Origin: Hexactinellida sp. DTS-2022
Taxonomy: Eukaryota; Porifera; Hexactinellida
Length of the DNA: 64,000 bases
Direction: 5' to 3'
NCBI GenBank assembly: GCA_028753945.1
Contig: JAPNXP010000001.1
Location: 7,740,501-7,804,500, forward strand
The position numbers and the translations under genes were made by a program. This document shows, one piece after another, positions 1 through 64,000 of the stretch (position 1 is the stretch's first letter; each line of letters starts with the position of its first letter). The notes under the pieces were generated by a model. The model did not search any database. It worked only from the letters and a program-made list of their open reading frames with translations, and had not been told where the DNA came from.

Positions 1-52
1 TTTTAGCTGCAGATAGGAGTACTGTACAACTAATTCTGATATAATTAGAGAT

Positions 53-295
53 ATGTTTGAGACCACCCCCGCTTTTAGCGGAATCTCAAGTGCTGTCGAT
101 AATTTCGTATCATCAGCAATAGCAGCGAGCAGCGAACAGATTCCTCAGCTAGGTACTTTAGACGATACGTCAATTTTGTATGCTCCAGACGAACCCAACG
201 TTAACGTTAATCTTAATGGGAAGAAAAGTAGGAAGCGAAGACGTGATCCAACAGATGATCTACGTCCAACTGAGTCCCAGCGCAGCCGGAAATGA
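53..295 (+). CDS. unidentified short open frame
   Basis: An 80-codon open frame with a basic KKSRKRRR stretch near residues 57-65 that resembles a nuclear localisation signal. After the stop the sequence stays protein-like in another frame (a leucine- and glutamine-rich stretch to about 400), so this may be a fragment of a frameshifted gene or transposon protein that begins before the window. I do not recognise the family and no domain is visible. It could equally be chance coding potential. Confidence 0.2.
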   Translation: MFETTPAFSGISSAVDNFVSSAIAASSEQIPQLGTLDDTSILYAPDEPNVNVNLNGKKSRKRRRDPTDDLRPTESQRSRK

Positions 296-709
296 AGGTA
301 GCTGACTTACTCCCTTTACAGCAGGAAGTGCTGTTACAACAGATGGCTGTATTCACAGCACAACTTCCGCTAATTGAAGAGATCAGGGAGTACTCAGGGT
401 GAAACGTCAGAAGCTGTTAGAAAAATGATAAATTTTGTTACTAGCTAGACTAGATAGTGTGCAGAAATATAACGAAGTTACTTGAATTATGCCTACCAAA
501 TTAGAGAGTAGCATCAAAGGCAAGGAGTTATCCAGGAGCGCTAGACGCTCCTTTTGGAGCATGATTTTTGGAAAATTATAATTTAGGAGCGTGAAAATTT
601 GGAATCCTCTCTATACTGTAACATTAATTTGCGATTTAGGCGTATGAAAATTGGATCAGACCAGGATTAGGAGCGTATTTACAAATAGCTGTATAATACA
701 CTGATCAAA
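296..709. other. non-coding stretch, no gene recognised
   Basis: AT-rich sequence with several copies of a GGAGCG/AGGAGCGT word between about 530 and 690, which looks like a decayed repeat. No gene or clear element boundary was found. Confidence 0.35.
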
Positions 710-2523
710 GGGGTGGCTTGAATTTGTCCTAAAATGAGTTTGTAATTTGTCCTAAATATATAATTTTGGAATTAGTCCTAAAAAAATCCGAGTTCGGAAT
801 TTGTCCTAAAACCAATATTTGGAATTTGTCCTAAAAAAAATCCGAGTTCGGAATTTGTCCTAAAAAAATCCAAAATTGCAGCTGTACTTGTCTATAATTA
901 ATATACTCTCGACAAATTAAATTACAGCCTCTGTTAGGCATTCTACATGCACTAACGTATAAAACATTCTTTGACTAGCATTATGACAAATTATCCATTT
1001 GTTATTTCGCAATCTTTCGTTTACATGGAATATAGTATCGTTGAAGGTAAAAAGTTAAATTCGAAAAATTATGAGTGTGAAGGCTTCCGCTATGTACAAG
1101 CAAGAGAATGTCAAGGTTCTATTTATCTTAAATGTGCATTATTTAGGATTAACTCGTGTCCTTGCATTGGTAGAATTAATAAAGAACAGATTTAATAGAA
1201 TTAACGCATTTTCACAATCATGATACTGCCTCTTATAATACTAAGAAAATTATCCTCAGTAATGCGATTAAACGCAAAGCTGAGGTATCTTCAGCCAACC
1301 TTCGAGAAATATTTAATGAGACATGTCGGGAATCTGAAGGAGCATCCTCTGTAACCTACAAATGCCTAGGAAGCTCCATGTACAAGAGGAGGAGAATCCT
1401 ACAGCCCAAAAACCCTCATCTGTTCAAGAATTTGACTTACTCTTCCAAGAATCCCAATACGCTGATTGTCATTTACAAACCGTTGTTGATGGCGATCAGA
1501 TTGCAGTGATCTTTGGTTCAAGGCACATGATTGCTAAATTGAAGAATGCATCAGATATTCAATTTGACGGAACATTTACAACTGCCCAAGACTCTTTTAT
1601 CAACTTTTTACATTATTTATTAATATTAAAGGCCATACTCTACCTGGGCTACATATTCTAATGAGTGGAAAGACAGAGAAACTATACAGAGTTGTTATGA
1701 TGACAATTTAATACCGGGATTCAATCTAACTTTTGCTAAGGCGGATTTTGAACAGGCTCCAAGGAATGCTCTTACAGCTGTATTTCCTTCGGTCACAATC
1801 ATTGGATGTTGGTTCCATTTTACAAAAGCAGTTTTTATAAAGTAAAAGCTCGGTCTATCGAATATATGTAAGAAGAATCAATTATTTAGAATGTGGATTC
1901 GTAAGCTAATGGCACTACCCTTCCTTCCAGAAGAGCAAATATGAAATATTTATTTTTCTTTAGAGATGCCATTAGCTGGATTATTAGATGGTGAAAAAGA
2001 ACTTGTACAAAGATTTAAGAGTTATTTCCACAAATTCTGGATTAATGGGAGTGCTAACTTGTCAGTTTTTACTATGAAAAGGCTACGAATAATTCTCATT
2101 ATCTGTTCCGCTACAAAAATATTAAGTAATTATCTCATTATCAATATTCTCATTGTCTCATTTTCTCATTACTAATAATTGTGATCATCTACTATTTATG
2201 GCTAAATAGGAATTTCTGTAGGACAAATTCGGGATTGTTTTAGGACAATTTCCAAAATTAAACATTCTGTAAGACAAATTCAGAATTGTATTTTAGGACA
2301 AATTCCAAACTATAAAGTTCTTTAGGACAAATTCCAAACTATAAAGTTCTTCAGGACAAATTCAGAGTCATGGTTTAGGACAAATTCCGAGCATACAATT
2401 TTGGACAAATTACAATAGTTGTTAGGACAGATTACGATTTTCCGCATAAAAGTATACTATTATTATTACGAATCCGAACAAATTCTAAATTTAGTCTAAT
2501 ACAAATTACTTAAGCAACCTCCC
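710..2523 (+). mobile_element. MULE-type DNA transposon with iterated terminal repeats
   Basis: The two ends are inverted relatives: the left reads GGGGTGGCTTGAATTTGTCC and the right, reversed, begins GGGAGGTTGCTTAAG. Inside each end the word GAATTTGTCCTAAAA is repeated several times (720-870 forward, 2210-2510 reversed), so the inverted ends are built of short tandem units. Between them lie decayed pieces of a MULE transposase. I could not find a convincing target-site duplication, so the outer boundaries are good to a few bases only. Confidence 0.7.
971..2175 (+). pseudogene. MULE transposase remnant with FLYWCH-like finger
   Basis: Three separate frames together read as one MULE transposase. 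The first (971-1195) resembles a FLYWCH zinc finger: an F-x-Y-x(7)-C-x(5)-Y-x-K-C pattern followed, in the continued sequence, by an HNH-like histidine pair. The second (1362-1661) contains the stretch IQFDGTFTTAQ, matching the first catalytic Asp region of MULE transposases. Around 1740-1830 a third frame reads like the region with FPSVTIIGCWFHF, where a Cys-x-x-His motif precedes the last part of the catalytic core. Multiple stops and frameshifts make it non-functional. The family call rests on these motifs and on the terminal repeats. Confidence 0.65.
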
Positions 2524-2535
2524 TAGCTTGCTTAA

Positions 2536-2569
2536 AGCTCGTACTTAAGTTCGAACTTAAGTACGAGCT
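2536..2569. repeat. 34-bp perfect palindrome
   Basis: The sequence from AGCTCGTACTTAAG to CTTAAGTACGAGCT is identical to its own reverse complement. A second partial version (CTTAAGTTCGAACTTAA) sits near 2629-2646, and CTTAGTGAATAC words lie between them. It looks like the core or end of a small foldback element just outside the MULE. Confidence 0.8.
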
Positions 2570-2915
2570 AAAATCTTAGTGAATACCAATCTTAGTGAAT
2601 ACGACTTAAGTTCAAACTTAGTACTTAAGACTTAAGTTCGAACTTAACTTCTTAGTGTATACGGCCCCTGTGGCTTTATTATACAATTTAAATTCATAAA
2701 ATAGTTCTTAATTGAAATTTGAGAATAATTTTGTGAGTTAATTGCATCGTAATATGATAGTTATAGTCAGGATATTTGAAAATAGCTTAGAATAATCAAT
2801 TTGTTATTATAAATATCAATTGATATGATAGGCTCAGATTAGGATCTACTCCGAAACGAGAAGTTATATCTTTTATTAAATAAGAAAGTATTGTAATATT
2901 TCAAAAATTAGTTGG
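2570..2915. other. upstream region of the carbonic anhydrase exon
   Basis: AT-rich sequence, probably holding the promoter and 5' UTR of the gene that starts at 2916. No TATA box or initiator can be called with confidence. Confidence 0.3.
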
Positions 2916-3854
2916 ATGGAAAAACTAACTCTGGTAACATATATACTGCTGACTGTATTCACAGTTGGATTAGCTCAAGAATGGGGTTACGCCCCTCCAA
3001 TAGGGCCAAATGAATGGTCCAGTATATCAACTAGTTACGCTGAGTGTGGAAATGGAATGATGCAATCTCCAATCAATATTTTAACAGCTGACGTCTCGGA
3101 TGATGAGGGAAGTGGGCTGTTACTTTTCAACTCCGGCGAGCAAAGAAATGGCACTCTTTCAAATGACGGGCATACCGTAGAATTCCAAGCTGGTGTAAAC
3201 TCAATGACACCTAACCAACCAATATTAGCGTTAGTCCATCATGAAGATGATCCATTTTTTTCGGGTAGGGAGCTAGGAGACAGGTATTATTTAAACAGTT
3301 TGGATTTTCATTGGGATTCTTCGAATTTCCAGGGAGCTGAGCATTACATCAATGGCGTTGGAGGGGTAGGGGAAGTGCACTTCATTTATTACAATTCAAA
3401 GTATGTGGACTACCTGAATGCACTCAATCAGAGTGATGGTTTAACAATCCTAGCATTTCGACTTCAAATTTGTACCAGCTCTGATTTCAGCACAATATTC
3501 GGCGCAACCAATGAGTACCTTGGTATGTTGAGTGCAAATGGTAGCAGAGTAACGAATATAATCTGGAGCCTATCAGACCTACATGAGTGCAGCCTGTTAA
3601 TTTCGGGGGTTTGTAAAAATAAGTTCTACGTCTATCACGGATCCCTGACAACTCCACCCTGTTACCAGTCAGCTCTGTGGTGGGTGTCCGAAGAGACGAG
3701 GTGTGTGACTAACGAGCAGCTCCTGATCCTCAGGCAGCAGAGGGTGAGCAATGGCGGGGAAATTCTGGTAAACAACTATAGGCCAGTGCAGAATGTCAAC
3801 GGCAGAACAATAGTGGAGATTGGGACTAGTGAAGTTCCTACTAGCATCTCACAG
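2916..3854 (+). CDS. secreted alpha-carbonic anhydrase-like protein, zinc ligand His94 replaced by Asp (first exon)
   Basis: The 313 codons before the splice donor cover a complete alpha-CA domain. Residues 1-20 are a hydrophobic signal peptide ending GLA, so the protein is secreted or on the cell surface. Hallmarks: QSPINI at 50-55; His86 equivalent to the proton-shuttle His64; SLTTPP at 243-248 with the substrate-gating Thr; NYRPVQ at 287-292; and Cys44 and Cys249, in the positions of the disulfide of extracellular CAs. Of the three zinc ligands, His96 (H132) and His119 (H155) are present, but the His94 position is Asp130 (LDFHW instead of xHxHW), and Gln92 is also changed. Glu106 (E142) is kept. 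Such a protein would hydrate CO2 poorly if at all, or bind metal differently; this is inference. CAG|GTAAGT at 3852-3860 marks an exon end in phase 0, so a further C-terminal exon is expected; translation without splicing stops at 3875. Confidence 0.88.
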
Positions 3855-3860
3855 GTAAGT
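3855..3860 (+). promoter_or_regulatory. splice donor of the carbonic anhydrase-like gene
   Basis: GTAAGT directly after CAG is a consensus 5' splice site and falls in phase 0 after the last conserved CA residues. Reading through gives only VSVGYY and a stop. The acceptor is not identified; the next 4 kb are a reverse gypsy element, so the intron may contain it or the gene may be truncated. Confidence 0.6.
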
Positions 3861-4009
3861 GTGGGATATTATTAGTATAAACATTTTAGTAACGGGTTGG
3901 GGATCAGTACACTCTAAAATAATTATTTCAAGTAGTCAATCCTATGGGAACTGGAGGAGTTATCCCTTATTAAGTTATGCTTTTGCTAACCTTGTAATTA
4001 TTTACGCAT

Positions 4010-7000
4010 GAATCCACGAGGCTTTCCCTCGTTCGATTTTCACATTCGGGTACTTCAAGTATATACCGTTGTACGGCTCCTGATATACCGGATCCAATCC
4101 ATCTCGTCAAGTTCCTGAGGTATACCATATCTCCTGGTTGTAATCACATTCGCGTTGTAGAAGTGTTTCGGTCGTAGAAGTTTTTGTATGCCTCCTTATC
4201 TTGTTCTGTGTTTTACTTTGCCAGTTCCCATTTCTCGCTAGGCGTGTCGCCCCCGGAGTTAGGCTCCTCTACTCTCCGGCTCTCTTCGGTCCCAGCCGGC
4301 TTAACTTCGGCAGCTACATCGATTAAAGAGGGAAGCGGAGCACCGTACATAAACTCATGCGGGGAATATTTTATACTTGCATTTGCAGCGAATTATCGAC
4401 AAAAGATGCTCGTTGGAGTACCGCCGGCCATTCCGTCATGTTATCTCCTTGCTCAGCTAGCTCGCATCGAAGCCCCTGCTTTAAGGTTTGGATAGCTCTC
4501 TCTGCCTCTCAATCTCCTGAAGGATGGTATGAGGAAGTGTGTCTCTCATACTTGCCAACCTATAGCAAGTCTTTGGCGGGACGGAGGAATGAATTTGGGC
4601 GGGACATCAGGAAATTTGGCGGGACAAAGAACATTAGTACATAAATAAGTGAAGTAGTATTACTATTTGTAGGATGTTCTAGTAATTGGAATAATTTGAT
4701 TATCTCAACGGAAGGAACCTTGCTCCAATTGCATAAAACGAGACGTCCCGTCAATAAAACGGGACGTCCCGCTAAAAAAACGGGCCGCTAGTCAATTCTA
4801 CAGATTTATTACCTAATTGGAAGAAGCAATGCTCAGATCTTTATATTTTATTGTTATTGTCACAAAAATGAAATACAGGGTACAAAAAGCGGGACAAACG
4901 TGTCTAAAAGCGGGACGCGGGACAATTCACAAAATCTTTGCCAAAAATCGGGACGTCCCGCCAAAAGCGGGACGGTTGACAAGTATGGCTCTCTTGTCTA
5001 ACCCATATTCAGTACACAGCGTTTACCTTCCTTCCCTAGGTCGTTCAATAAGGTCTAGGTATTCCGTGCCTGTAGATTCAACCAACCAACAGCCCTTCCC
5101 TCATTGACTTCGCGGTCTGGTCGTACATGGGGATTGCTTAGTAAATTTAGCAAACAGGTCTATGATTAACAAATACCGATAGCCTCCTGAAGACCAAGGG
5201 AGGGTCACAATATCCGTGGCGATTGAACACATACTTCAATCTTCATGGGGGTAAAAGGTTCTCTCTTTTTGGGTGCGACATTTGCTCTCTGCGCAAACAC
5301 CACACGCTAAGCAATAGTCTTCGAATTTTTTCTCATAAGAATCCAAAATAATTATTCTCTTGTGTAATTTATATTCTCCGAGCTCCTGCATGTGATCATC
5401 TGTGAGCCATTCCTATAATTTCCTTTGCAACACCCTGGGCACAACTAATGCCTGCCTCCTACACAACCTTCCATCTGTACAATCGCATACCCTTTTGGTT
5501 CCGGCAGGGCCCAACTTTACCTTATTCCTCTCACCAAGCTGTTCGATGGCTCTACGAATATCCGGGTCCATGCGCTGTTCTGCTGTCAATCTATCTTGCA
5601 CTGGTGTTATCTCGTCGAGTAGGTAAATAAACCTCTCCAAATGTTATTCTTCATCCTCTATCTCTTCGTCTCTTGCGCCGGGAGTCGGCTCAAGAAGTCT
5701 GCGGCCCCGTTATCCACGCCCCGTATGTACTCAATATCGTAGTCATAGGATTCCAACTCGAGGAGCCAACGAGCGAACTTGTTACGGGGATCTCTGATGA
5801 CGCAGCCAGGTAAGTGGAAAGTGGATTGTGGTCAGTTATCACAACTATCTTCTTAAAAGCCCGTAAGTATATCCGACACTTGCGGACTGACGCTAATATG
5901 CTCGATGTTTCCAGTTCTCCGGCTGCAGTGCATACCTCTGTTGCGTAGGATTCAGACCTGCGGAGTAGAACTCTATAGCACTCCGTTTATCCGTCCCATG
6001 TCCTCTTTCGATAGAACTGGCCCTACGACTTTACTAGAAGCGTCTGTTTCAATATAAAAAGTTCATCCATTTGGGAATGAGAGGTTTCGAGATTATTGTG
6101 TCAACCAACTCTTAAGTTGGGATAAACTCGCTTCACACTCGGACAACCGTTCCTAAGGAATATCTTTCCCTGTTATACGGTGCAAGCTCTACTATGCCGG
6201 GGACATACCCTCGGCATCAATTGATGAATTCTATAAACCTTCTAAGTCTTAAGTTAATAAATATCCTCTTGTTATTCGGTTGGAGCCAGGACTCTATGCG
6301 TGACAGTGTACCTGGCAAAGGCCTACGCCCTCTTTCCGATAGCATATAACCGAGGAACTCCACCTCCTTATACGCAAACCTACATTTGCCAACCCTCAGC
6401 TAAATTCAAGCCCTGCCTAAACCAGTGAGAACACTGTCTAGATGTCTTAGGTGTGCCTCGAAGTCGTTAAAATGCATAATCGTGTCATCTACGAATGCTT
6501 CAGCATTGGAGATGCACTATCCACTGCTCTTTGATATGTAACTTTTGAGTACATAGTCCGAATGGCTTCCTGTTGAATTAAAACTGTACCCTCGTTGATA
6601 CGAATGCAGTACGTTCCTTATCTTCTATCTAACCGGGATACTCCAGTAGGCTGATCCGCAGTCAGGAGTAGATAAATACTGTTGCCCTCCAGACGGTCAA
6701 ATATACCTTTTGAGTCCGGCATCGGGTAAGCGTCCTTCTTCGTGGCCTAATTCAGACTGCGATAGTCTACCGCGAACCTTTGAGATCAGTCCTTCTTCCG
6801 CACTAGTATAATTCTACACCCCCCCGTGGGGACTCAGATGGTTTGATATGAAGGGTTTCAGGATTAAGCTAGACGAGCAGTGGTTGGAGACGCGGACGTA
6901 CTATAGGGAGGAAGAGCCTTGGCAAATCCAATTCGCAACCATTTCTTCCATCTTTCTAGAGACTCAGTATTGGGAGAAACGATTAATGGTAGGCATTTGA

Positions 7001-7690
7001 TTGGACAATGGTCTATGAGGACTATCCGGTGTTCAGCTTAGTGCACGTCCTTATGGAACTTTGGGTTCGTCGAAACAGACCTCGCTAAAGTGCGCCAGAA
7101 AATTTCTCCTTAGGATGAAGTTTCTATACTGGTATCCAAGGATATCCACCTGATGATTTAGAATCCTACTACCTCCGATGTCTATCTCTACTTGCATCGT
7201 ACCGCATACATGTATCGGTGCCCTCCCAACTCCTTAAACTCGGTCTAGAGTACCCTTATCGATGACCGAAGGTTGGATCCCAGTGTCAAGCATAATCTCA
7301 ATCAGTTTACCGCAAAACTGGACTCGTACCACTACCGCCGCTTCTGGATAATTCCCCCCTCACCTGTTGCAAATAGCACGTATTCTTTGCGGCTCTTTGC
7401 ATTGGTAGAAATCATGACCTCGCTCACCACAATGGGGGAGCCCCGAGCTAGAAGGTGTCTGTCTGATCCGGAAATGAAGCAACGTGGCTTGAGGCCTGAG
7501 GCTGTGGTCCTGGGAATCTCTTTTGGCTGTTCCACTGTAGTTTCTTCGGTGGTCATAACTTTTACGCGGATGTTGGTGTACCTTCAAGATATCCCGTCTT
7601 AGAGAAACTTTGGTGTGATACCCCACTGTTATTTACTATCCTTTGTCCACTCTATCCCCGGGGTGATCCTCTTGTTCTCTCATCAGAGCA
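4010..7690 (-). pseudogene. decayed Ty3/gypsy retrotransposon, reverse orientation (copy A)
   Basis: Read on the minus strand, pieces follow the gypsy order. At about 7630-7360 there is a gag end with a CGERGHDFYQC zinc-knuckle-like motif; about 6860-6260 is reverse transcriptase in several frames; about 5950-5700 is RNase H with ITDHNPL; 5640-5413 is the spacer before the integrase; about 5230-5110 is integrase core with DIVTLPWSSGGYRYLL; and about 4500-4010 is the integrase C-terminus ending in an NVKIERGKASWIH stretch. There are many stops and frameshifts, and no LTR was recognised. It is interrupted by a 441-bp MITE at 4547-4987. The integrase resembles that of the gypsy element at 15-22 kb (same TLPW..G..RY pattern), so they belong to related lineages. 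Confidence 0.75.
4547..4987. mobile_element. MITE with CATACTTGCCAACC ends and GGGACGTCCCG repeats
   Basis: The left end CATACTTGCCAACC and right end GGTTGACAAGTATG are inverted repeats. The interior holds many copies of GCGGGAC/GGGACGTCCCG in both orientations, giving strong self-pairing. It interrupts the integrase end of gypsy copy A. Its termini match those of MITEs at 37771-38101 and 48205-48602, whose interiors instead repeat GTACAGGGA. The target duplication is not clear here. Confidence 0.7.
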
Positions 7691-7779
7691 ATCCGCCCCC
7701 ATATCGTGATAACCTGTGTCGTGTTTGTAACCCTTCTCTGCCAGCACTACTTTAACGTGCCGAATAAATACCGCGAATA

Positions 7780-8112
7780 CTTCCTATTAAATGATAATAC
7801 ATTTCGATGCTCTATCTCCAAACAATTTTCTGAGAATTGTGATTATTGTATACAGTGGATGCCGGTTATAAGCACATCGTCGGGAACTGCACTTAATGTG
7901 CTTATAACCAAAATGTTCTTATAACCGACATAAATTATACAGGGCATATGGCAACCGTTTCCCAACATAGTGTGCTTATATCCGATATGTTCTTATAACC
8001 GGTGTGCTTATATCCGACATCTACTGTATACGGATATTCAAATGGTTATACACATTTTTCGGAAAATTAGTTGGAGATAGAGCATAGAAATGTATTATCA
8101 TTGAATAGGAAG
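7780..8112. mobile_element. foldback element with 51-bp arms, split by a pogo-type MITE
   Basis: The arms 7780-7830 and 8062-8112 are inverted copies with about four mismatches, including GATAATACATTTC and GCTCTATCTCC. They flank the 174-bp element at 7853-8026. Only the arms are recognisable, and the relation to any autonomous element is unknown. Confidence 0.65.
7853..8026. mobile_element. pogo/Tc1-type MITE with TA duplication
   Basis: It begins CAGTGGATGCCGGTTATAAG and ends, inverted, with CTTATATCCGACATCTACTG, and is flanked by TA on both sides. Internal repeats of GTGCTTATA and TTCTTATAACC mirror each other. It is 174 bp, with no coding capacity. Confidence 0.8.
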
Positions 8113-8819
8113 TTGAGGACGTAGGACGGGCTATCAATTGGATCCATTGACTAAGCTGTAACTATATTTATTCTCGAGATATGACCTCAAACATTGAAAT
8201 CACGTTTCCTTAGCAAAAGAGGAATGTGGTAACATTCCATGTTTGATTCTGAGATATTTTATGTAAAATGACTCCTAGATGGGTTAGTCACAGCAATTTG
8301 TTTTAAAAAACGAAATTGAACATTTACATGTTCAAAGTTTTGGCATATTTTGCCTATTAGACAATACACTGACGTCATTTCGACCAAGTGGTACCTCCAA
8401 AATATGCGTCTTGTACATGACCACATTTATAAAATACAATTACATAAGTAGAAGCACCCTGGATTACTTATTTCGAAGAATAATTGAATTGCATCTATTT
8501 AGTTGACTATACTAACCAACCCTGGTCCAGAAATTTTAGTGCGCGCGGCATTGCCTTATGTATAGAATGCTATGGCTAATCCTTTCCGCCATATGTGAAT
8601 TACCATGTTGAAATTGTGTTGGAAACTAATTGATGCAAATTAACATGCAATAGTAGCAAGCTTGAGTTTAACTAACTTTTTGAGGTTAAGCAAATTACAA
8701 CTAGTCTTAAGCTTAATGCTAGATATAGGTAACGAAGCTACTATATTTTACGCTTTACTGCTCGGCATACCTATATTACGAGCCCTTCGGTCTCGCTCTT
8801 TTTCAATAGTCAATAAATA
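8113..8819. other. non-coding repeat-rich stretch
   Basis: No gene recognised. Near 8770-8788 there is a reverse copy of the ACCGAAGGGCTCGT motif that recurs at several element ends in the window. Confidence 0.35.
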
Positions 8820-8984
8820 CAGTGCACTCCGATTAATAGATTATCCGCTTAATGGGTAAAAACTTCACAGATTTATAGGACGGACTTACAGTCTAACTCA
8901 AAATATTTTCGTTTATTAGATTTCTCCGCTTAATTTGTCGAACTACCCTGGAACAAAACTGACCCTATTAAGCGGAGTCAACTG
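8820..8984. mobile_element. pogo-type MITE with TA duplication
   Basis: The ends CAGTGCACTCCGATTAATAG and, inverted, CTATTAAGCGGAGTCAACTG resemble each other, with TA on both flanks. The interior repeats the CCGCTTAAT word. It is 165 bp and has no protein. A truncated relative of the left end (CAGTCGACTCCGCTCAATA) occurs at 58326. Confidence 0.7.
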
Positions 8985-9009
8985 TATTTACATTAAAAGT
9001 TGAAAAAAA

Positions 9010-10477
9010 TTGAATTCGTAGTCAGCATACATGTTTACCGTTTCTAACATTTGGAAGTTAGTCTCTGGATTCATTTTGAATTGTCATTAATTTGTTTACA
9101 TATTTTTATAAACAACAACAATAAATATTCATATTAGAAATTTGTAAATGCGAAATTCGTGTTCAGCATACTGTTTACCTAAAATACACGTTTAATTTAA
9201 ACCTAATATTAATTAACACATTGTGTGATGTCTGTCAATTCAATTCTAGGAACAAAGAAATTCTATTTCCCATTCAATTATACTGTAGCAGTGTAGCTAT
9301 TAGGCGGTAATTACATATATTGAATTAGGCGGTGATACTGTTAGTTAAGTGTTTATATAAATTATTAGTTCAACTACTATACTATACTTTTCTCTTCTCT
9401 ATTTATCCACCTCACGAATTTGATTCGAAATTTTATTTTAATTAATTAATTAAATTTGATTAACTATCCCTCTTAAACGGAAGGCATTCAAGGGAGGAAT
9501 GGGTTCAGAAATTAAGCTGAGCTTTGGTTTGCTATAGCGAGCTTCAGTTTGCTATACCAGATAAGAGGATCGGAGAGTTAAACTTCTCCTAACACAGAAA
9601 GAATACCAGTCAAATCACAACATAAACAGTCTGATACGATGATGCAGAGCCATCTGATGAAACGAACTTTTCTTATGATATAGCTGAAATTCATTGGGCT
9701 ATTAATTAACTAACAAGTTATGAGAATTTGAATTCTCAAAATAAATGCATTGTGTAGCATTCTTAACTTAGTCAAGAATGAATTGGTAATGAATGGTAAA
9801 TTGGATAACAAAGCCGCTAAATGGCATTTAACTTGAGGCAATAAGTAGACAAGAACGAACAAAGGCATTAAACTTTAAGGGGACATTGTGAAAAGTTTGA
9901 ATACACCATATAGATTTATAGTTCTAAATAATTAGTCTAATGGGGTAGGTAGTAAGGCCTCGGAGCGTCCGTAAATTGAGGCGCAAAGCGACCGAGACCG
10001 AAAGGGCTCGTATTAATATTATTAAAACTCGATTGTTTCTTGTTTGTATGTGCGTTTGTTTGTTTGTCCGGATTGTATTGAAGTGATGGGGGAAAAGAGA
10101 CCGCATGTATAATTGAGATAAACTAACTTCCAAATGTTATTATAGGTAAACAAGTATGCTGATTTCGAATTTCGCATATATAAATTTGTAATATGAATAT
10201 TTAATGTTGTTGTTTACAAAAATAGGTAAACAAATTAATGAAAATTCAAAATGAACCCAGAAACAAGCTTCCAACGGGTATTATAGGTAAACAAGTATGC
10301 TGATTGCTAATTTAAATAATTAAATTTCTGATGTGAACATTTATTTTTGTTGTTTTTTACTAAAATTGATAAACAAATTAATGAAAATAAAAAATGAACC
10401 TAGAAGCTAGCTTTCATTAGCTAGCTTCTAGGTTCATTTGTTTTCCGTCGCGAAGCGACCGAGACCGAAGGGCTCGT
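9010..10477. repeat. composite repeat with inverted GTAAACAAGTATGCTGA units and GC-rich end motif
   Basis: At 9010-9190 and 10110-10420 the same roughly 130-bp unit (TAGGTAAACAAGTATGCTGA, then a GTTGTTGTTTAC core, then AAATTAATGAAA) occurs in opposite orientations, twice on the right. CGAAGCGACCGAGACCG motifs sit at about 9981-10011 and 10447-10477, and GTTTGTTTGTCCGGATTGTATT at about 10049. The right unit ends in a palindrome of AACCTAGAAGCTAGC. The same module is found at 59283-60034. The element class is unknown; the motif order resembles a non-autonomous element carrying its own tandem repeats. Confidence 0.55.
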
Positions 10478-10479
10478 TG

Positions 10480-11693
10480 TAATATAATGAGAATGATTAA
10501 TATAGTAATGAATGGGTCATGAGCCAAGTTACACTTAATTTAAGTTACGTAACCCATTTGCAGCTAATTGTATTTGGTTATAATATTGAATCTAATGATG
10601 TTCATTTATATATTGCATCATTTCCAGAGTTGTAAGTCCATCTTGTATTTAGTGAATTGTTAAACTTAAATTTTACATTATAAAATCGAGCAAATTTCTG
10701 TATTTTCTGTTTGTAACCTATTTTTATAATATGCATTTTCATAAATACCTCTTAAGTGGGTTACATTGGTCCGAGGATAGTACTGTGACTCCGTTCCGTA
10801 GATCCTGTAAAATGGCGAGACAATTAAATGGAAGACCCAACTAACCGGTTTCGGGCCTTTTAACTATTCACTTCTGTATTAAATATCGATAAATTATGAA
10901 TTTTCTAGGCTTGCAACTTTATTTATGCAACTTTGATGCATAAACATTTTAAAACAAATTTTCATGCATCAATTTTGCGTGAAATTTTGTTACATTAAAA
11001 ATAAATCATACACAATGCAACAGTGCATCGTGTATTGTGGGCTTAAGTCAACCTCAGACCTGACTAGCATTTAATTAATTAAGTTATTTCTGCAAAAACA
11101 AAGAAAATTGGTAAAAATTATTAGATTTCCTTACAATTAAGTTGCTCTAAAGCTTAATAAATTCGTTAATAAGTAATAATATTAAGAAGTTGACAATAAT
11201 AAATTAATCATCAGTATGTTACTTGATTCTGTATTTTGCCTGTTGAAAGTGTATACCTACAGTCATAGTTGAAATTTGGAAACTAATCTCTCTTTAAAAC
11301 ATGTTTCCGATTCTCCATTACTTTATACATATAGCATTACTATTCAGACAAACAACAAACAAACAAACATTAATCAATAGGAGTATATTATTAACTAATT
11401 ATTGCTTAGAATCTTGTGATGGATCTAATGGCAGTGATGGCGCTCCTTCTAGCAGTCTTTCTGTATATGTAAAGTTTGCTTCTGATGTAATATTTTACGA
11501 AATAGATAATCTTTTTTATTTATGTAAATTACGTATGTTCTTATATAACTATAGAGAACAGGAAGTGAAATAGTACCATTTTATTCTATAAATGTGTGTA
11601 TTTTGTATACTTTAATATACTGTAGTATAATGTATATGTTGACTTGAAGGTAGATATTAAATAATCTGATTTCTATTTATCCATCTTTATCTA
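10480..11693. other. AT-rich non-coding stretch
   Basis: No gene, RNA or element boundary recognised. CAAACAACAAACAAACAAAC near 11349 is a short simple repeat. Confidence 0.35.
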
Positions 11694-11701
11694 TCTATAC
11701 C

Positions 11702-11844
11702 AGTGGTTCCCAACCTGGGATCCATCGACCCCTTAGGGGTCCACAGATGGCTGTAGGGGTCCACAGGATGTATTACGGTCAATGGGAGGGGCTCCACAGA
11801 ATGTCTATAGGGGGTCCACGGTTGAAAAAGGTTGGGAATCACTG
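11702..11844. mobile_element. hAT-type MITE with 8-bp duplication
   Basis: The inverted ends AGTGGTTCCCAACCT and AGGTTGGGAATCACTG enclose 143 bp with several GGGGTCCACAG words. The 8 bases TCTATACC are repeated exactly at 11694-11701 and 11845-11852, the duplication length expected for hAT. Confidence 0.85.
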
Positions 11845-11852
11845 TCTATACC

Positions 11853-14639
11853 ATATTGAATTTATTGTATGGGTCTAAGTATCGCGAATGCTGGAAAGTA
11901 ATTTTTAGGTCATACCGAGAAAAAATTCCTACAAAGGTGATTTTAGTATCATAATGTCCAAAATCTGCTAAGATCTGTTATGGGGAATTTTTTAATACGG
12001 GTGGCAGTGTCTGCTCATCGATAGTTGTTGATAGAGTTGTTGAATTTCAACAGTATTTTTAGATACTAAGATAACAAAAGCATCTACTGATGAAAGCCTC
12101 GTCAAATTTTAAATTCAATTTATGGAACCAATTAACAAAATTCGTTAGCATGTAACTACTCAATAGTATATAGTTTGTATCGAAAAGACTACCTATTAGT
12201 CTATACTGCGATAATCAGAATCTTGCAATGTGGATAAAATCCAAAAATCATCAGGGTTGTTTGATTTAAATTAAAAATTCCGATTTATTTATATTTTTAA
12301 TCAGGATTTTCATCAACCCTGACTGGGAAGTACTTTTTGCCTACTGATATTAATGTTACAGTGTGTGCGGCACACACTGGTGTATACCCGCACACAATCA
12401 GTGGATTAGTGTATCTTACCTGGCTGGCTGAAATATGTTGTTAGATGATGAAAATAAAAGTCCTATACTTGTGAAAGGGAGTATAATGGATTAAAATGTG
12501 CATAATTAAAAATAGTCAGTTAAATGGCAATCCTATATTATCCACAGTGGCGCCCACAGGGGTACGCAGTATAAGCACGTGCGTATACAATTTTTTTCTT
12601 GGTTGTTTAATGCGTATTTTATTGAATCTCATTACGTATAATTGGTATAATGTTTTTCAGTATTATTCGTATATCTTACTTATTATATCGCGCTATTGGA
12701 CTGTAATGAACAACTTTCGGTTTTATTCTTTTAATGTTAATCGACCTATAGTATAGCTGTATAGATTTGATTACTTGCTAGCATCTTGTTTTACAATAAG
12801 ATTTTAACATATACGACTGAATTACTTTGAAAACATCCCTGGTAGATCATATATTTAAAGTAAATACGTACGTACTGATGGATAGCATGTAATGTATGAT
12901 ACGTATTATACGCAATACGCGTATCAATCAACTTAAATAATTTTATCATTTGCATCTGTACATCGGCGAATTTCACTGCTCTCAAAAAATAATTAAGACC
13001 ACTGTAATCAGTGTTTTCTAGTATTCCAAGATACGGGCCATTCGGGCGGCCTCGTGCCGGCTATAGAGACCGACAACTTTCAGAAAACGGCAATACGCTG
13101 GCGGGAGAGAATACGACACTTTTTCAACTCATAAATACAATATAACTTCGGTGTCACGAAAAATCTCTAAATTGAGAGCGTAAACTAAGCTTACTTACTA
13201 CCTGCAACCTTCGAATAGATAGGAAACCATTCCCCATCCCAGCTAAATGATCTTGCTTTCTATTTTGATGGGTCCAGAACACATGGAAGTCATTTTGAGC
13301 AGGTGCAGAGTCGATTTGACCGGCCACTGGCTGGTCAAATTGGCGTTAGGACCGAACGATGACTAATCCACAATCATGCAAATAATTAGTATAGTGCTAT
13401 AATTGTGTTACCACTGATCGATGTTCATTGTTAATGCATTGTGTTAATTGTACAATTATATGGTATATTCTTTGGAATCAGAAAATTTCAGATAAAAAAG
13501 TTGTGGAGATGTAACATAATATATAGCTTCTGTGAACATCTGTTGAGTCTCGTTCTTATATAGCCCACATGCTTCCTAAGAGGGTTGGAATAGACCAATA
13601 TTCAAAATTCAGTAGGGATGGTCGCTCCGCTCGCATCCAGACTGTTAACAAAATTTCCTGACAACAATGTGCCATTATGTGCGTATCCTTTTTAGGGGTC
13701 TGTGGGCGCCTTTGATTATCCATGTAGAATCTAAACAAAAATCTATCAAATTTCCAGCAGTAAAGAATGTTAAAAATTCCTTAAAATGTACCAATAATTT
13801 ATAATTGTCCTCGTCGAACATTTAGGCATTGCTGCTACCGGCCGCACCAAAGAAGAAATCCGGCCGCATGCGGCCTAAAAAGGAGAGTTTGCGAACCCCT
13901 GCTTTAGGCCATATAAAATAATTAACTTGTTTATCATCCTCGTCCGTCCCAATTTACTATTATCTTATGAACAAAATCGTAAATATTAGTTATAAACTTG
14001 TCAAAAGTTTTCCTAATATATCAATTTTTAATAAGTCCTGTATTTTAGGGCATTAATTCAATTATTTGGGCATTGTCATGTGATTTTTTAATTTTATTTT
14101 ATTTTAATTTTTTTGGCATAGAATAATGTTATTTGCATATTAATGGAAATTAAAATTATAATCCCGACCGCCATCCGTATTTCTGAAAAAATCTGGATGA
14201 TAAACTATTTATTTATTTTACCTGGCCTTATACGTAGTATCTCAAATAAGTGTTTCAAGTAGTTAATTCATTTATAATATAGTAAATTCTCATATTTCAT
14301 TGTCCAAATTTAATTTGCAAGTCCCAGCTGAAAATGATATTATTTCTAATTTTGTTATTTCTCAATTTGTATTTTTATGAAATTCCTTAAAAATAATATA
14401 TTGGATTAATCGGGAACTTCGTAATACAGGACTTACAACTACTTTGGACCATGGATGGTAAGTAGATGCCATTGAACAATGAATAATTTTGAATCAGATT
14501 TGTATTCATCATTAACTCCGATACTTAAAACAGATAACATTTGTATTCAATCACATACTGAAACAATTATATTATTTAAGATTTAAATTTCTTCAATATT
14601 CTGTTGTCCTCAATATTAGAAGTTCGTTGTGAAGATTTG
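11853..14639. other. non-coding stretch with decayed repeat ends
   Basis: No gene recognised in about 2.8 kb. Visible fragments are a small inverted repeat CAGGGTT..AACCCTG at 12252-12320, a CAGTGGCGCCCACAGGGGTA element end at 12546, an inverted ATTTGACCGGCC..GGCTGGTCAAAT at 13313-13343, and a hAT-like right end (GTTTGCGAACCCCTG) near 13888-13902 with CCGGCCGC words before it. These look like remnants of MITEs of the families seen elsewhere. Confidence 0.4.
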
Positions 14640-15050
14640 AGTATCTTTAGTGAATTTAAATTGAGAACTTTGTTTGCCAGAATGCTATTAGAGATGGTAC
14701 AAAATATTTTTTAAATAGATCCCAATTAACCTTAAGACAGTAGTAGTCGTAATTAATTCTCCAAAATTCTGTCAAAGATGATGTATCTTCTATTTTGATA
14801 GTAGAGAGAGATACAAGAATTTTTCGCGGGGTTGATGAAATAAACTTGCTGATTAGTTTCGGTCTTTTCTAAGGAGAATGTATGATTCTAGAACCTCCAT
14901 TGCTGGATACTTTAAATCCTCCTCGATCTGACATTTGAATGAGTAGATTCACACTATCTTGATTTTCAAAATGAATATATCTCTGTTTGGTTAAACTAGC
15001 AAAGCATTCCCCACACCTATCTTTGTATTTAGAGTATGTAGAATGGACAG
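14640..15050 (-). pseudogene. old P-element transposase, C-terminal fragment (piece 1 of 4)
   Basis: Minus-strand reading matches the C-terminal end of the P-element protein at 34418-35983. The shared order is a CxxC pair, then SDRGG (TDRGG there), then RKxLVxLxxxxxEDTS, then a xFWQTKF/LLANKV tail. It stops exactly at the gypsy insertion. The next residues of the protein (LAFVTGYAV) lie on the other side of that insertion at about 21974-22010, so 14640-15050 and 21970-22291 were once contiguous. Stops are present. Confidence 0.75.
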
Positions 15051-15125
15051 TATTAGGATTATGTAATGTTATTATCAACCCATAAGGATTGCTCTAGTCA
15101 CAATCTCCTAGTCGTCTAGTAATGC
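15051..15125 (+). repeat. 5' LTR fragment of gypsy copy B
   Basis: Seventy-five bases match the start of the 3' LTR except at two positions. The match ends abruptly at 15125 where unrelated sequence starting CAGGGACTTC begins. Confidence 0.85.
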
Positions 15126-15480
15126 CAGGGACTTCTTTAATATAGGGACTGTAAACTTCGTTTTACGGTAAAATTAGCGTAGGCCTAAAACAGTATTGTT
15201 TACTTATTGATATCCCTTAATCCGCTAATGCTAGACACAGGAAATGTATCATTTTCGTACAGGAAATCATATTTTGGGACTTGGGAGTCCACGGTCATAT
15301 TGGTTTATCGAAAATATTTGTGGTATGTAAGTTATGCGATTTTCACACCTTTCCATATATGGTAATATTGTTAAAATCTCGAGATTATTTAACTTTATCC
15401 ATATGAAATTTATTATTGGCGAATGGGAAATGGGAATTCATATTTAGGGACTCAATAGATCACATTGACTTACCTAAGGC
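15126..15480. mobile_element. left part of an element related to the 9.26-kb element's terminal repeat
   Basis: It begins CAGGGACTTC at the LTR break. Bases about 15200-15370 share CCGCTAATGCTAGACACA, then AGGAAATCATATTT, then TTTGTGG.ATGT.AGTTATGCG, then TCCATATATGG in the same order as 23740-24225 and, inverted, 30915-31100. A further AATTCATATTTAGG copy lies at 15435. It is therefore a diverged relative of the large element's ends. The right end was not found; the Tc1-like element lies within it. Confidence 0.5.
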
Positions 15481-15483
15481 GTT

Positions 15484-17156
15484 CTCCGATTGGGTCAACC
15501 AATCATCCGATTCAGTCAACCAATTATCCGATTCAGTCAACCAATTATCCAATTGGGTCAACCAATCATCCGATTCAGTCAATCAATTATCCAATTGGGT
15601 CAACCAATTATCCGACTCGGTCAACCAATTATCCGAATCCATTCTAAGGATGATAACGATATTGATAATGATAGTAATAAGACATAAATGATATATAATG
15701 GTAATAGTGTTGATAGAGATTATTATATTAGGTACTATAGATCTTCGAGTCTAATAGCTTTAGCTGCTGTAACAGTCAATACATGGTAAAATGCATTGAG
15801 TGTGGCAGCTTGTGTAATACTTTGTAAAGCTCCTGGACAAATATTCAATAGTAATTGCCTTCTTGCTGATATAAATGTAGTCCCATCTGGAGGTGTACAT
15901 GGTCCATGTTGACTGAGAGCTCGTTTTACGTGAGCTTTAACGCTGTTAAAGGTGAATTCGATGGGGTTTAATTCACATGAATAAGGTGGAAGTCGGACCA
16001 ACTCGAAGTTCGGAGGGATAATTTCACATAACCGGTTTTCTACACCTCTGTGACAAGGAGCGTTATCAAGAATGATATGCGTTTTGGTAAGTCCTTGATG
16101 TTCAACTAACGGTTGTCCAAAATCGAAAACGAACAATTCTTGAATGAATTGATCGAAGTGGGATTGTTTAGCTCCTCCAACGATGATGGTGTGATGAATC
16201 AGTCCCACGTTTGGAGATACTGCACAAAGCATCGTAATATGTGGTGTGCGTTGGTTCCCTGTTATTTTCTTAGCTGGCAATCCTTTTACAGCTCTACCTC
16301 TTGTTCTTGATGTGTAGAGTCCAAACCCGCACTCATCAACATAACAAAAACGAACACCCATCTCATGCTGGGACATCAACCATGTTGCGTGTTCCCTTCT
16401 TGATGCCTTCAGTTCATCGCAATTCCTATTTATTGGAATTTGTTCCAATTTTTTCATTGTAATGAATTTCCCTTCAAGACATCTGGCTATCGTGCTCACT
16501 GAAACCTGTACACATTTTAAATCCAGTTGTTCTTTCAATTCATTGAGCGTGATGTCTGGACGGGATTCAACCTTTTCAAGTAAAAAATGAACATCATTTA
16601 ATTTCTTTCCTCTAGAGCCACCTCTATTCTTCACTTCATACTTTCTCAAACTACAAATCCTATATGCAGCATCTACTTTTACACCAAATATTTGGGACAT
16701 TTGCTTGTAGGTCACGCCTGCTTCGTGGGCATCAATTAATCTCCTGCGCACCTCGTTTGTAATTGTCTTGCCTCCTTTTGGAGCTACACTGTTACTTCCA
16801 AGTTCCAACAGATTCTGAGGTTCCCAATGTTGTGTCCATTTTTGAAGAATCAAAGTTTGTATCTTGAAAGTTATTAAGCAAATTATTTGTTTGTGCCTCA
16901 TATTTACCTGCTTATATAAATACACCAACCGTATACCAAAATGAAAAACAACTGTATTCATATTCATTGGATGAGTCGGATAATTGGTTGACCGAGTCGG
17001 ATAATTGGTTGACCGAGTCGGATAATTGGTTGACCGAGTCGGATAATTGGTTGACCCAATCGGATAATTGGTTGACCCAATCGGATAATTGGTTGACTGA
17101 ATCGGATGATTGGTTGACTGAATCGGATGATTGGTTGACCCAATCGGATAATTGAC
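15484..17156 (-). mobile_element. Tc1/mariner-superfamily transposon with tandem 21-bp terminal units
   Basis: Both ends are arrays of the same roughly 21-bp unit: about eight copies of CCGATTCAGTCAACCAATTAT at 15484-15642, and about nine copies of its reverse complement (GATAATTGGTTGACC) at 16969-17153. Variation within units (ATTGGGTC, ATTCAGTC, ACTCGGTC) appears in matching positions on the two sides. Between them is an uninterrupted transposase. The outermost ends and the TA duplication could not be fixed. Confidence 0.75.
15735..17075 (-). CDS. IS630/Tc1-mariner-like DDE transposase
   Basis: The minus-strand reading frame is open for 487 codons, but the first 80 or so are translation of the terminal repeat array; the real start is probably a later Met, for example near MRHKQ at about 16900. 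An N-terminal helix-turn-helix region follows (KTITNEVRRRLIDAHEAG, then YKQMSQIFGV). Catalytic motifs: CYVDECGFGLY (first Asp), THIILDNAPCH (second Asp), and LPPYSCELNPIE (Glu), with 35 residues between the last two. This matches the Tc1/mariner/IS630 superfamily, which cuts and pastes at TA. The full-length open frame suggests recent activity compared with its surroundings. It is nested in sequence inserted in the gypsy 5' LTR. Confidence 0.85.
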   Translation of the reverse strand, partial: STNYPIGSTNYPTRSTNYPTRSTNYPTRSTNYPTHPMNMNTVVFHFGIRLVYLYKQVNMRHKQIICLITFKIQTLILQKWTQHWEPQNLLELGSNSVAPKGGKTITNEVRRRLIDAHEAGVTYKQMSQIFGVKVDAAYRICSLRKYEVKNRGGSRGKKLNDVHFLLEKVESRPDITLNELKEQLDLKCVQVSVSTIARCLEGKFITMKKLEQIPINRNCDELKASRREHATWLMSQHEMGVRFCYVDECGFGLYTSRTRGRAVKGLPAKKITGNQRTPHITMLCAVSPNVGLIHHTIIVGGAKQSHFDQFIQELFVFDFGQPLVEHQGLTKTHIILDNAPCHRGVENRLCEIIPPNFELVRLPPYSCELNPIEFTFNSVKAHVKRALSQHGPCTPPDGTTFISARRQLLLNICPGALQSITQAATLNAFYHVLTVTAAKAIRLEDL

Positions 17157-17890
17157 TGCGAAATACAGTAGTTTGAAAGGATATACCATGTCTATCAACT
17201 AGACTGGAAGCCTATTTGGGCACAATAATAGTGTTCAATCCGGAGATTAATAATCCTGAATCTTCTTTATAAATTTTATTCGCGTTAATTTCATATATTT
17301 GAAAATGTTCAGCTCCAATTCGCGTTAATTTCATGGCGCGTTAATTTCCTTCGCGTTAATTACATGGCGCGTTAATTTCCTATAATAAGGTAATCTCGAA
17401 AATCTCGAATAATTTATAAAATCACGTTTTAGAGTGTCGGTATGTGTATAATTTTACTCAGGTAGCTGAATGGAGCCGAATGAGGGGTCACTTGATTAAG
17501 TGGGAACACAATTTGATAATGGAATTTTTACACATTCCTAATACATTCCAGCGTTGCTATGGAAAAAAATCTTCCAAATATGGACATGTGATAGATCAAA
17601 TTGTTGGAAATTTAACGCAGAGTACCAATATGGTAATAATAAGTTGATTGGAGCTGATTTGAGAAAGTTAGCTCCAGTTAGCTCTACTATTAGAGAAAGT
17701 TAGCCAAAGTTAGCTCTACTATTTTTTCTATGTTTATTTGGGTCCAGAGGAAGACTCTAGTGTAGAAATAGTTTGGTAACAATTTTTTTCAAGGTTTACC
17801 TATAATTTGAGGTAAAATTCCCTAACTAACTACTTCATCCGAATGTGGAAGGAGGCGCGCCAAACATAACACTCGCCAAGCATATACCAA
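17157..17890. other. inserted sequence of unknown origin before gypsy gag
   Basis: It contains four or five CGCGTTAATTTC words (17278-17375), perhaps an element end, and a 67-codon frame at 17444-17647 (+) with a Trp/Lys-rich helix-like composition that faintly recalls MADF/Myb-SANT modules of transposons. TAGCTCCAGTTAGCTCT-type repeats follow to 17720. The remaining gypsy 5' LTR was not found here. Confidence 0.35.
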
Positions 17891-17891
17891 T

Positions 17892-18380
17892 ATGATTTCT
17901 CACTTGCCAGCTAAGATTGCAGTCTCGATGAAGACTTGGATTGAGGGAAAGGATGACGAGTTATCGGATGAAGACGCTCGAGTGTTCATGGTTAGGGTAC
18001 GAACAATATTAATGGAGGGTGGATTTCCCATAGATTATGGATGGCGCCAAAGTACATCTGAAAACGTCCACATGATGGAGGATAAGGATGGTGGGAAGGA
18101 AACTCCTAGTGATGACACAGAACCAACCTCAAAACGGGATGAGGTGCAGTGGATGCGTACGCATCGGAGGGGACGCGGAGGTCCCATCAAAGAATCTCGT
18201 AGGAGTAACTTCAACAGTTCAACTGCTATCGCTGAAAACGACCTGGACACGGCACGGATGGATAAATTGCCCAGACAGGGTTTATAACAAATGTGGCAAT
18301 AAAGGCCATGACCCTGCAGACCCCCATTGCCCGTTGAGCCACGAAGAAAATAAGTCCCAAAGCCGATACGGAGCCCGATG
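17892..18380 (+). pseudogene. gypsy copy B gag remnant
   Basis: An acidic then basic protein segment (17892-18287) with an Arg/Gly-rich end (RRGRGG), followed in another frame by CNKCGNKGHDPADPHC-like residues at about 18285-18335, i.e. a degenerate CCHC zinc knuckle. This is the usual nucleic-acid-binding end of gag just before the protease. The frameshift near 18280 and the short length show it is broken. No capsid motif is visible. Confidence 0.6.
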
Positions 18381-18384
18381 AGGG

Positions 18385-18762
18385 GTGTACCTATTAAACG
18401 AAACTGACAAAGAAGAAAAAATTAACGCCGTTACAGGCAATGCCTTCGGCGATCGAGAAGGGTCTGTTACTTTAGAAATTATGATCGAAGGGAATAAGAA
18501 GGCGGCGCTTTTGGACACAGGGGCCAGGCCCTCTATAATCGATATACCTACATTGGCGCAGTTAGGACTAGAAAATAAGCTAGTGAAATCGCCAGACAAA
18601 ATTTTTGGGCTGTGTAAGTCCCCGGTGGAGGTAAGAGGCTACGTCGATGTCGAAATCCAGGTCGCAGACGAAGCCCCCGTAGTAACACGTATGAGGTACT
18701 CAACAGCCAAGAGACGACTATCTTGCTTGGGCGCGAATTTCTACGGAAATTTGGGAGTGTAA
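18385..18762 (+). pseudogene. gypsy copy B aspartic protease region
   Basis: A 125-codon frame with ALLDTGARPSIID at residues 38-50; DTGA is the active-site motif of retropepsins, preceded by a beta-strand-like VTLEIMIEG. The second half expected before RT continues in another frame (about 18725-18900), so the polyprotein is frameshifted. Confidence 0.75.
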
Positions 18763-19053
18763 CCTTCGACTTCGATAGGGGAATTATCAGTCTGGGGAGA
18801 TCGCGTGTCCCGATAAAAGCTAGTATGATGGGAGGTACCCCCATATTTTGAGCCGAAATATGGGCTAGGTAGAGAAGATCATGAGGAAATATTGCAACTG
18901 TGTTACACCTTCTCGGACAGATTCGCGGAAGACCAAAAACGACCACAGCGAACTGAGAAGGAAAAACACTACATTATCACTGGTGACAACACACCAGTGA
19001 AGTCGTGCCTCCGGAAGTTTCCCCCCAGCTGGTAGTGTGAAATAGAGAGACAG

Positions 19054-19663
19054 GTGCCTGAAATGATAGGCAATGGCATTTGCAGGGAGTCGAAGTCTCC
19101 TTGGGCCAGTAATGTAGTTCTAGTAAAGAAACGAGACGGGACCTTACGTTTTGCCATAGACTACAGAGGATTGAATGACGTAACCAAGAAAGACGCGTAC
19201 AGCCTTCCTAACCCACAACATATATTGGACAAGTTTTACGGCGCTTGTTACGTTACTTCACTTCACTGGACGTAGCGAGTGTATATTGGTGTGTCCCGGT
19301 GCATGGCACTGACATAGAAAATACGGCATTCTATACACCGCGCGGGCAGTATGAGATGTTAGTTATGCCGTTTGGGTTGTGTAACAGTCAGGCTACCTAT
19401 CAACGTCTCATGGACCACACACTGGCTGGCCTAGAATTCGTGGAATCGTTCGTAGATGATTGTTTGATATTTTCGAAAACGTTTCGGGAGCATACGGAGC
19501 ATGTAAAACGAGTATTCAAAGGCTCAGAGATGCTGAGATTCAACTACGTTCAGAGAAATGCCGTTTTGGATACACAGAGATTGATTTTTTGGGGCACCAT
19601 ATCACCCCGCAAGGGAGAACGCCTATTAAAACATCTGCAGATTTACTTCTGAAGTTTCCATAG
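19054..19663 (+). pseudogene. gypsy copy B reverse transcriptase
   Basis: Two overlapping frames cover RT motifs in order: WASNVVLVKKRDGTLRFAID, then DYRGLN, TSLDVASVYW, MPFGLCNSQATYQRLM and the catalytic FVDD box (usually YVDD) at about 19450. A frameshift near 19270 separates the first two blocks, and another near 19560-19650 breaks the thumb region (LGHHITPQG is in a different frame). RT copies the RNA genome into DNA in the cytoplasmic particle; this copy is inactive. Confidence 0.85.
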
Positions 19664-19679
19664 CCGAGGTCAGTGAGAG

Positions 19680-20402
19680 AACTGAAAAGTTTCTTAGGAA
19701 GTGTAAATTTCTACCGTGCTTACATTCCACGTATTGCCCAGATTGCTCAGCCGCTATACTTGCTAACTCAGAAGGGAACACCCTGGATATGGAGTGAGGA
19801 CTGCGAGTCCGCCTTTCAGGACTGAGGCAGAAGTTGGTCACTGAACCGGTAAAATTAGCATTCCCAAGTGGGGCGAAGAGTTATATATAGAGAGTGATGC
19901 AAGCCAGAAAGGAATAGCAGCGGTCTTATCCCAGAAAGAAGAAAGTACGGGTGTATTGCGGCCGATAAGTTATTTCTCATCAGCCCTTACACCCGCTCAG
20001 GCGAATTATTCGGCAGGGCAACTGGAAGCTTGGGCGTTACTGGCTGCTTCCAGAAAGTGGGACTTATATCTGAAATCTGCTCCACGAGTCAACCTGATCA
20101 CGGATCATTGTCCGCTCCAAAGGTTGAGGAGGCAGAAATATCCCCGGCATCACTTCTCACGGTGGCTAATGGAACTAGAGACGATACCCTATACCATAGC
20201 ATTCCGGCCGGGATCCTCTAATCAAGTCCCTGACTATCTCATTCGGGCACCGGACCTAACAGTGGATGAGGAAGTGAACGAGGAGAGTTTCTTTGAAGAC
20301 AGAGTTTATCAGGTAGAAGACGGCTGGACAGGCGGCGATGAGTCAATTTGGATCGAACGAATCGCAGAAGAGCAGCGCAAAGATTTCCAGGCGATGCAGT
20401 AG
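19680..20402 (+). pseudogene. gypsy copy B RNase H region
   Basis: After the RT thumb, the frame at 19956-20402 reads RPISYFSSALTPAQANYSAG and then LITDHCPLQRL, the two signature blocks of Ty3 RNase H. A short frame before it (about 19690-19850) carries the connection domain FLGSVNFYRAYIP in another phase. At its end the frame runs into the integrase spacer with in-frame deletion of the H2C2 zinc finger region. Confidence 0.8.
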
Positions 20403-21729
20403 CGATGAACGTCGCCACTCTTCCATGGGGGGATGGAGTATTTCGTTATTTCATAATAATGGTAGATCTCTTCTCCCAATATGTTGAACTTGCCCCTCTC
20501 GAGGATCAAACTGCAGAGTCAGTCGTCCGCGAATTTAAAAGATCCTGGATCTATAGAGGCCACGGTGTTCCAAAAGTTTTGCTAACGGACCAAGGACCGA
20601 ATGTAGATGGTCAAAAAGTACGCGAGATGTGTGGGCAACTGGGAATCGAGAAACGCCACACCACAGCCTACCACCCACAGGCAGATGGGATAGCTGCATA
20701 GGCGTCATTAATGGGGGGGCAGGGGGGGCAGGCCCCCCTAGTTTTTAAAACTGGGGGGGCCGAGTATCCCAGGCCCCCCCAGTTTATTAACCTCGATGTT
20801 TCATAGATTGATTGTTTTTTACAATGAATGCGACTATTCATTCTACAGATTCATTCGCAAGGTGTTACAAAAACAAATTGTTAATTTATTGTTAATTGTG
20901 TAGTGATATTAATAATGAGGTATAGAGATAAACCTTTTTTGGCCCCCCCAGATTTTGAAGGATACCAAAAATATCGACGCCTATGGATAGCTGAGCGGGG
21001 TATGGGTACTGTGAAGCAAACTGTCCGTTGTTTACTGTTGGATAGGGAAATGGAACAAGCATCATGGCCAGTGTTGCTTCCCGAAGTTAGTTTCTTACTA
21101 AATAACGTTCACAATGCTTCAACGAAATTATCCCCTCACATGCTCACCTTCGGAAGAGTACCGAAAGCCCCAAACGATGTCAGACCTTTCGCGGAATCGG
21201 ATGGAATCAAGGACCAGAAGTCTACCTAGAAGAACTCAACCGAACAAAAGAAATCCTCTCTGAGCTCGCTAGGAGCAACAGAGGACGGAGTTCAATTGCG
21301 TCGAAGACCCACTATGATTTGGGGAAGAGGGATGCAGGTTACAAGGTGGGGGGCACCGTACTACTCAGAAAGGAAGTGAGGGGACCCCTGGATTGCAGAT
21401 ACGAAGGTCCATACACCATATTATGCAGGATTGGCGAAAACGTTAAGATCAGCCTTCCTAATAAGGACAAATGGGTCCACCTCAACCGATGCAAGCCGTA
21501 CGGGAAAAGTAAGCTAACCATGCCCGTTTTTATCCAAGCAGAGGAAGACATTGAGAGTAGAGCAGGAGGTACATTCACGAATGAGGATAGTGGGCTAGCT
21601 GACCTCCAACCTGAAATAGCAAGGGACGAGGGCATAGAGCCGGAAAGACGGTACCCTAGAAGGAACCGCAAGCCCCCCCAACTGTATGGAGATTTCGTTT
21701 CTGGGTATAATATACCCACAACACATTAG
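20403..21729 (+). pseudogene. gypsy copy B integrase, split by a 289-bp MITE
   Basis: The catalytic core is readable: TLPWGDGVFRYFIIMVDLFS with the first Asp, VLLTDQGPNVDG with the second, and the Glu-containing helix ADGIAERG just after. That helix is interrupted by the MITE at 20697-20985; removing the MITE and one copy of GATAGCTG rejoins the frame exactly. The C-terminal part (21319-21729) includes YEGPYTILCRIGENVKISLP, typical of the gypsy integrase tail. A stop at 21229 separates it from the core. Confidence 0.85.
20697..20985. mobile_element. 289-bp hAT-type MITE with G/C-run ends
   Basis: The inverted ends CATAGGCGTC and GACGCCTATG are flanked by an exact 8-base duplication GATAGCTG (20689-20696, 20986-20993). 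Next to the left end lie long G runs followed by GGCCCCCC blocks; the right end has GGCCCCCCCAG. The relative at 48143-48851 has the same ends. Confidence 0.9.
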
Positions 21730-21770
21730 CGGCAAACGGGAAAGAGGGCTAGTTAAGAAGGGGGAGGTGA

Positions 21771-21969
21771 TATTAGGATTATGTAATGTTATTAGCAACC
21801 CATAAGGATTGCTCTAGTCACAATCTCCTAGTCGTATAGTAATGCTTACTTAGTTCTATTTGTTAGTTATTGTTACTCAAATACTAGTTCTCTTATTACG
21901 TCTACTTGTGATTACTGTGTGTCCCTCATTAAATACTATATTCTACGATCACTTTACGTGCACCTAACA
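21771..21969 (+). repeat. 3' LTR of gypsy copy B
   Basis: A 199-bp LTR from TATTAGG to CCTAACA, following a polypurine tract and followed by the target duplication ACAG. AAATACTATATT near 21930 could be a promoter-like box, but this is weak. Confidence 0.85.
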
Positions 21970-21973
21970 ACAG

Positions 21974-22291
21974 CGTATCCAGTTACAAATGCCAATGCTA
22001 GGAGAGTAGTTTCATCTACTTCAGGAAGGGGATTAAATTGTCCAACAGTGACAAGAAATAGTATAATGGACTAATTTCAACCGGTTCTTCTTCCGAGGTA
22101 AGTGTCTTAATTAAGTCTTCAAGTGACATTCCTCCTGAAGTATCCTTCTGAAATAACTTTAAAATTTAAGAAAGCTTTAGCCTGCGCTCACTTTCAAGAA
22201 TTTGGAGGACAGATATAGTACACTGAGCACCTGACATTTGTCGATAAACGCCAAAACGGTGTTAACGTGGATCGTTCTGAAGACGGGAGGA
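21974..22291 (-). pseudogene. old P-element transposase fragment (piece 2 of 4)
   Basis: The minus-strand frames read LALAFVTGYAV (SLAFIAGYSV in the 34418-35983 protein), a serine/acidic spacer, then VLQILESERRLKLS and FGVYRQMSGA, matching LQILETERRLKLS and FGLYRMMSGS. The left side joins piece 1 across the gypsy insertion; the right side joins piece 3 across the 9.26-kb element. Confidence 0.8.
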
Positions 22292-22631
22292 CAGTGGCGG
22301 CGCTACCGTACTGTAACGAATGGGGCTAGCCAGGGCAGATTATTTTCTTTATGGGGCTAACTCAAACTTGCTATAGAAATTATGCAATTATATTAACTTG
22401 TTTCGCATTATTATTTACCCCGAATAAGCGCCCGCATTGGCAGATAAAAATTACCCACCTAAGATTACCCCAAGTATTCTAACCTGTTCAAAGTTACCCT
22501 CCTCAGATAATACTATCACAAGCTTTTTAGTCAGATTTGTTTGGCAGATCTTTAAAATTTTAATTATTCTTTACTTTAATTATTTTTAGATTACTCTTTA
22601 GCCTTCACTATTTTTATAATGAAAATTATAC

Positions 22632-22895
22632 ATACCGTATTTATTCGAATAGAATCCTCTATTCGAATAATCGCCTACCTCCAATAATCGCCCCCCTAAA
22701 GTAGCAAATAAAAATTTATTACTGCTTCCCGGAGTAAACATTTATATCCAATATAACTCACAATACGATTATCAACCGAATATCATAAATAAATTGTATT
22801 AAAATGTGATATTCTAGAAAATTGTTCAAAATTATTGGTCCAAAAATGGAGTAAAAACAATAATCGCCTAGGCTACTATTCGAGTAAATACGGTA
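22632..22895. mobile_element. MITE with ACCGTATTTACTCGAATA ends
   Basis: The left ACCGTATTTATTCGAATA and right TATTCGAGTAAATACGGT are inverted; inside are ATAATCGCC repeats. The same element, inverted and well matched over its length, is at 60274-60517. No coding capacity. Confidence 0.75.
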
Positions 22896-23784
22896 TTTAG
22901 TATAATCTCAGCCCCATCAACAGATGGGGCTAACCATGGCCTACTATTATACGGCTAGATAAGTCAGTATTAGCCATTTTATTTCCAGGCCAATGTTTAC
23001 TTTCTAATTGCTCGTGAAATGAATTACCTATTGTCATGGAATAAACTAAACTTAGGTTTTCAAATACGCTGGAAACATCTAAAATACTTTTGAGAATGAT
23101 TTCTCATCGGATTTAACCACAATGACGTAATCAAATATACATACCCATATATGGCAATGATGTTAAATAAATGTTAATTTTTTAGATAATTTGAGAATCT
23201 AACTTTGCCGTTTTTATCCTAATGCATTTTCTTGTTAAAAACTAACTACAGTAACAAATTATGTCATTCCTTTCACTCAAATTCTTTTCAACGTCAATGT
23301 AAGTAAATAATTATACTATTGTTATCAAACCATATATTTTGTATTTTTTGTAATGTATAGTTAGATTTTAATCTAAGTCTTAAAAGTGCTGTTTGACGAT
23401 GTACATGTTACCCAGTCAGTTTAATGACTCTACTTCATAATTAGTATTAATTACCATATTTGGGTATAGTCTGGTTCCATTTCCTGAAAAGAGGCCTGGA
23501 TAACGAGTGTAAAGGCATTTGTTGTTAATTTTTGGGAACAAGTGTTTTTAGGGTAATTTTTGGGAACAAGTGTTTTTAGGGTAATTTTTGGGGAACAAGT
23601 GTTTTTAGGGTAATTTGAACCTGCTGAATCCAAAAATCACTGTTCCCAAGCTGAAATATGCCGTATTGACTTTCAAATTAGGAAAAAACAATATTGCTTC
23701 CTGGAATTTGGGTCTATTGTGTACTTGTTGATAACTCGTAATCCGCTAATGCTAGACACAATAAATGTATTATTGTCGTATAGG

Positions 23785-24122
23785 CAGTGGCGGCGCGAGG
23801 GGGGGCGCGGGGGGGCGGCCGCCCCCCCTGGCTTTTGATCCGCCCCCCCTGTGGGGGGGCGGGAACTCGCTTGTCTGTTATAGGAGTACTTAATGTTAAT
23901 GTGGAAATGCTAAATGCCCTGGACAGGGAGTTCATAATTTGCCGTTTTGCACCACCGTACACTATTATAGGACAGATTATTTAACCAAGTTTGTCATTAA
24001 AAATATCGATTTTGGTTTGAATATGAATTTTGGAATGTTTACAACTATTGGGTTTGCCCCTCCAGTGCATTGGTCCGCCCCCCTTTCGCCCCCCCACTGG
24101 GGCTGTGCTGGCGCCGCCCCTG
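23785..24122. mobile_element. G-run-rich hAT-type MITE (338 bp)
   Basis: Ends CAGTGGCGGCGCG and, inverted, GCGCCGCCCCTG, with the exact 8-base duplication CGTATAGG at 23777-23784 and 24123-24130. Both ends are packed with runs of seven or more G or C. It lies inside the left terminal repeat of the 9.26-kb element. Confidence 0.9.
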
Positions 24123-24390
24123 CGTATAGGAAGTCATATTTAGGCAGTCCGTAGATCAAATTGATTTAACTCAATTATTTGTGGAATGTGAGTTATGCGG
24201 TTTTCACACTATTCCATATATGGGTATGTCATTAATATGTAGAAATAATCTCTGAATCGCAAATAATCTGGTTCCATTTTGAAAATATGAGTTGTTGAGG
24301 TATTTGTAGTTATTATTTGGGAACAAGTGTTTTAAGGGTAATTTGCACCTGCTGAATCCAAAATCAATGTTCCCATACTGATATGATGTA

Positions 24391-26041
24391 TTGACATTCA
24401 AATTAGGAAAAAATACAGTAATGGATGCCATTTCAAGCCTCAAGAGACAGTCAAGTGATTCATTATCGATGTGCATTATTTTCCAGGAGCATAAAAAGTC
24501 AGAAAAGCTTGTTAAAGGTGGAGCACAAGGAGTTCAACGAATAGAAGAATGTGCTACCCAGAGACACAAGTTAAAAGATCGGAGGAACAGAGAAATTATA
24601 GACAGTGCTCAATGTGTCAGCATTACAAGAACTTCCGACATGGCACAGATCATGCTACTCTTGGTTCACTGACAAAAGCAAAATAGCTAGACATGTGCCA
24701 ACATACGATCCAGTACAACCATTGATTTTGACGAGCTTAAGGAGCTCGTCAAAACCAATTAATTGGGAACTCTGTCTGTTCTGCCAGAAAGATGCAAAAC
24801 ATGTGCTCCATTCTGTGGCCTCTTTCAAGATGAGCAAGAAGATAATGGACGCAGCTAAATTTGATCCAGCACTCAGCATTGCTTCTGCAGATAGTATTGA
24901 TTTAATGGCTGCAGAAGGCAAGTATCATTTATCATGCTATACGCTCTATATTAGATGTACGTCTAAAACAGAAGCCACTGCTAGAGAATGTGACTTAGCA
25001 ATGGCATGGCTCTGTATAGAACTAAAACAATCAGCCGTTAAGGGTCACATTTTGGAGCTGACTGCAGTTTGGACAAGGTACTGTCAACTTTGTGGAGATA
25101 CCGAGGAAGAAGTCCCAACATCATTCATAAGTCGTAGGTCATCATTCAAAGAAAAACTTAAACATTTTCTTGGAAATGTGTTTGAGTACCATGTTTTGAA
25201 AAGACATGGTGACTGTGAGAAGCAAACAGTAATGGTTCCAACAAAATTTTCCCATATACCCATTGCAAATATAATAGAACCCACAAACGAAAACACCAAA
25301 GAATATCTAATACCAAAGTTTGAACCACAAGATGATGCCTTTCTGTCTCTTGTGCATGTGGCCCTAAAGCTAAGATCAGATATTTTGAGTCAAACTCCAT
25401 ATAAGGGAGCCAATGTGTCAAGGACAGATGCAGAGTCATGCATTCCAGACAGTTTGTATATCTTTCTTAAGATTTTGTATGGTGGCGATGTCTTTGAAGG
25501 TGAAGAAGGTGAAGGTGATGATGATCATAAACATGATGAAGATACAAGCGACAATGAGATGATGCCTGCGAGAGTTTTGAGCGTTGCACAAGATCTTGTC
25601 TATGGTGTCAGTGCTGGAAAGCTTTGGACACCGAAACATATAGGGTTGGGGTGCTCTTTACACCAAGCTACTAGGTCAAAACACCTGGTACAATTGTTTC
25701 ATAAAGCAGGACACACCATTAGTTACAATAATGTTCTCCAGCTGGATACTGCCATGGCAGAGAGAATATTAAAGTCAATAGATCCTACAAGTGGAGGAAC
25801 TCTACCAACCAATCTAGTTCAAAAGCGATTCATGCACTTCACTGCAGACAATATTGATATTCTTGATTCTAGCTTGGATGGAAAGCACACCTTTCATGCA
25901 ACACAGGTTGCCACCTGGCAGCGAGGACCACCTGCAGCTACATCAATCTTGAAAGATATCCGGCTGTCACAACATGAAACCCTTCAGGTACCTGATGCCC
26001 TGAACATGCTTATTCCATGTGACAATCTGAAAGAAATGTAG
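24391..26041 (+). pseudogene. N-terminal part of the 9.26-kb element's protein
   Basis: Two overlapping frames (24391-24672 and 24605-26041) form one protein start; the second has a full 478-codon frame. It includes WHRSCYSWFTDKSKIARH, then CLFCQ with a following Cys/His pair, CYTLYIR and YCQLCGD, all cysteine pairs suggesting small zinc-binding modules, and an acidic stretch EGEEGEGDDDHKHDED around residues 300-315. I recognise the general pattern as a repetitive protein family of marine invertebrate genomes but cannot name it. The frame ends at a stop after NLKEM and continues in other frames, so it is broken. Confidence 0.6.
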
Positions 26042-27775
26042 AGCCAGCTTTACGGCAAGTAGAAGCAGAATGGTTCTGTAAAAGAGATGTAACCAATAAA
26101 GCTGAAACTGCAGCTGATGCTAAGGAAATGGCTTTTATCATCAAGCGGCATGACAACACCCTAAAGCATGGTTGGACTCAATTCAACCAGGAGTGCAGTC
26201 AAACAAATCTACCCCAAACAACAATCGGTATATGCCCCTTATACTGGCACCTGCCCATGACATGCTCACGACGAATACAGTAGTGCAAAGGTGCAAGTAT
26301 ATAGCCAACTCATATGGGCAAAAGTATGTAGTTCTTACTGTGGACGAAGCCTTGTATTGCAAGTTGATGACACTCAAATGGACAAATAAGGATTATCAGG
26401 AATATTTAATCCCCAGACTAGGGGGACTCCACACTGCTATGAACTACATGAAAGTAATTGGCCAACACATGCAGGCAACAGGACTTTTAGAAGTTTGGAC
26501 TGAGAGTGGTCTTTTAGGGCAGAAGACGGCAGTAAATGCAATGATTGGCAAGGGCTATGAGAAAGCGATGCGCTCACACAAAATTACAACCCAAGCACTA
26601 TGGAAAATTTTGCTACCCCAGTTCATCGAATATCTACTAGATAAAGACATTGACCTCTGGGGACTTATTTTAGCTGCAGAAAATCAGGATGATCATGAGC
26701 ATCTCACCAACATTTTATCAACACAGAGGTTCAGATATGTCTTATCCCAGTTTGGAGAAAGTCATTCATCAGATGCTAACTTCATGTTATGGTGGGAGTA
26801 TTTATACATGGTGAAAGTACTTCTATCATTTACTAGGGCACAGAGGGATGGAGTGTGGGATCTACACCTTACATCATTCCGCAACATGCTTCCCTACTTC
26901 CACAGATATGATCACACAAACTATGCCAAGTGGGGAGTCATATATCTGGCAGAAATGAACCAGCTTCCTGAAGAGGTGGCAGAGCAGTTCCAACAGGGAA
27001 ATTTTGTTGTAAAGGTTGGAAAGGCAAGATTCAATCAGATGGATCCTGATCAAGGTCAGGAATGGTTGAACGGTACTGGAAAAAAAGGAGGTGGAATAGT
27101 AGGAATTACAAAGACTATTTCTGCCCTGAGTAGGTGGGCTCTATCATTCAATCTCAGAGCACAAGTTTCTGCAGAAACCAGACAGCTGTATGATATGACA
27201 CTAGATGATTCTCTATCTCACAAGGAAACAAATATAGGCCGCAGAACGAAGGATAATCTTGTCGAAGAGAGAGTCGTGGATGTTTTAAATAGATTTGGTG
27301 TGTTTTCACCGGACAAAACGGCGAGTATGATACTGGAGAACATTGCCACAAAAGACCAGGCCACGGTGGAGATAACTAATGCCCTTCTTCTTGCCAATGA
27401 GCTAGGCCAGAAGCAAGTTGAGAAATTTGTTGAGGAAAGACTGATCCATACGGAAGCAACTCCATTAAAACGGTATTAGATCCATTGACAAGGAACAGAG
27501 CATTAACATTCTCAAATGTGTATGATGTCCCCAAAGTCGCAGATCAAAAGGCAAAGACATTGAAAGCTGACAGGTCGTTACTACAAAGACTTATAATTGC
27601 TTATGAAGGTGGAAGAAAGGTGAACCTAGAAGAAATACTACAGCATGAGCTTCTTCCTGTCCCAATCTCACTGGCAGAGATGAATGGAAGTCTGCGCACT
27701 GGTCAGAAGTCATTGCTTGCAGATGAACTATTTAAGGGAATCGATTGTACAATCTACAATTACAACATCGAATAG
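26042..27775 (+). pseudogene. middle part of the 9.26-kb element's protein
   Basis: After a frame break near 26041 and another near 26230 (QTTIG followed by YMPLILAPAHDM in a different frame), a 435-codon frame runs 26172-27479 and a short one 27485-27775. The segment is alpha-helical looking with many Trp and Met residues (LWGLILAAENQ, LHTAMNYMKVIG, YAKWGVIYLAEM). No catalytic motif can be recognised; its even spacing of conserved-looking aromatic residues suggests one folded domain. Function unknown. A stop at 27477-27479 and a frameshift near 27740 precede the 1.5-kb insertion. Confidence 0.55.
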
Positions 27776-27776
27776 T

Positions 27777-29274
27777 CAGTAGCGGATTTACCATAGGGCT
27801 GCTCGGGCTAAAGCCCTAGGACCACTTCATTCTTAGGCCCAGTTTAGGTCAACTGGGCCAGGAAATGGGATTGATTTGGGAGTAGAAACTAGTTTCCGCC
27901 GAAATTTTTTCAAAATATAATGAATAGTTTGCAATAGCTAAACCCGATGTTTCAATAAAATTTTAGCAACACCAGGTACATAAGTACTTCGTGACATTTT
28001 TAGCAATAAAAGTTATCTATCCATATATTAAAAGCACAATTGTTGTCTGCTTTTGTGTGTGTTAGTCTAGAATTGTTAGGGAAGACAATATGCTCTAGAA
28101 AATACAAATTGGCATGCAAGGGTAATTTTAGACGTTCACAACGATGAATTGGTCTTAACGTCTTCCAAACAAAATATCGGCATTCTGAAGTCTTAAAAGC
28201 GCATAACATCAACCTTCCAAACGGGCACCCTTATTGATGATACTCAAACTAAACAAGTACTTATTACTATAATCACGTTTAATGATAAAAATATGGACAA
28301 GACACTTTCTGAGATGCGGGTAAATTCCCAGTTACGGGCACCCTTCGTTAAAAGTGCCCGGATATAGGAAGTTTAGTGTATTTAGGAATAACTAATTAGT
28401 TTTTGTCCGAATCGCCACAATTTTAGATGACAAGGCAGGATAAAATGAAGCACACGTACGATTTATGGGATTATTGCCTCACGTAGGAACTAATTTGGAT
28501 TGACTCCTAGTATTTTGATTCAGACGACACAAATTTGTCACATTATAATATATATTGTATTGTATTTCTCTTCAAAATTTAACAATTTTCACTTTAATCT
28601 GCGCAGATATTATCAAAAACGCACCTCCAACTGCTTCCTCATGGCTCAAATTATGTTTTGTAGATTTAATCTTCCCCTACATTTTTCCGAGATTGCATAC
28701 TTTGATTAATCCAGTTTGGCTTACATCAATTACTTCTATTGGTGATTTATTTTTGCTACGTCAATCACATAATTATGCATGATATTACTATCAAAGATGT
28801 TCAACGATTTACCCGCATATATCTTCTGCATTGTAAATGACATATTGATCCAACAATTTATTGTCTGGAGGAAAATCTTGGTATTAAATAGCATTTTAAT
28901 TGATAAGTTGAATTGCCTTGACTCCCAAATTGTGACAAACTAATCTGAATAAAATAATATACGTGTAATTAACAATTCACAGGTTTAACTTATTTTATCA
29001 TGAGTGATTTCTTGAGGTTGGTAAGGTCGCGAAGCGTCCGTTAATTGTGTTTTATAGTCTAACACCAACGAAAAAAGGACACGGTGCGACCTAGACCGAA
29101 GAACTGGTATATTAATAGCAAATAATTAATAGTAATTATAGAAGAAAATATGTTATTTCATTGTTTCTGCTTAAATATGTAAAGTAGGGACTATCATTGG
29201 AAAAATAAAAGATATAAAAATAGGCCCAATAAAAATAACAGCCCTAGGCCCACAACACCCTAAATCCGGCACTG
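27777..29274. mobile_element. 1.5-kb hAT-type element inserted in the XPG-like gene
   Basis: Ends CAGTAGCGGATTTA and, inverted, TAAATCCGGCACTG, with exact 8-base duplication CGAATAGT (27769-27776, 29275-29282). GGCCTAGG/AGGCCCA words recur near both ends. No transposase is recognisable inside; short frames at 28000-28212 (-) and 28500-28782 (+) resemble nothing I know. A GGTCGCGAAGCGTCCG motif lies at about 29025. It is non-autonomous. Confidence 0.88.
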
Positions 29275-29282
29275 CGAATAGT

Positions 29283-30101
29283 GCTACTCTAGTAATCGAT
29301 GGACAGGCAATGGTGAATGCTATAGGGAATCCAAGTAATGCAACAACATTTGGTAACTTAGCTGACATATTTTCACGATATGTCTATCAGTCTGGCTCGG
29401 AATACTGTCGCATTGACATTGTATTTGACAGATACCGAAATGATTCTGTCAAGGCTGGAACAAGAATTAGGAGAATGAAAGGAGTAGCACCTATACGACG
29501 AATTATAGAGTCCAGGGAAGTACCCTTACCACAGGACTGGCAAGGATTCCTACATCACCAAGACAACAAAGCTGATCTTGCTCGATTCTTGTCAGAACAG
29601 TTAGTCAGTAGTTTCCAATCAGACAAGACAATTGTAGTTGCAGGAGGATTTCTGGAAGAGACACAAGTTGCCTGTAATAATCCAGCTATTAACACACAAC
29701 TACTTGAGTGTTGTCATGAGGAGGCAGATACCAGGATAGTGCTTCACTGTATGAACGCCTGTACGGATATCATTGTTGTAAATGCTCGTGATACTGATGT
29801 GTTAATACTGCTTATAGCACATTTTAATCCCAGCATAATGTGCAAGCAACTCTGGATGAAAGCTGGGACACATAAGAAACCAAAATTCTTCTCAGTAAAT
29901 AAAGTTATCCATAGAATTGGCTTGGACATATCTGCTGCACAGCTCCTTCTACCATTTCATGCACTGACAGGTTCTGATACAACATCCTTCCTATCTGGAC
30001 ATAGCAAGAAGACAGCTCTCAAAGTATTCTTCCAGCACAAAGAACTTCTTTGCTGGTCTTGGGATAGAACCACTAACAGAGGATACGATGGGGAATGTTG
30101 A
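29283..30101 (+). pseudogene. XPG/FEN1-like nuclease domain of the 9.26-kb element
   Basis: The frame reads the metal-binding skeleton of structure-specific 5' nucleases in the right order. LVIDGQAMVN (Asp at 29298) corresponds to FEN1 motif around Asp34; IDIVFDRYRNDSVKAG (Asp at 29427) to the VFDGKPP.LK region; CHEEADTRIVLH (29715-29735) to the EAEA acidic helix; VNARDTDVLILL (Asp codons at 29790 and 29796) to the EDMDCL pair; and LTGSDTTSFLSGHSKKTALK (Asp at 29976) to the GCDY...G.GPK.A helix-two-turn-helix. Such enzymes cut branched or flapped DNA. It is a pseudogene here: the frame breaks near 30050 and 1.5 kb is inserted upstream. The alignment is by eye; the fold is inference but the order of five acidic motifs is hard to get by chance. 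Confidence 0.7.
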
Positions 30102-30498
30102 GCAATTTGTATGTAGAATTTCTAATGTTCCTGAAGTGAACTCTATTGACAAGGCTAGAGTCACTCTTTTCAAGAAAGCACTGCGTCCTGAACTTCTGCC
30201 CCCAACAAGAGATGCTTTGACATACCACATTAAGAGAGCACACCTTCAGACCATAGTGTGGCTTGAAGCAATACAATTAAAGCCAAGTATTCCACGTGCC
30301 TCTACCATGGGGTGGGAACTCAAGGATGGTCAGATGTCACCAGTCCTTTTATCTCTTCCACCTATTCCTGCGTCCTGTATGGAACTGATTACGTGTGGAT
30401 GCACCACAAAATGCGATTCGTTTAGGTGTAAGTGTAAAAAATCCAGGTTGACCTGCACTGGTTCCTGCAAGTGTGAAGCTGATTGTATGAATGTTTGA
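30088..30498 (+). pseudogene. C-terminal CXC/CRC zinc-binding end of the same protein
   Basis: Continuing in a shifted frame, the protein has a helical segment (DKARVTLFKKALRPELLPPT, then ALTYHIKRAHLQT) and a cysteine-rich end with CGCTTKCDSFRCKCKKS followed by CTGSCKCEADC (about 30393-30492). This C-x-C-x(3)-C-x(4)-C-x-C spacing is the CXC/CRC (tesmin-like) fold, which binds zinc and DNA in host proteins. The same kind of end is found in the Ginger-like element at 46.6 kb. Confidence 0.7.
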
Positions 30499-30897
30499 AG
30501 TAATAAGAAAGTTAAAATTTGTGAAACAATATGCAAAAAGCAAGTACAAGTATTAGTAATTTTGTATTTTTATTATTTATTTATTTATTTCCAATGAACT
30601 TGACAGTGACCTTGACCTTGACCAGGTACTGAATGAATATTAAGTTCAAGCTATAATAAATGCATTGCAGTCCAAGAAAATTGGAAATGAATCTTAGAAC
30701 ATATCATAAATTACATAAGAGATTGTAGTAACATATGGAGGATATATGTATGGTAGCCAATTAAAAACGGTGGCTATATTGGATTAAAAAAAGGAAGAAA
30801 TGAATATCTTGTGTCAAACAACCCTGAAGTTCATTTTTTATTAAATCCTTATGTTAATTTACAAGGAAATTATGCTGTTTTTAAATTTTTAGTATTT
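30499..30897. other. 3' flank of the XPG-like gene
   Basis: AT-rich, with a TTTATTTATTTATTT tract at about 30577 and GACCTTGACC repeats at 30607-30625. A polyadenylation signal is likely but cannot be singled out. Confidence 0.3.
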
Positions 30898-31550
30898 TAG
30901 AGATTATTTCTACATATTAATGACATACCCATATATGGAATAGTGTGAAAAGAGCATTACTCACATTGCACAAATAATTTAGTTAAATCAACGTGATCTA
31001 CGGACTGCCTAAATATGACTTCCTATACGACAATAATACATTTATTGTGTCTAGCATTAGCGGATTACGAGTTATCAACAAGTACACAATAGACCCAAAT
31101 TCCAGGAAGCAATATTGTTTTTTCCTAATTTGAAAGTCAATACGGCATATTTCAGCTTGGGAACAGTGATTTTTGGATTCAGCAGGTTCCAATTACCCTA
31201 AAAACACTTGTTCCCAAAAATTAACAACAAATGCCTTATCAAGTCACATTTTCAGGAAATGGAACCAGACTAGTACTATGTATATTTGATTACGTCATTG
31301 TAGTTAAATCTGATGAGAAATCATTCTCAAAAGTATTTTAGATGTTTCCAGCGTATTTGAAAACCTAAGTTTAGTTTATTCCATGACAATAGGTAATTTA
31401 TTTTACGAGCAATTAGAAAGTAAACACTGGCCTGGAAATAAAATGGCAAATACTTGACTTATCTAGCCGTATAATATAGTAGGCCATGGGCTAACAAAAT
31501 AACGTAATGGGGCTAGCGCCCCATCTAGCCCCATGCTAGCGCCGCCACTG

Positions 31551-32072
31551 CGGGAGGATATAATATAATCGAAACCACATGTGTCACTTGTAAGATAGTT
31601 AACTATTTGAGGTAGTACTGAACAAGAATGTCTGAAACTAGAGAAAGTTTGGGGTGTTAACTTTCCAACCTTACCAGGAAGCAATTTCAAAGTATCTAGC
31701 CATTGAACAATATTACTAAGAAAAGAAAACGTTCATCATTGTTAATGAGTGGGTTTGAAAAGGAATCTCTTAAGCGGTTACCTTTAATTGGACTTTATTT
31801 TCCAAATAAGAATAAAACGTCTAGAAATTCGTGAGTCTGAGTTACGATAGCAGCACCCTGCAGTTGTTTATTTAGCTTCCAAGTAACGTTTGTCGATTCG
31901 CTAAACACAGCCAACTCAAGATTAACATTTTGCCTCTCGAAATAGGTAGGCCAGCAAACCTTTGCAGTCAATTTATATGCTTGCTTCAAGGTGGAAGAGT
32001 ACTGAGTCTGATTGATACCTAATATCTTCAAAGGATGCTCTGGGTACAGCAGCTGGTAAATTAAAGTTAATA
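31551..32072 (-). pseudogene. old P-element transposase fragment (piece 3 of 4)
   Basis: Minus-strand frames read LPGKVGKLTPQTFSSFRHSC and LPQIVNYLTSDTCGFDYII, then TYFERQNVNLELAV and HEFLDVL, matching LPGDKGKLSKQTFTSIKHSC, LPEITNYLTEFCGFKYLL, IIERQNVKLVLKV and HEFVDIL of the younger P protein. It joins piece 2 across the 9.26-kb element and stops at the younger P insertion (TSD gttaata at 32066-32072). Confidence 0.85.
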
Positions 32073-32418
32073 CATAGCCTACTCTATATAAGGCCTACCA
32101 TCAACCTCGAAAATCTGGACTAGGGATAAAGCAGTGTACGATATTATTATCAACCCATAAATTGAAATATTAGTTTTATACAAGTACTATATATTACAAA
32201 ATACTTTCATCAACTTTCAAATACGTTTTGTATATATTTTTTCCCAGTAATCACCCGATTATCTATCTATTCAACCAGGCTTTCCCTGTCTTTCCCTGTC
32301 TTTCCCAACCTTTATGGGTTGTCAATTCCTTATTCACCCCTTTGTTTGCTCTGTTTAGGCCAGAGTAAACAATTTCTTATTTTTAATTATCATTTTCCCC
32401 AACATTTATAATTAGAAC

Positions 32419-33273
32419 TTGTTTTCAATGCCTAACTGTTCTGCTCCCGGATGTAAGGGTAATTATACCCCTGAAGAACGTGTTACAGTATTTAAACTCC
32501 CTGAAGGTCCACCTGAGATTCGCCAGGCTTGGATACGTGCTCTCCATCGTGAAGATATTTGTGATCTCAAAAATGTGTATGTTTGTTCTAAGCATTTTCT
32601 GGAGGAAGATATTGAACTGTTTCACACAGTACCCAAAGGAGATGGCACATTCTATGAAGTACCGCGCGGAAGACCAAAATTGAAACTTGGCGCTGTTCCT
32701 TCTCTACTTCCAGGTTGTCCTCCCTATTACTCATCCACTCTATCAACCGGGGTCAAACGCACTCGTCTTTCTTTTGACTCCAAGGAGCAAGATTTCTTAA
32801 ACCAAGCAATTAATCTCAGTCTGAAATCAGAGAATGAAGAGTTGGAAAAGTTTCGTGTTCTTTGTGTACAAGAAATTCGAGATAAGTTAAGTTTAATTAC
32901 ACTCCCAACTGACTGGCTAGTTTGGTTTTCAAAGGATAACTGTATTAGATTATTCTTACCAAAGATGGATAATCATAAGATTTCTGTAGATGTTTCGCTT
33001 GAAATAAATACCTATTTATCAGTGATTGGCTATCTATATGGGCAAGTTTGTTCTCTTTCCCATAACTCTATCACTGATATTCGACAGATTGAAACTCTAT
33101 TATCAGAGATTACTCTTAAGCAAAACTCTTTTCCTAACGAGAGATATTCACAACATATATCTAAAGCAAAAGAACATATTGATGAAGCAATATTTGATCT
33201 TGTTGATGATGATGAATTAGGATCTAATTATTCTGATTTAGTGACAAAATTGCAATTATCCTTGGGCAATTAG
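32419..33273 (+). pseudogene. P-element transposase, THAP domain and N-terminal part
   Basis: The start is probably MPNCSAP (Met at 32428): THAP proteins begin M-x-x-x-C. The zinc ligands C-x4-C (CSAPGC) and, about 45 residues later, CSKHF give the C2CH THAP finger, with the AVPSLLP (AVPT-like) box at about residues 93-99. It binds the transposon ends in P elements. A helical region follows to codon 284, where a one-base shift near 33250-33270 ends the frame; the next frame picks up directly (LENSDIPKKRRRYNVITQ). Confidence 0.85.
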
Positions 33274-33282
33274 AGAACTCTG

Positions 33283-34040
33283 ATATTCCTAAGAAGAGAA
33301 GAAGATATAATGTTATTACTCAAATTTTGGCTTTAAAAACGCATTTAATTTCTCCTGCGAGTTACAGTTTTCTTCAAAGTTCAGAATGCATTTCTCTACC
33401 ACATGTTCATACGCTAGAGAAGTTGTACTCATCCTTCGGCCTGGAAAATGATTTTAGTACATACCTTAGCCAGGTTACTTCTTCTTTTAGCCCTCAAGAG
33501 AAGAATGTGATCATTCAGATGGATGAAATACACGTTAAGTCTGATATATCATATAAAGGTGGTAAAATATTTGGTCCTAACCTATCCCCTGATAACCCGA
33601 CAAAAACTGTTTTTGCCATCATGATTTCAAGTTTACATAAGAAATGGTCCTGTATTGCTCGTTTAATACCTTGTGCATCCATCACTGCTGAATTTCTCTT
33701 TCCCATAATCAGATCTTGTATTTTGGATATTGAATCTTGCGATTTGAAAGTACAAATTATTTCTACAGATAATTATCCCTTAAATGTGAATTTATTCAAG
33801 CAATTCTCTCCAAATAAGAAGTTAGAAACTCATGTACCACACCCTTCTTGCCACCAAAGAAAGCTCTTTTTTATTTTTGATTCTGTACACCTCTTGAAAT
33901 CAGTTCGAAACAACTGGTTAACCGTAGACTGCCGGAGAGATTTTCAGGAAAATAGAAAACCAAGTAGTTCTTTGTATTTAATAATTAGAACCAAGATATT
34001 TGAAATCGAACAAGAGCAGAATAATAAATCAACTTACTAG
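33283..34040 (+). pseudogene. P-element transposase, RNase H-like catalytic part 1
   Basis: It continues the THAP protein in another frame. It contains VIIQMDEIHVKSDISYKGGK, where DE begins the catalytic core (first Asp), then VQIISTDNYPLNVNLFKQFS (second Asp region) and FDSVHLLKSVRNNWL, the segment equivalent to HLFKNIRNNL of THAP9/P. Those blocks precede the GTP-binding insertion of P transposase. The frame stops at 34040. Confidence 0.85.
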
Positions 34041-34417
34041 AATTTTTAAAAAGATTTTCTCAAGGATTTTGACAAAAAGTGATGACACATACTTTCTCTT
34101 TAAATCGATATAACGCCGTTAACATGTAAGTAATCCTTTGTTTCTAAACTTGAACAATGACGACTATCTTATTAGTAATCAGATCTCAAAAATCGAACAA
34201 ATCCGATTCACATAACGAAAGTTACATCAATTTTAAAAAATCGACAAATTTGTTCTTGATGAACCATGGATTACGAAAAAATACAAATATTTGAGTTATA
34301 TCTATGACAACTCTATATTAGCGAAACCAAATATCATAAATAGTTAATATTTAGTCTAATATTTTCTTACGGGTATTTCCACGGTGTAATTTTAACATTT
34401 CGAAAATACGAAAGGAA
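34041..34417 (+). other. non-coding gap within the P-element gene
   Basis: AT-rich, with stops in all three plus frames. It may be an intron (a possible donor TGTAAGTAA is at 34124) or decayed coding sequence of the GTP-binding insertion. I cannot decide which. Confidence 0.35.
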
Positions 34418-35983
34418 GTGGCAAGCAAGTGGAGCTGGACACAAATATGCTACGTCATCATAACAATTTCTGAAATTTCTGATTTTTTGAATAAAATCGA
34501 TAGAGAGTACAAAACCATGTCTAAATCCGAATTTTCACGAAATTTGGATAATTTGATCGACCTGTTCTCCACCAGACACAACGTGTATCAGTTAGGCAGT
34601 CTACAGTTAAATCAGCAAGATTTTCATAAAACTTTTCACTTCCCCAACTTTCAAAATATTCAGTTAAGTTCTTATGAAGATCCAGTTCAAGTTCTATCAG
34701 CATCTTTCAATGATGTGTGCCTCCTCTACAATTCAGAGAAACAATCCTTAGCTAAATTAGCTCCAAACTTAACTATCAAAGCATGCTTTCCTTCTATCAT
34801 TGAGCGCCAAAATGTGAAACTAGTTCTGAAAGTAATCAATGAATTGACTATTGCAGCTTTGAAATTACAAAATGAACTTCGTCAGCCAGAAACCAGAAAC
34901 AATACTCATGAGTTTGTTGATATCCTCCTTAAAATTTGGAAAATATTCAATATAAACACACCATTTAAAGGTCAACGTTTAAATGATGATTTCTCAAGAC
35001 CTTTAATATTCCAGGACGAACGATTTTCCTTCTTAGCTTGTGTTGTAACTTGGTTAGAAGCTTGGCAAGCATTACCAGGCGATAAAGGAAAATTAAGTAA
35101 GCAAACTTTTACCAGCATCAAACATTCGTGTACTGTCTTGCCTGAGATTACCAACTATTTAACTGAGTTTTGTGGATTTAAATATCTCTTGAGTTCCTTT
35201 TTACAGACAGATCCGTTAGAACATCATTTTGGCCTATATCGTATGATGTCAGGTTCGAATTATCATATTACATATCTTCAGATTCTTGAAACTGAACGCC
35301 GCCTAAAATTATCCAACATTTTGAAGATATTTTCGTCCCAACAAGAATCTGGGTTTAATTCACTTCAAACATTTATCGATTCATACTCAACAACGTGTGA
35401 TACTTGTAATGATAGCGAAATAGATGTGCAACTGGTCATGGATGAAATAGGTGATTTAAATTCCATTGAATGTAGTAGACAAATAGTTCAGTCATTGGCT
35501 TTTATCGCTGGATATTCAGTACATAAGTATTTGAAAAACACTCAGTCATGTCATGTTTGCAATGAATTTTTAACTATTGATAAGGATTTTCTTTTTGATG
35601 AAGATTCACAACCTGAGCTTACACTTATAAGATTAACCGACCGTGGCGGTCTAAAATATCCATCCGAGGTTATACTAGACTCTATAATAACTTTATGGAA
35701 GACTCTGACTGCGATTGAGAGCAAAGACAACTTGACGGCGATGTTCATGCAAGGATCATTCAGAAAGTCTCTTGTCCAGCTTACGTTGATATTCTTAGAA
35801 GACACTAGTATGATTGGTGGTGACTCAAGTTGCATATCTTGTGGTGTTTCTCTGATTATTATCATAAATAAAATTATCTTCACATCTTCCAATTGTCTCC
35901 TTGCAAATAAAGTCAAGAATTATAACTCCGCTCTTATTTCTAAAGGTATAGAAAAGCGTAAATTAAAAAAATTCGCTCACTAA
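34418..35983 (+). pseudogene. P-element transposase, C-terminal part
   Basis: A 521-codon uninterrupted frame. It includes IIERQNVKLVLKVINE, DPLEHHFGLYRMMSGSNYHI (the catalytic-end block of P/THAP9, DxLExxFG..R), LQILETERRLKLSN, the CHVC pair with LTIDKDF, LTDRGGLKYPS and SSNCLLANKVKNYN. It ends before the right inverted repeat. Because it is complete and parallel copies at 14.6-37.2 kb and 43.6-46.2 kb match it, it serves as the reference for the other P fragments. With two frame breaks upstream the copy is probably not autonomous unless one gap is an intron. Confidence 0.88.
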
Positions 35984-36213
35984 AAGGATACATACCCATT
36001 GAACACTTACATATTTACCTTTATTATTCCATGTTTTGTTTCCATTATTTGTGAAATTATTAGAATTAGGAAACACAGTAGTATGTGTTTCTCTCTCAAC
36101 AAGAGAACAAATAACACATTTCTAGCATTATGTATTGTAACATAGTAATTCATATCGTACACTACTTCATCCATGGTACATTTGATGGTAGGCCTTATAT
36201 AGAGTAGGCTATG

Positions 36214-37231
36214 GTTAATAGTATCTCAAATGAAGGATAAATAAAACAACACTGAGCATCATGCATGTTGGTTAAGCCAATTGTTACGAATACATTTAAT
36301 GATGTGGACGTAATATTTCGTAATGTACTTTGATGTGGAAGTGTAAGAGATTGACAAGTTTTAAGAAAACTATAACAAGCAGGATAAATAAGTTGGGCCT
36401 TTAAAGCAAGTGTAGGACTAGTAGGAGTAATCACATTGTATCTGTATCTTTGCTTGGGAAGCAAGATATTTTCGAGTTGGCATAGTATAAATTGGAGACG
36501 AGGGATTGTTAATAATGTATCAGGTTCATGATTAAGTTCAAACTTATCAATTGAAATTGATGATTAACAATAGCTTGTTTGATTTCTGTTTGGGAAGAAT
36601 TTTGATGGTAGCTCGAAATATCTCTGATATATATGTTATTGGGAATATGCGAAATTGGGCATTTTGCGTAATACCCAGGCAATATGCAAAATGCTGGTTT
36701 TTGTAGCAATTTGCATGATGCCATCATACCAACCAGACAATTTGCATAATGTCCAGCAGTATACATCATGCCCAGACAATTAGCAAAATGTCCAGCAATA
36801 TGCAAATTATCTTTCAGAGTAACTTTCACATAGTGATAGTTTTTTTGAGAATTGTTTACTGTTGTTTGTTCGTTCAAAACTGAAAACATTTTCAGATCTA
36901 AAGCCTAAATATGAAAGCGTGTTTGAGAAAAACTATCACTATGTGAAAGTTACTTTTGTCATTGTGTCAGAATGTAAAAGTATCAATTGCATATTGCCAA
37001 TTTGGTGTGACAACATTATGCAAATTGTCTGGTTGGTATGATGGCATTATGCAAATTGCTACAAAAACCAGCATTTTGCATATTGCCTATAACATATACA
37101 TCAATTTCACGAATATCTTTAACGTGTTGCAGAAATAAAGCCACCTGAACATCTTCATAAAATCCTAAAGGAACGAATTTTATAAATGTGATATAAATTT
37201 CTAACTTACGAAGGGATAAATTAGGTGTCAA
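36214..37231 (-). pseudogene. old P-element transposase fragment (piece 4), with palindromic MITE
   Basis: Minus-strand frames at 36464-36195 read RYRYNVITPTSPTLALKAQL and YPACYSFLKT, matching RRYNVITQILALKTHL and SPASYSFLQS. Further pieces at about 36645-36540 and 37231-37095 (VQVALFLQHVKDIREID) match the region before it. Piece 3 continues directly after an internal loss of the catalytic segment. A palindromic MITE lies at about 36655-37092. Confidence 0.7.
36655..37092. mobile_element. palindromic MITE of ATATGCAAAATG repeats
   Basis: The left half (GGGCATTTTGCGTAATACCC, CAATTTGCATGATGCCATCA) is mirrored by the right half (TGATGGCATTATGCAAATTG, CCAGCATTTTGCATATTGCC), with an inner pair AAAACTATCACTATGTGAAA around 36900. 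Nearly the whole element folds on itself. The exact duplication at its ends is unclear. Confidence 0.75.
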
Positions 37232-37770
37232 TCAAAAATTGACCTCGGGATGCAACAAAGAGTATAGTGGTTTCGGTTAGTAAGGGATTCGAACATATTA
37301 GGCCGAATATTTTATATCTAAACTATTTGTAGATTTAACGTATTAAACCATTTGCATTCTGTATCCCATTCCCGCTTTTATACTCCATTCTATAATCATA
37401 AGCCCCAAGCTATTTGGAAACGGTACATTTTTATTGAGTAAAATGTATTGCAGTGGCTTGTGGTCTGAATATATTGCAAAGTGACTTCGTATTAGAAGTG
37501 ATGGAACTTCTTAACAGCAAAAACTATTGCCAGTCCTTCTTTATCCAATTGGGAATTATCTTTCCCAGCCGAAGAGAGTGAACGTGAAGCTCAATATACT
37601 GGCATATCCGAACCGTAAGGCATGCGACGGGACAAAACTGCTCCCAATCCATAAGGTGAAGCGCCACAGTTTACTACTAGATCTTTTTTCCGGATCAAAA
37701 TGTATTAAAAGCTTATCGGACATTAGCGAGTCCATTGCTAGTCTGAATGCAGATTCTTGTTCACTAACCC

Positions 37771-38101
37771 TTACCTGCCAACCGTACAGGGATTTTGACC
37801 ATTTTGGCTCACCGTACAGGGATTTTTAAATTTGTACAGGGATTTTAGCTATGGAAAATTGTTGATTGTTAGTCTATTAATAATACCTAAACATGTCTAC
37901 ACCATCTAAATATAGCATTTTGTTTTGTGTAAATACTCTGTTCCTATTCGAGAATACAGGGATTCCCTGTACAGTCTATATAAACTAATGTTTTCACCTT
38001 TACAAGAAAGATTCTTTGGGGTGTACAGGAATTTTGGCCAATGTACAGGGGGAAATAGGAGCCTCGTACAGGGATATGTCTCAAATAGGTTGGCAGGTAT
38101 G
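37771..38101. mobile_element. MITE with TACCTGCCAACC ends and GTACAGGGA repeats
   Basis: The ends TTACCTGCCAACC and GGTTGGCAGGTATG are inverted. CTAACCC is repeated directly at 37764-37770 and 38102-38108. GTACAGGGATTT words are repeated inside. It interrupts gypsy copy C between WIW and SEQESAF. Confidence 0.85.
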
Positions 38102-38445
38102 CTAACCCATATCCATTGTTCCCGCTTCTGGAACAACCCATATAATGGAGCCAATATGGAGGACATGTTGGGTAAGAACTTTCCATAATAATTCATCAGC
38201 CCTAAGAACGATCGTAATTGAGAAACATCTGTTGGGCGAGGTGCGTTCTTTACGGCTGAATTTTATCCTCGTTCGGTTTGATTCCTTCAGCGGTGATCGT
38301 GTGACCAATGTAGTCAACTGAAGGAAGAAGAAATACACATTTGTGATGTTTAAGGCGGAAACCACAACTCTCTAAGCGAGTCAATACCATTTAGATTGCA
38401 CAAATGTTCATCCTGGTCTTCCTGTTATCAGGATATCGTTTAGGA

Positions 38446-38598
38446 CAGGTGTGTCAAACTCGATTCGAATAGTGGGCCAAATTCATAGCACCAGCCCTTT
38501 ACCCGGGCCATATTCCATTTATTTTAATGGATTGCGGGCCAAATCTAAGCAACCGGAGGGCCACAAATGGCCCGCGGGCCACCAGTTTGACACGCCTG
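38446..38598. mobile_element. hAT-type MITE, 153 bp
   Basis: The inverted ends CAGGTGTGTCAAACT and CAGTTTGACACGCCTG are flanked by GTTTAGGA and GTTTAGGT (7 of 8 identical). The interior is rich in GGGCC and GGCCCGCGGGCC. Confidence 0.85.
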
Positions 38599-39052
38599 GT
38601 TTAGGTCTACACAAATCGTCGGAATACCCCTAATTATGTTTACAATAGTCCTGTTACAGAAATTTGGGTCCCCTTGGAAATTTGGTTCCTCTCAGGTTTG
38701 TGTTTATTTATCAATATGGCGATTTTTCGCCATATTGCACATTGGGACCAAATATTTGTATTAAATAAGCCTGTCACTGGGAAATTGGGCCCCAAAAACG
38801 ATGCGGTGTAGCAGCCCAGATTAACCCCCCACCAGTATATACCCGAGTATAATCTGGCCTTAGGTCTACACAAAGGACAGAACAGAATAGTTCATGAATA
38901 ACTCGTTATATTCGAGAATTATTTAAACTAAAAAATGGAACTTACGTTTATTTATTTATATATGAAGAAAATTAGATAGTAGAATAAAGTTGCATATAAA
39001 TTTCTTTTTGCGATATTTCATGCAAATTGTTGAGTGTTCGATATTCATGCAA

Positions 39053-39998
39053 AATTGTTGCACCTTGTATAATCCATGTTGCATGCAACAAAGTTGCATC
39101 GTGTATGATGGGATTTATGTATACATAGATTACACCAGACGCCCACATTTTTGCACATGACACAATATACGGTAGGGAGGGAGTATAATCTGGGCTAGAA
39201 CTGATCATCCCCGGGTATAGTCTAGGATAGGACATATTAACTCCGGGTATAATTTGGGCCAGCCCACTTCATACCCGGGAGTATAATCTGGGCTAGGACA
39301 GATTATACCCGGGTATAGTCTAGGATAGGACATATTAACTCCGGGTATAATTTGGGCCAGCCCACTTCATACCCGGGAGTATAATCTGGGCTAGGACAGA
39401 TTATACCCGGGTATAATCTGTCAAAGCCCAGATTATATCCCCGGGTATGAAGTGGGCTAGCCCAGAATATACCCCCTAGACCAGATTTATACCCGGAGTT
39501 AATCTGCTGTCCTAGCCCAGATTATACCCCCGAGATGAAGAGTGGCTAACCCAAAATATACCCCTTTGAGGGTATAATCTGGGCTAGGACAGATTATACT
39601 CCCTGTCTACCGTATATTGTGTCATGTGCAAAAATGTGGGGCGTCTGGTGTAATCTATGCAGTGGCGTATCCAGGGGGGGGATTTGGGTGTTCAAACACC
39701 CCCCTCATAACTGGTTTCCAAAAGGGATATGTTGTTATGTATAATTTGGTACAACTGCACAATATTACACTCCTCCTACTATGTGACAAGAATAGCTGTA
39801 CATCGATGTTTGAATGTCTAAGATTCAAAAGAAATTCGGGGGGCAAGCCCCCCTAGTATCCCCCTTACCATCGCTCGCTCCAAAGCACCCCCCTCACAGT
39901 AATCCTGGATACGCCACTGCTATGTATACATAAATCTCATCTTACACGATGCAACTTTGTTGCATGCAACATTGTAATATACAAGGTGCTTCTGCAAT
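39053..39998. mobile_element. palindromic element with GGGTATAATCTGGGCTAG minisatellite core
   Basis: The arms 39053-39180 and about 39605-39998 (minus the insertion at 39660-39919) are inverted copies, sharing GTTGCATGCAAC, CACGATGCAAC/GTTGCATCGTG, GATTACACCAGACGCCC and GTATATTGTGTCATGTGCAA. Between them about 400 bp consist of CCCGGGTATAATCTGGGC/TAGGACAGATTATA units in both orientations. No protein. Confidence 0.8.
39660..39919. mobile_element. MITE with CAGTGGCGTATCC ends
   Basis: Ends CAGTGGCGTATCCAGGGGG and, inverted, CCTGGATACGCCACTG. The 5 bases CTATG are repeated at 39655-39659 and 39920-39924. Runs of C and G (CACCCCCCT) occur at both ends. It is inserted in the right arm of the palindromic element. 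Confidence 0.85.
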
Positions 39999-40948
39999 TT
40001 TGGATATATTTTTTTGCCGTGGACGGTGCCCTGGCCACACCATCATACATTAAGGGCTGAAACTTTGGATGAAGGTGCGAAGTGACCGTCTAATTTCCAC
40101 CTGGGGTTACGATTTTGGTCAAATAATTTTAACACCTATTTTATCTAATTATGGCTCATAACATGAAAGAATAAATAGTGAGCTTGATAAAATTTATATT
40201 TTGGATAGAGAATTAAATTATATACCTTTTGGCAAATGACAAATGTTCAATATGGGCTAGGTTTGTTCCATAATTGGGATGCCAATCTCCTGTGTATTTC
40301 AGTTGGATTCTATATAATTGTAGCATTACTATGTAATGGATAATACAGTACATAAATGGATATAGTGATATATTGATATAGAGATAATTTTTCCGCTTTG
40401 GGTGTCCCCCCGAGCCAATCCCATACAAATTTTATTTGTTATAGTGATATAATATAGTGATAATTTGTGCACAGATGATACAAGAATATTGGATTTTTGA
40501 CCTTCTTTGGCCGCCATTATTTCATATATTACAGTCTAAATATCGTACCAGTTGAATTCAATAAGGAATTTGATTATAGTTATGAGAATATAAGTATGGA
40601 CAATGTATACAGTCATAAATTAAATGCAGTGATACAGTGGATATAGTGATAATTTATCCAAAAATCCCATGTTCCCACCATTATCACTATATCCAATATG
40701 TTATTATGTACTGTAACAAACTAAATTAAATAAGGAATTTGTTGACTTAACTCAACTCACCGTGAATAACATTGCTAAAATAATTGACTAATAATATAAT
40801 GTATTATCAATAGATAATAAATGAATGGGATTAAACTCAAGATGGTTCAAGATAGAAACAAACTTCAAATTTATCAATCCTTCCTTTGTCCGGTAACAAC
40901 TTGATAAATGGGTCTAACGATACAGCTTCAGGCGTTCATTTCATGGCG
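39999..40948. other. non-coding stretch, repeat-derived
   Basis: 40005-40140 matches the flank of the hairpin repeats (GCCCTGGCCACACC, GAAGTGACCGTCTAATTT, CACCTGGGGTTACGATTTT). The rest is AT-rich with many TATAGTGATA words (40355-40690). No gene. Confidence 0.4.
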
Positions 40949-41076
40949 AAAAAATCCAAAATTGCAGCTTTGCCGACAGCATGTTCCTTTGGAGGCACTA
41001 TCAATAAACCACCACCAAAATATAGTGCACCAAAGGAACATGTGTCGGCACAGCTGCAATTTTGGATTTTTTTTTT
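40949..41076. repeat. hairpin repeat, copy 1
   Basis: An arm of about 52 bases (AAAAAATCCAAAATTGCAGC ... GGAGGCACTAT) pairs with 41022-41074 with few mismatches; the loop is about 20 bases. The flanks share GCCCTGGCCACA and GACCGTCTAATTTGCACC with the other copies. Confidence 0.85.
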
Positions 41077-41822
41077 CCGTAGACTGTGCCCTGGCCACAT
41101 TTATATACATATAGGAATGAAACTTGGCATTAGGTGAAATGTAACCGTCTAATTTGCACCAGGAGTTACAATTTTTCATTAACGAATTTTGGACACATTT
41201 CTAACACCTTTCAAAATTTGTCTGGTCGATAACTCAAAAGATATTATAGTAAACCCCCAATTTGTATTTCACATTTGGATTCACCATAAAATTCTGCGTC
41301 TGATGGGGGAAGAAGATTTTTGCTAAAGGGTTTAAAATTAAAATCATGCCATATATGGGGGTTGAAATTTCTTTGTTTACTCACACTTCAGTTCAAGTAA
41401 AAGTGTTAAATCAAATTATTTAGTTTCAACTTGTGATTAGTATATTGATTCAACTTGTGAGATAGGCTTCTATTTTCTGATTGAAAACTAAGATTCACCA
41501 TTCCATAACAACGACAGATTAAGTGAATATATTTCATTCTGCAAGAATACTCTTGTACTATTAATATACTGACGTCATTAATTAAAATTAATTCAGTCTG
41601 TATTTAACATATAGAGATACGTACTTCCAATTGTTTGGAAGGGGTCATCGAGTGTGCGGAATTGAAATTTGGTAGCCAATTTAATTTAAACTAGCGCGCT
41701 TCGCTTGCTAGGTCGCTTCGCGACAGAACACAACCACACACCAACCGCAAAGCGGTTGGGTGCTAGACAGCGTTTCTACAGGATACAGAAAAAGTACACC
41801 GTGAAGCATACCCAATCCTGTC
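41077..41822. other. flank of hairpin copy 1 and start of the Ginger-like element
   Basis: Repeat flank to about 41450, then AT-rich sequence. At 41692-41733 GC-rich words CGCTTCGCTTGCTAGGTCGC and CTTCGCGAC recall the GCGACCGAGACC motif. The last 60 bases read in frame with the integrase at 42036 (RFYRIQKKYTVKHTQSC), so the Ginger-like gene begins before 41760 or is disrupted there. Confidence 0.4.
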
Positions 41823-42035
41823 CAGAGGCGGATTAACCAAGGGGCACGGGGGGCACGTGCCCCAGAGCCCCAAGCCTTCAGAGGCCCCCACTCAAATATG
41901 AAACGAGAAATTATCCCAAATATAGAGGGAATTTTGTTTATTGGAAATAATCTATATATAAAATATACTAAGGATCACTTGGGGCCTCCATTCACAACTT
42001 TCCCTAGGTCCCCAGCCCTCCTTGATCCACCCCGG
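41823..42035. mobile_element. hAT-type MITE, 213 bp
   Basis: Ends CAGAGGCGGATTAACC and, inverted, GATCCACCCCGG (partial match), with exact 8-base duplication ATCCTGTC at 41815-41822 and 42036-42043. GGGGGCACGTGCCCC follows the left end. Removing it rejoins the Ginger-like reading frame. Confidence 0.85.
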
Positions 42036-42864
42036 ATCCTGTCAGATATTATACCAAAGTAGTTCTGATACTTCTACGCTGCTTCGAGTTCTAGAGAAGG
42101 AAGATCTTTTTGAGGTATTCTCCCGCGTACACTGTGAAGGTGGGAAGCATCTAGGGAGAGATCGAATGGTTATCGAACTTAAAAAGCGATATTGTGGATA
42201 CTCGAAGGCCGTAGTACAAGATTATGTCAACCTATGTCAGTGTCAACTTAAGAAGGGCAAAAAGTCTCTTAAAGGCACCACTGTTAAACCGATACACAGT
42301 CCTGATTTTGCATCGAGAGGTCAAGTTGATTTAATAGATTTTCAGAACACGGATCAAGCTAACAGACCTTATTATTTTCTTTTGGTGTACCAAGATCACC
42401 ACCATACTAAGTTCGTAGTACTCCGTCCGCTAATTCATAAATCTGCTGAAGAAGTATCTCGTACACTCTTTGAGATATTCTGTCTCATCGGTTCACCTCA
42501 CATTCTCCAAAGTGATAATGGTAGAGAGTTCAAGAACATCAAACTAGCAACCATGATAAGAGACATGTGGCCGGAGTTAAAATTATTCACGGTAAACCCA
42601 GACATCCCCAGCCACAAGGGTCCGTGGAGAGAGTGAACAAACGCGTGATCGGTTCCCTAATGAGACAAGCGAATGATGACTGTTGGGTTAAGTTAAGTAC
42701 ATTCCAATTGTACAGCACTCAATTAATACTAGCCCTCATTCAACCTTACAAGGAAATAGCCCCTATTGAATACTATTTGGAAGGGAACCTGTGAAAGGCA
42801 TGGGAGATTTCAGAATTCCAGATGAAACGGTAGGTGACGTTACTACGGAGGAAGGAATGATAAC
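42036..42864 (+). pseudogene. Ginger/KRBA2-like integrase (catalytic part)
   Basis: The frame from 42036 reads a zinc-finger-like block (GGKHLGRDRMVIELKKRYCG, then CQCQL), then GQVDLIDFQ (first catalytic Asp), LQSDNGREFKN (second Asp), and, after a one-base frameshift at about 42590, HGKPRHPQPQGSVERVNKRV with the catalytic Glu. This is the DDE integrase core of Ginger DNA transposons and the host genes derived from them (KRBA2, GIN1 type), relatives of gypsy integrase that lack RT. It then runs to the intron at 42865. The frameshift and nearby short frames suggest decay. Confidence 0.75.
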
Positions 42865-42923
42865 GTAAGTATACTATACAACTTAGTTATACTGTATTTA
42901 AATATTTATAAATTGTGTCTTAG
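42865..42923 (+). other. probable 59-bp intron of the Ginger-like gene
   Basis: GTAAGT at 42865 and TTAG at 42920-42923 give a phase-consistent short intron: EEGMI-T before and LLQHADEMENQ after read as one protein. Confidence 0.6.
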
Positions 42924-43600
42924 ATTACTTCAACACGCAGATGAAATGGAGAATCAGGCTATCAATTCTCCGTGAGTTTGATGAACCTACACAGACAGAT
43001 AATGAAAGTCCAGTTTCTTCACCATATTCTGCCAACTATTCAGGTGTTCATGACTCCCCACGAGAGTTGCAGCCTTGCAGGATTCTCCGGACTCATATGA
43101 GGGACATCAGTCAAACGTGTTTTAATGCGCAACAGTTTGAGTTGGGCGCTGTTAATTATGACATACCTTTAACTTGTTTTTCAGGATACGCTAATAACAG
43201 CGAGTATAACCCTTTCCAATACATTTCATCCATTCTACCAGAAACTCCATATACCAGCCCGCTGTTTTCTAATCCACCACCTATGAGTTTCTAATCAATA
43301 CCAAACTACATGCATCCACTTACTACAGCTGAGTTTACTCCTACAGTAGAAGCGTCTACTTACTTATTATTCGAACCTCTCCCTCTCTCTCTCCCAGAAG
43401 AGTCCAGTCTGGTCTCATTAGACCCACACTGTGCTGTTTGCACGAAGCTTGCAGCAACGCTCACGCCTGTCCTGACTGCAGCAAGCCAGTTCATGTCATC
43501 TGCGGACATGCAGTTGACGGTGTCGAGGGGTATGGATCTCCAGTGTACTGCAATTCTTGTTGGCTACAAAAGAGGAAAATAGTTATCCATAAGAGCAGAG
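42924..43600 (+). pseudogene. Ginger-like protein, region between integrase and CXC end (split by P element)
   Basis: Several short frames (42941-43294 and 43310-43582) of low-complexity Ser/Pro/Thr-rich protein with a CAVCTKL cysteine pair. They form the linker between the integrase core and the C-terminal domain. The P element at 43601-46230 interrupts it; the coding sequence resumes at 46238. Confidence 0.55.
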
Positions 43601-46230
43601 CATAGCCTACTCTATATATGGCCTGACAGTAGATGTACCAGGGATGCACAAGAAGATGAGAAATTTTAATTTTTTAATGTTTTCTATATTGAACTACTAA
43701 GACTAACTAAGTTCTTTATACGTCTCTAGGTCGTAAACATAACTCAGCCCTGCTAGCCCGTGATTAGTATTAGCTGTAATGACAACGGTGATTGGTTTTT
43801 CATAATTTAATAGTAATAATAAACACAAACAGTACAATTTCTAATATTAATATACAGTAATAATACACAATTATTTGCTTTCTTTCCTCTCTCCTCTTTC
43901 TCTCTCTGGCTCTAGCAGTGACACACGACACACTTAACTACATAATAGAAATAAGAATAACAGAGTAATACAAATCATGGTAAATACAAATAAGTAGACA
44001 CATAATTAAGAGAATTTCTTAAATTTACGCTTTCTATACTTTTTGAAAGAACCAGCGAGTTATAATTCTTAACTTTGTTTGCAAGAAAGCAATTCGCTGC
44101 AGTAAAGACGAGCTTCGATAAGATGTTCCAACTAAACACACCACAGCTAATACAAGTAGACTTCCAAATACTTGGATCACGATTATCACTATCTTCCAAA
44201 TATGTACATCAACGTGAGTTCAACTAGTATTTTTCGAGAAGGTCCACTTACAAGCTTCGCCATCAGCTCTTTATTGTTTTCGATGGTACTAAATGTCTTC
44301 CATATAACAAATATGGAATTTAAAACTGGCTCAGATGGATATTTATGTCTGCTACGGTCCGTTAGCTGCAGAAGTTTATACTGAGAGTCCAGGTCTAAAT
44401 CAAGCGGAAATTCTTTATCAACTGTTAGCATATGTAGACAGACATGACACGGTTTTTTTTGTTTCAGGTACTGATGGACAGTATAGCCTGCAATAAAGGC
44501 TAATGATTGAAGCAACTGTGAACCACAATCTATTGTTGATAGATCATTAATCGCATCAAGAAATGGCTCCAAATTGAATTCACCATCAGTAGTGGAATAC
44601 GCTATACGAAGAAGAAAATGACTTAACAAATGACTGAATAGATTGAAAGGAAGTGTCTTGTTGGTCAGTAAATATGTTTGATTATGCTAGAAAGTTTAAG
44701 TCGACGCTCGGTTCAAGGATTTGAAGATAGGAGATGTGATAATTAGAACCCGACATCATACGGTATAGACCGAAATGGTGTTCCAAGGGATCCGTCTGTA
44801 GAAGGGGGGACAACACATACTATGTAAAGCCACAAGGTTGAGTCAAATGATTGGTAATTTGTGGTAAGGTAATACAAGCATGTCTAAAACTGGTGTATGT
44901 TTGTTTACTCAGTTTGCCAATTTTTTCTGGTAAAGTTTGCCAAGCATCTAACCAAAACTTACTGAGTCAAAAATAGAAATCGCTCGTCATTAAAAGTCAA
45001 AAGTCTAGAGAAATTATCGTTCAATCGTATTCCTTTAAATGGTGTATTAGCGTTGAATAATTTCCAAACAGTAAGAAGGGTATCGACAAACTCCGAAGTA
45101 TTATTTCTATATTCTGGATAGTTAGCGCAGATATTGTTAATTCGTTAACGACTTTCAAAACCAGTTTGACATTTTGAAGCTCTATGCTAGACGGAAAACA
45201 TGACTCCATAGTCAAATGAGGAGCTAACTTGGATAAACTTGTTCTTTCTGAATTATATAATTGACATACATCTTCAAAGGATGCACAACCGAACTTAAGG
45301 GCAAGTTACTGCAAAACAGATTAAATTTCTCGGATGTCACTAATTGCAGCAATGGAAACGGATATACTCTGTCCATTAAAATAGGCTGAGGTGGATAAAT
45401 AAGCATTGATTTCAAGGTACAAATCTACTGAGATATTTTTTTCAACCATTTTAGCGAGAACAAACGTTATGTTGCTTTCATTACGGAACCACACCAACCA
45501 ACTATTAGATAAAGAAATCAAGGTTTTAACTTATCTTTCAAGTCCTGTGGAGAGTTACCACAAACTTCTCTTTCTCTTGACTCTCGGATCTCAAGCTGAG
45601 TTGTAGTGTTTGGTTCATCAATTCTTCCTCTTTTGCATCGTATGAGAAGCGATTCCGTTTGTTAGGTTTGGATGAATAATACGCTGGGCAGCGAGTTAGT
45701 AAACTTGGTACAGCGGCTTCCTTCAGCTTTGGCTTCGCCCGTGGTACTTCAGTAAAAGTACAATCTCCTCTTGGGACTTGGAAAGTGTAGTCTATGTCTT
45801 CTTTCTGAAAATGGTTGATACATACATAGACCATCTTCAGGTCACCGATATCCTCGCGACGAAGAGAGTATGTCCAGGCATGATTCAGGGTTGGTGGATT
45901 TGAGGCATCTTGAACACAGGAACATGGTCATCTGGGTTGTAGTTGCTCTTGCATCCGGGGACAGAACACGAGTTAGGCATGAATAGAAGCTAATATGAAT
46001 AAATACCAGAGCGAAATTAAAAGGATGAGATTTTACGTCAATAGAAGTGTTTGGAATAAAATCTGATCAATAATTGTATATATTTCAAGAATATTTCTAA
46101 TTAATGTGGTTGATTATGATTATTATTTTTGAAATTAAATATTGTGGTTGGATAAATATTACCATCTTCTCCTTCATCCTTGGTCCACATTTTCTAGGTT
46201 ACTGTCAGGCCATATATAGAGTAGGCTATG
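43601..46230 (-). mobile_element. P-superfamily transposon, internally deleted copy
   Basis: The 31-bp inverted ends (starting CATAGCCTACTCTATATATG; 43601-43631 and 46200-46230) are identical, with the 7-base duplication AGCAGAG (43594-43600, 46231-46237). The first 20 bases differ from those of the 32073-36213 copy at one position. At 2630 bp it has lost about 1.5 kb relative to that copy. Confidence 0.92.
43990..45982 (-). pseudogene. P-element transposase remnants (THAP to C-terminus)
   Basis: On the minus strand, Met at about 45982 starts a THAP finger (MPNSCSVPGCK, C-x4-C) followed by a premature stop; CINHFQKED is the distal Cys/His part and AAVPSLLTRCPAYYSS the AVP box. At 45521-45321 is the region before the catalytic core (ISDIREI), at 45215-45021 IELQNVKLVLKVVNEL, and at 44629-44189 AFIAGYTVHQYL, KPCHVC and LTDRSRHKYPS. 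The catalytic core is largely deleted. Confidence 0.82.
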
Positions 46231-46660
46231 AGCAGAGAAAGCTCCAAGCGTGGGCAATCTAAACAGATCGATTGTATGGGTAAATAGTCGCGAAAAAAGG
46301 TCCATACTTTCGATGTCGGGGATAACATTGTCTTTAAATATACCCGAAGTTGACAAGAGATCACCTTTCGACCCACCAAATATTCTTGGTGTTATCCTTA
46401 ATCGTTCTGAAGAGGGATATTATCGCATCGGTACAAAGTCAGGAAGAATAAATCGACTTTACATTGGAACGGAATTCGATCTGACACACGGTGACTTTCT
46501 TTCGTTAGATGATGTACCTGACATAGAAGTCTCATTTAGGTCTGCGGTATTTCGGGAATCGTTGAGTAATCGCAGGCAATTTTGCAACTGCACTAGTGGC
46601 TGCCGTACCAATCGGTGCTAATGCAAAAGTGCTAATATTAAGTGCAACTCTAATTGTTAA
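46231..46660 (+). pseudogene. Ginger-like protein, C-terminal domain
   Basis: It resumes the protein split by the P element: LNIPEVDKRSPFDPPNILGV and YYRIGTKSGRINRLYIG, then LSLDDVP, the characteristic block near the end of KRBA2/Ginger proteins, followed by CNCTSGCRTNRC, a stop, and CKSANIKCNSNC in the same frame. The CXC-type cysteine pattern spans the stop at 46619, so it is a pseudogene by at least one point mutation. Confidence 0.75.
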
Positions 46661-46689
46661 AAGGCTAAAAGCATGTAGTAATTATAGAC

Positions 46690-47757
46690 TTACTAGTAAA
46701 GTTCCCGACTTGCTGTTTAATTAATTAATTAGAATTATATGTATTCAAATCTACAAATCAATTAATTAAATGTGCTCAATATACAAATCGAATATCTACT
46801 GTTTTATGCTGAAAAATCCACATAACTAACTGCGAATAATAATTAGATCAAGACTATCAAACAAATATTATTATATGATGGTTATAAACAAAACACTGCC
46901 ATTAGAAAAGGGTAATTATGCATAGTATTGCATACATCCTGTTTGAAGGTAGCCATGACAATATAAATGTACATTTCGCTGACTAGAGTATTAGCTGGGT
47001 TCTTACAAGTAGTGAATCTTAGCTATATCACAATAAACATATTACGTATTTTGAGAATAATATTCTAATGTATTGGTCTATTGGAGGGATTTATATATAA
47101 AAAGGTGGGAAAATGGATAAGCGTTATTCTGCAGATTATTAATAAAACTAAATTGTTGTGGAGATCGAAGGGCTCTTATATTCTTAAAACTACTGAAGTT
47201 TTTAAAATAATTTTACAAAACTATCTAAACATACACATTTAATTAAAAGCAAAATAATAATACTAATTATTTATTAGCAAACGCACTTTGACTGAAAATT
47301 TCAGTCAAAACGCGTTTTGACTGAAAACGCACTTTGACTGGAACATAGATTAAAATTTATAACAAATAATTAAACTCTCTAAATTTATGTTAAAGTTACT
47401 TTGAAATTGGTGTTAAATTATTAATAATATGAATAAGTATTTATACCAATTTGATAAATAGCATTAATCTCAGAGATTGTACAAGATAGAAACAAATTTC
47501 CAATTTATCTATTGACCCTTGTGCCACAAACACCTCTACAAATGGGTGTTGACACCTTGAGGTGATGATGACATCGTAAAAAAATGTGTTTTGACAATTT
47601 TGTGAAATATATAATTCGAATGGGTTGGTTGGTGTTGGGTGATCACCCAACACGTGCATAAAAAATACTGAGTCATCACCTATTATATTCTACTGAAACT
47701 TGAAAAGCTCTAAAATGAAGTGACCAAAAATGACACTTTCAGACAGATCACATAGCG
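46690..47757. other. AT-rich non-coding stretch
   Basis: No gene recognised. ATCGAAGGGCTCTTAT at 47165 resembles the GC-rich end motif. AACGCACTTTGACTGAAAA repeats lie at 47280-47340. Confidence 0.35.
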
Positions 47758-47881
47758 AAAAAATCCAAAATTTCAGCTGTGCCGACAGCATTTTCCTTGG
47801 AGGCACTATCAATAAACAACCAACAAAATATAGTGCCACCAAAGGAACATGCGTCGGCACAGGCTGCAATTTTGGATTTTC
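47758..47881. repeat. hairpin repeat, copy 2
   Basis: Same arms as copy 1 (AAAAAATCCAAAATTTCAGC ... and GTCGGCACAGGCTGCAATTT) around a loop with CAATAAACAACCAACAA. Flanks GCCTTGGCCACACC follow. Confidence 0.85.
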
Positions 47882-48142
47882 TTTTATATTATTATTATTT
47901 TTTCTCCGTAGCAGATGCCTTGGCCACACCTATATACATAGAGGGCTGAAACTTGGCATGTAGGTTCGGAGTCGACGTCTAATGTGCACCTGGGTCCTGG
48001 GGTTACGATTTTTTATTAACAAATTTTGGACACATCGTTAACACCTTTCAAAATTTGTCTGGTCCATAACTCAAAATATGTTTTACTAAACCCCCAAATT
48101 TTATTTCACATTTGGATTCGCCATAAAATTCTGCGTCTGTTG

Positions 48143-48851
48143 CATAGGCGTCGTTGCAGGGGGGGCGGGGGGGGCAGCATAGGTCTCGCCCCCCCCAGAT
48201 TTCGCATACCTGCCAACCTATTTGAGTCATGTCCCTGTACAGGGCTCCAATTTTCCCCTGTACATTGGCCAAAATCCATGTACACACCCTCAAAAATCTC
48301 TCGCTCGCTGCGCTCGCTCGTCCAAGGAATTACTATTCACTTACATTGCTAAATTAGTACTGGGAAAGGAGAAAGCATTGAATTATATATTGTACAGGGA
48401 ATCCCTGAACGCTTGAATATATATATATATATAAACCAGTTGTGCCTTTATGTGGCCAATGCAGAATGCACGGCAGAATATACTCTTATCACTGTAGACA
48501 TTTTAGGCATTATTTGAAACATAATTAGTAAATTAAAAATCGCCAAAAAAATGTTTAAATCCCTGTACTGTACAGGGAATCCCTGTAGGTTTGGCAAGTA
48601 TGATTTCGTCCCCTCAGCTGGCGTTTCTCTTGAAAATTAGTTGAAACAGTGGAGGATAACAGCATTTAATTTGCCAAAAATTTCAAAGTTACATAAAGCT
48701 TCTCAGTAAATTTGCATCTCTCTTACGTTATTTATTTACTATTTATGCGTGATTTTTGCGTATTAATTGCAAAATAAAATAAATGTCATATAAATGTTCT
48801 CTGGCTGCCCCCCCCAGATTTTCAGAAAAATTGGAAAGTTCGACGCCTATG
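48143..48851. mobile_element. hAT-type MITE with CATAGGCGTCG ends, hosting another MITE
   Basis: The ends CATAGGCGTCG and CGACGCCTATG are inverted, and runs of G (left) and C (GCCCCCCCCAG, right) match the 289-bp element at 20697. The flanks GTCTGTTG and, after one extra base, CTCTGTTG are near-duplicates. It carries the 398-bp MITE at 48205-48602. Confidence 0.8.
48205..48602. mobile_element. MITE with CATACCTGCCAACC ends
   Basis: Left CATACCTGCCAACC and right GGTTTGGCAAGTATG ends, GTACAGGGA repeats near both, and a CTCGCTCGCTGCGCTCGCTC block at 48300. ATTTCG is repeated directly on both sides. Confidence 0.78.
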
Positions 48852-49338
48852 ACTCTGTTGGGAGAAGAAATTTTCTTAAAATGGGTTTAATTTTTGCCAT
48901 AAATGGGGGTTGAAATTTCTTTGTTTACTCACACTTCAATTTCTGTAAAAGTATTAAATCTAATTCCATTGTTTTCACTTGTAATAATTATATTGATCTA
49001 ACTTGTTAAATCCTACTCTATTGATTCAACTTGCGATAATTAAATTGATTCAACTTATAAATTCCAGCTGGCTTCTATTTAATTGTAGCATTACTATACA
49101 ATGGATTAAATTAAATTAATTTATATAAGGAATTTGTTGACTTTACTCAACTCACCGTGGATAACATTGATAAAATAAATAACTAATAATATAATTTATT
49201 ATCAATACATAATGAATGACTGGCATTAAACTCAAGATGGTTTAAGATAGAAACTAACTTCAAATTTATCTACCGTTCCTTGTGACTCCGACTAATTAAC
49301 AAATGGTTCTTCACACCTTGGGCGTTGATGACTTTGCG

Positions 49339-49467
49339 AAAAAAATCCAAAATTGCAGCCTGTGCCGACAGCATGTTCCTTTGGAGGCACTATCAATAAA
49401 CAACCAACAAAATATAGTGCCACCAAAGGAACATGCGTCGGCACAGGCTGCAATTTGGATTTTTTAT
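49339..49467. repeat. hairpin repeat, copy 3
   Basis: Arms as in copies 1 and 2 (AAAAAATCCAAAATTGCAGC and its complement with GTCGGCACAGGCTGCAATT), followed by the shared GCCCTGGCCACACC flank. Confidence 0.85.
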
Positions 49468-49559
49468 TTTTGTTATTTTTTCTCCGTAGCAGGTGCCCTG
49501 GCCACACCTTTATACATTGAGGGCTGAAACTTGGCATGTAGTTGCGGAGTGACCGTCTA

Positions 49560-50120
49560 ATTTGCACCTGGGGTTACGATTTTATATCAAATGATTTCAA
49601 CACCTATTTAAGCTAATTATGGCTCATAACATGAAATAATTAATATTGAGCTTGATAAAATTTACATGTACGGATAGAGAAATAAATTCTACACCTTTTG
49701 GCAAATCACAAATATTCAATTTAGCCTAGGTTTGTGCCATTATTGGGGTGCCAATTCCCTGTGTTTCCTCACACTTCAGATTCAGTAAAACTGTTAAATC
49801 AATTTCCATAGTTTCAACTTGTAATACTTATATTGGTTTAACTTATAAATTCCAGCTGGCTTCTATTTAATTGTAGTATTACTATACAATTGATTAAATA
49901 ATTTAAAATAATATATGGAATCTGTTGACTCTACTCAACTCACCGTGGATAACATTGTTAAAATAAATAACTAATAATATAATTTATTATAAATACATAA
50001 TGAATGAATGGCATGTAACTCAAGATGGTTTATGATAGAAACAAACTTCAAATTTATCTACCGTTCCTTGTGACAACGACCAATTAACAAATGGTTCTTC
50101 ACACCTTGGGCGTTGATCAT
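49560..50120. other. repeat flank between hairpin copies 3 and 4
   Basis: Nearly the same sequence as 48860-49330 and 40100-40900 (ACTCACCGTGGATAACATTG, CTAATAATATAATTTATTAT, CAAGATGGTTTA). These long flanks show the hairpin units are parts of a larger dispersed repeat, about 0.8 kb per unit. Confidence 0.5.
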
Positions 50121-50132
50121 GATCACTTGGCG

Positions 50133-50265
50133 AAAAAAAAAATCCAAAATTGCAGCCTCCGCCGACAGCATGTTCCTTTGGAGGCACTATCAATAAACCA
50201 CCAACAAAATATAGTGCCACCAAGGAACATGCGTCGGCACAGGCTGCAATTTTGGATTTTTTATT
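50133..50265. repeat. hairpin repeat, copy 4
   Basis: Arms AAAAAAATCCAAAATTGCAG and GTCGGCACAGGCTGCAATTT around a CAATAAACCACCAACAA loop. It is truncated on the right by unrelated sequence. Confidence 0.85.
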
Positions 50266-50309
50266 TTTGGCTTTTTCGTTAATACTAGCTATACTATTTA
50301 GCTCATTAA

Positions 50310-50500
50310 CCATGGAAGAGACAATAAAATTCCAAGAAATTAGTCGCTAGGGAATCCTCAAAAAACTAGGAATTGTTATCGAACCCAATAATCTAACAGA
50401 AGCCATCAATAATGACCCAGAAAGAGTTGTTTTGAGGCTGATAGCGATATTGACGAACTTTGATTATATAGTACAACATTCAGTTGATAAATATACATAA
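50310..50500 (+). pseudogene. unidentified short coding-like fragment
   Basis: From MEETIKFQEISR (stop) GILKKLGIVIEPN to AILTNFDYIVQHSVDKYT the frame reads like part of a helical protein with one stop. I do not recognise it. It directly follows hairpin copy 4. Confidence 0.25.
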
Positions 50501-52329
50501 ATTATAGAACCAAAATCTTCTGGATATTTTGTTGATATTAGGTAGGTGTTAGAAAACTATCAATGAATGGACAATGATTCAATGTCCAATATTATCCATG
50601 GTTATCCACAAAAAATGGTCTGGATATGGATATGGATGTAATTTTTCTAGGGCTTTTCACGAGTCATTTGATTGACTCGATGACTCGCGAGTCACCACGA
50701 GTCATTGAGTTAGACTCGGTGACTCGAGTCATCGAATTTTGTTACGAGTCAAATGACTCGTCTAATACCGAGATTTACATGGAGACATACTACATAGCGA
50801 GTTAAAAGGTTATTGCATGTATATAGGATGAGATATGCTTTAAATCCCTTAAAAGAATAGTTTAAAGAAGGGACCTCCCATGGTGACAAATGACGTAAGA
50901 ATCTTCAAAAGGTTATTACATTAAAAGTATAGTCCCGATTGAGTTGAAATTTTCAGTGCAGCTACTACTTATTGCATACTGTTCAAAAATACTCTAATCT
51001 CAATTTATGAAATGTTCAGAGAGTGGCCTTAATTTTTCAAAATGATTGCCGGAGGCCCTTTGAATTTGTCACTATAAAAAAGTTTGCCCAAACTTTCCAG
51101 AGCGGCATGGGAGCTTAAATCGCGAGTTATATCCTAAAGTATCAGAATCAGGCATAAAACTTAACTAGCCAGAGGTTGGTCACGGAACCTTAATTTTTGA
51201 CCCCACTATTTAGCATAATTACAGATAGTTGTAACTCCCTCACTATACATTATTGTATTTACATATTTGAGATAAATAAAATTTTAGTATGTTGAATTTT
51301 AGTTAGGAATTTGAAGATACAGCCTCCCTGAAATTGTCTCTGCCCACCCCTCAGATTTGTTTCTCGAACCGCCTCTGAAGTAGATAACAAAGTACAAAGT
51401 GCTAAATTTGGCTAGTCACTCATGCTAATTCTTATATACGTATTGAAGTGGGCTAGTTCATAACTGCCAACCGTATAGGGATTCCCTTTACAGTCAGGGA
51501 TTTAACCATTTTGGCTGTTCTGTAAAACATACAGGGATTTATTCCATTGTATTGGAATTTTTTATTTACTAATTATGAGTTAAATAATGCCTAAAATATC
51601 TACAGTGATTATAGTATATTCTGCCATGCATTCTGCATTGACCACACAAAGGCACAACTTGGTTTATATATCTATTCTAGGGTTTAGGGAATCCCTGTAC
51701 AGTATATATTTCATTGCTTTACCTTTCCAAAGTAATAATTTTGATATGTCTTTCGTATTTCCCTGAATAATAATTCTCGGGACGAGCGATCGCAGCGAGC
51801 GAGAAATGTTTGGGAGGTGTACACGGATTTTGGCCAATGTACAGGGGAAAATTTGAGCCCTATTAGGGATAAGCCCCTATCAAGATCAGATTTGCAAACA
51901 GTCAATCAACTCGGAACATACAAACAAACATATATACCAATACAGCCTTGTCTTTTAATAGTATACGTAGATAAAGACCAATAAATAACAACGTAGGTTA
52001 CTTTTAAAATTACAAGTTTTAAAATATTTGATAAATGCATGGCTCACAATAATAAGTGTCCTAGGCCTGCAAAAGTGGTAACGGTAATTAAACCCTGTCC
52101 GAAATTTTGAATTGTCTGTGTTCGTATTAAGTAAGTTTACTGTACTTAATTTAGTAAAATTTCTAATATAAATGAATCAATCAGTAAATAAAATAGTATT
52201 GTTCAAAACTCAAATTAACCAAATTTGTGAAAAGAAATGACCAAATAATGATGAGCTGATTTGTGTGTGTGAGTGCTCTTAAGAATCTGTCTAAACAAGA
52301 GAACATGACGTAGTGGTGTAGGATCTAGG
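50500..52329. other. non-coding stretch with repeat fragments
   Basis: GACTCG/CGAGTC words recur at 50655-50762 (ACGAGTCATTTGATTGACTC), a foldback repeat. A hAT-type right end (AACCGCCTCTG) lies at 51369-51379. A decayed CATACCTGCCAACC-family copy lies at about 51465-51880 (AACTGCCAACCGTATAGGGA, GCGATCGCAGCGAGCGAG). The final 400 bases are AT-rich and probably hold the Maelstrom 3' UTR. Confidence 0.4.
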
Positions 52330-54639
52330 CTACTGGGGTTGCACTGGTACCTGGACTTGTGGGTAGGTTTGTTCTGGGTGGGAGGAGACCAAAGGCGGGT
52401 AGTACGCGCTCTGCTGCATTGGGTTAGAAGCAAGCACCTGACTAGTGTCTGTCTGCGTGAAGGGAAGTAATGGCTGTGTCTGAGCAAAGTGTCCGTTCTG
52501 AGGGTATTGAGGATAGTGCTGATACTGGGGTGCTGGCGTATGGGAGGGGACCATTTGAGCAGAGAGGCCCGGCATACCCTGCTGCGCTGGCGGGACATGA
52601 GGGGGGTAGATTTGAGAGGGATACACAGGCGGTACCTGGGTTGGGGGAAGTACAGCTGACTGTTGCTGTTGCTGCTGTTGTTGTGGTTGTGGTTGTTCTT
52701 GCTGTTGTTGTGGTTGATGTGGTGGTTGTTGTTGTTGTGGGACGTAAGAGGACTGTGGATTGGTGTGTGGGTAGGCGGGAGCGGAGTAGAAGTACTGCTG
52801 TGCGGGGGCCTGTTGGTACTGAGGGTACTGGTAGAGACTGGGGGGAGCCTGCGTGTAGCTGGGATCCGACTGCAGGAGAGAGGGGTGCGAAAAGGCGCTG
52901 GCGTGAGTCGCGTTGGGGATAGGGACAGCGGATGCGAGCTGGGCAGGGTACCCCTGGGGAACCAGGGGGTTGTACTGAGAAGGCGACACGGGAGAGGGGA
53001 GGGGCTGCGTCTGTGGGGTGTACAGGCCGAGGTGGGGAGAGGGGTCCGGGTAGTGGGCGGGGGCGGGGCTGGGGACAGGGGGGACAGGGGACGGCTGTGG
53101 GATGGAAACGTGGGGAGCTATGGGGTATGGGGTGTAGAAGCTGTCAGGTGTGAGGGAGGGGCCCGGAGGCGGGGCCTGTCCGGGCATAGGGGGCGTGGTG
53201 TACCACTGATTGTTTGCAGGCGCAGAGTTTATCTGCAGCGAGTCTAGCGCAGTCGCTGTACTGAGCAAGCTCACTGAGTCAATGTCCTGGACCGTGTCCC
53301 CTGCGGTACCGAAGGTGGAGCCACGGCCCACCTCTGGCTCTGATGGATCCACACGGTGCATCTTGCCTCTGCCCCGGCCCCGCCCCCTCTTGGCCAGGGG
53401 ACTGGAGGATCCGAGGGTGGGGGCATTGACCTGCTGCGAGTACTCGGGGTACACGCTGCTAGCGGACTCCGTAGCGAAGGAAGCCATACTTTCGCTGTCC
53501 TCAGTTTCATACCTGGCGCTTGTCCTGGAAATAGGGGTCTGGCGGGCGGAGGGGAAGTACCGGATGTCGCGAGAGGGGAACACAAAGTCCTCTTCCTGGG
53601 GCCCTGGGGACAGCACTGTTTGCTGGTGAGCCTCCCTGACGATGGGGAGGTGCTTCGGTCCCATGGCGATGTTGTACTTCGGACACAGATGGTCGGAGAA
53701 TATGTAGGCCAGCCTGTTGACCATCCCCAGCGAGCAGTGTCGGATCTCCCGCGTCTCGTGCCAGGCGCAGTTGGCCCCGGGCTCGTAGTCGAAGGCGGAG
53801 GAGGAGAGCATATCTTTGGACTCGTGCGTGGAGGGCGCGATGTCGGAGATGTGGCTGGACAGGTCGATCAGCAGGTACTCCAGCACGTACACTTTGAATA
53901 GTTCGTGACTCGTCCTGGTGCGCTCCGCGAGCCAGCGACAGCAGCTCTCTACCATCTCCGCATCGTCCTTACGCGTGAAAATGGGCGGGAACTCGCTCTC
54001 GCGCTGGGAATTGATAAACAGCTGAAGCTCGTCCAAAATAAGTCCGTAGTTGTCCTCAGCCAGTTCAAACTTCTCTATGGGGATCTTGTGAGTCTGCTCG
54101 CTGCGGTTCTGCGCTTCCCAGCGGTACCCAGTGGGGATCTTACCCGGGGCGATGAATTTGTGCCAGCTGCGATTGATCCCGTTCTGAATGCTATACTCAA
54201 CGGCTGAGATCTCGCAAGGGAAATAGTTGCCCTTTTCCTCATGGCAGATGTACTGGAAGTCTATGAAATAGAAGAGGCACTCGGCCGCTGCTTTCCCCAC
54301 AGGCCATCTGGCCCGCGTGAACTGTCGCTCCGACTTGCGTCTCTCTTCAATCTGTCCCTTCTCGTCCACTCGGTCTGCTAGCGGCTCTCCCAGACAGTCC
54401 AGACGCGTGTCCGTCACCACCTTAGCCATGCTCAGCCCGCTCTTGGAAGCCACCTTTGCCCTCTGGTTGAAGTAGGACCTGTCCTGAGGAGGGAGTCCGG
54501 ACCAGAGGGGGTTCGCGATATTAACCATCTCCGCCATCGAGGGCACCCGCTGTCCCTCATCTCTGTACCGGTCCCGTATCTCTTGCATAAACACGGCAAA
54601 CCCATTCGGCTTAGCCTTCTTTGTTACCACTTTACTCAT
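52330..54639 (-). CDS. MAEL: Maelstrom homologue with long Pro/Gln-rich tail
   Basis: One uninterrupted frame, no introns. I place the start at the second Met (54639, MSKVVTKKAKPNGFAVFM), because that is where the HMG box begins; an earlier in-frame Met is at 54660. Residues about 5-70: HMG box (NGFAVFMQE, LWSGLPPQDRSYFNQRAK), a DNA/RNA-binding module. Residues about 118-325: Maelstrom domain, an RNase H-like fold that has lost exonuclease residues and carries a zinc site; the Cys-x2-His-x7-Cys group CAWHETREIRHC (C291, H294, C302) and a Glu near 143 fit that ECHC site. Maelstrom acts in germline piRNA silencing of transposons, in nuclei and nuage. The remaining 440 or so residues are Ser-, Pro-, Gln- and Tyr-rich with an RGRGRGRG run at about 417-424 (possible arginine-methylation/Tudor-binding site) and a polyQ tract. 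Typical family members are about 430-460 residues, so this one is much longer. Confidence 0.93.
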   Translation of the reverse strand: MSKVVTKKAKPNGFAVFMQEIRDRYRDEGQRVPSMAEMVNIANPLWSGLPPQDRSYFNQRAKVASKSGLSMAKVVTDTRLDCLGEPLADRVDEKGQIEERRKSERQFTRARWPVGKAAAECLFYFIDFQYICHEEKGNYFPCEISAVEYSIQNGINRSWHKFIAPGKIPTGYRWEAQNRSEQTHKIPIEKFELAEDNYGLILDELQLFINSQRESEFPPIFTRKDDAEMVESCCRWLAERTRTSHELFKVYVLEYLLIDLSSHISDIAPSTHESKDMLSSSAFDYEPGANCAWHETREIRHCSLGMVNRLAYIFSDHLCPKYNIAMGPKHLPIVREAHQQTVLSPGPQEEDFVFPSRDIRYFPSARQTPISRTSARYETEDSESMASFATESASSVYPEYSQQVNAPTLGSSSPLAKRGRGRGRGKMHRVDPSEPEVGRGSTFGTAGDTVQDIDSVSLLSTATALDSLQINSAPANNQWYTTPPMPGQAPPPGPSLTPDSFYTPYPIAPHVSIPQPSPVPPVPSPAPAHYPDPSPHLGLYTPQTQPLPSPVSPSQYNPLVPQGYPAQLASAVPIPNATHASAFSHPSLLQSDPSYTQAPPSLYQYPQYQQAPAQQYFYSAPAYPHTNPQSSYVPQQQQPPHQPQQQQEQPQPQQQQQQQQSAVLPPTQVPPVYPSQIYPPHVPPAQQGMPGLSAQMVPSHTPAPQYQHYPQYPQNGHFAQTQPLLPFTQTDTSQVLASNPMQQSAYYPPLVSSHPEQTYPQVQVPVQPQ

Positions 54640-55301
54640 TGAGAGAGAGAAATAGCGCAATATAAGTACAGTAGCTAGAGGATTTTCATTAGTAAATATG
54701 TGTCAGTTCCTACTAAATTGAGAAATCGCTCATATATTGGTTAGAGGAGACCGTAGAAATTTAAATTTCGAAGTTGGATAGAAAGTACCTATATACGTAG
54801 TAACCCAAATCCGTGGTGGTATTGATAATTGTTAAATGGTATTTATTATAGTTTTCTAGGTAGCAGCTAATATCGCACATTCACCATGTCGTAGAACACG
54901 TAAGTATGTGATATTTGCCAGTCAACTGATGGTGCCACTCTACAATATAAAATAAGGGGTGGTAAAGGAGATATGGACAGCTCCATATGCAGATAAGGGT
55001 ATGAAGTAGTATCAATAATACTGTTAGTGGTCAAGATTTGAAGTCTTGGTTTGAAAATACATTATGCATATCGTATAATAAATAAGAAATAGCAGAAATG
55101 GTCCTGTTTCCAACGAGAATCCAAAGATTTCCCACCAGAAAAATCAAGATTTCCCGTAAAATCCCAAATTTACAACATATTTTTCCGAAAGAACGACTTT
55201 AGGACATTTTTACTAGAAGAAGCAGACTACAAATGCTTACGTTTCACTTTAAACTGTGCAGTGTGCTCCATTCCATAGTATAAAACTATAGTAATAGTAG
55301 G
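54640..55301. other. upstream region of Maelstrom
   Basis: GAGAGAGAG directly precedes the start codon on the minus strand. No TATA box can be singled out. AT-rich, with AAGATTTCCC words at about 55125-55160; no gene. Confidence 0.35.
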
Positions 55302-55763
55302 ATCCTACTCAGGGCCGGATTAACAGAGGTGTAGCCCCTGGGGCAACCAGTGTTGTGGAGGCCCCTAACTCCTTCCACTACAATTGTCCAGTGAAAAATG
55401 AAGTACAACTTTGGTGGTGGAGGCCCTTTGGCAGGGACGTCGCCACGGGGGGGGGGCATAGGGGGGCAATGCCCCCCCTGGTAGAAATCCTCGCCCCGGG
55501 GTAATGCCCCCCCTGGTAAAATATATTGAACTATTTAATTCTCTGATTCATTGATGCTATTGAATTCAATTTAATGAGTTCACATTCTCCAATCCATTTG
55601 AGTCATATACCTGTACGAGGCTCCCATTTCCCCTGTACATTGGTCAAGATCCCTAGACACCTCAAAATTTTTTCTCGCTCGCTTCGCTCGCTCGTCTAAA
55701 ATGTAAATCTACACTTATATTGAAACGAATTACACTAACCAAAACATTTTCATACTTTGCAGG

Positions 55764-56555
55764 CAGAGGGGCCAGATGGATCAAAATCATAATCCAAATC
55801 CATTCAATAATCCATTTTCCACAGGAATATAGATCCAAATCCAATCCATATCCATATGGAATACTGATATCAAAATATCAAATCCATGTCCAATCCATGA
55901 ATCCATCTGATCCATCAGATCCATGAAATCCATTAGATCCATGAAATCCATAAGATCCATCAAATCCAGTATGTATAAACTATAATTATTATTATGTAAT
56001 GCGATATCCATGTTTGAATTTTCTAATTGATTTCTTCTCACTTGTTAGAATTCTTTTCAATAGAATCTAGTATCACACATACTGGTACAATGTGTTAGTT
56101 TACGAAATGGATTTCTATTATGTTGTAGATTTGAATAGGCGTATTGATTACATCGAATTTGATTCGTGTATTCTGTTAGTTCAATTGATAATAACCGTTG
56201 AAATAAATCTTAAATTACCACCTGTACCTCCGTCAGTACCATGCAGGCACTATAATCAATCGCCCAACATAGATACTGATAGCGCCTGCAATGGTACTGA
56301 CGGATGAATTTCATGGATCTGATGGATTTCATGGATCTCGTGGATCTGATGGATCTTATGGATTTCATGGATCTCGTGGATCTCATGGATTTCATGGATT
56401 TCATGGATTTCCTTGGAATTTGGAGAATCCAAATCCATCCGATGTCCATGAGTTTGGGATTTGTCAATCCAAATCCATCCAAAATCCATGGATTATGGAT
56501 TTGATGGATCATAAATCCATGAAATCCATAATCCATAATCCATCCAGCCCCTCTG
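55764..56555. mobile_element. element C, nested in B, with ATGGATTTC tandem hairpin arms
   Basis: Ends CAGAGGGGCCAGATGGAT and, inverted, ATCCATCCAGCCCCTCTG; exact duplication TTTGCAGG at 55756-55763 and 56556-56563. Most of it is made of ATCCAT(C/G)AAATCC/GGATTTCATGGATC units, pointing one way on the left (to about 55970) and the other on the right (from about 56310). Any long frames here are translations of this repeat. Confidence 0.92.
56231..56308. repeat. small hairpin inside element C
   Basis: CCGTCAGTACCATGCAGGC at 56231 is mirrored by GCCTGCAATGGTACTGACGG at 56285-56304 around a 30-base loop. It could be one more tiny inserted element, without a visible duplication. Confidence 0.65.
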
Positions 56556-56768
56556 TTTGCAGGACATTAAACTAGAAAGGTTCATCTTTATCGCATAGTT
56601 TTTGGTAACGTCAACTGCTAGATTTAACACCAATATAATGTTTGCCCCCCCCTGTCAATTTCTGTGCCCCCCTAGGTGAAAAATCCTGGCAACGTCCCTG
56701 CCCTTTGGTGGTGAGGCCCCGGGGCAGTTGCCCCGGTTGCCCGTGGGTTAATCCGGCCCTGATCCTAC

Positions 56769-57016
56769 CATAGGCGCCGAAAGGGGGGGGGTCAGGGAGG
56801 GTGTCACCCCCCCTGGCCGAGGAGAATTCAGGGGAAAAAAATGGAAAATTCTTGATTCCATAACGAGTTTGTATAAATATCAGTGGATGATGTATATATC
56901 TTTACAATTATGCCCATCAAACATTGATTTTATCCCCATAAGCATTGTTTTTTGAACTTTCACATTTGAATATTACGTCACACCCCCCCTAGCGTTTGAG
57001 AGTTTCGGCGCCCATG
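56769..57016. mobile_element. hAT-type MITE F, 248 bp, at the edge of element A
   Basis: Ends CATAGGCGCCGAAAG and, inverted, TTTCGGCGCCCATG; exact duplication GATCCTAC at 56761-56768 and 57017-57024. It landed on the right boundary of element A, overlapping A's own target duplication. CACCCCCCCT blocks lie near both ends. Confidence 0.92.
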
Positions 57017-57024
57017 GATCCTAC

Positions 57025-57851
57025 TATGACATTTTTACTAGAAAAAGCACACTACAAATGCTTACGTTTCACTTTAATTTAATTAATTGACTAAGAAGCT
57101 ATTATGCTTGAATTGAAGTGAAATATTACTAGGAGGATTAGCTCATGTCTATAGAAAAAATTTCGCGCAAGTAATTTAGCCTGGTATGGAATTTAATATG
57201 ACGCAATATGGAACTATCTCAATTCATCAGTCAATATTATGATAGATCAATTTTGATGTGGATTAATAGCTGTTTGGATAGGGCTTACTATGCTAAAGAT
57301 GGATATTTGATGATATTTTTAATTAAGTGGCGTGGTTAATAATAGTATAATACGAACACTCCGGTCTCGGTCGCTTCGCGACAGAGTGTGAAATATATCC
57401 CTATATTAGTATTCCTGTTATAAAATTAGTAGAAATAGGAAGAAAATGAAATTTATGATATTTAAAAAAAAAATCATTTTACAATAAATTGTTACCGTCA
57501 TCATTAAAGAGCGCCTAAACAGCTTAACCACAAATCTGAGATTCTGAAAGTGGATCCATTGGACTCGCAATGGTTGATTACTCCATATACAACCCAAATA
57601 ATAACAATAGGATAGGAGGCATAGTTTATCCCAGAATTAAATAGCCTATTACCGCATAATAGAATTGAATGGGAAATCGACAGATCACACAAGATGTGTT
57701 TATAAAAATTAGGTTAATTTTTATTAACAGTTAAAATAGAAAATTGGCTCAAATGTGTAACACAGTTAGTTCTATAAACTGATAAAATTTGGGAGCCATT
57801 GAGTGAAAACTGTTGGAGTTATTACTTAATTTGTTATTTCGTAACGTCATG
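57025..57851. other. AT-rich non-coding stretch
   Basis: No gene recognised. A reverse copy of the GC-rich end motif (CGGTCTCGGTCGCTTCGCGAC) is at 57362-57382. Confidence 0.35.
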
Positions 57852-57996
57852 CAGAGGCGGCGCCAGGATTTTCAGGTAGGGGAGCTCTGGGGGGGGGCAG
57901 GGGGGATTTCAGGGGGCCCACACTGTACAACATTGTTATTCTAGGGGGGGGCAGCTTCAAAAGAGGGTGGCCATGGCCCCCCTGGCGCCGCCACTG
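57852..57996. mobile_element. hAT-type MITE, 145 bp
   Basis: Ends CAGAGGCGGCGCCAGG and, inverted, CCTGGCGCCGCCACTG; exact duplication ACGTCATG at 57844-57851 and 57997-58004. Runs of seven G occur twice inside. Confidence 0.92.
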
Positions 57997-58004
57997 ACGT
58001 CATG

Positions 58005-59096
58005 TAACCACAATATGTAAACAGGTGTTTCACATGTCAATAAAATCTAGAGTCAATCCGATCGAAATTGAATGAGTTATTCCAAAAATTAAAATTCCTA
58101 TCAAATTACGTAATAATCTCAAAATTTCGCTTCGAAAACCAATAGATCGTTGTCAGCGTGTAAAATTACCCCTGCATGCCAATTTTCAGTTCTCTAGAGC
58201 ATATGGTCTTTCCTATTAATTCTGGACAAACACACAAACAAACAAACAAACAAACAAACAAAGTTAACAAACACACAAATAACAATTGTGCTTTTAATAT
58301 ATAGAAATATGATATATAAAATATACAGTCGACTCCGCTCAATAAACAGTAGTTGCTATTTCCAAGTCATGAAAAGTTCATCAAATAAGGTTGAGGGTTA
58401 ATTAATTAATTAATTTATCAAGCTTTGTCAAAATGAGCACTTTGAGTTCGTAGGTGTGCTCTGAATAATAATATGGTCTAGACGTAAGAGTATGCCTAGT
58501 CCTATACGAGTATAAATACTAGAAACTAGATACATACACAAACATTGACTAGAATAATATTGTTCTCGAAGTATATCATGGCAGAGATAGGAGACAGGTT
58601 TGTAATTTATTATAGATTAATAAATTATTTAATTTTATAACAACTAGCAACTCAATGCTAAATGCGCGAAAAAACTTTGGAATGTTATTTAGACTAGCAA
58701 CTATGTTTGCCCCGTCCAACTGTGTTTATGAGATTCACTTTTTGAATTTGTTTTCAACACAAATATGAGACCCATGTACCCACAGCCTAGATTAAATTAA
58801 CTTGATGGATATTATAGGATTAAAACCTAGCAGAGATATTTCTATTTCTAAACCTATATTTATTTAGCTTTACGCTATTACAGCAATCTCCAACAAGTGA
58901 AGTTCCAAGTGCCAGCTGTAAGTTAATAGAAACAGTGGAAAATCGGTGATAAATCGGAGCGAAGTTTGGAAAATAATTCGATTTTACTAAGATAATTTAT
59001 ATCGGATAATCGAAACAGAATGCTTTCTCCCGAGGCGTCCCGATTAATCGGCTCCCAATGATAAATTGGAGAGCTTCAAAACATCTACGTATATTA
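58005..59096. other. non-coding stretch with repeat tail
   Basis: 58010-58310 ends in a (CAAA)n tract at 58230-58270 after TTCTGGACAAACACAC, like the tail region of many invertebrate dispersed repeats. A truncated pogo-type end lies at 58326. No gene recognised. Confidence 0.4.
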
Positions 59097-59265
59097 CAGT
59101 CGAAACCGGTTTATTCTAACCTGGGTTATTCTAACTTATCGGTTTATTCTAACTATTATTAAAGCCACCTTTTGTAAGAAATTCCAACTATACTGTATTT
59201 TTCATCGGTTTTTTCTTACTATTTTTATCTGAAAAGAAATGGTTAGAAAAAACCGGTTTCAACTG
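59097..59265. mobile_element. pogo-type MITE with TA duplication, 169 bp
   Basis: Ends CAGTCGAAACCGGTTT and, inverted, AAACCGGTTTCAACTG, flanked by TA. GGTTTATTCTAAC units follow the left end and GGTTAGAAAAAACC the right. Confidence 0.85.
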
Positions 59266-59282
59266 TATTAAATCTCAATTGT

Positions 59283-60034
59283 TGTGTGTGTGTTTGTGTG
59301 TTTGTGTGTTTGTCCGGATTGTATTAAAGTGACGGGGGGATAGAAACCGCATTAATATATGAGATATAAACTAACTGTCAAATGTCCGGATTGTAAACAA
59401 ATGTCATAAGGGGTAAACAAGTATGTTAATTTCGAATTTCGCATTTATAAATTTGTAATATGAATATTTATTGTTGTTGTTTACACAAAATAGGTAAACA
59501 AATTAATGAAATTCAAAATCAACCTAGAATTTTCCTTTCAACGGGTATTATAGGTTAACAAGTATGCTGAACACGAATTTCGCGTTTATAAATCTATAAT
59601 ATGAATATTTGTTGTTGTTGTTTACACAAAATAGGTCAACAAATTAATGAAATTCAAAATCAACCTAGAATTTTCCTTTCAACGGGTATTATAGCAAATT
59701 TATAGGTTAACAAGTATGCTGAACGCGAATTTCGCATTTACAAATTTATAACACAAAATAGGTAAACAAATTAATGAAATTCAAAATCAACCTAAAAGTT
59801 AGCTTTCAACGGGTATTATAAGTAAACAAGTATGCTGTACACGAATTTCGCATTTAGAAATTTAGAATATGAAAAGCAAGTTAAAAAATTGAAATCTTAT
59901 ATAGGGATCTATATAACGTCCCTTTCTACCATTTTCCATGGCAGAAAGGGCGAGGAGTAAGGCCGCATAGCGGCCGTTAACTTGAGGTATGTAGCACCGA
60001 TCTGTCGCAAAGCGACCGAGACCGAAGGGCTCGT
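59283..60034 (+). repeat. composite repeat: TTTGTCCGG start, 120-150 bp tandem units, GC-rich end
   Basis: It starts with GTGTTTGTCCGGATTGTATT, followed by about four tandem units each beginning TAGGTTAACAAGTATGCTGA or close to it (59411, 59549, 59700, 59819) and ends with GTCGCAAAGCGACCGAGACC at 60004. The same modules in the same order form 10049-10477. This defines a dispersed element family of unknown class whose tandem unit number varies. Confidence 0.6.
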
Positions 60035-60273
60035 ATTAATTAAATACAACCAGGGTATGGTAGGCCTTATGGGTAACTTTATATTCAGTCCGAAATAATT
60101 TAATTGGGTAATTCGTTACACAATACCCTGTAACAAATGAACTTTGATTTGTAAGAAACACCTGCCTGTATTACTGATAGTACATTACATTCCTAGGTGT
60201 ATAATATATTAGTGCTGAACGATTATACCGAATAATCGAATATTCGTTTAAAAACATAAGTTATTTTGAACTA

Positions 60274-60517
60274 CCGTATTTACTCGAATAGTAGCCCAGG
60301 CGATTATTATTTTTTACTCCATTTTTCGATCAATAATTTTGAGCAATTTTCTAGAATATCACATTTTATTACAATTTAATTATGATAATCGGTTGATAAT
60401 CGTATTGTGAGTTATATTAGATGTAAATGTTTGCTCCGGGTAGCAGTAATAAATTTTTATTTGCTACTTTAGGGGAGCGATTATTGGAGGTAGGCGATTA
60501 TTCGAATAAATACGGTA
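60274..60517. mobile_element. MITE with ACCGTATTTACTCGAATA ends, second copy
   Basis: An inverted copy of the element at 22632-22895 with ends ACCGTATTTACTCGAATAG and CGATTATTCGAATAAATACG. The two copies match along their length (e.g. GGTTGATAATCGTATTGTGA). Confidence 0.8.
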
Positions 60518-60713
60518 TATTCATTTACATAGGCGTAGCACGCGCGGTCCGACTGGTCCAGCCATGGTCGGACCAATATAACTATATCATATAAGATGGT
60601 CCAGTTTTGGCAGGACCACTTTCAACTGTTCTGTCGGAGACATTCCAGAGGCGTGCTAGGCCCGGCCGGCCGCTGGTTTACTTTTGGACAAAAATATTAT
60701 TTATATATATATA

Positions 60714-61192
60714 CCCTCCCCTACCAAAAGTATTCGTACACCCAAAAATTTCCTATGGAAATAGTACTATATAACAACTAATATTTATCGCTAATGTATA
60801 CAAATTCTATGAGATGTCGACACTTTGGTTTCATAATCGTATTCTACGCCACCGAATTGACCATTGTAGAAGCTTTACACTCAATTACATATTTATTTGT
60901 TTGAAAATTATCATCCAGTGTCACCATGTACCACTTCTTCCATTTGTCCCCATGCTACAAGATGGGAATAAGTGTACATGGTGGCATAGGATGATAATTT
61001 TCAACCTAATCAGTAGGTAATAGAGTTCAAAGCTTCTTTAAGTGTATATTTCGAATGCGTAGATTACGAATATGAAATCTAAATTGCAATATTCCATGTA
61101 TTTAGTGTACAATAGACATTATTATTGACACACTATATTACTATTTTCTATGGGAATGCTTATGGAGTACGAATACTTTTGGTAGGGGAGTG
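60714..61192. mobile_element. palindromic mariner-like MITE, 479 bp
   Basis: Ends CCTCCCCTACCAAAAGTATT and, inverted, AATACTTTTGGTAGGGGAG; flanks are TATATA on both sides, compatible with a TA duplication. The interior also pairs: GAAAATTATCATCC with GGATGATAATTTTC and AGAAGCTTTACACT with AGCTTCTTTAAGTGT. Nearly the whole element is one long hairpin. Confidence 0.82.
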
Positions 61193-61362
61193 TATATATT
61201 GGAGATATCGTAAATATAAATTCTTATCTAACCTAGCTGAGTAATAACAAACTTGTGCGAGGGCGGGCTGTATCTATAAACACACTTTGTATTATGATTA
61301 AATTATTGTACATAATACAGTGAAATTCGCTTAGTACATACTCGGGATATATATATATAAAA

Positions 61363-61395
61363 ACTGTCTGTATATTTCATAAATATACAGACAGT
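61363..61395. repeat. small perfect hairpin
   Basis: ACTGTCTGTATATTT and AAATATACAGACAGT pair around a three-base loop. Further ACAGACA and AAGACACTTT words follow to 61560. Confidence 0.8.
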
Positions 61396-61550
61396 GTCTT
61401 TAAATCTAATGATACACAGACAATTTATAAAAAGTTGAGGGTTTTTGCCTAGGCAAAAACAAGGCGTGTCCTATGGATAATTTGCCGAGTAAAGACACTT
61501 TTGCTGGATATACTCCATAAAAGACACTTAAAGACACTTTCTCGTCTATA

Positions 61551-61553
61551 GAG

Positions 61554-61597
<44 letters not shown>

Positions 61598-61668
61598 ATC
61601 ATATATAATTATATAATTATATAATATATATATATATAATTATATAATAATTAATTAATTAATTAATA
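61551..61668. repeat. TA microsatellite and TTAA tract
   Basis: About 120 bases of (TA)n, ATATAATTATATAAT and (TTAA)n. Confidence 0.95.
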
Positions 61669-62534
61669 CGTACCAAGTAATGTTCTTTAATAACCGATTT
61701 TTCCTCTTATCTGATCCATTATAAATGATTTGGTTAATACGTACTCGGATAAGACCAGGGTTGCCAAGTGCCAACTCTCCCAATTTTTTGCCTTTTTTCT
61801 CCCATCTTCCCGACCTCCCGCCAAACTTTACAAACTCCTGCTCTTTTGAAAATTGTTTCTTTGTTTAGATTTTATGACATCTAAGTAAAATACCTGGATA
61901 TTTTTGCTAAAATTAGTCAAGATATAAGTATCCAAATTTTGTTCTAATCATAGTATACTTGTTGTTAGTTAAGATTCTTTAGTCCCCTTATTAATCACTA
62001 TACTATTATGTTTTAATTCGAATTTGGAAGAAATTCTTTAAAATATCCGGGTTTCCTTGTGCCTACACCCTCCACAAAGATGTTATACTAGATACGATGT
62101 TGAATTTTTTTCGTTTAGTTTATATGTCGATCTATCAGGGATTCAGGGTTGCCGTGGGAAGGGAATTTTCATTCCCATTCCCACAGGATTCCCACATGTG
62201 GAAATAAAATTCCTAAATTAAATTCAAAACTATATGTATATTAATATACTTGTCTACAAGACTACAACCATAATAAAGACTATGCTTTATTGTTATAGTA
62301 AAACCTCCAAAAGTCAACACCTCCAACTCCAAGAAATGAACAACTCCAAAAATATGAACACTTTTTCTCGGTCCAAAATTTTCCCCATCGCTTTAGACAC
62401 ACGTTATGATAAATCATGAAAAATGAACGTTTTGGCTGGTCCCCAGTATGTTCACTTTCTAAAGGTTTTACGAATAATGATATATATTAATTTGTGGAAA
62501 TTCTATTGATAATCCTATGGGAATTCCCATAGGC

Positions 62535-63504
62535 CAGTGTTTCTCAACGTGGGCGATATCGCCCCCTAGGGGGCGATACGAGAGACGAGGGGGCGATAAA
62601 ACGGTTAGGGGCGATTGGGAGGCGACAAGACTGTAAGGGGGCGGTAGGGGGGCGATTTGATTCACTTTAGCTAGAATCTAGAAATTTACATGTTCATCAT
62701 TTTCGGCTATTATTGACCTAATTAAATCCCGATCTGAAAAATCTTGCACTGGGCACAATCAAGGGCCTCGATACTGTGGGATCCTCGACCCCCCGAAATC
62801 AATACATTCGTGCGAGAGCCTCATTTCTCTCCCCCAATATTTTGTGCACCTCATGTATTTATTTTCCCTGAAATCAATGCTAAATTGTTGTCTTAAAATT
62901 ATTTAGTTATACTCAATGTTATTTGATTTCTTCTTCTCTCCTAAAAATTTTTCTCGCTCGCTGCGCTCGCTCGTATGTAAAATCCAGGTATTCTTAGATT
63001 AAGAGGAAATCAATTAGTATTTTATACAACTAAAAATACCTGTGCTTCGCCCCCGACCCAATCTGCTTTTTAAATCTACGCCCCTGGGCACCATGCCCAA
63101 CTTTCACACTAAACATGGTTGTCAAATGTAAATATACTTATAATACCGTATTTCCCCAAATAAGCGCCCCGGTGCTTATTGATTTCATGGTCAAAATTTG
63201 CACTCATTTTTTCATGAAATTTCCAGAAAATAATATTAAGGTGCATTCTAATGTTACCCAGCGAGATTAAACATCCTATAATTGCCTAATTCACAACAAT
63301 TCCATTGCAGTTATCATTTATTGGGAATACATTTTAACATCATATACCATTTTTATAGAGCCGGCGCTTTTTCGGGGAAATACGGTTTATAGAATATCTG
63401 TCTTAGTTGCTTGGTTCTTTTTTATGTTAAAATTGGAGGGAGGCGATAAGCACTGGCTCTATCCGCTAAGGGGGCGATCGACTGAAAAAGCTTGAGAAAC
63501 ACTG
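62535..63504. mobile_element. hAT-type element nested in the outer one
   Basis: Ends CAGTGTTTCTCAACGTGGG and, inverted, AAGCTTGAGAAACACTG; exact duplication CCATAGGC at 62527-62534 and 63505-63512, which is a piece of the outer element's own GGGAATTCCCATAGG repeat. GGGGGCGAT units are repeated near both ends. Confidence 0.92.
63143..63387. mobile_element. innermost MITE with TACCGTATTTCCCC ends
   Basis: Left ATACCGTATTTCCCCAAATA and right TTTTTCGGGGAAATACGGT ends are inverted, with GCGCC next to each. TTATA adjoins both sides, a probable duplication. The ends resemble those of the ACCGTATTTACTCGAATA MITEs. Confidence 0.75.
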
Positions 63505-63606
63505 CCATAGGCTAAATAATTTCCCATTCCCATCCCATATGGGAATCCTATGGGAAATTGGGAATTCCCATGGGATTCCCATACCCACGGCAACCCTGCG
63601 ATCTAT

Positions 63607-64000
63607 GCAACCACAGGTGGAATAACCTTTACAAATTAAAACACATTTTACAAATTTGATGGCCAAATCGTCATGAAATTCCTTGAAATCTCAAGAAAAA
63701 TGTCCGTAAAACATTTGAAGATTTTAAGTCTGCTACATCTACGTACTATATCTAATAAAAAAACACTTTATAGAAACTTTGAAAATTATAATTTATTAAT
63801 CTAGCTATTTCGTTTTATTGTATTATTGCATACATTGGGTGAATACGAGATATGAAGGAATAAATATAAATTTGATAGATAGAACTTGAAAAATACGCGT
63901 TTCCTAATTGTAGATATCCAAACATAAAATATAAGAAATTACTTATATAGAGCTCAGCTCTAGTAGAGTTCAGTTTTTCACTTTGTGTATTCAGGCACTG
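63607..64000. other. AT-rich non-coding stretch at the window end
   Basis: Nothing recognisable. Confidence 0.35.

Follow-up and report, generated by a model that had tools for sequence, protein, structure and literature searches.

The window analysed here is a 64,000-nucleotide stretch of the genome of the sponge Hexactinellida sp. DTS-2022. It holds a whole copy of a DNA transposon bounded by inverted repeats roughly 380 bp long, whose coding parts are spread over five open reading frames (Table 1). The fourth of these frames runs for 272 amino acids up to its stop and translates to protein P0001. It is the middle of an XPG/FEN1-fold nuclease, the domain being incomplete there. Other mobile sequences lie in the same window. 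Domains of the THAP (PF05485) and TNP-like RNase-H (PF21787) types occupy separate frames at 32419-35983 and belong to a P-element-like transposon that adjoins the Academ element discussed below, and a Tc1/mariner-like transposase (DDE_3) is found at 15735-17198 on the minus strand. This transposon-rich window also carries a transposon-defence gene, Maelstrom of the piRNA pathway, in one long frame on the minus strand (52330-54660); its HMG box scores slightly under the Pfam cut-off.

Structure and copies of the element

Table 1. Features of the transposon copy, in window coordinates.
Feature	Position	Strand	Basis
Complete copy of the element, 7806 bp with its two later insertions; tips TAGTCTGG...CCAGACTA	23467..31272	+	Tips and comparison with copies
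Target-site duplication GTA	23464..23466 (left), 31273..31275 (right)		Read at both tips
Left terminal inverted repeat region, with an insertion inside and then its own start repeated in degenerate form	23467..24413	+	Copy comparison
338-bp hAT-like non-autonomous insertion in left inverted repeat; 8-bp duplication CGTATAGG	23785..24122		Not in L009-L011
Transposase N-terminal part	24605..26041	+	ORF, alignment
Cys motif CLFCQKD	24773-24793	+	ORF, alignment
First acidic motif TADNIDILD	25841-25867	+	ORF, alignment
Transposase central part	26172..27479	+	ORF, alignment
Second acidic motif LTVDEALYC	26334-26360	+	ORF, alignment
Third acidic motif DQGQEWLNG	27048-27074	+	ORF, alignment
Linker and first XPG-domain element	27485..27775	+	ORF, alignment
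GQKSLLADELFKGI, start of EXO1/FEN1 alignment in P0131	27701-27742	+	ORF, alignment
hAT-like non-autonomous insertion of 1498 bp that divides the nuclease domain; tips CAGTAGCGGAT / CAGTGCCGGAT	27777..29274		Not in L009-L011
8-bp duplication CGAATAGT of 1498-bp insertion	27769-27776, 29275-29282		Flanks of insertion
XPG/FEN1-fold nuclease core	29283..30101	+	Frame translation, predicted structure, conservation, profile alignment
VIDGQ	29292-29306	+	Motif in nuclease frame
VFDRY	29421-29435	+	Motif in nuclease frame
HEEADT	29715-29732	+	Motif in nuclease frame
RDTDVL	29787-29804	+	Motif in nuclease frame
TGSDTTS	29967-29987	+	Motif in nuclease frame
Nuclease domain C-terminal end and Cys-rich tail CGCTTKCDSFRCKCKKSRLTCTGSCKCEADC (30394-30486), Tesmin/CXC-like	30088..30498	+	ORF; Pfam TCR E 0.54, under cut-off
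Right terminal inverted repeat	30885..31272	-	Copy comparison

Two differing elements with 8-bp duplications have inserted into this one Academ copy, and we take both to be hAT-like from the form of their tips and the length of their duplications. The frame is disrupted between the open reading frames as well. The window copy is dead, given these two insertions, one of them within the nuclease domain, and the disrupted frame.

Searches of the host genome (112 Mb in 18 contigs) returned 14 matches to the start of the element's inverted repeat, a small family for its host, and at least 115 matches to P0001. Four close copies of the nuclease are present, including that of the window; the three elsewhere have 96-98% protein identity. 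Both exact tips are present in L009, a copy of 6061 bp, and in L010, one of 5763 bp; the left and right repeats of these two agree at 94.1% and 93.5%, respectively, over 387 bp. Within the stretches examined, L011 and L039 have the left tip alone, and L040 and L041 have no exact tip. The window copy, L009 and L010 are flanked by duplications of GTA, TTA and TAGA.

The same genome contains two distant, XPG-bearing, Academ-like elements with long open frames (L018:4285-8676, minus strand, and L014:3611-7093). The L018 and L014 elements, 5475 and 5851 bp long, have TAGT...ACTA tips and duplications of GCA and ATA. Target-site duplications of 3 or 4 bp thus occur in all five elements examined at both tips, which represent three families of the host genome; when the tips are shifted by 1-3 bases, at most two bases match in every one of the five.

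Relatives of the nuclease are found in animals of several phyla. Among the matches listed, named homologs of P0001 come from fish, crustaceans, a sea spider and molluscs, and named full-length homologs from an annelid, a coral and an anemone; one named homolog, P0102, is labelled as a bacterial metagenome-assembled genome rather than an animal. A predicted protein of the porcelain crab Petrolisthes manimaculis, P0008, is 82% identical to P0001, against 36-54% for the other 56 aligned homologs. This difference suggests recent horizontal transfer, or contamination.

The XPG/FEN1-fold nuclease

The original prediction quoted five acidic motifs of structure-specific 5’ nucleases, and all five are present in the nuclease frame at positions read off the translation. 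Of 761 candidates in a homolog search with P0001, 351 passed E≤1e-3, and conservation was assessed in 58 rows consisting of P0001 and 57 of the best 120 of these homologs. In P0001 numbering, D49, E146, E147 and D149 are each kept in 58 of 58 rows, and D6 in all 48 rows that have a residue there. D170 (55/57), D172 (53/57) and D232 (56/58) are nearly as constant.

Profile comparison relates these residues to a known family. With hhalign in local mode, 110 XPG-part sequences (two alignments of relatives plus two host-genome sequences) matched 31 rows of the EXO1 family with a probability of 94.6 and a score of 61.7, where an earlier comparison with 58 sequences had given a probability of only 57.7. 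The reversed profile scored 17.3 and 30 column shuffles 11.1-23.8, which rules out a chance match of motifs. The global option gave a probability of 97.0 and a score of 56.2, the shuffle and reversal controls being those of the local mode. In the profile alignment, the conserved acidic residues are in register with metal-site residues of human EXO1: D49 of the VFD motif falls on D78, E147 and D149 on E150 and D152, D170 and D172 on D171 and D173, and D232 on D225. D6 of VIDG falls on D30 in the global run. Across these alignments, the domain is 16-17% identical to human EXO1.

Structure prediction gives the same picture. The AlphaFold2 model of P0001 (pLDDT 90.4) resembles T5 flap endonuclease, Rad2, EXO1, FEN1 and Xrn1, and the predicted models contain a 5’-nuclease core with a helix-two-turn-helix region. 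The best Foldseek E-value for P0001 is 1.6e-3; the top 5’ nucleases reach TM-scores of 0.41-0.49, and entries of other kinds occur from rank 10 onwards. Pfam returned nothing above cut-off for the five open reading frames of the element or for those of L009, and scattered weak matches among the 58 aligned members, one of which matched 5_3_exonuc_N at E 0.084. PDB sequence searches with P0001, its 58-row profile and the L018 protein P0123 yielded no 5’ nuclease at E≤10 among the matches listed. The element’s nuclease shares with FEN1, EXO1, XPG, GEN1 and T5 flap endonuclease both the core fold and the acidic motifs (VFD, EAD, DTD/DSD, GSD/GCD). It differs from these enzymes in lying under Pfam XPG detection and in being fused behind a transposase, and from EXO1 in a longer spacing from the second acidic motif to EEAD.

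The frame falls short of the entire domain, since in the full-length relative P0131 the EXO1 match of the predicted model starts at residue 700, ahead of the VIDG motif. By alignment, the window counterpart of this start is at about 27701-27776, and the 1498-bp insertion separates it from the core. At the other end, the final residues of the frame are a tail read in a disrupted frame: residues 1-257 of P0001 are matched in a single frame by each of the three closest copies, and the tail, where it is matched, separately. The nuclease reading continues beyond this tail in the overlapping downstream frame. Cys columns of the C-terminal tail are almost invariant in the full-length alignment of relatives.

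Protein architecture and relationship to AcademX

Relatives encode a single long protein that ends in the nuclease half and bears a conserved D/D/E set in its other half. L009 retains a 915-residue frame that spans the counterpart of the first transposase frame and most of the second, and a 595-residue frame that spans the linker, XPG start and nuclease. L018 carries the central D/D/E part, the XPG part and the C-terminal Cys-rich tail in one frame of 1463 residues. A full-length search found 645 homologs at E≤1e-3 among 7996 candidates scored; the best 120 of the 645 have 851-1637 residues, and database full-length homologs are mostly about 1500 residues long with the same layout. By alignment with such proteins, the five window frames read as pieces of one two-part protein of this kind.

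Four residues of P0131, D96, D99, D271 and E492, are conserved in 51 of 51 full-length-type rows and lie, as expected, on or beside predicted strands and on a helix in a 1122-residue model. From this conservation and placement, and from the counting of Academ as a DDD/E superfamily in PMC9587614, we infer that these D/D/E residues form the active site of the transposase. In the fold search with the 1122-residue model, matches to the nuclease half prevailed; the best transposase matches were weak (HzTransib, E 0.5, probability 0.15; ISCth4, E 1.2), and the transposase half had no clear structural match. The L018 protein P0123 matches Pfam DUF6589 under cut-off, and two of three database homologs scanned match it above cut-off; the literature search found no paper naming DUF6589.

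Academ was reportedly first described by Kapitonov and Jurka, and the AcademX nuclease is said to have been recognised as XPG type by Kojima in 2020. Our literature search returned no paper joining Academ and XPG as whole words among the matches listed. As described in PMC10045372, the AcademX lineage of Academ encodes a nuclease and makes 3-4-bp target-site duplications, whereas AcademH, in the same superfamily, has a helicase and duplications of 9-10 bp. The mean length of curated Academ elements from bivalves is 5565 bp (PMC10294476). The sponge element matches AcademX in its nuclease with transposase, inverted repeats, 3-4-bp duplications and length near 5.5-6 kb, and no difference emerged in the features compared, AcademX being represented here by its published description rather than by Repbase sequences. 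Neither AcademH trait was seen in the elements examined: no helicase was detected at Pfam E≤1 in the window frames or in the proteins of L009, L014 and L018, and the duplications are 3-4 rather than 9-10 bp. We conclude that the frame is very probably the nuclease half of a transposase-nuclease protein from a dead Academ transposon of the AcademX lineage.

Two other origins can be weighed against this assignment. The element could belong to a new, non-Academ superfamily that acquired an XPG nuclease independently, which would accord with the absence of a Pfam name for its proteins, the weak transposase fold search and the comparison with Academ by description instead of reference sequences. 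Yet its nuclease, duplication length and overall length agree with AcademX and Academ as published, and Academ is itself counted among the DDD/E superfamilies (PMC9587614); such a superfamily is very improbable. A host XPG-family gene (FEN1, EXO1, GEN1 or XPG) recently captured by a transposon would accord with the fold and metal-site register shared with EXO1. However, the six PF00867 matches of the host, all above the family cut-off, are located elsewhere; one (L019) is read as EXO1 and two (L020, L021) look XPG- and GEN1-like by eye. The element’s domain, in contrast, is under Pfam detection and only distantly similar to human EXO1, and the same two-part protein is found in homologs of other animals. 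On these grounds we reject recent capture, which retains only a minimal likelihood.

The assignment to AcademX also bears on what had been proposed for this locus. An XPG/FEN1-like nuclease inside a transposon, as predicted, is borne out, the predicted structure having the 5’-nuclease core and the acidic residues aligning with those of EXO1. The accompanying statement that no common transposon superfamily uses this fold is most likely wrong, because the element fits AcademX, described with a nuclease, reportedly of XPG type, and with 3-4-bp duplications, in the features that gave a clear answer. With that premise gone, the suggestion of a new mobilisation or repair-hijacking mechanism is unsupported; the element displays the published AcademX combination.

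A possible role in trimming 5’ flaps

The XPG fold, its conserved acidic site, the union of both halves in one protein of relatives, the long inverted repeats and the 3-4-bp duplications come from prediction, alignment or direct reading. The nuclease of the element family is presumably catalytically active. In the mechanism that we favour, the N-terminal half, a putative D/D/E (RNase-H-like) transposase, would bind the long inverted repeats, expose the 3’ ends of the transposon and join these ends to target DNA with a stagger of 3 or 4 bp. The 5’ single-stranded flaps at the junctions would then be removed by the FEN1/XPG-like half, and fill-in and ligation would leave duplications of 3-4 bp. 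Phage Mu would offer a parallel, since resection of its 5’ flaps following insertion has been reported (PMC3325207); trimming by the XPG half would be the eukaryotic counterpart. We advance such trimming after 3’-end joining tentatively. It is conceivable, at a similarly modest level of confidence, that a transposase finishing integration with its own flap nuclease gains independence from host flap processing and a duplication fixed at 3-4 bp. This idea concerns the mechanism of an element whose kind is known, as the pairing of nuclease and transposon has already been described in AcademX.

Alternatively, the element may be an AcademX transposon whose XPG half is dispensable for transposition and acts, for example, on the repair of host DNA or against rival elements. 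Not every Academ element carries the nuclease, since AcademH has a helicase in its place (PMC10045372). We nevertheless consider dispensability less likely than not: the 58 rows hardly vary at the acidic site even though identity to P0001 is just 36-54% for 56 of the 57 homologs, the nuclease is fused to the transposase, and duplication length changes in step with the accessory enzyme between AcademX and AcademH, as argued in PMC10045372.

Our analysis adds to transposon biology an animal family whose target-site duplications are clean and for whose relatives a transposase-XPG protein has been modelled. It also provides an example of a nuclease fold missed by Pfam that is recognisable from sequence alone. 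For AcademX elements it raises a concrete question, whether the XPG half trims 5’ flaps during transposition and sets the length of the duplication, in which AcademX and AcademH differ.
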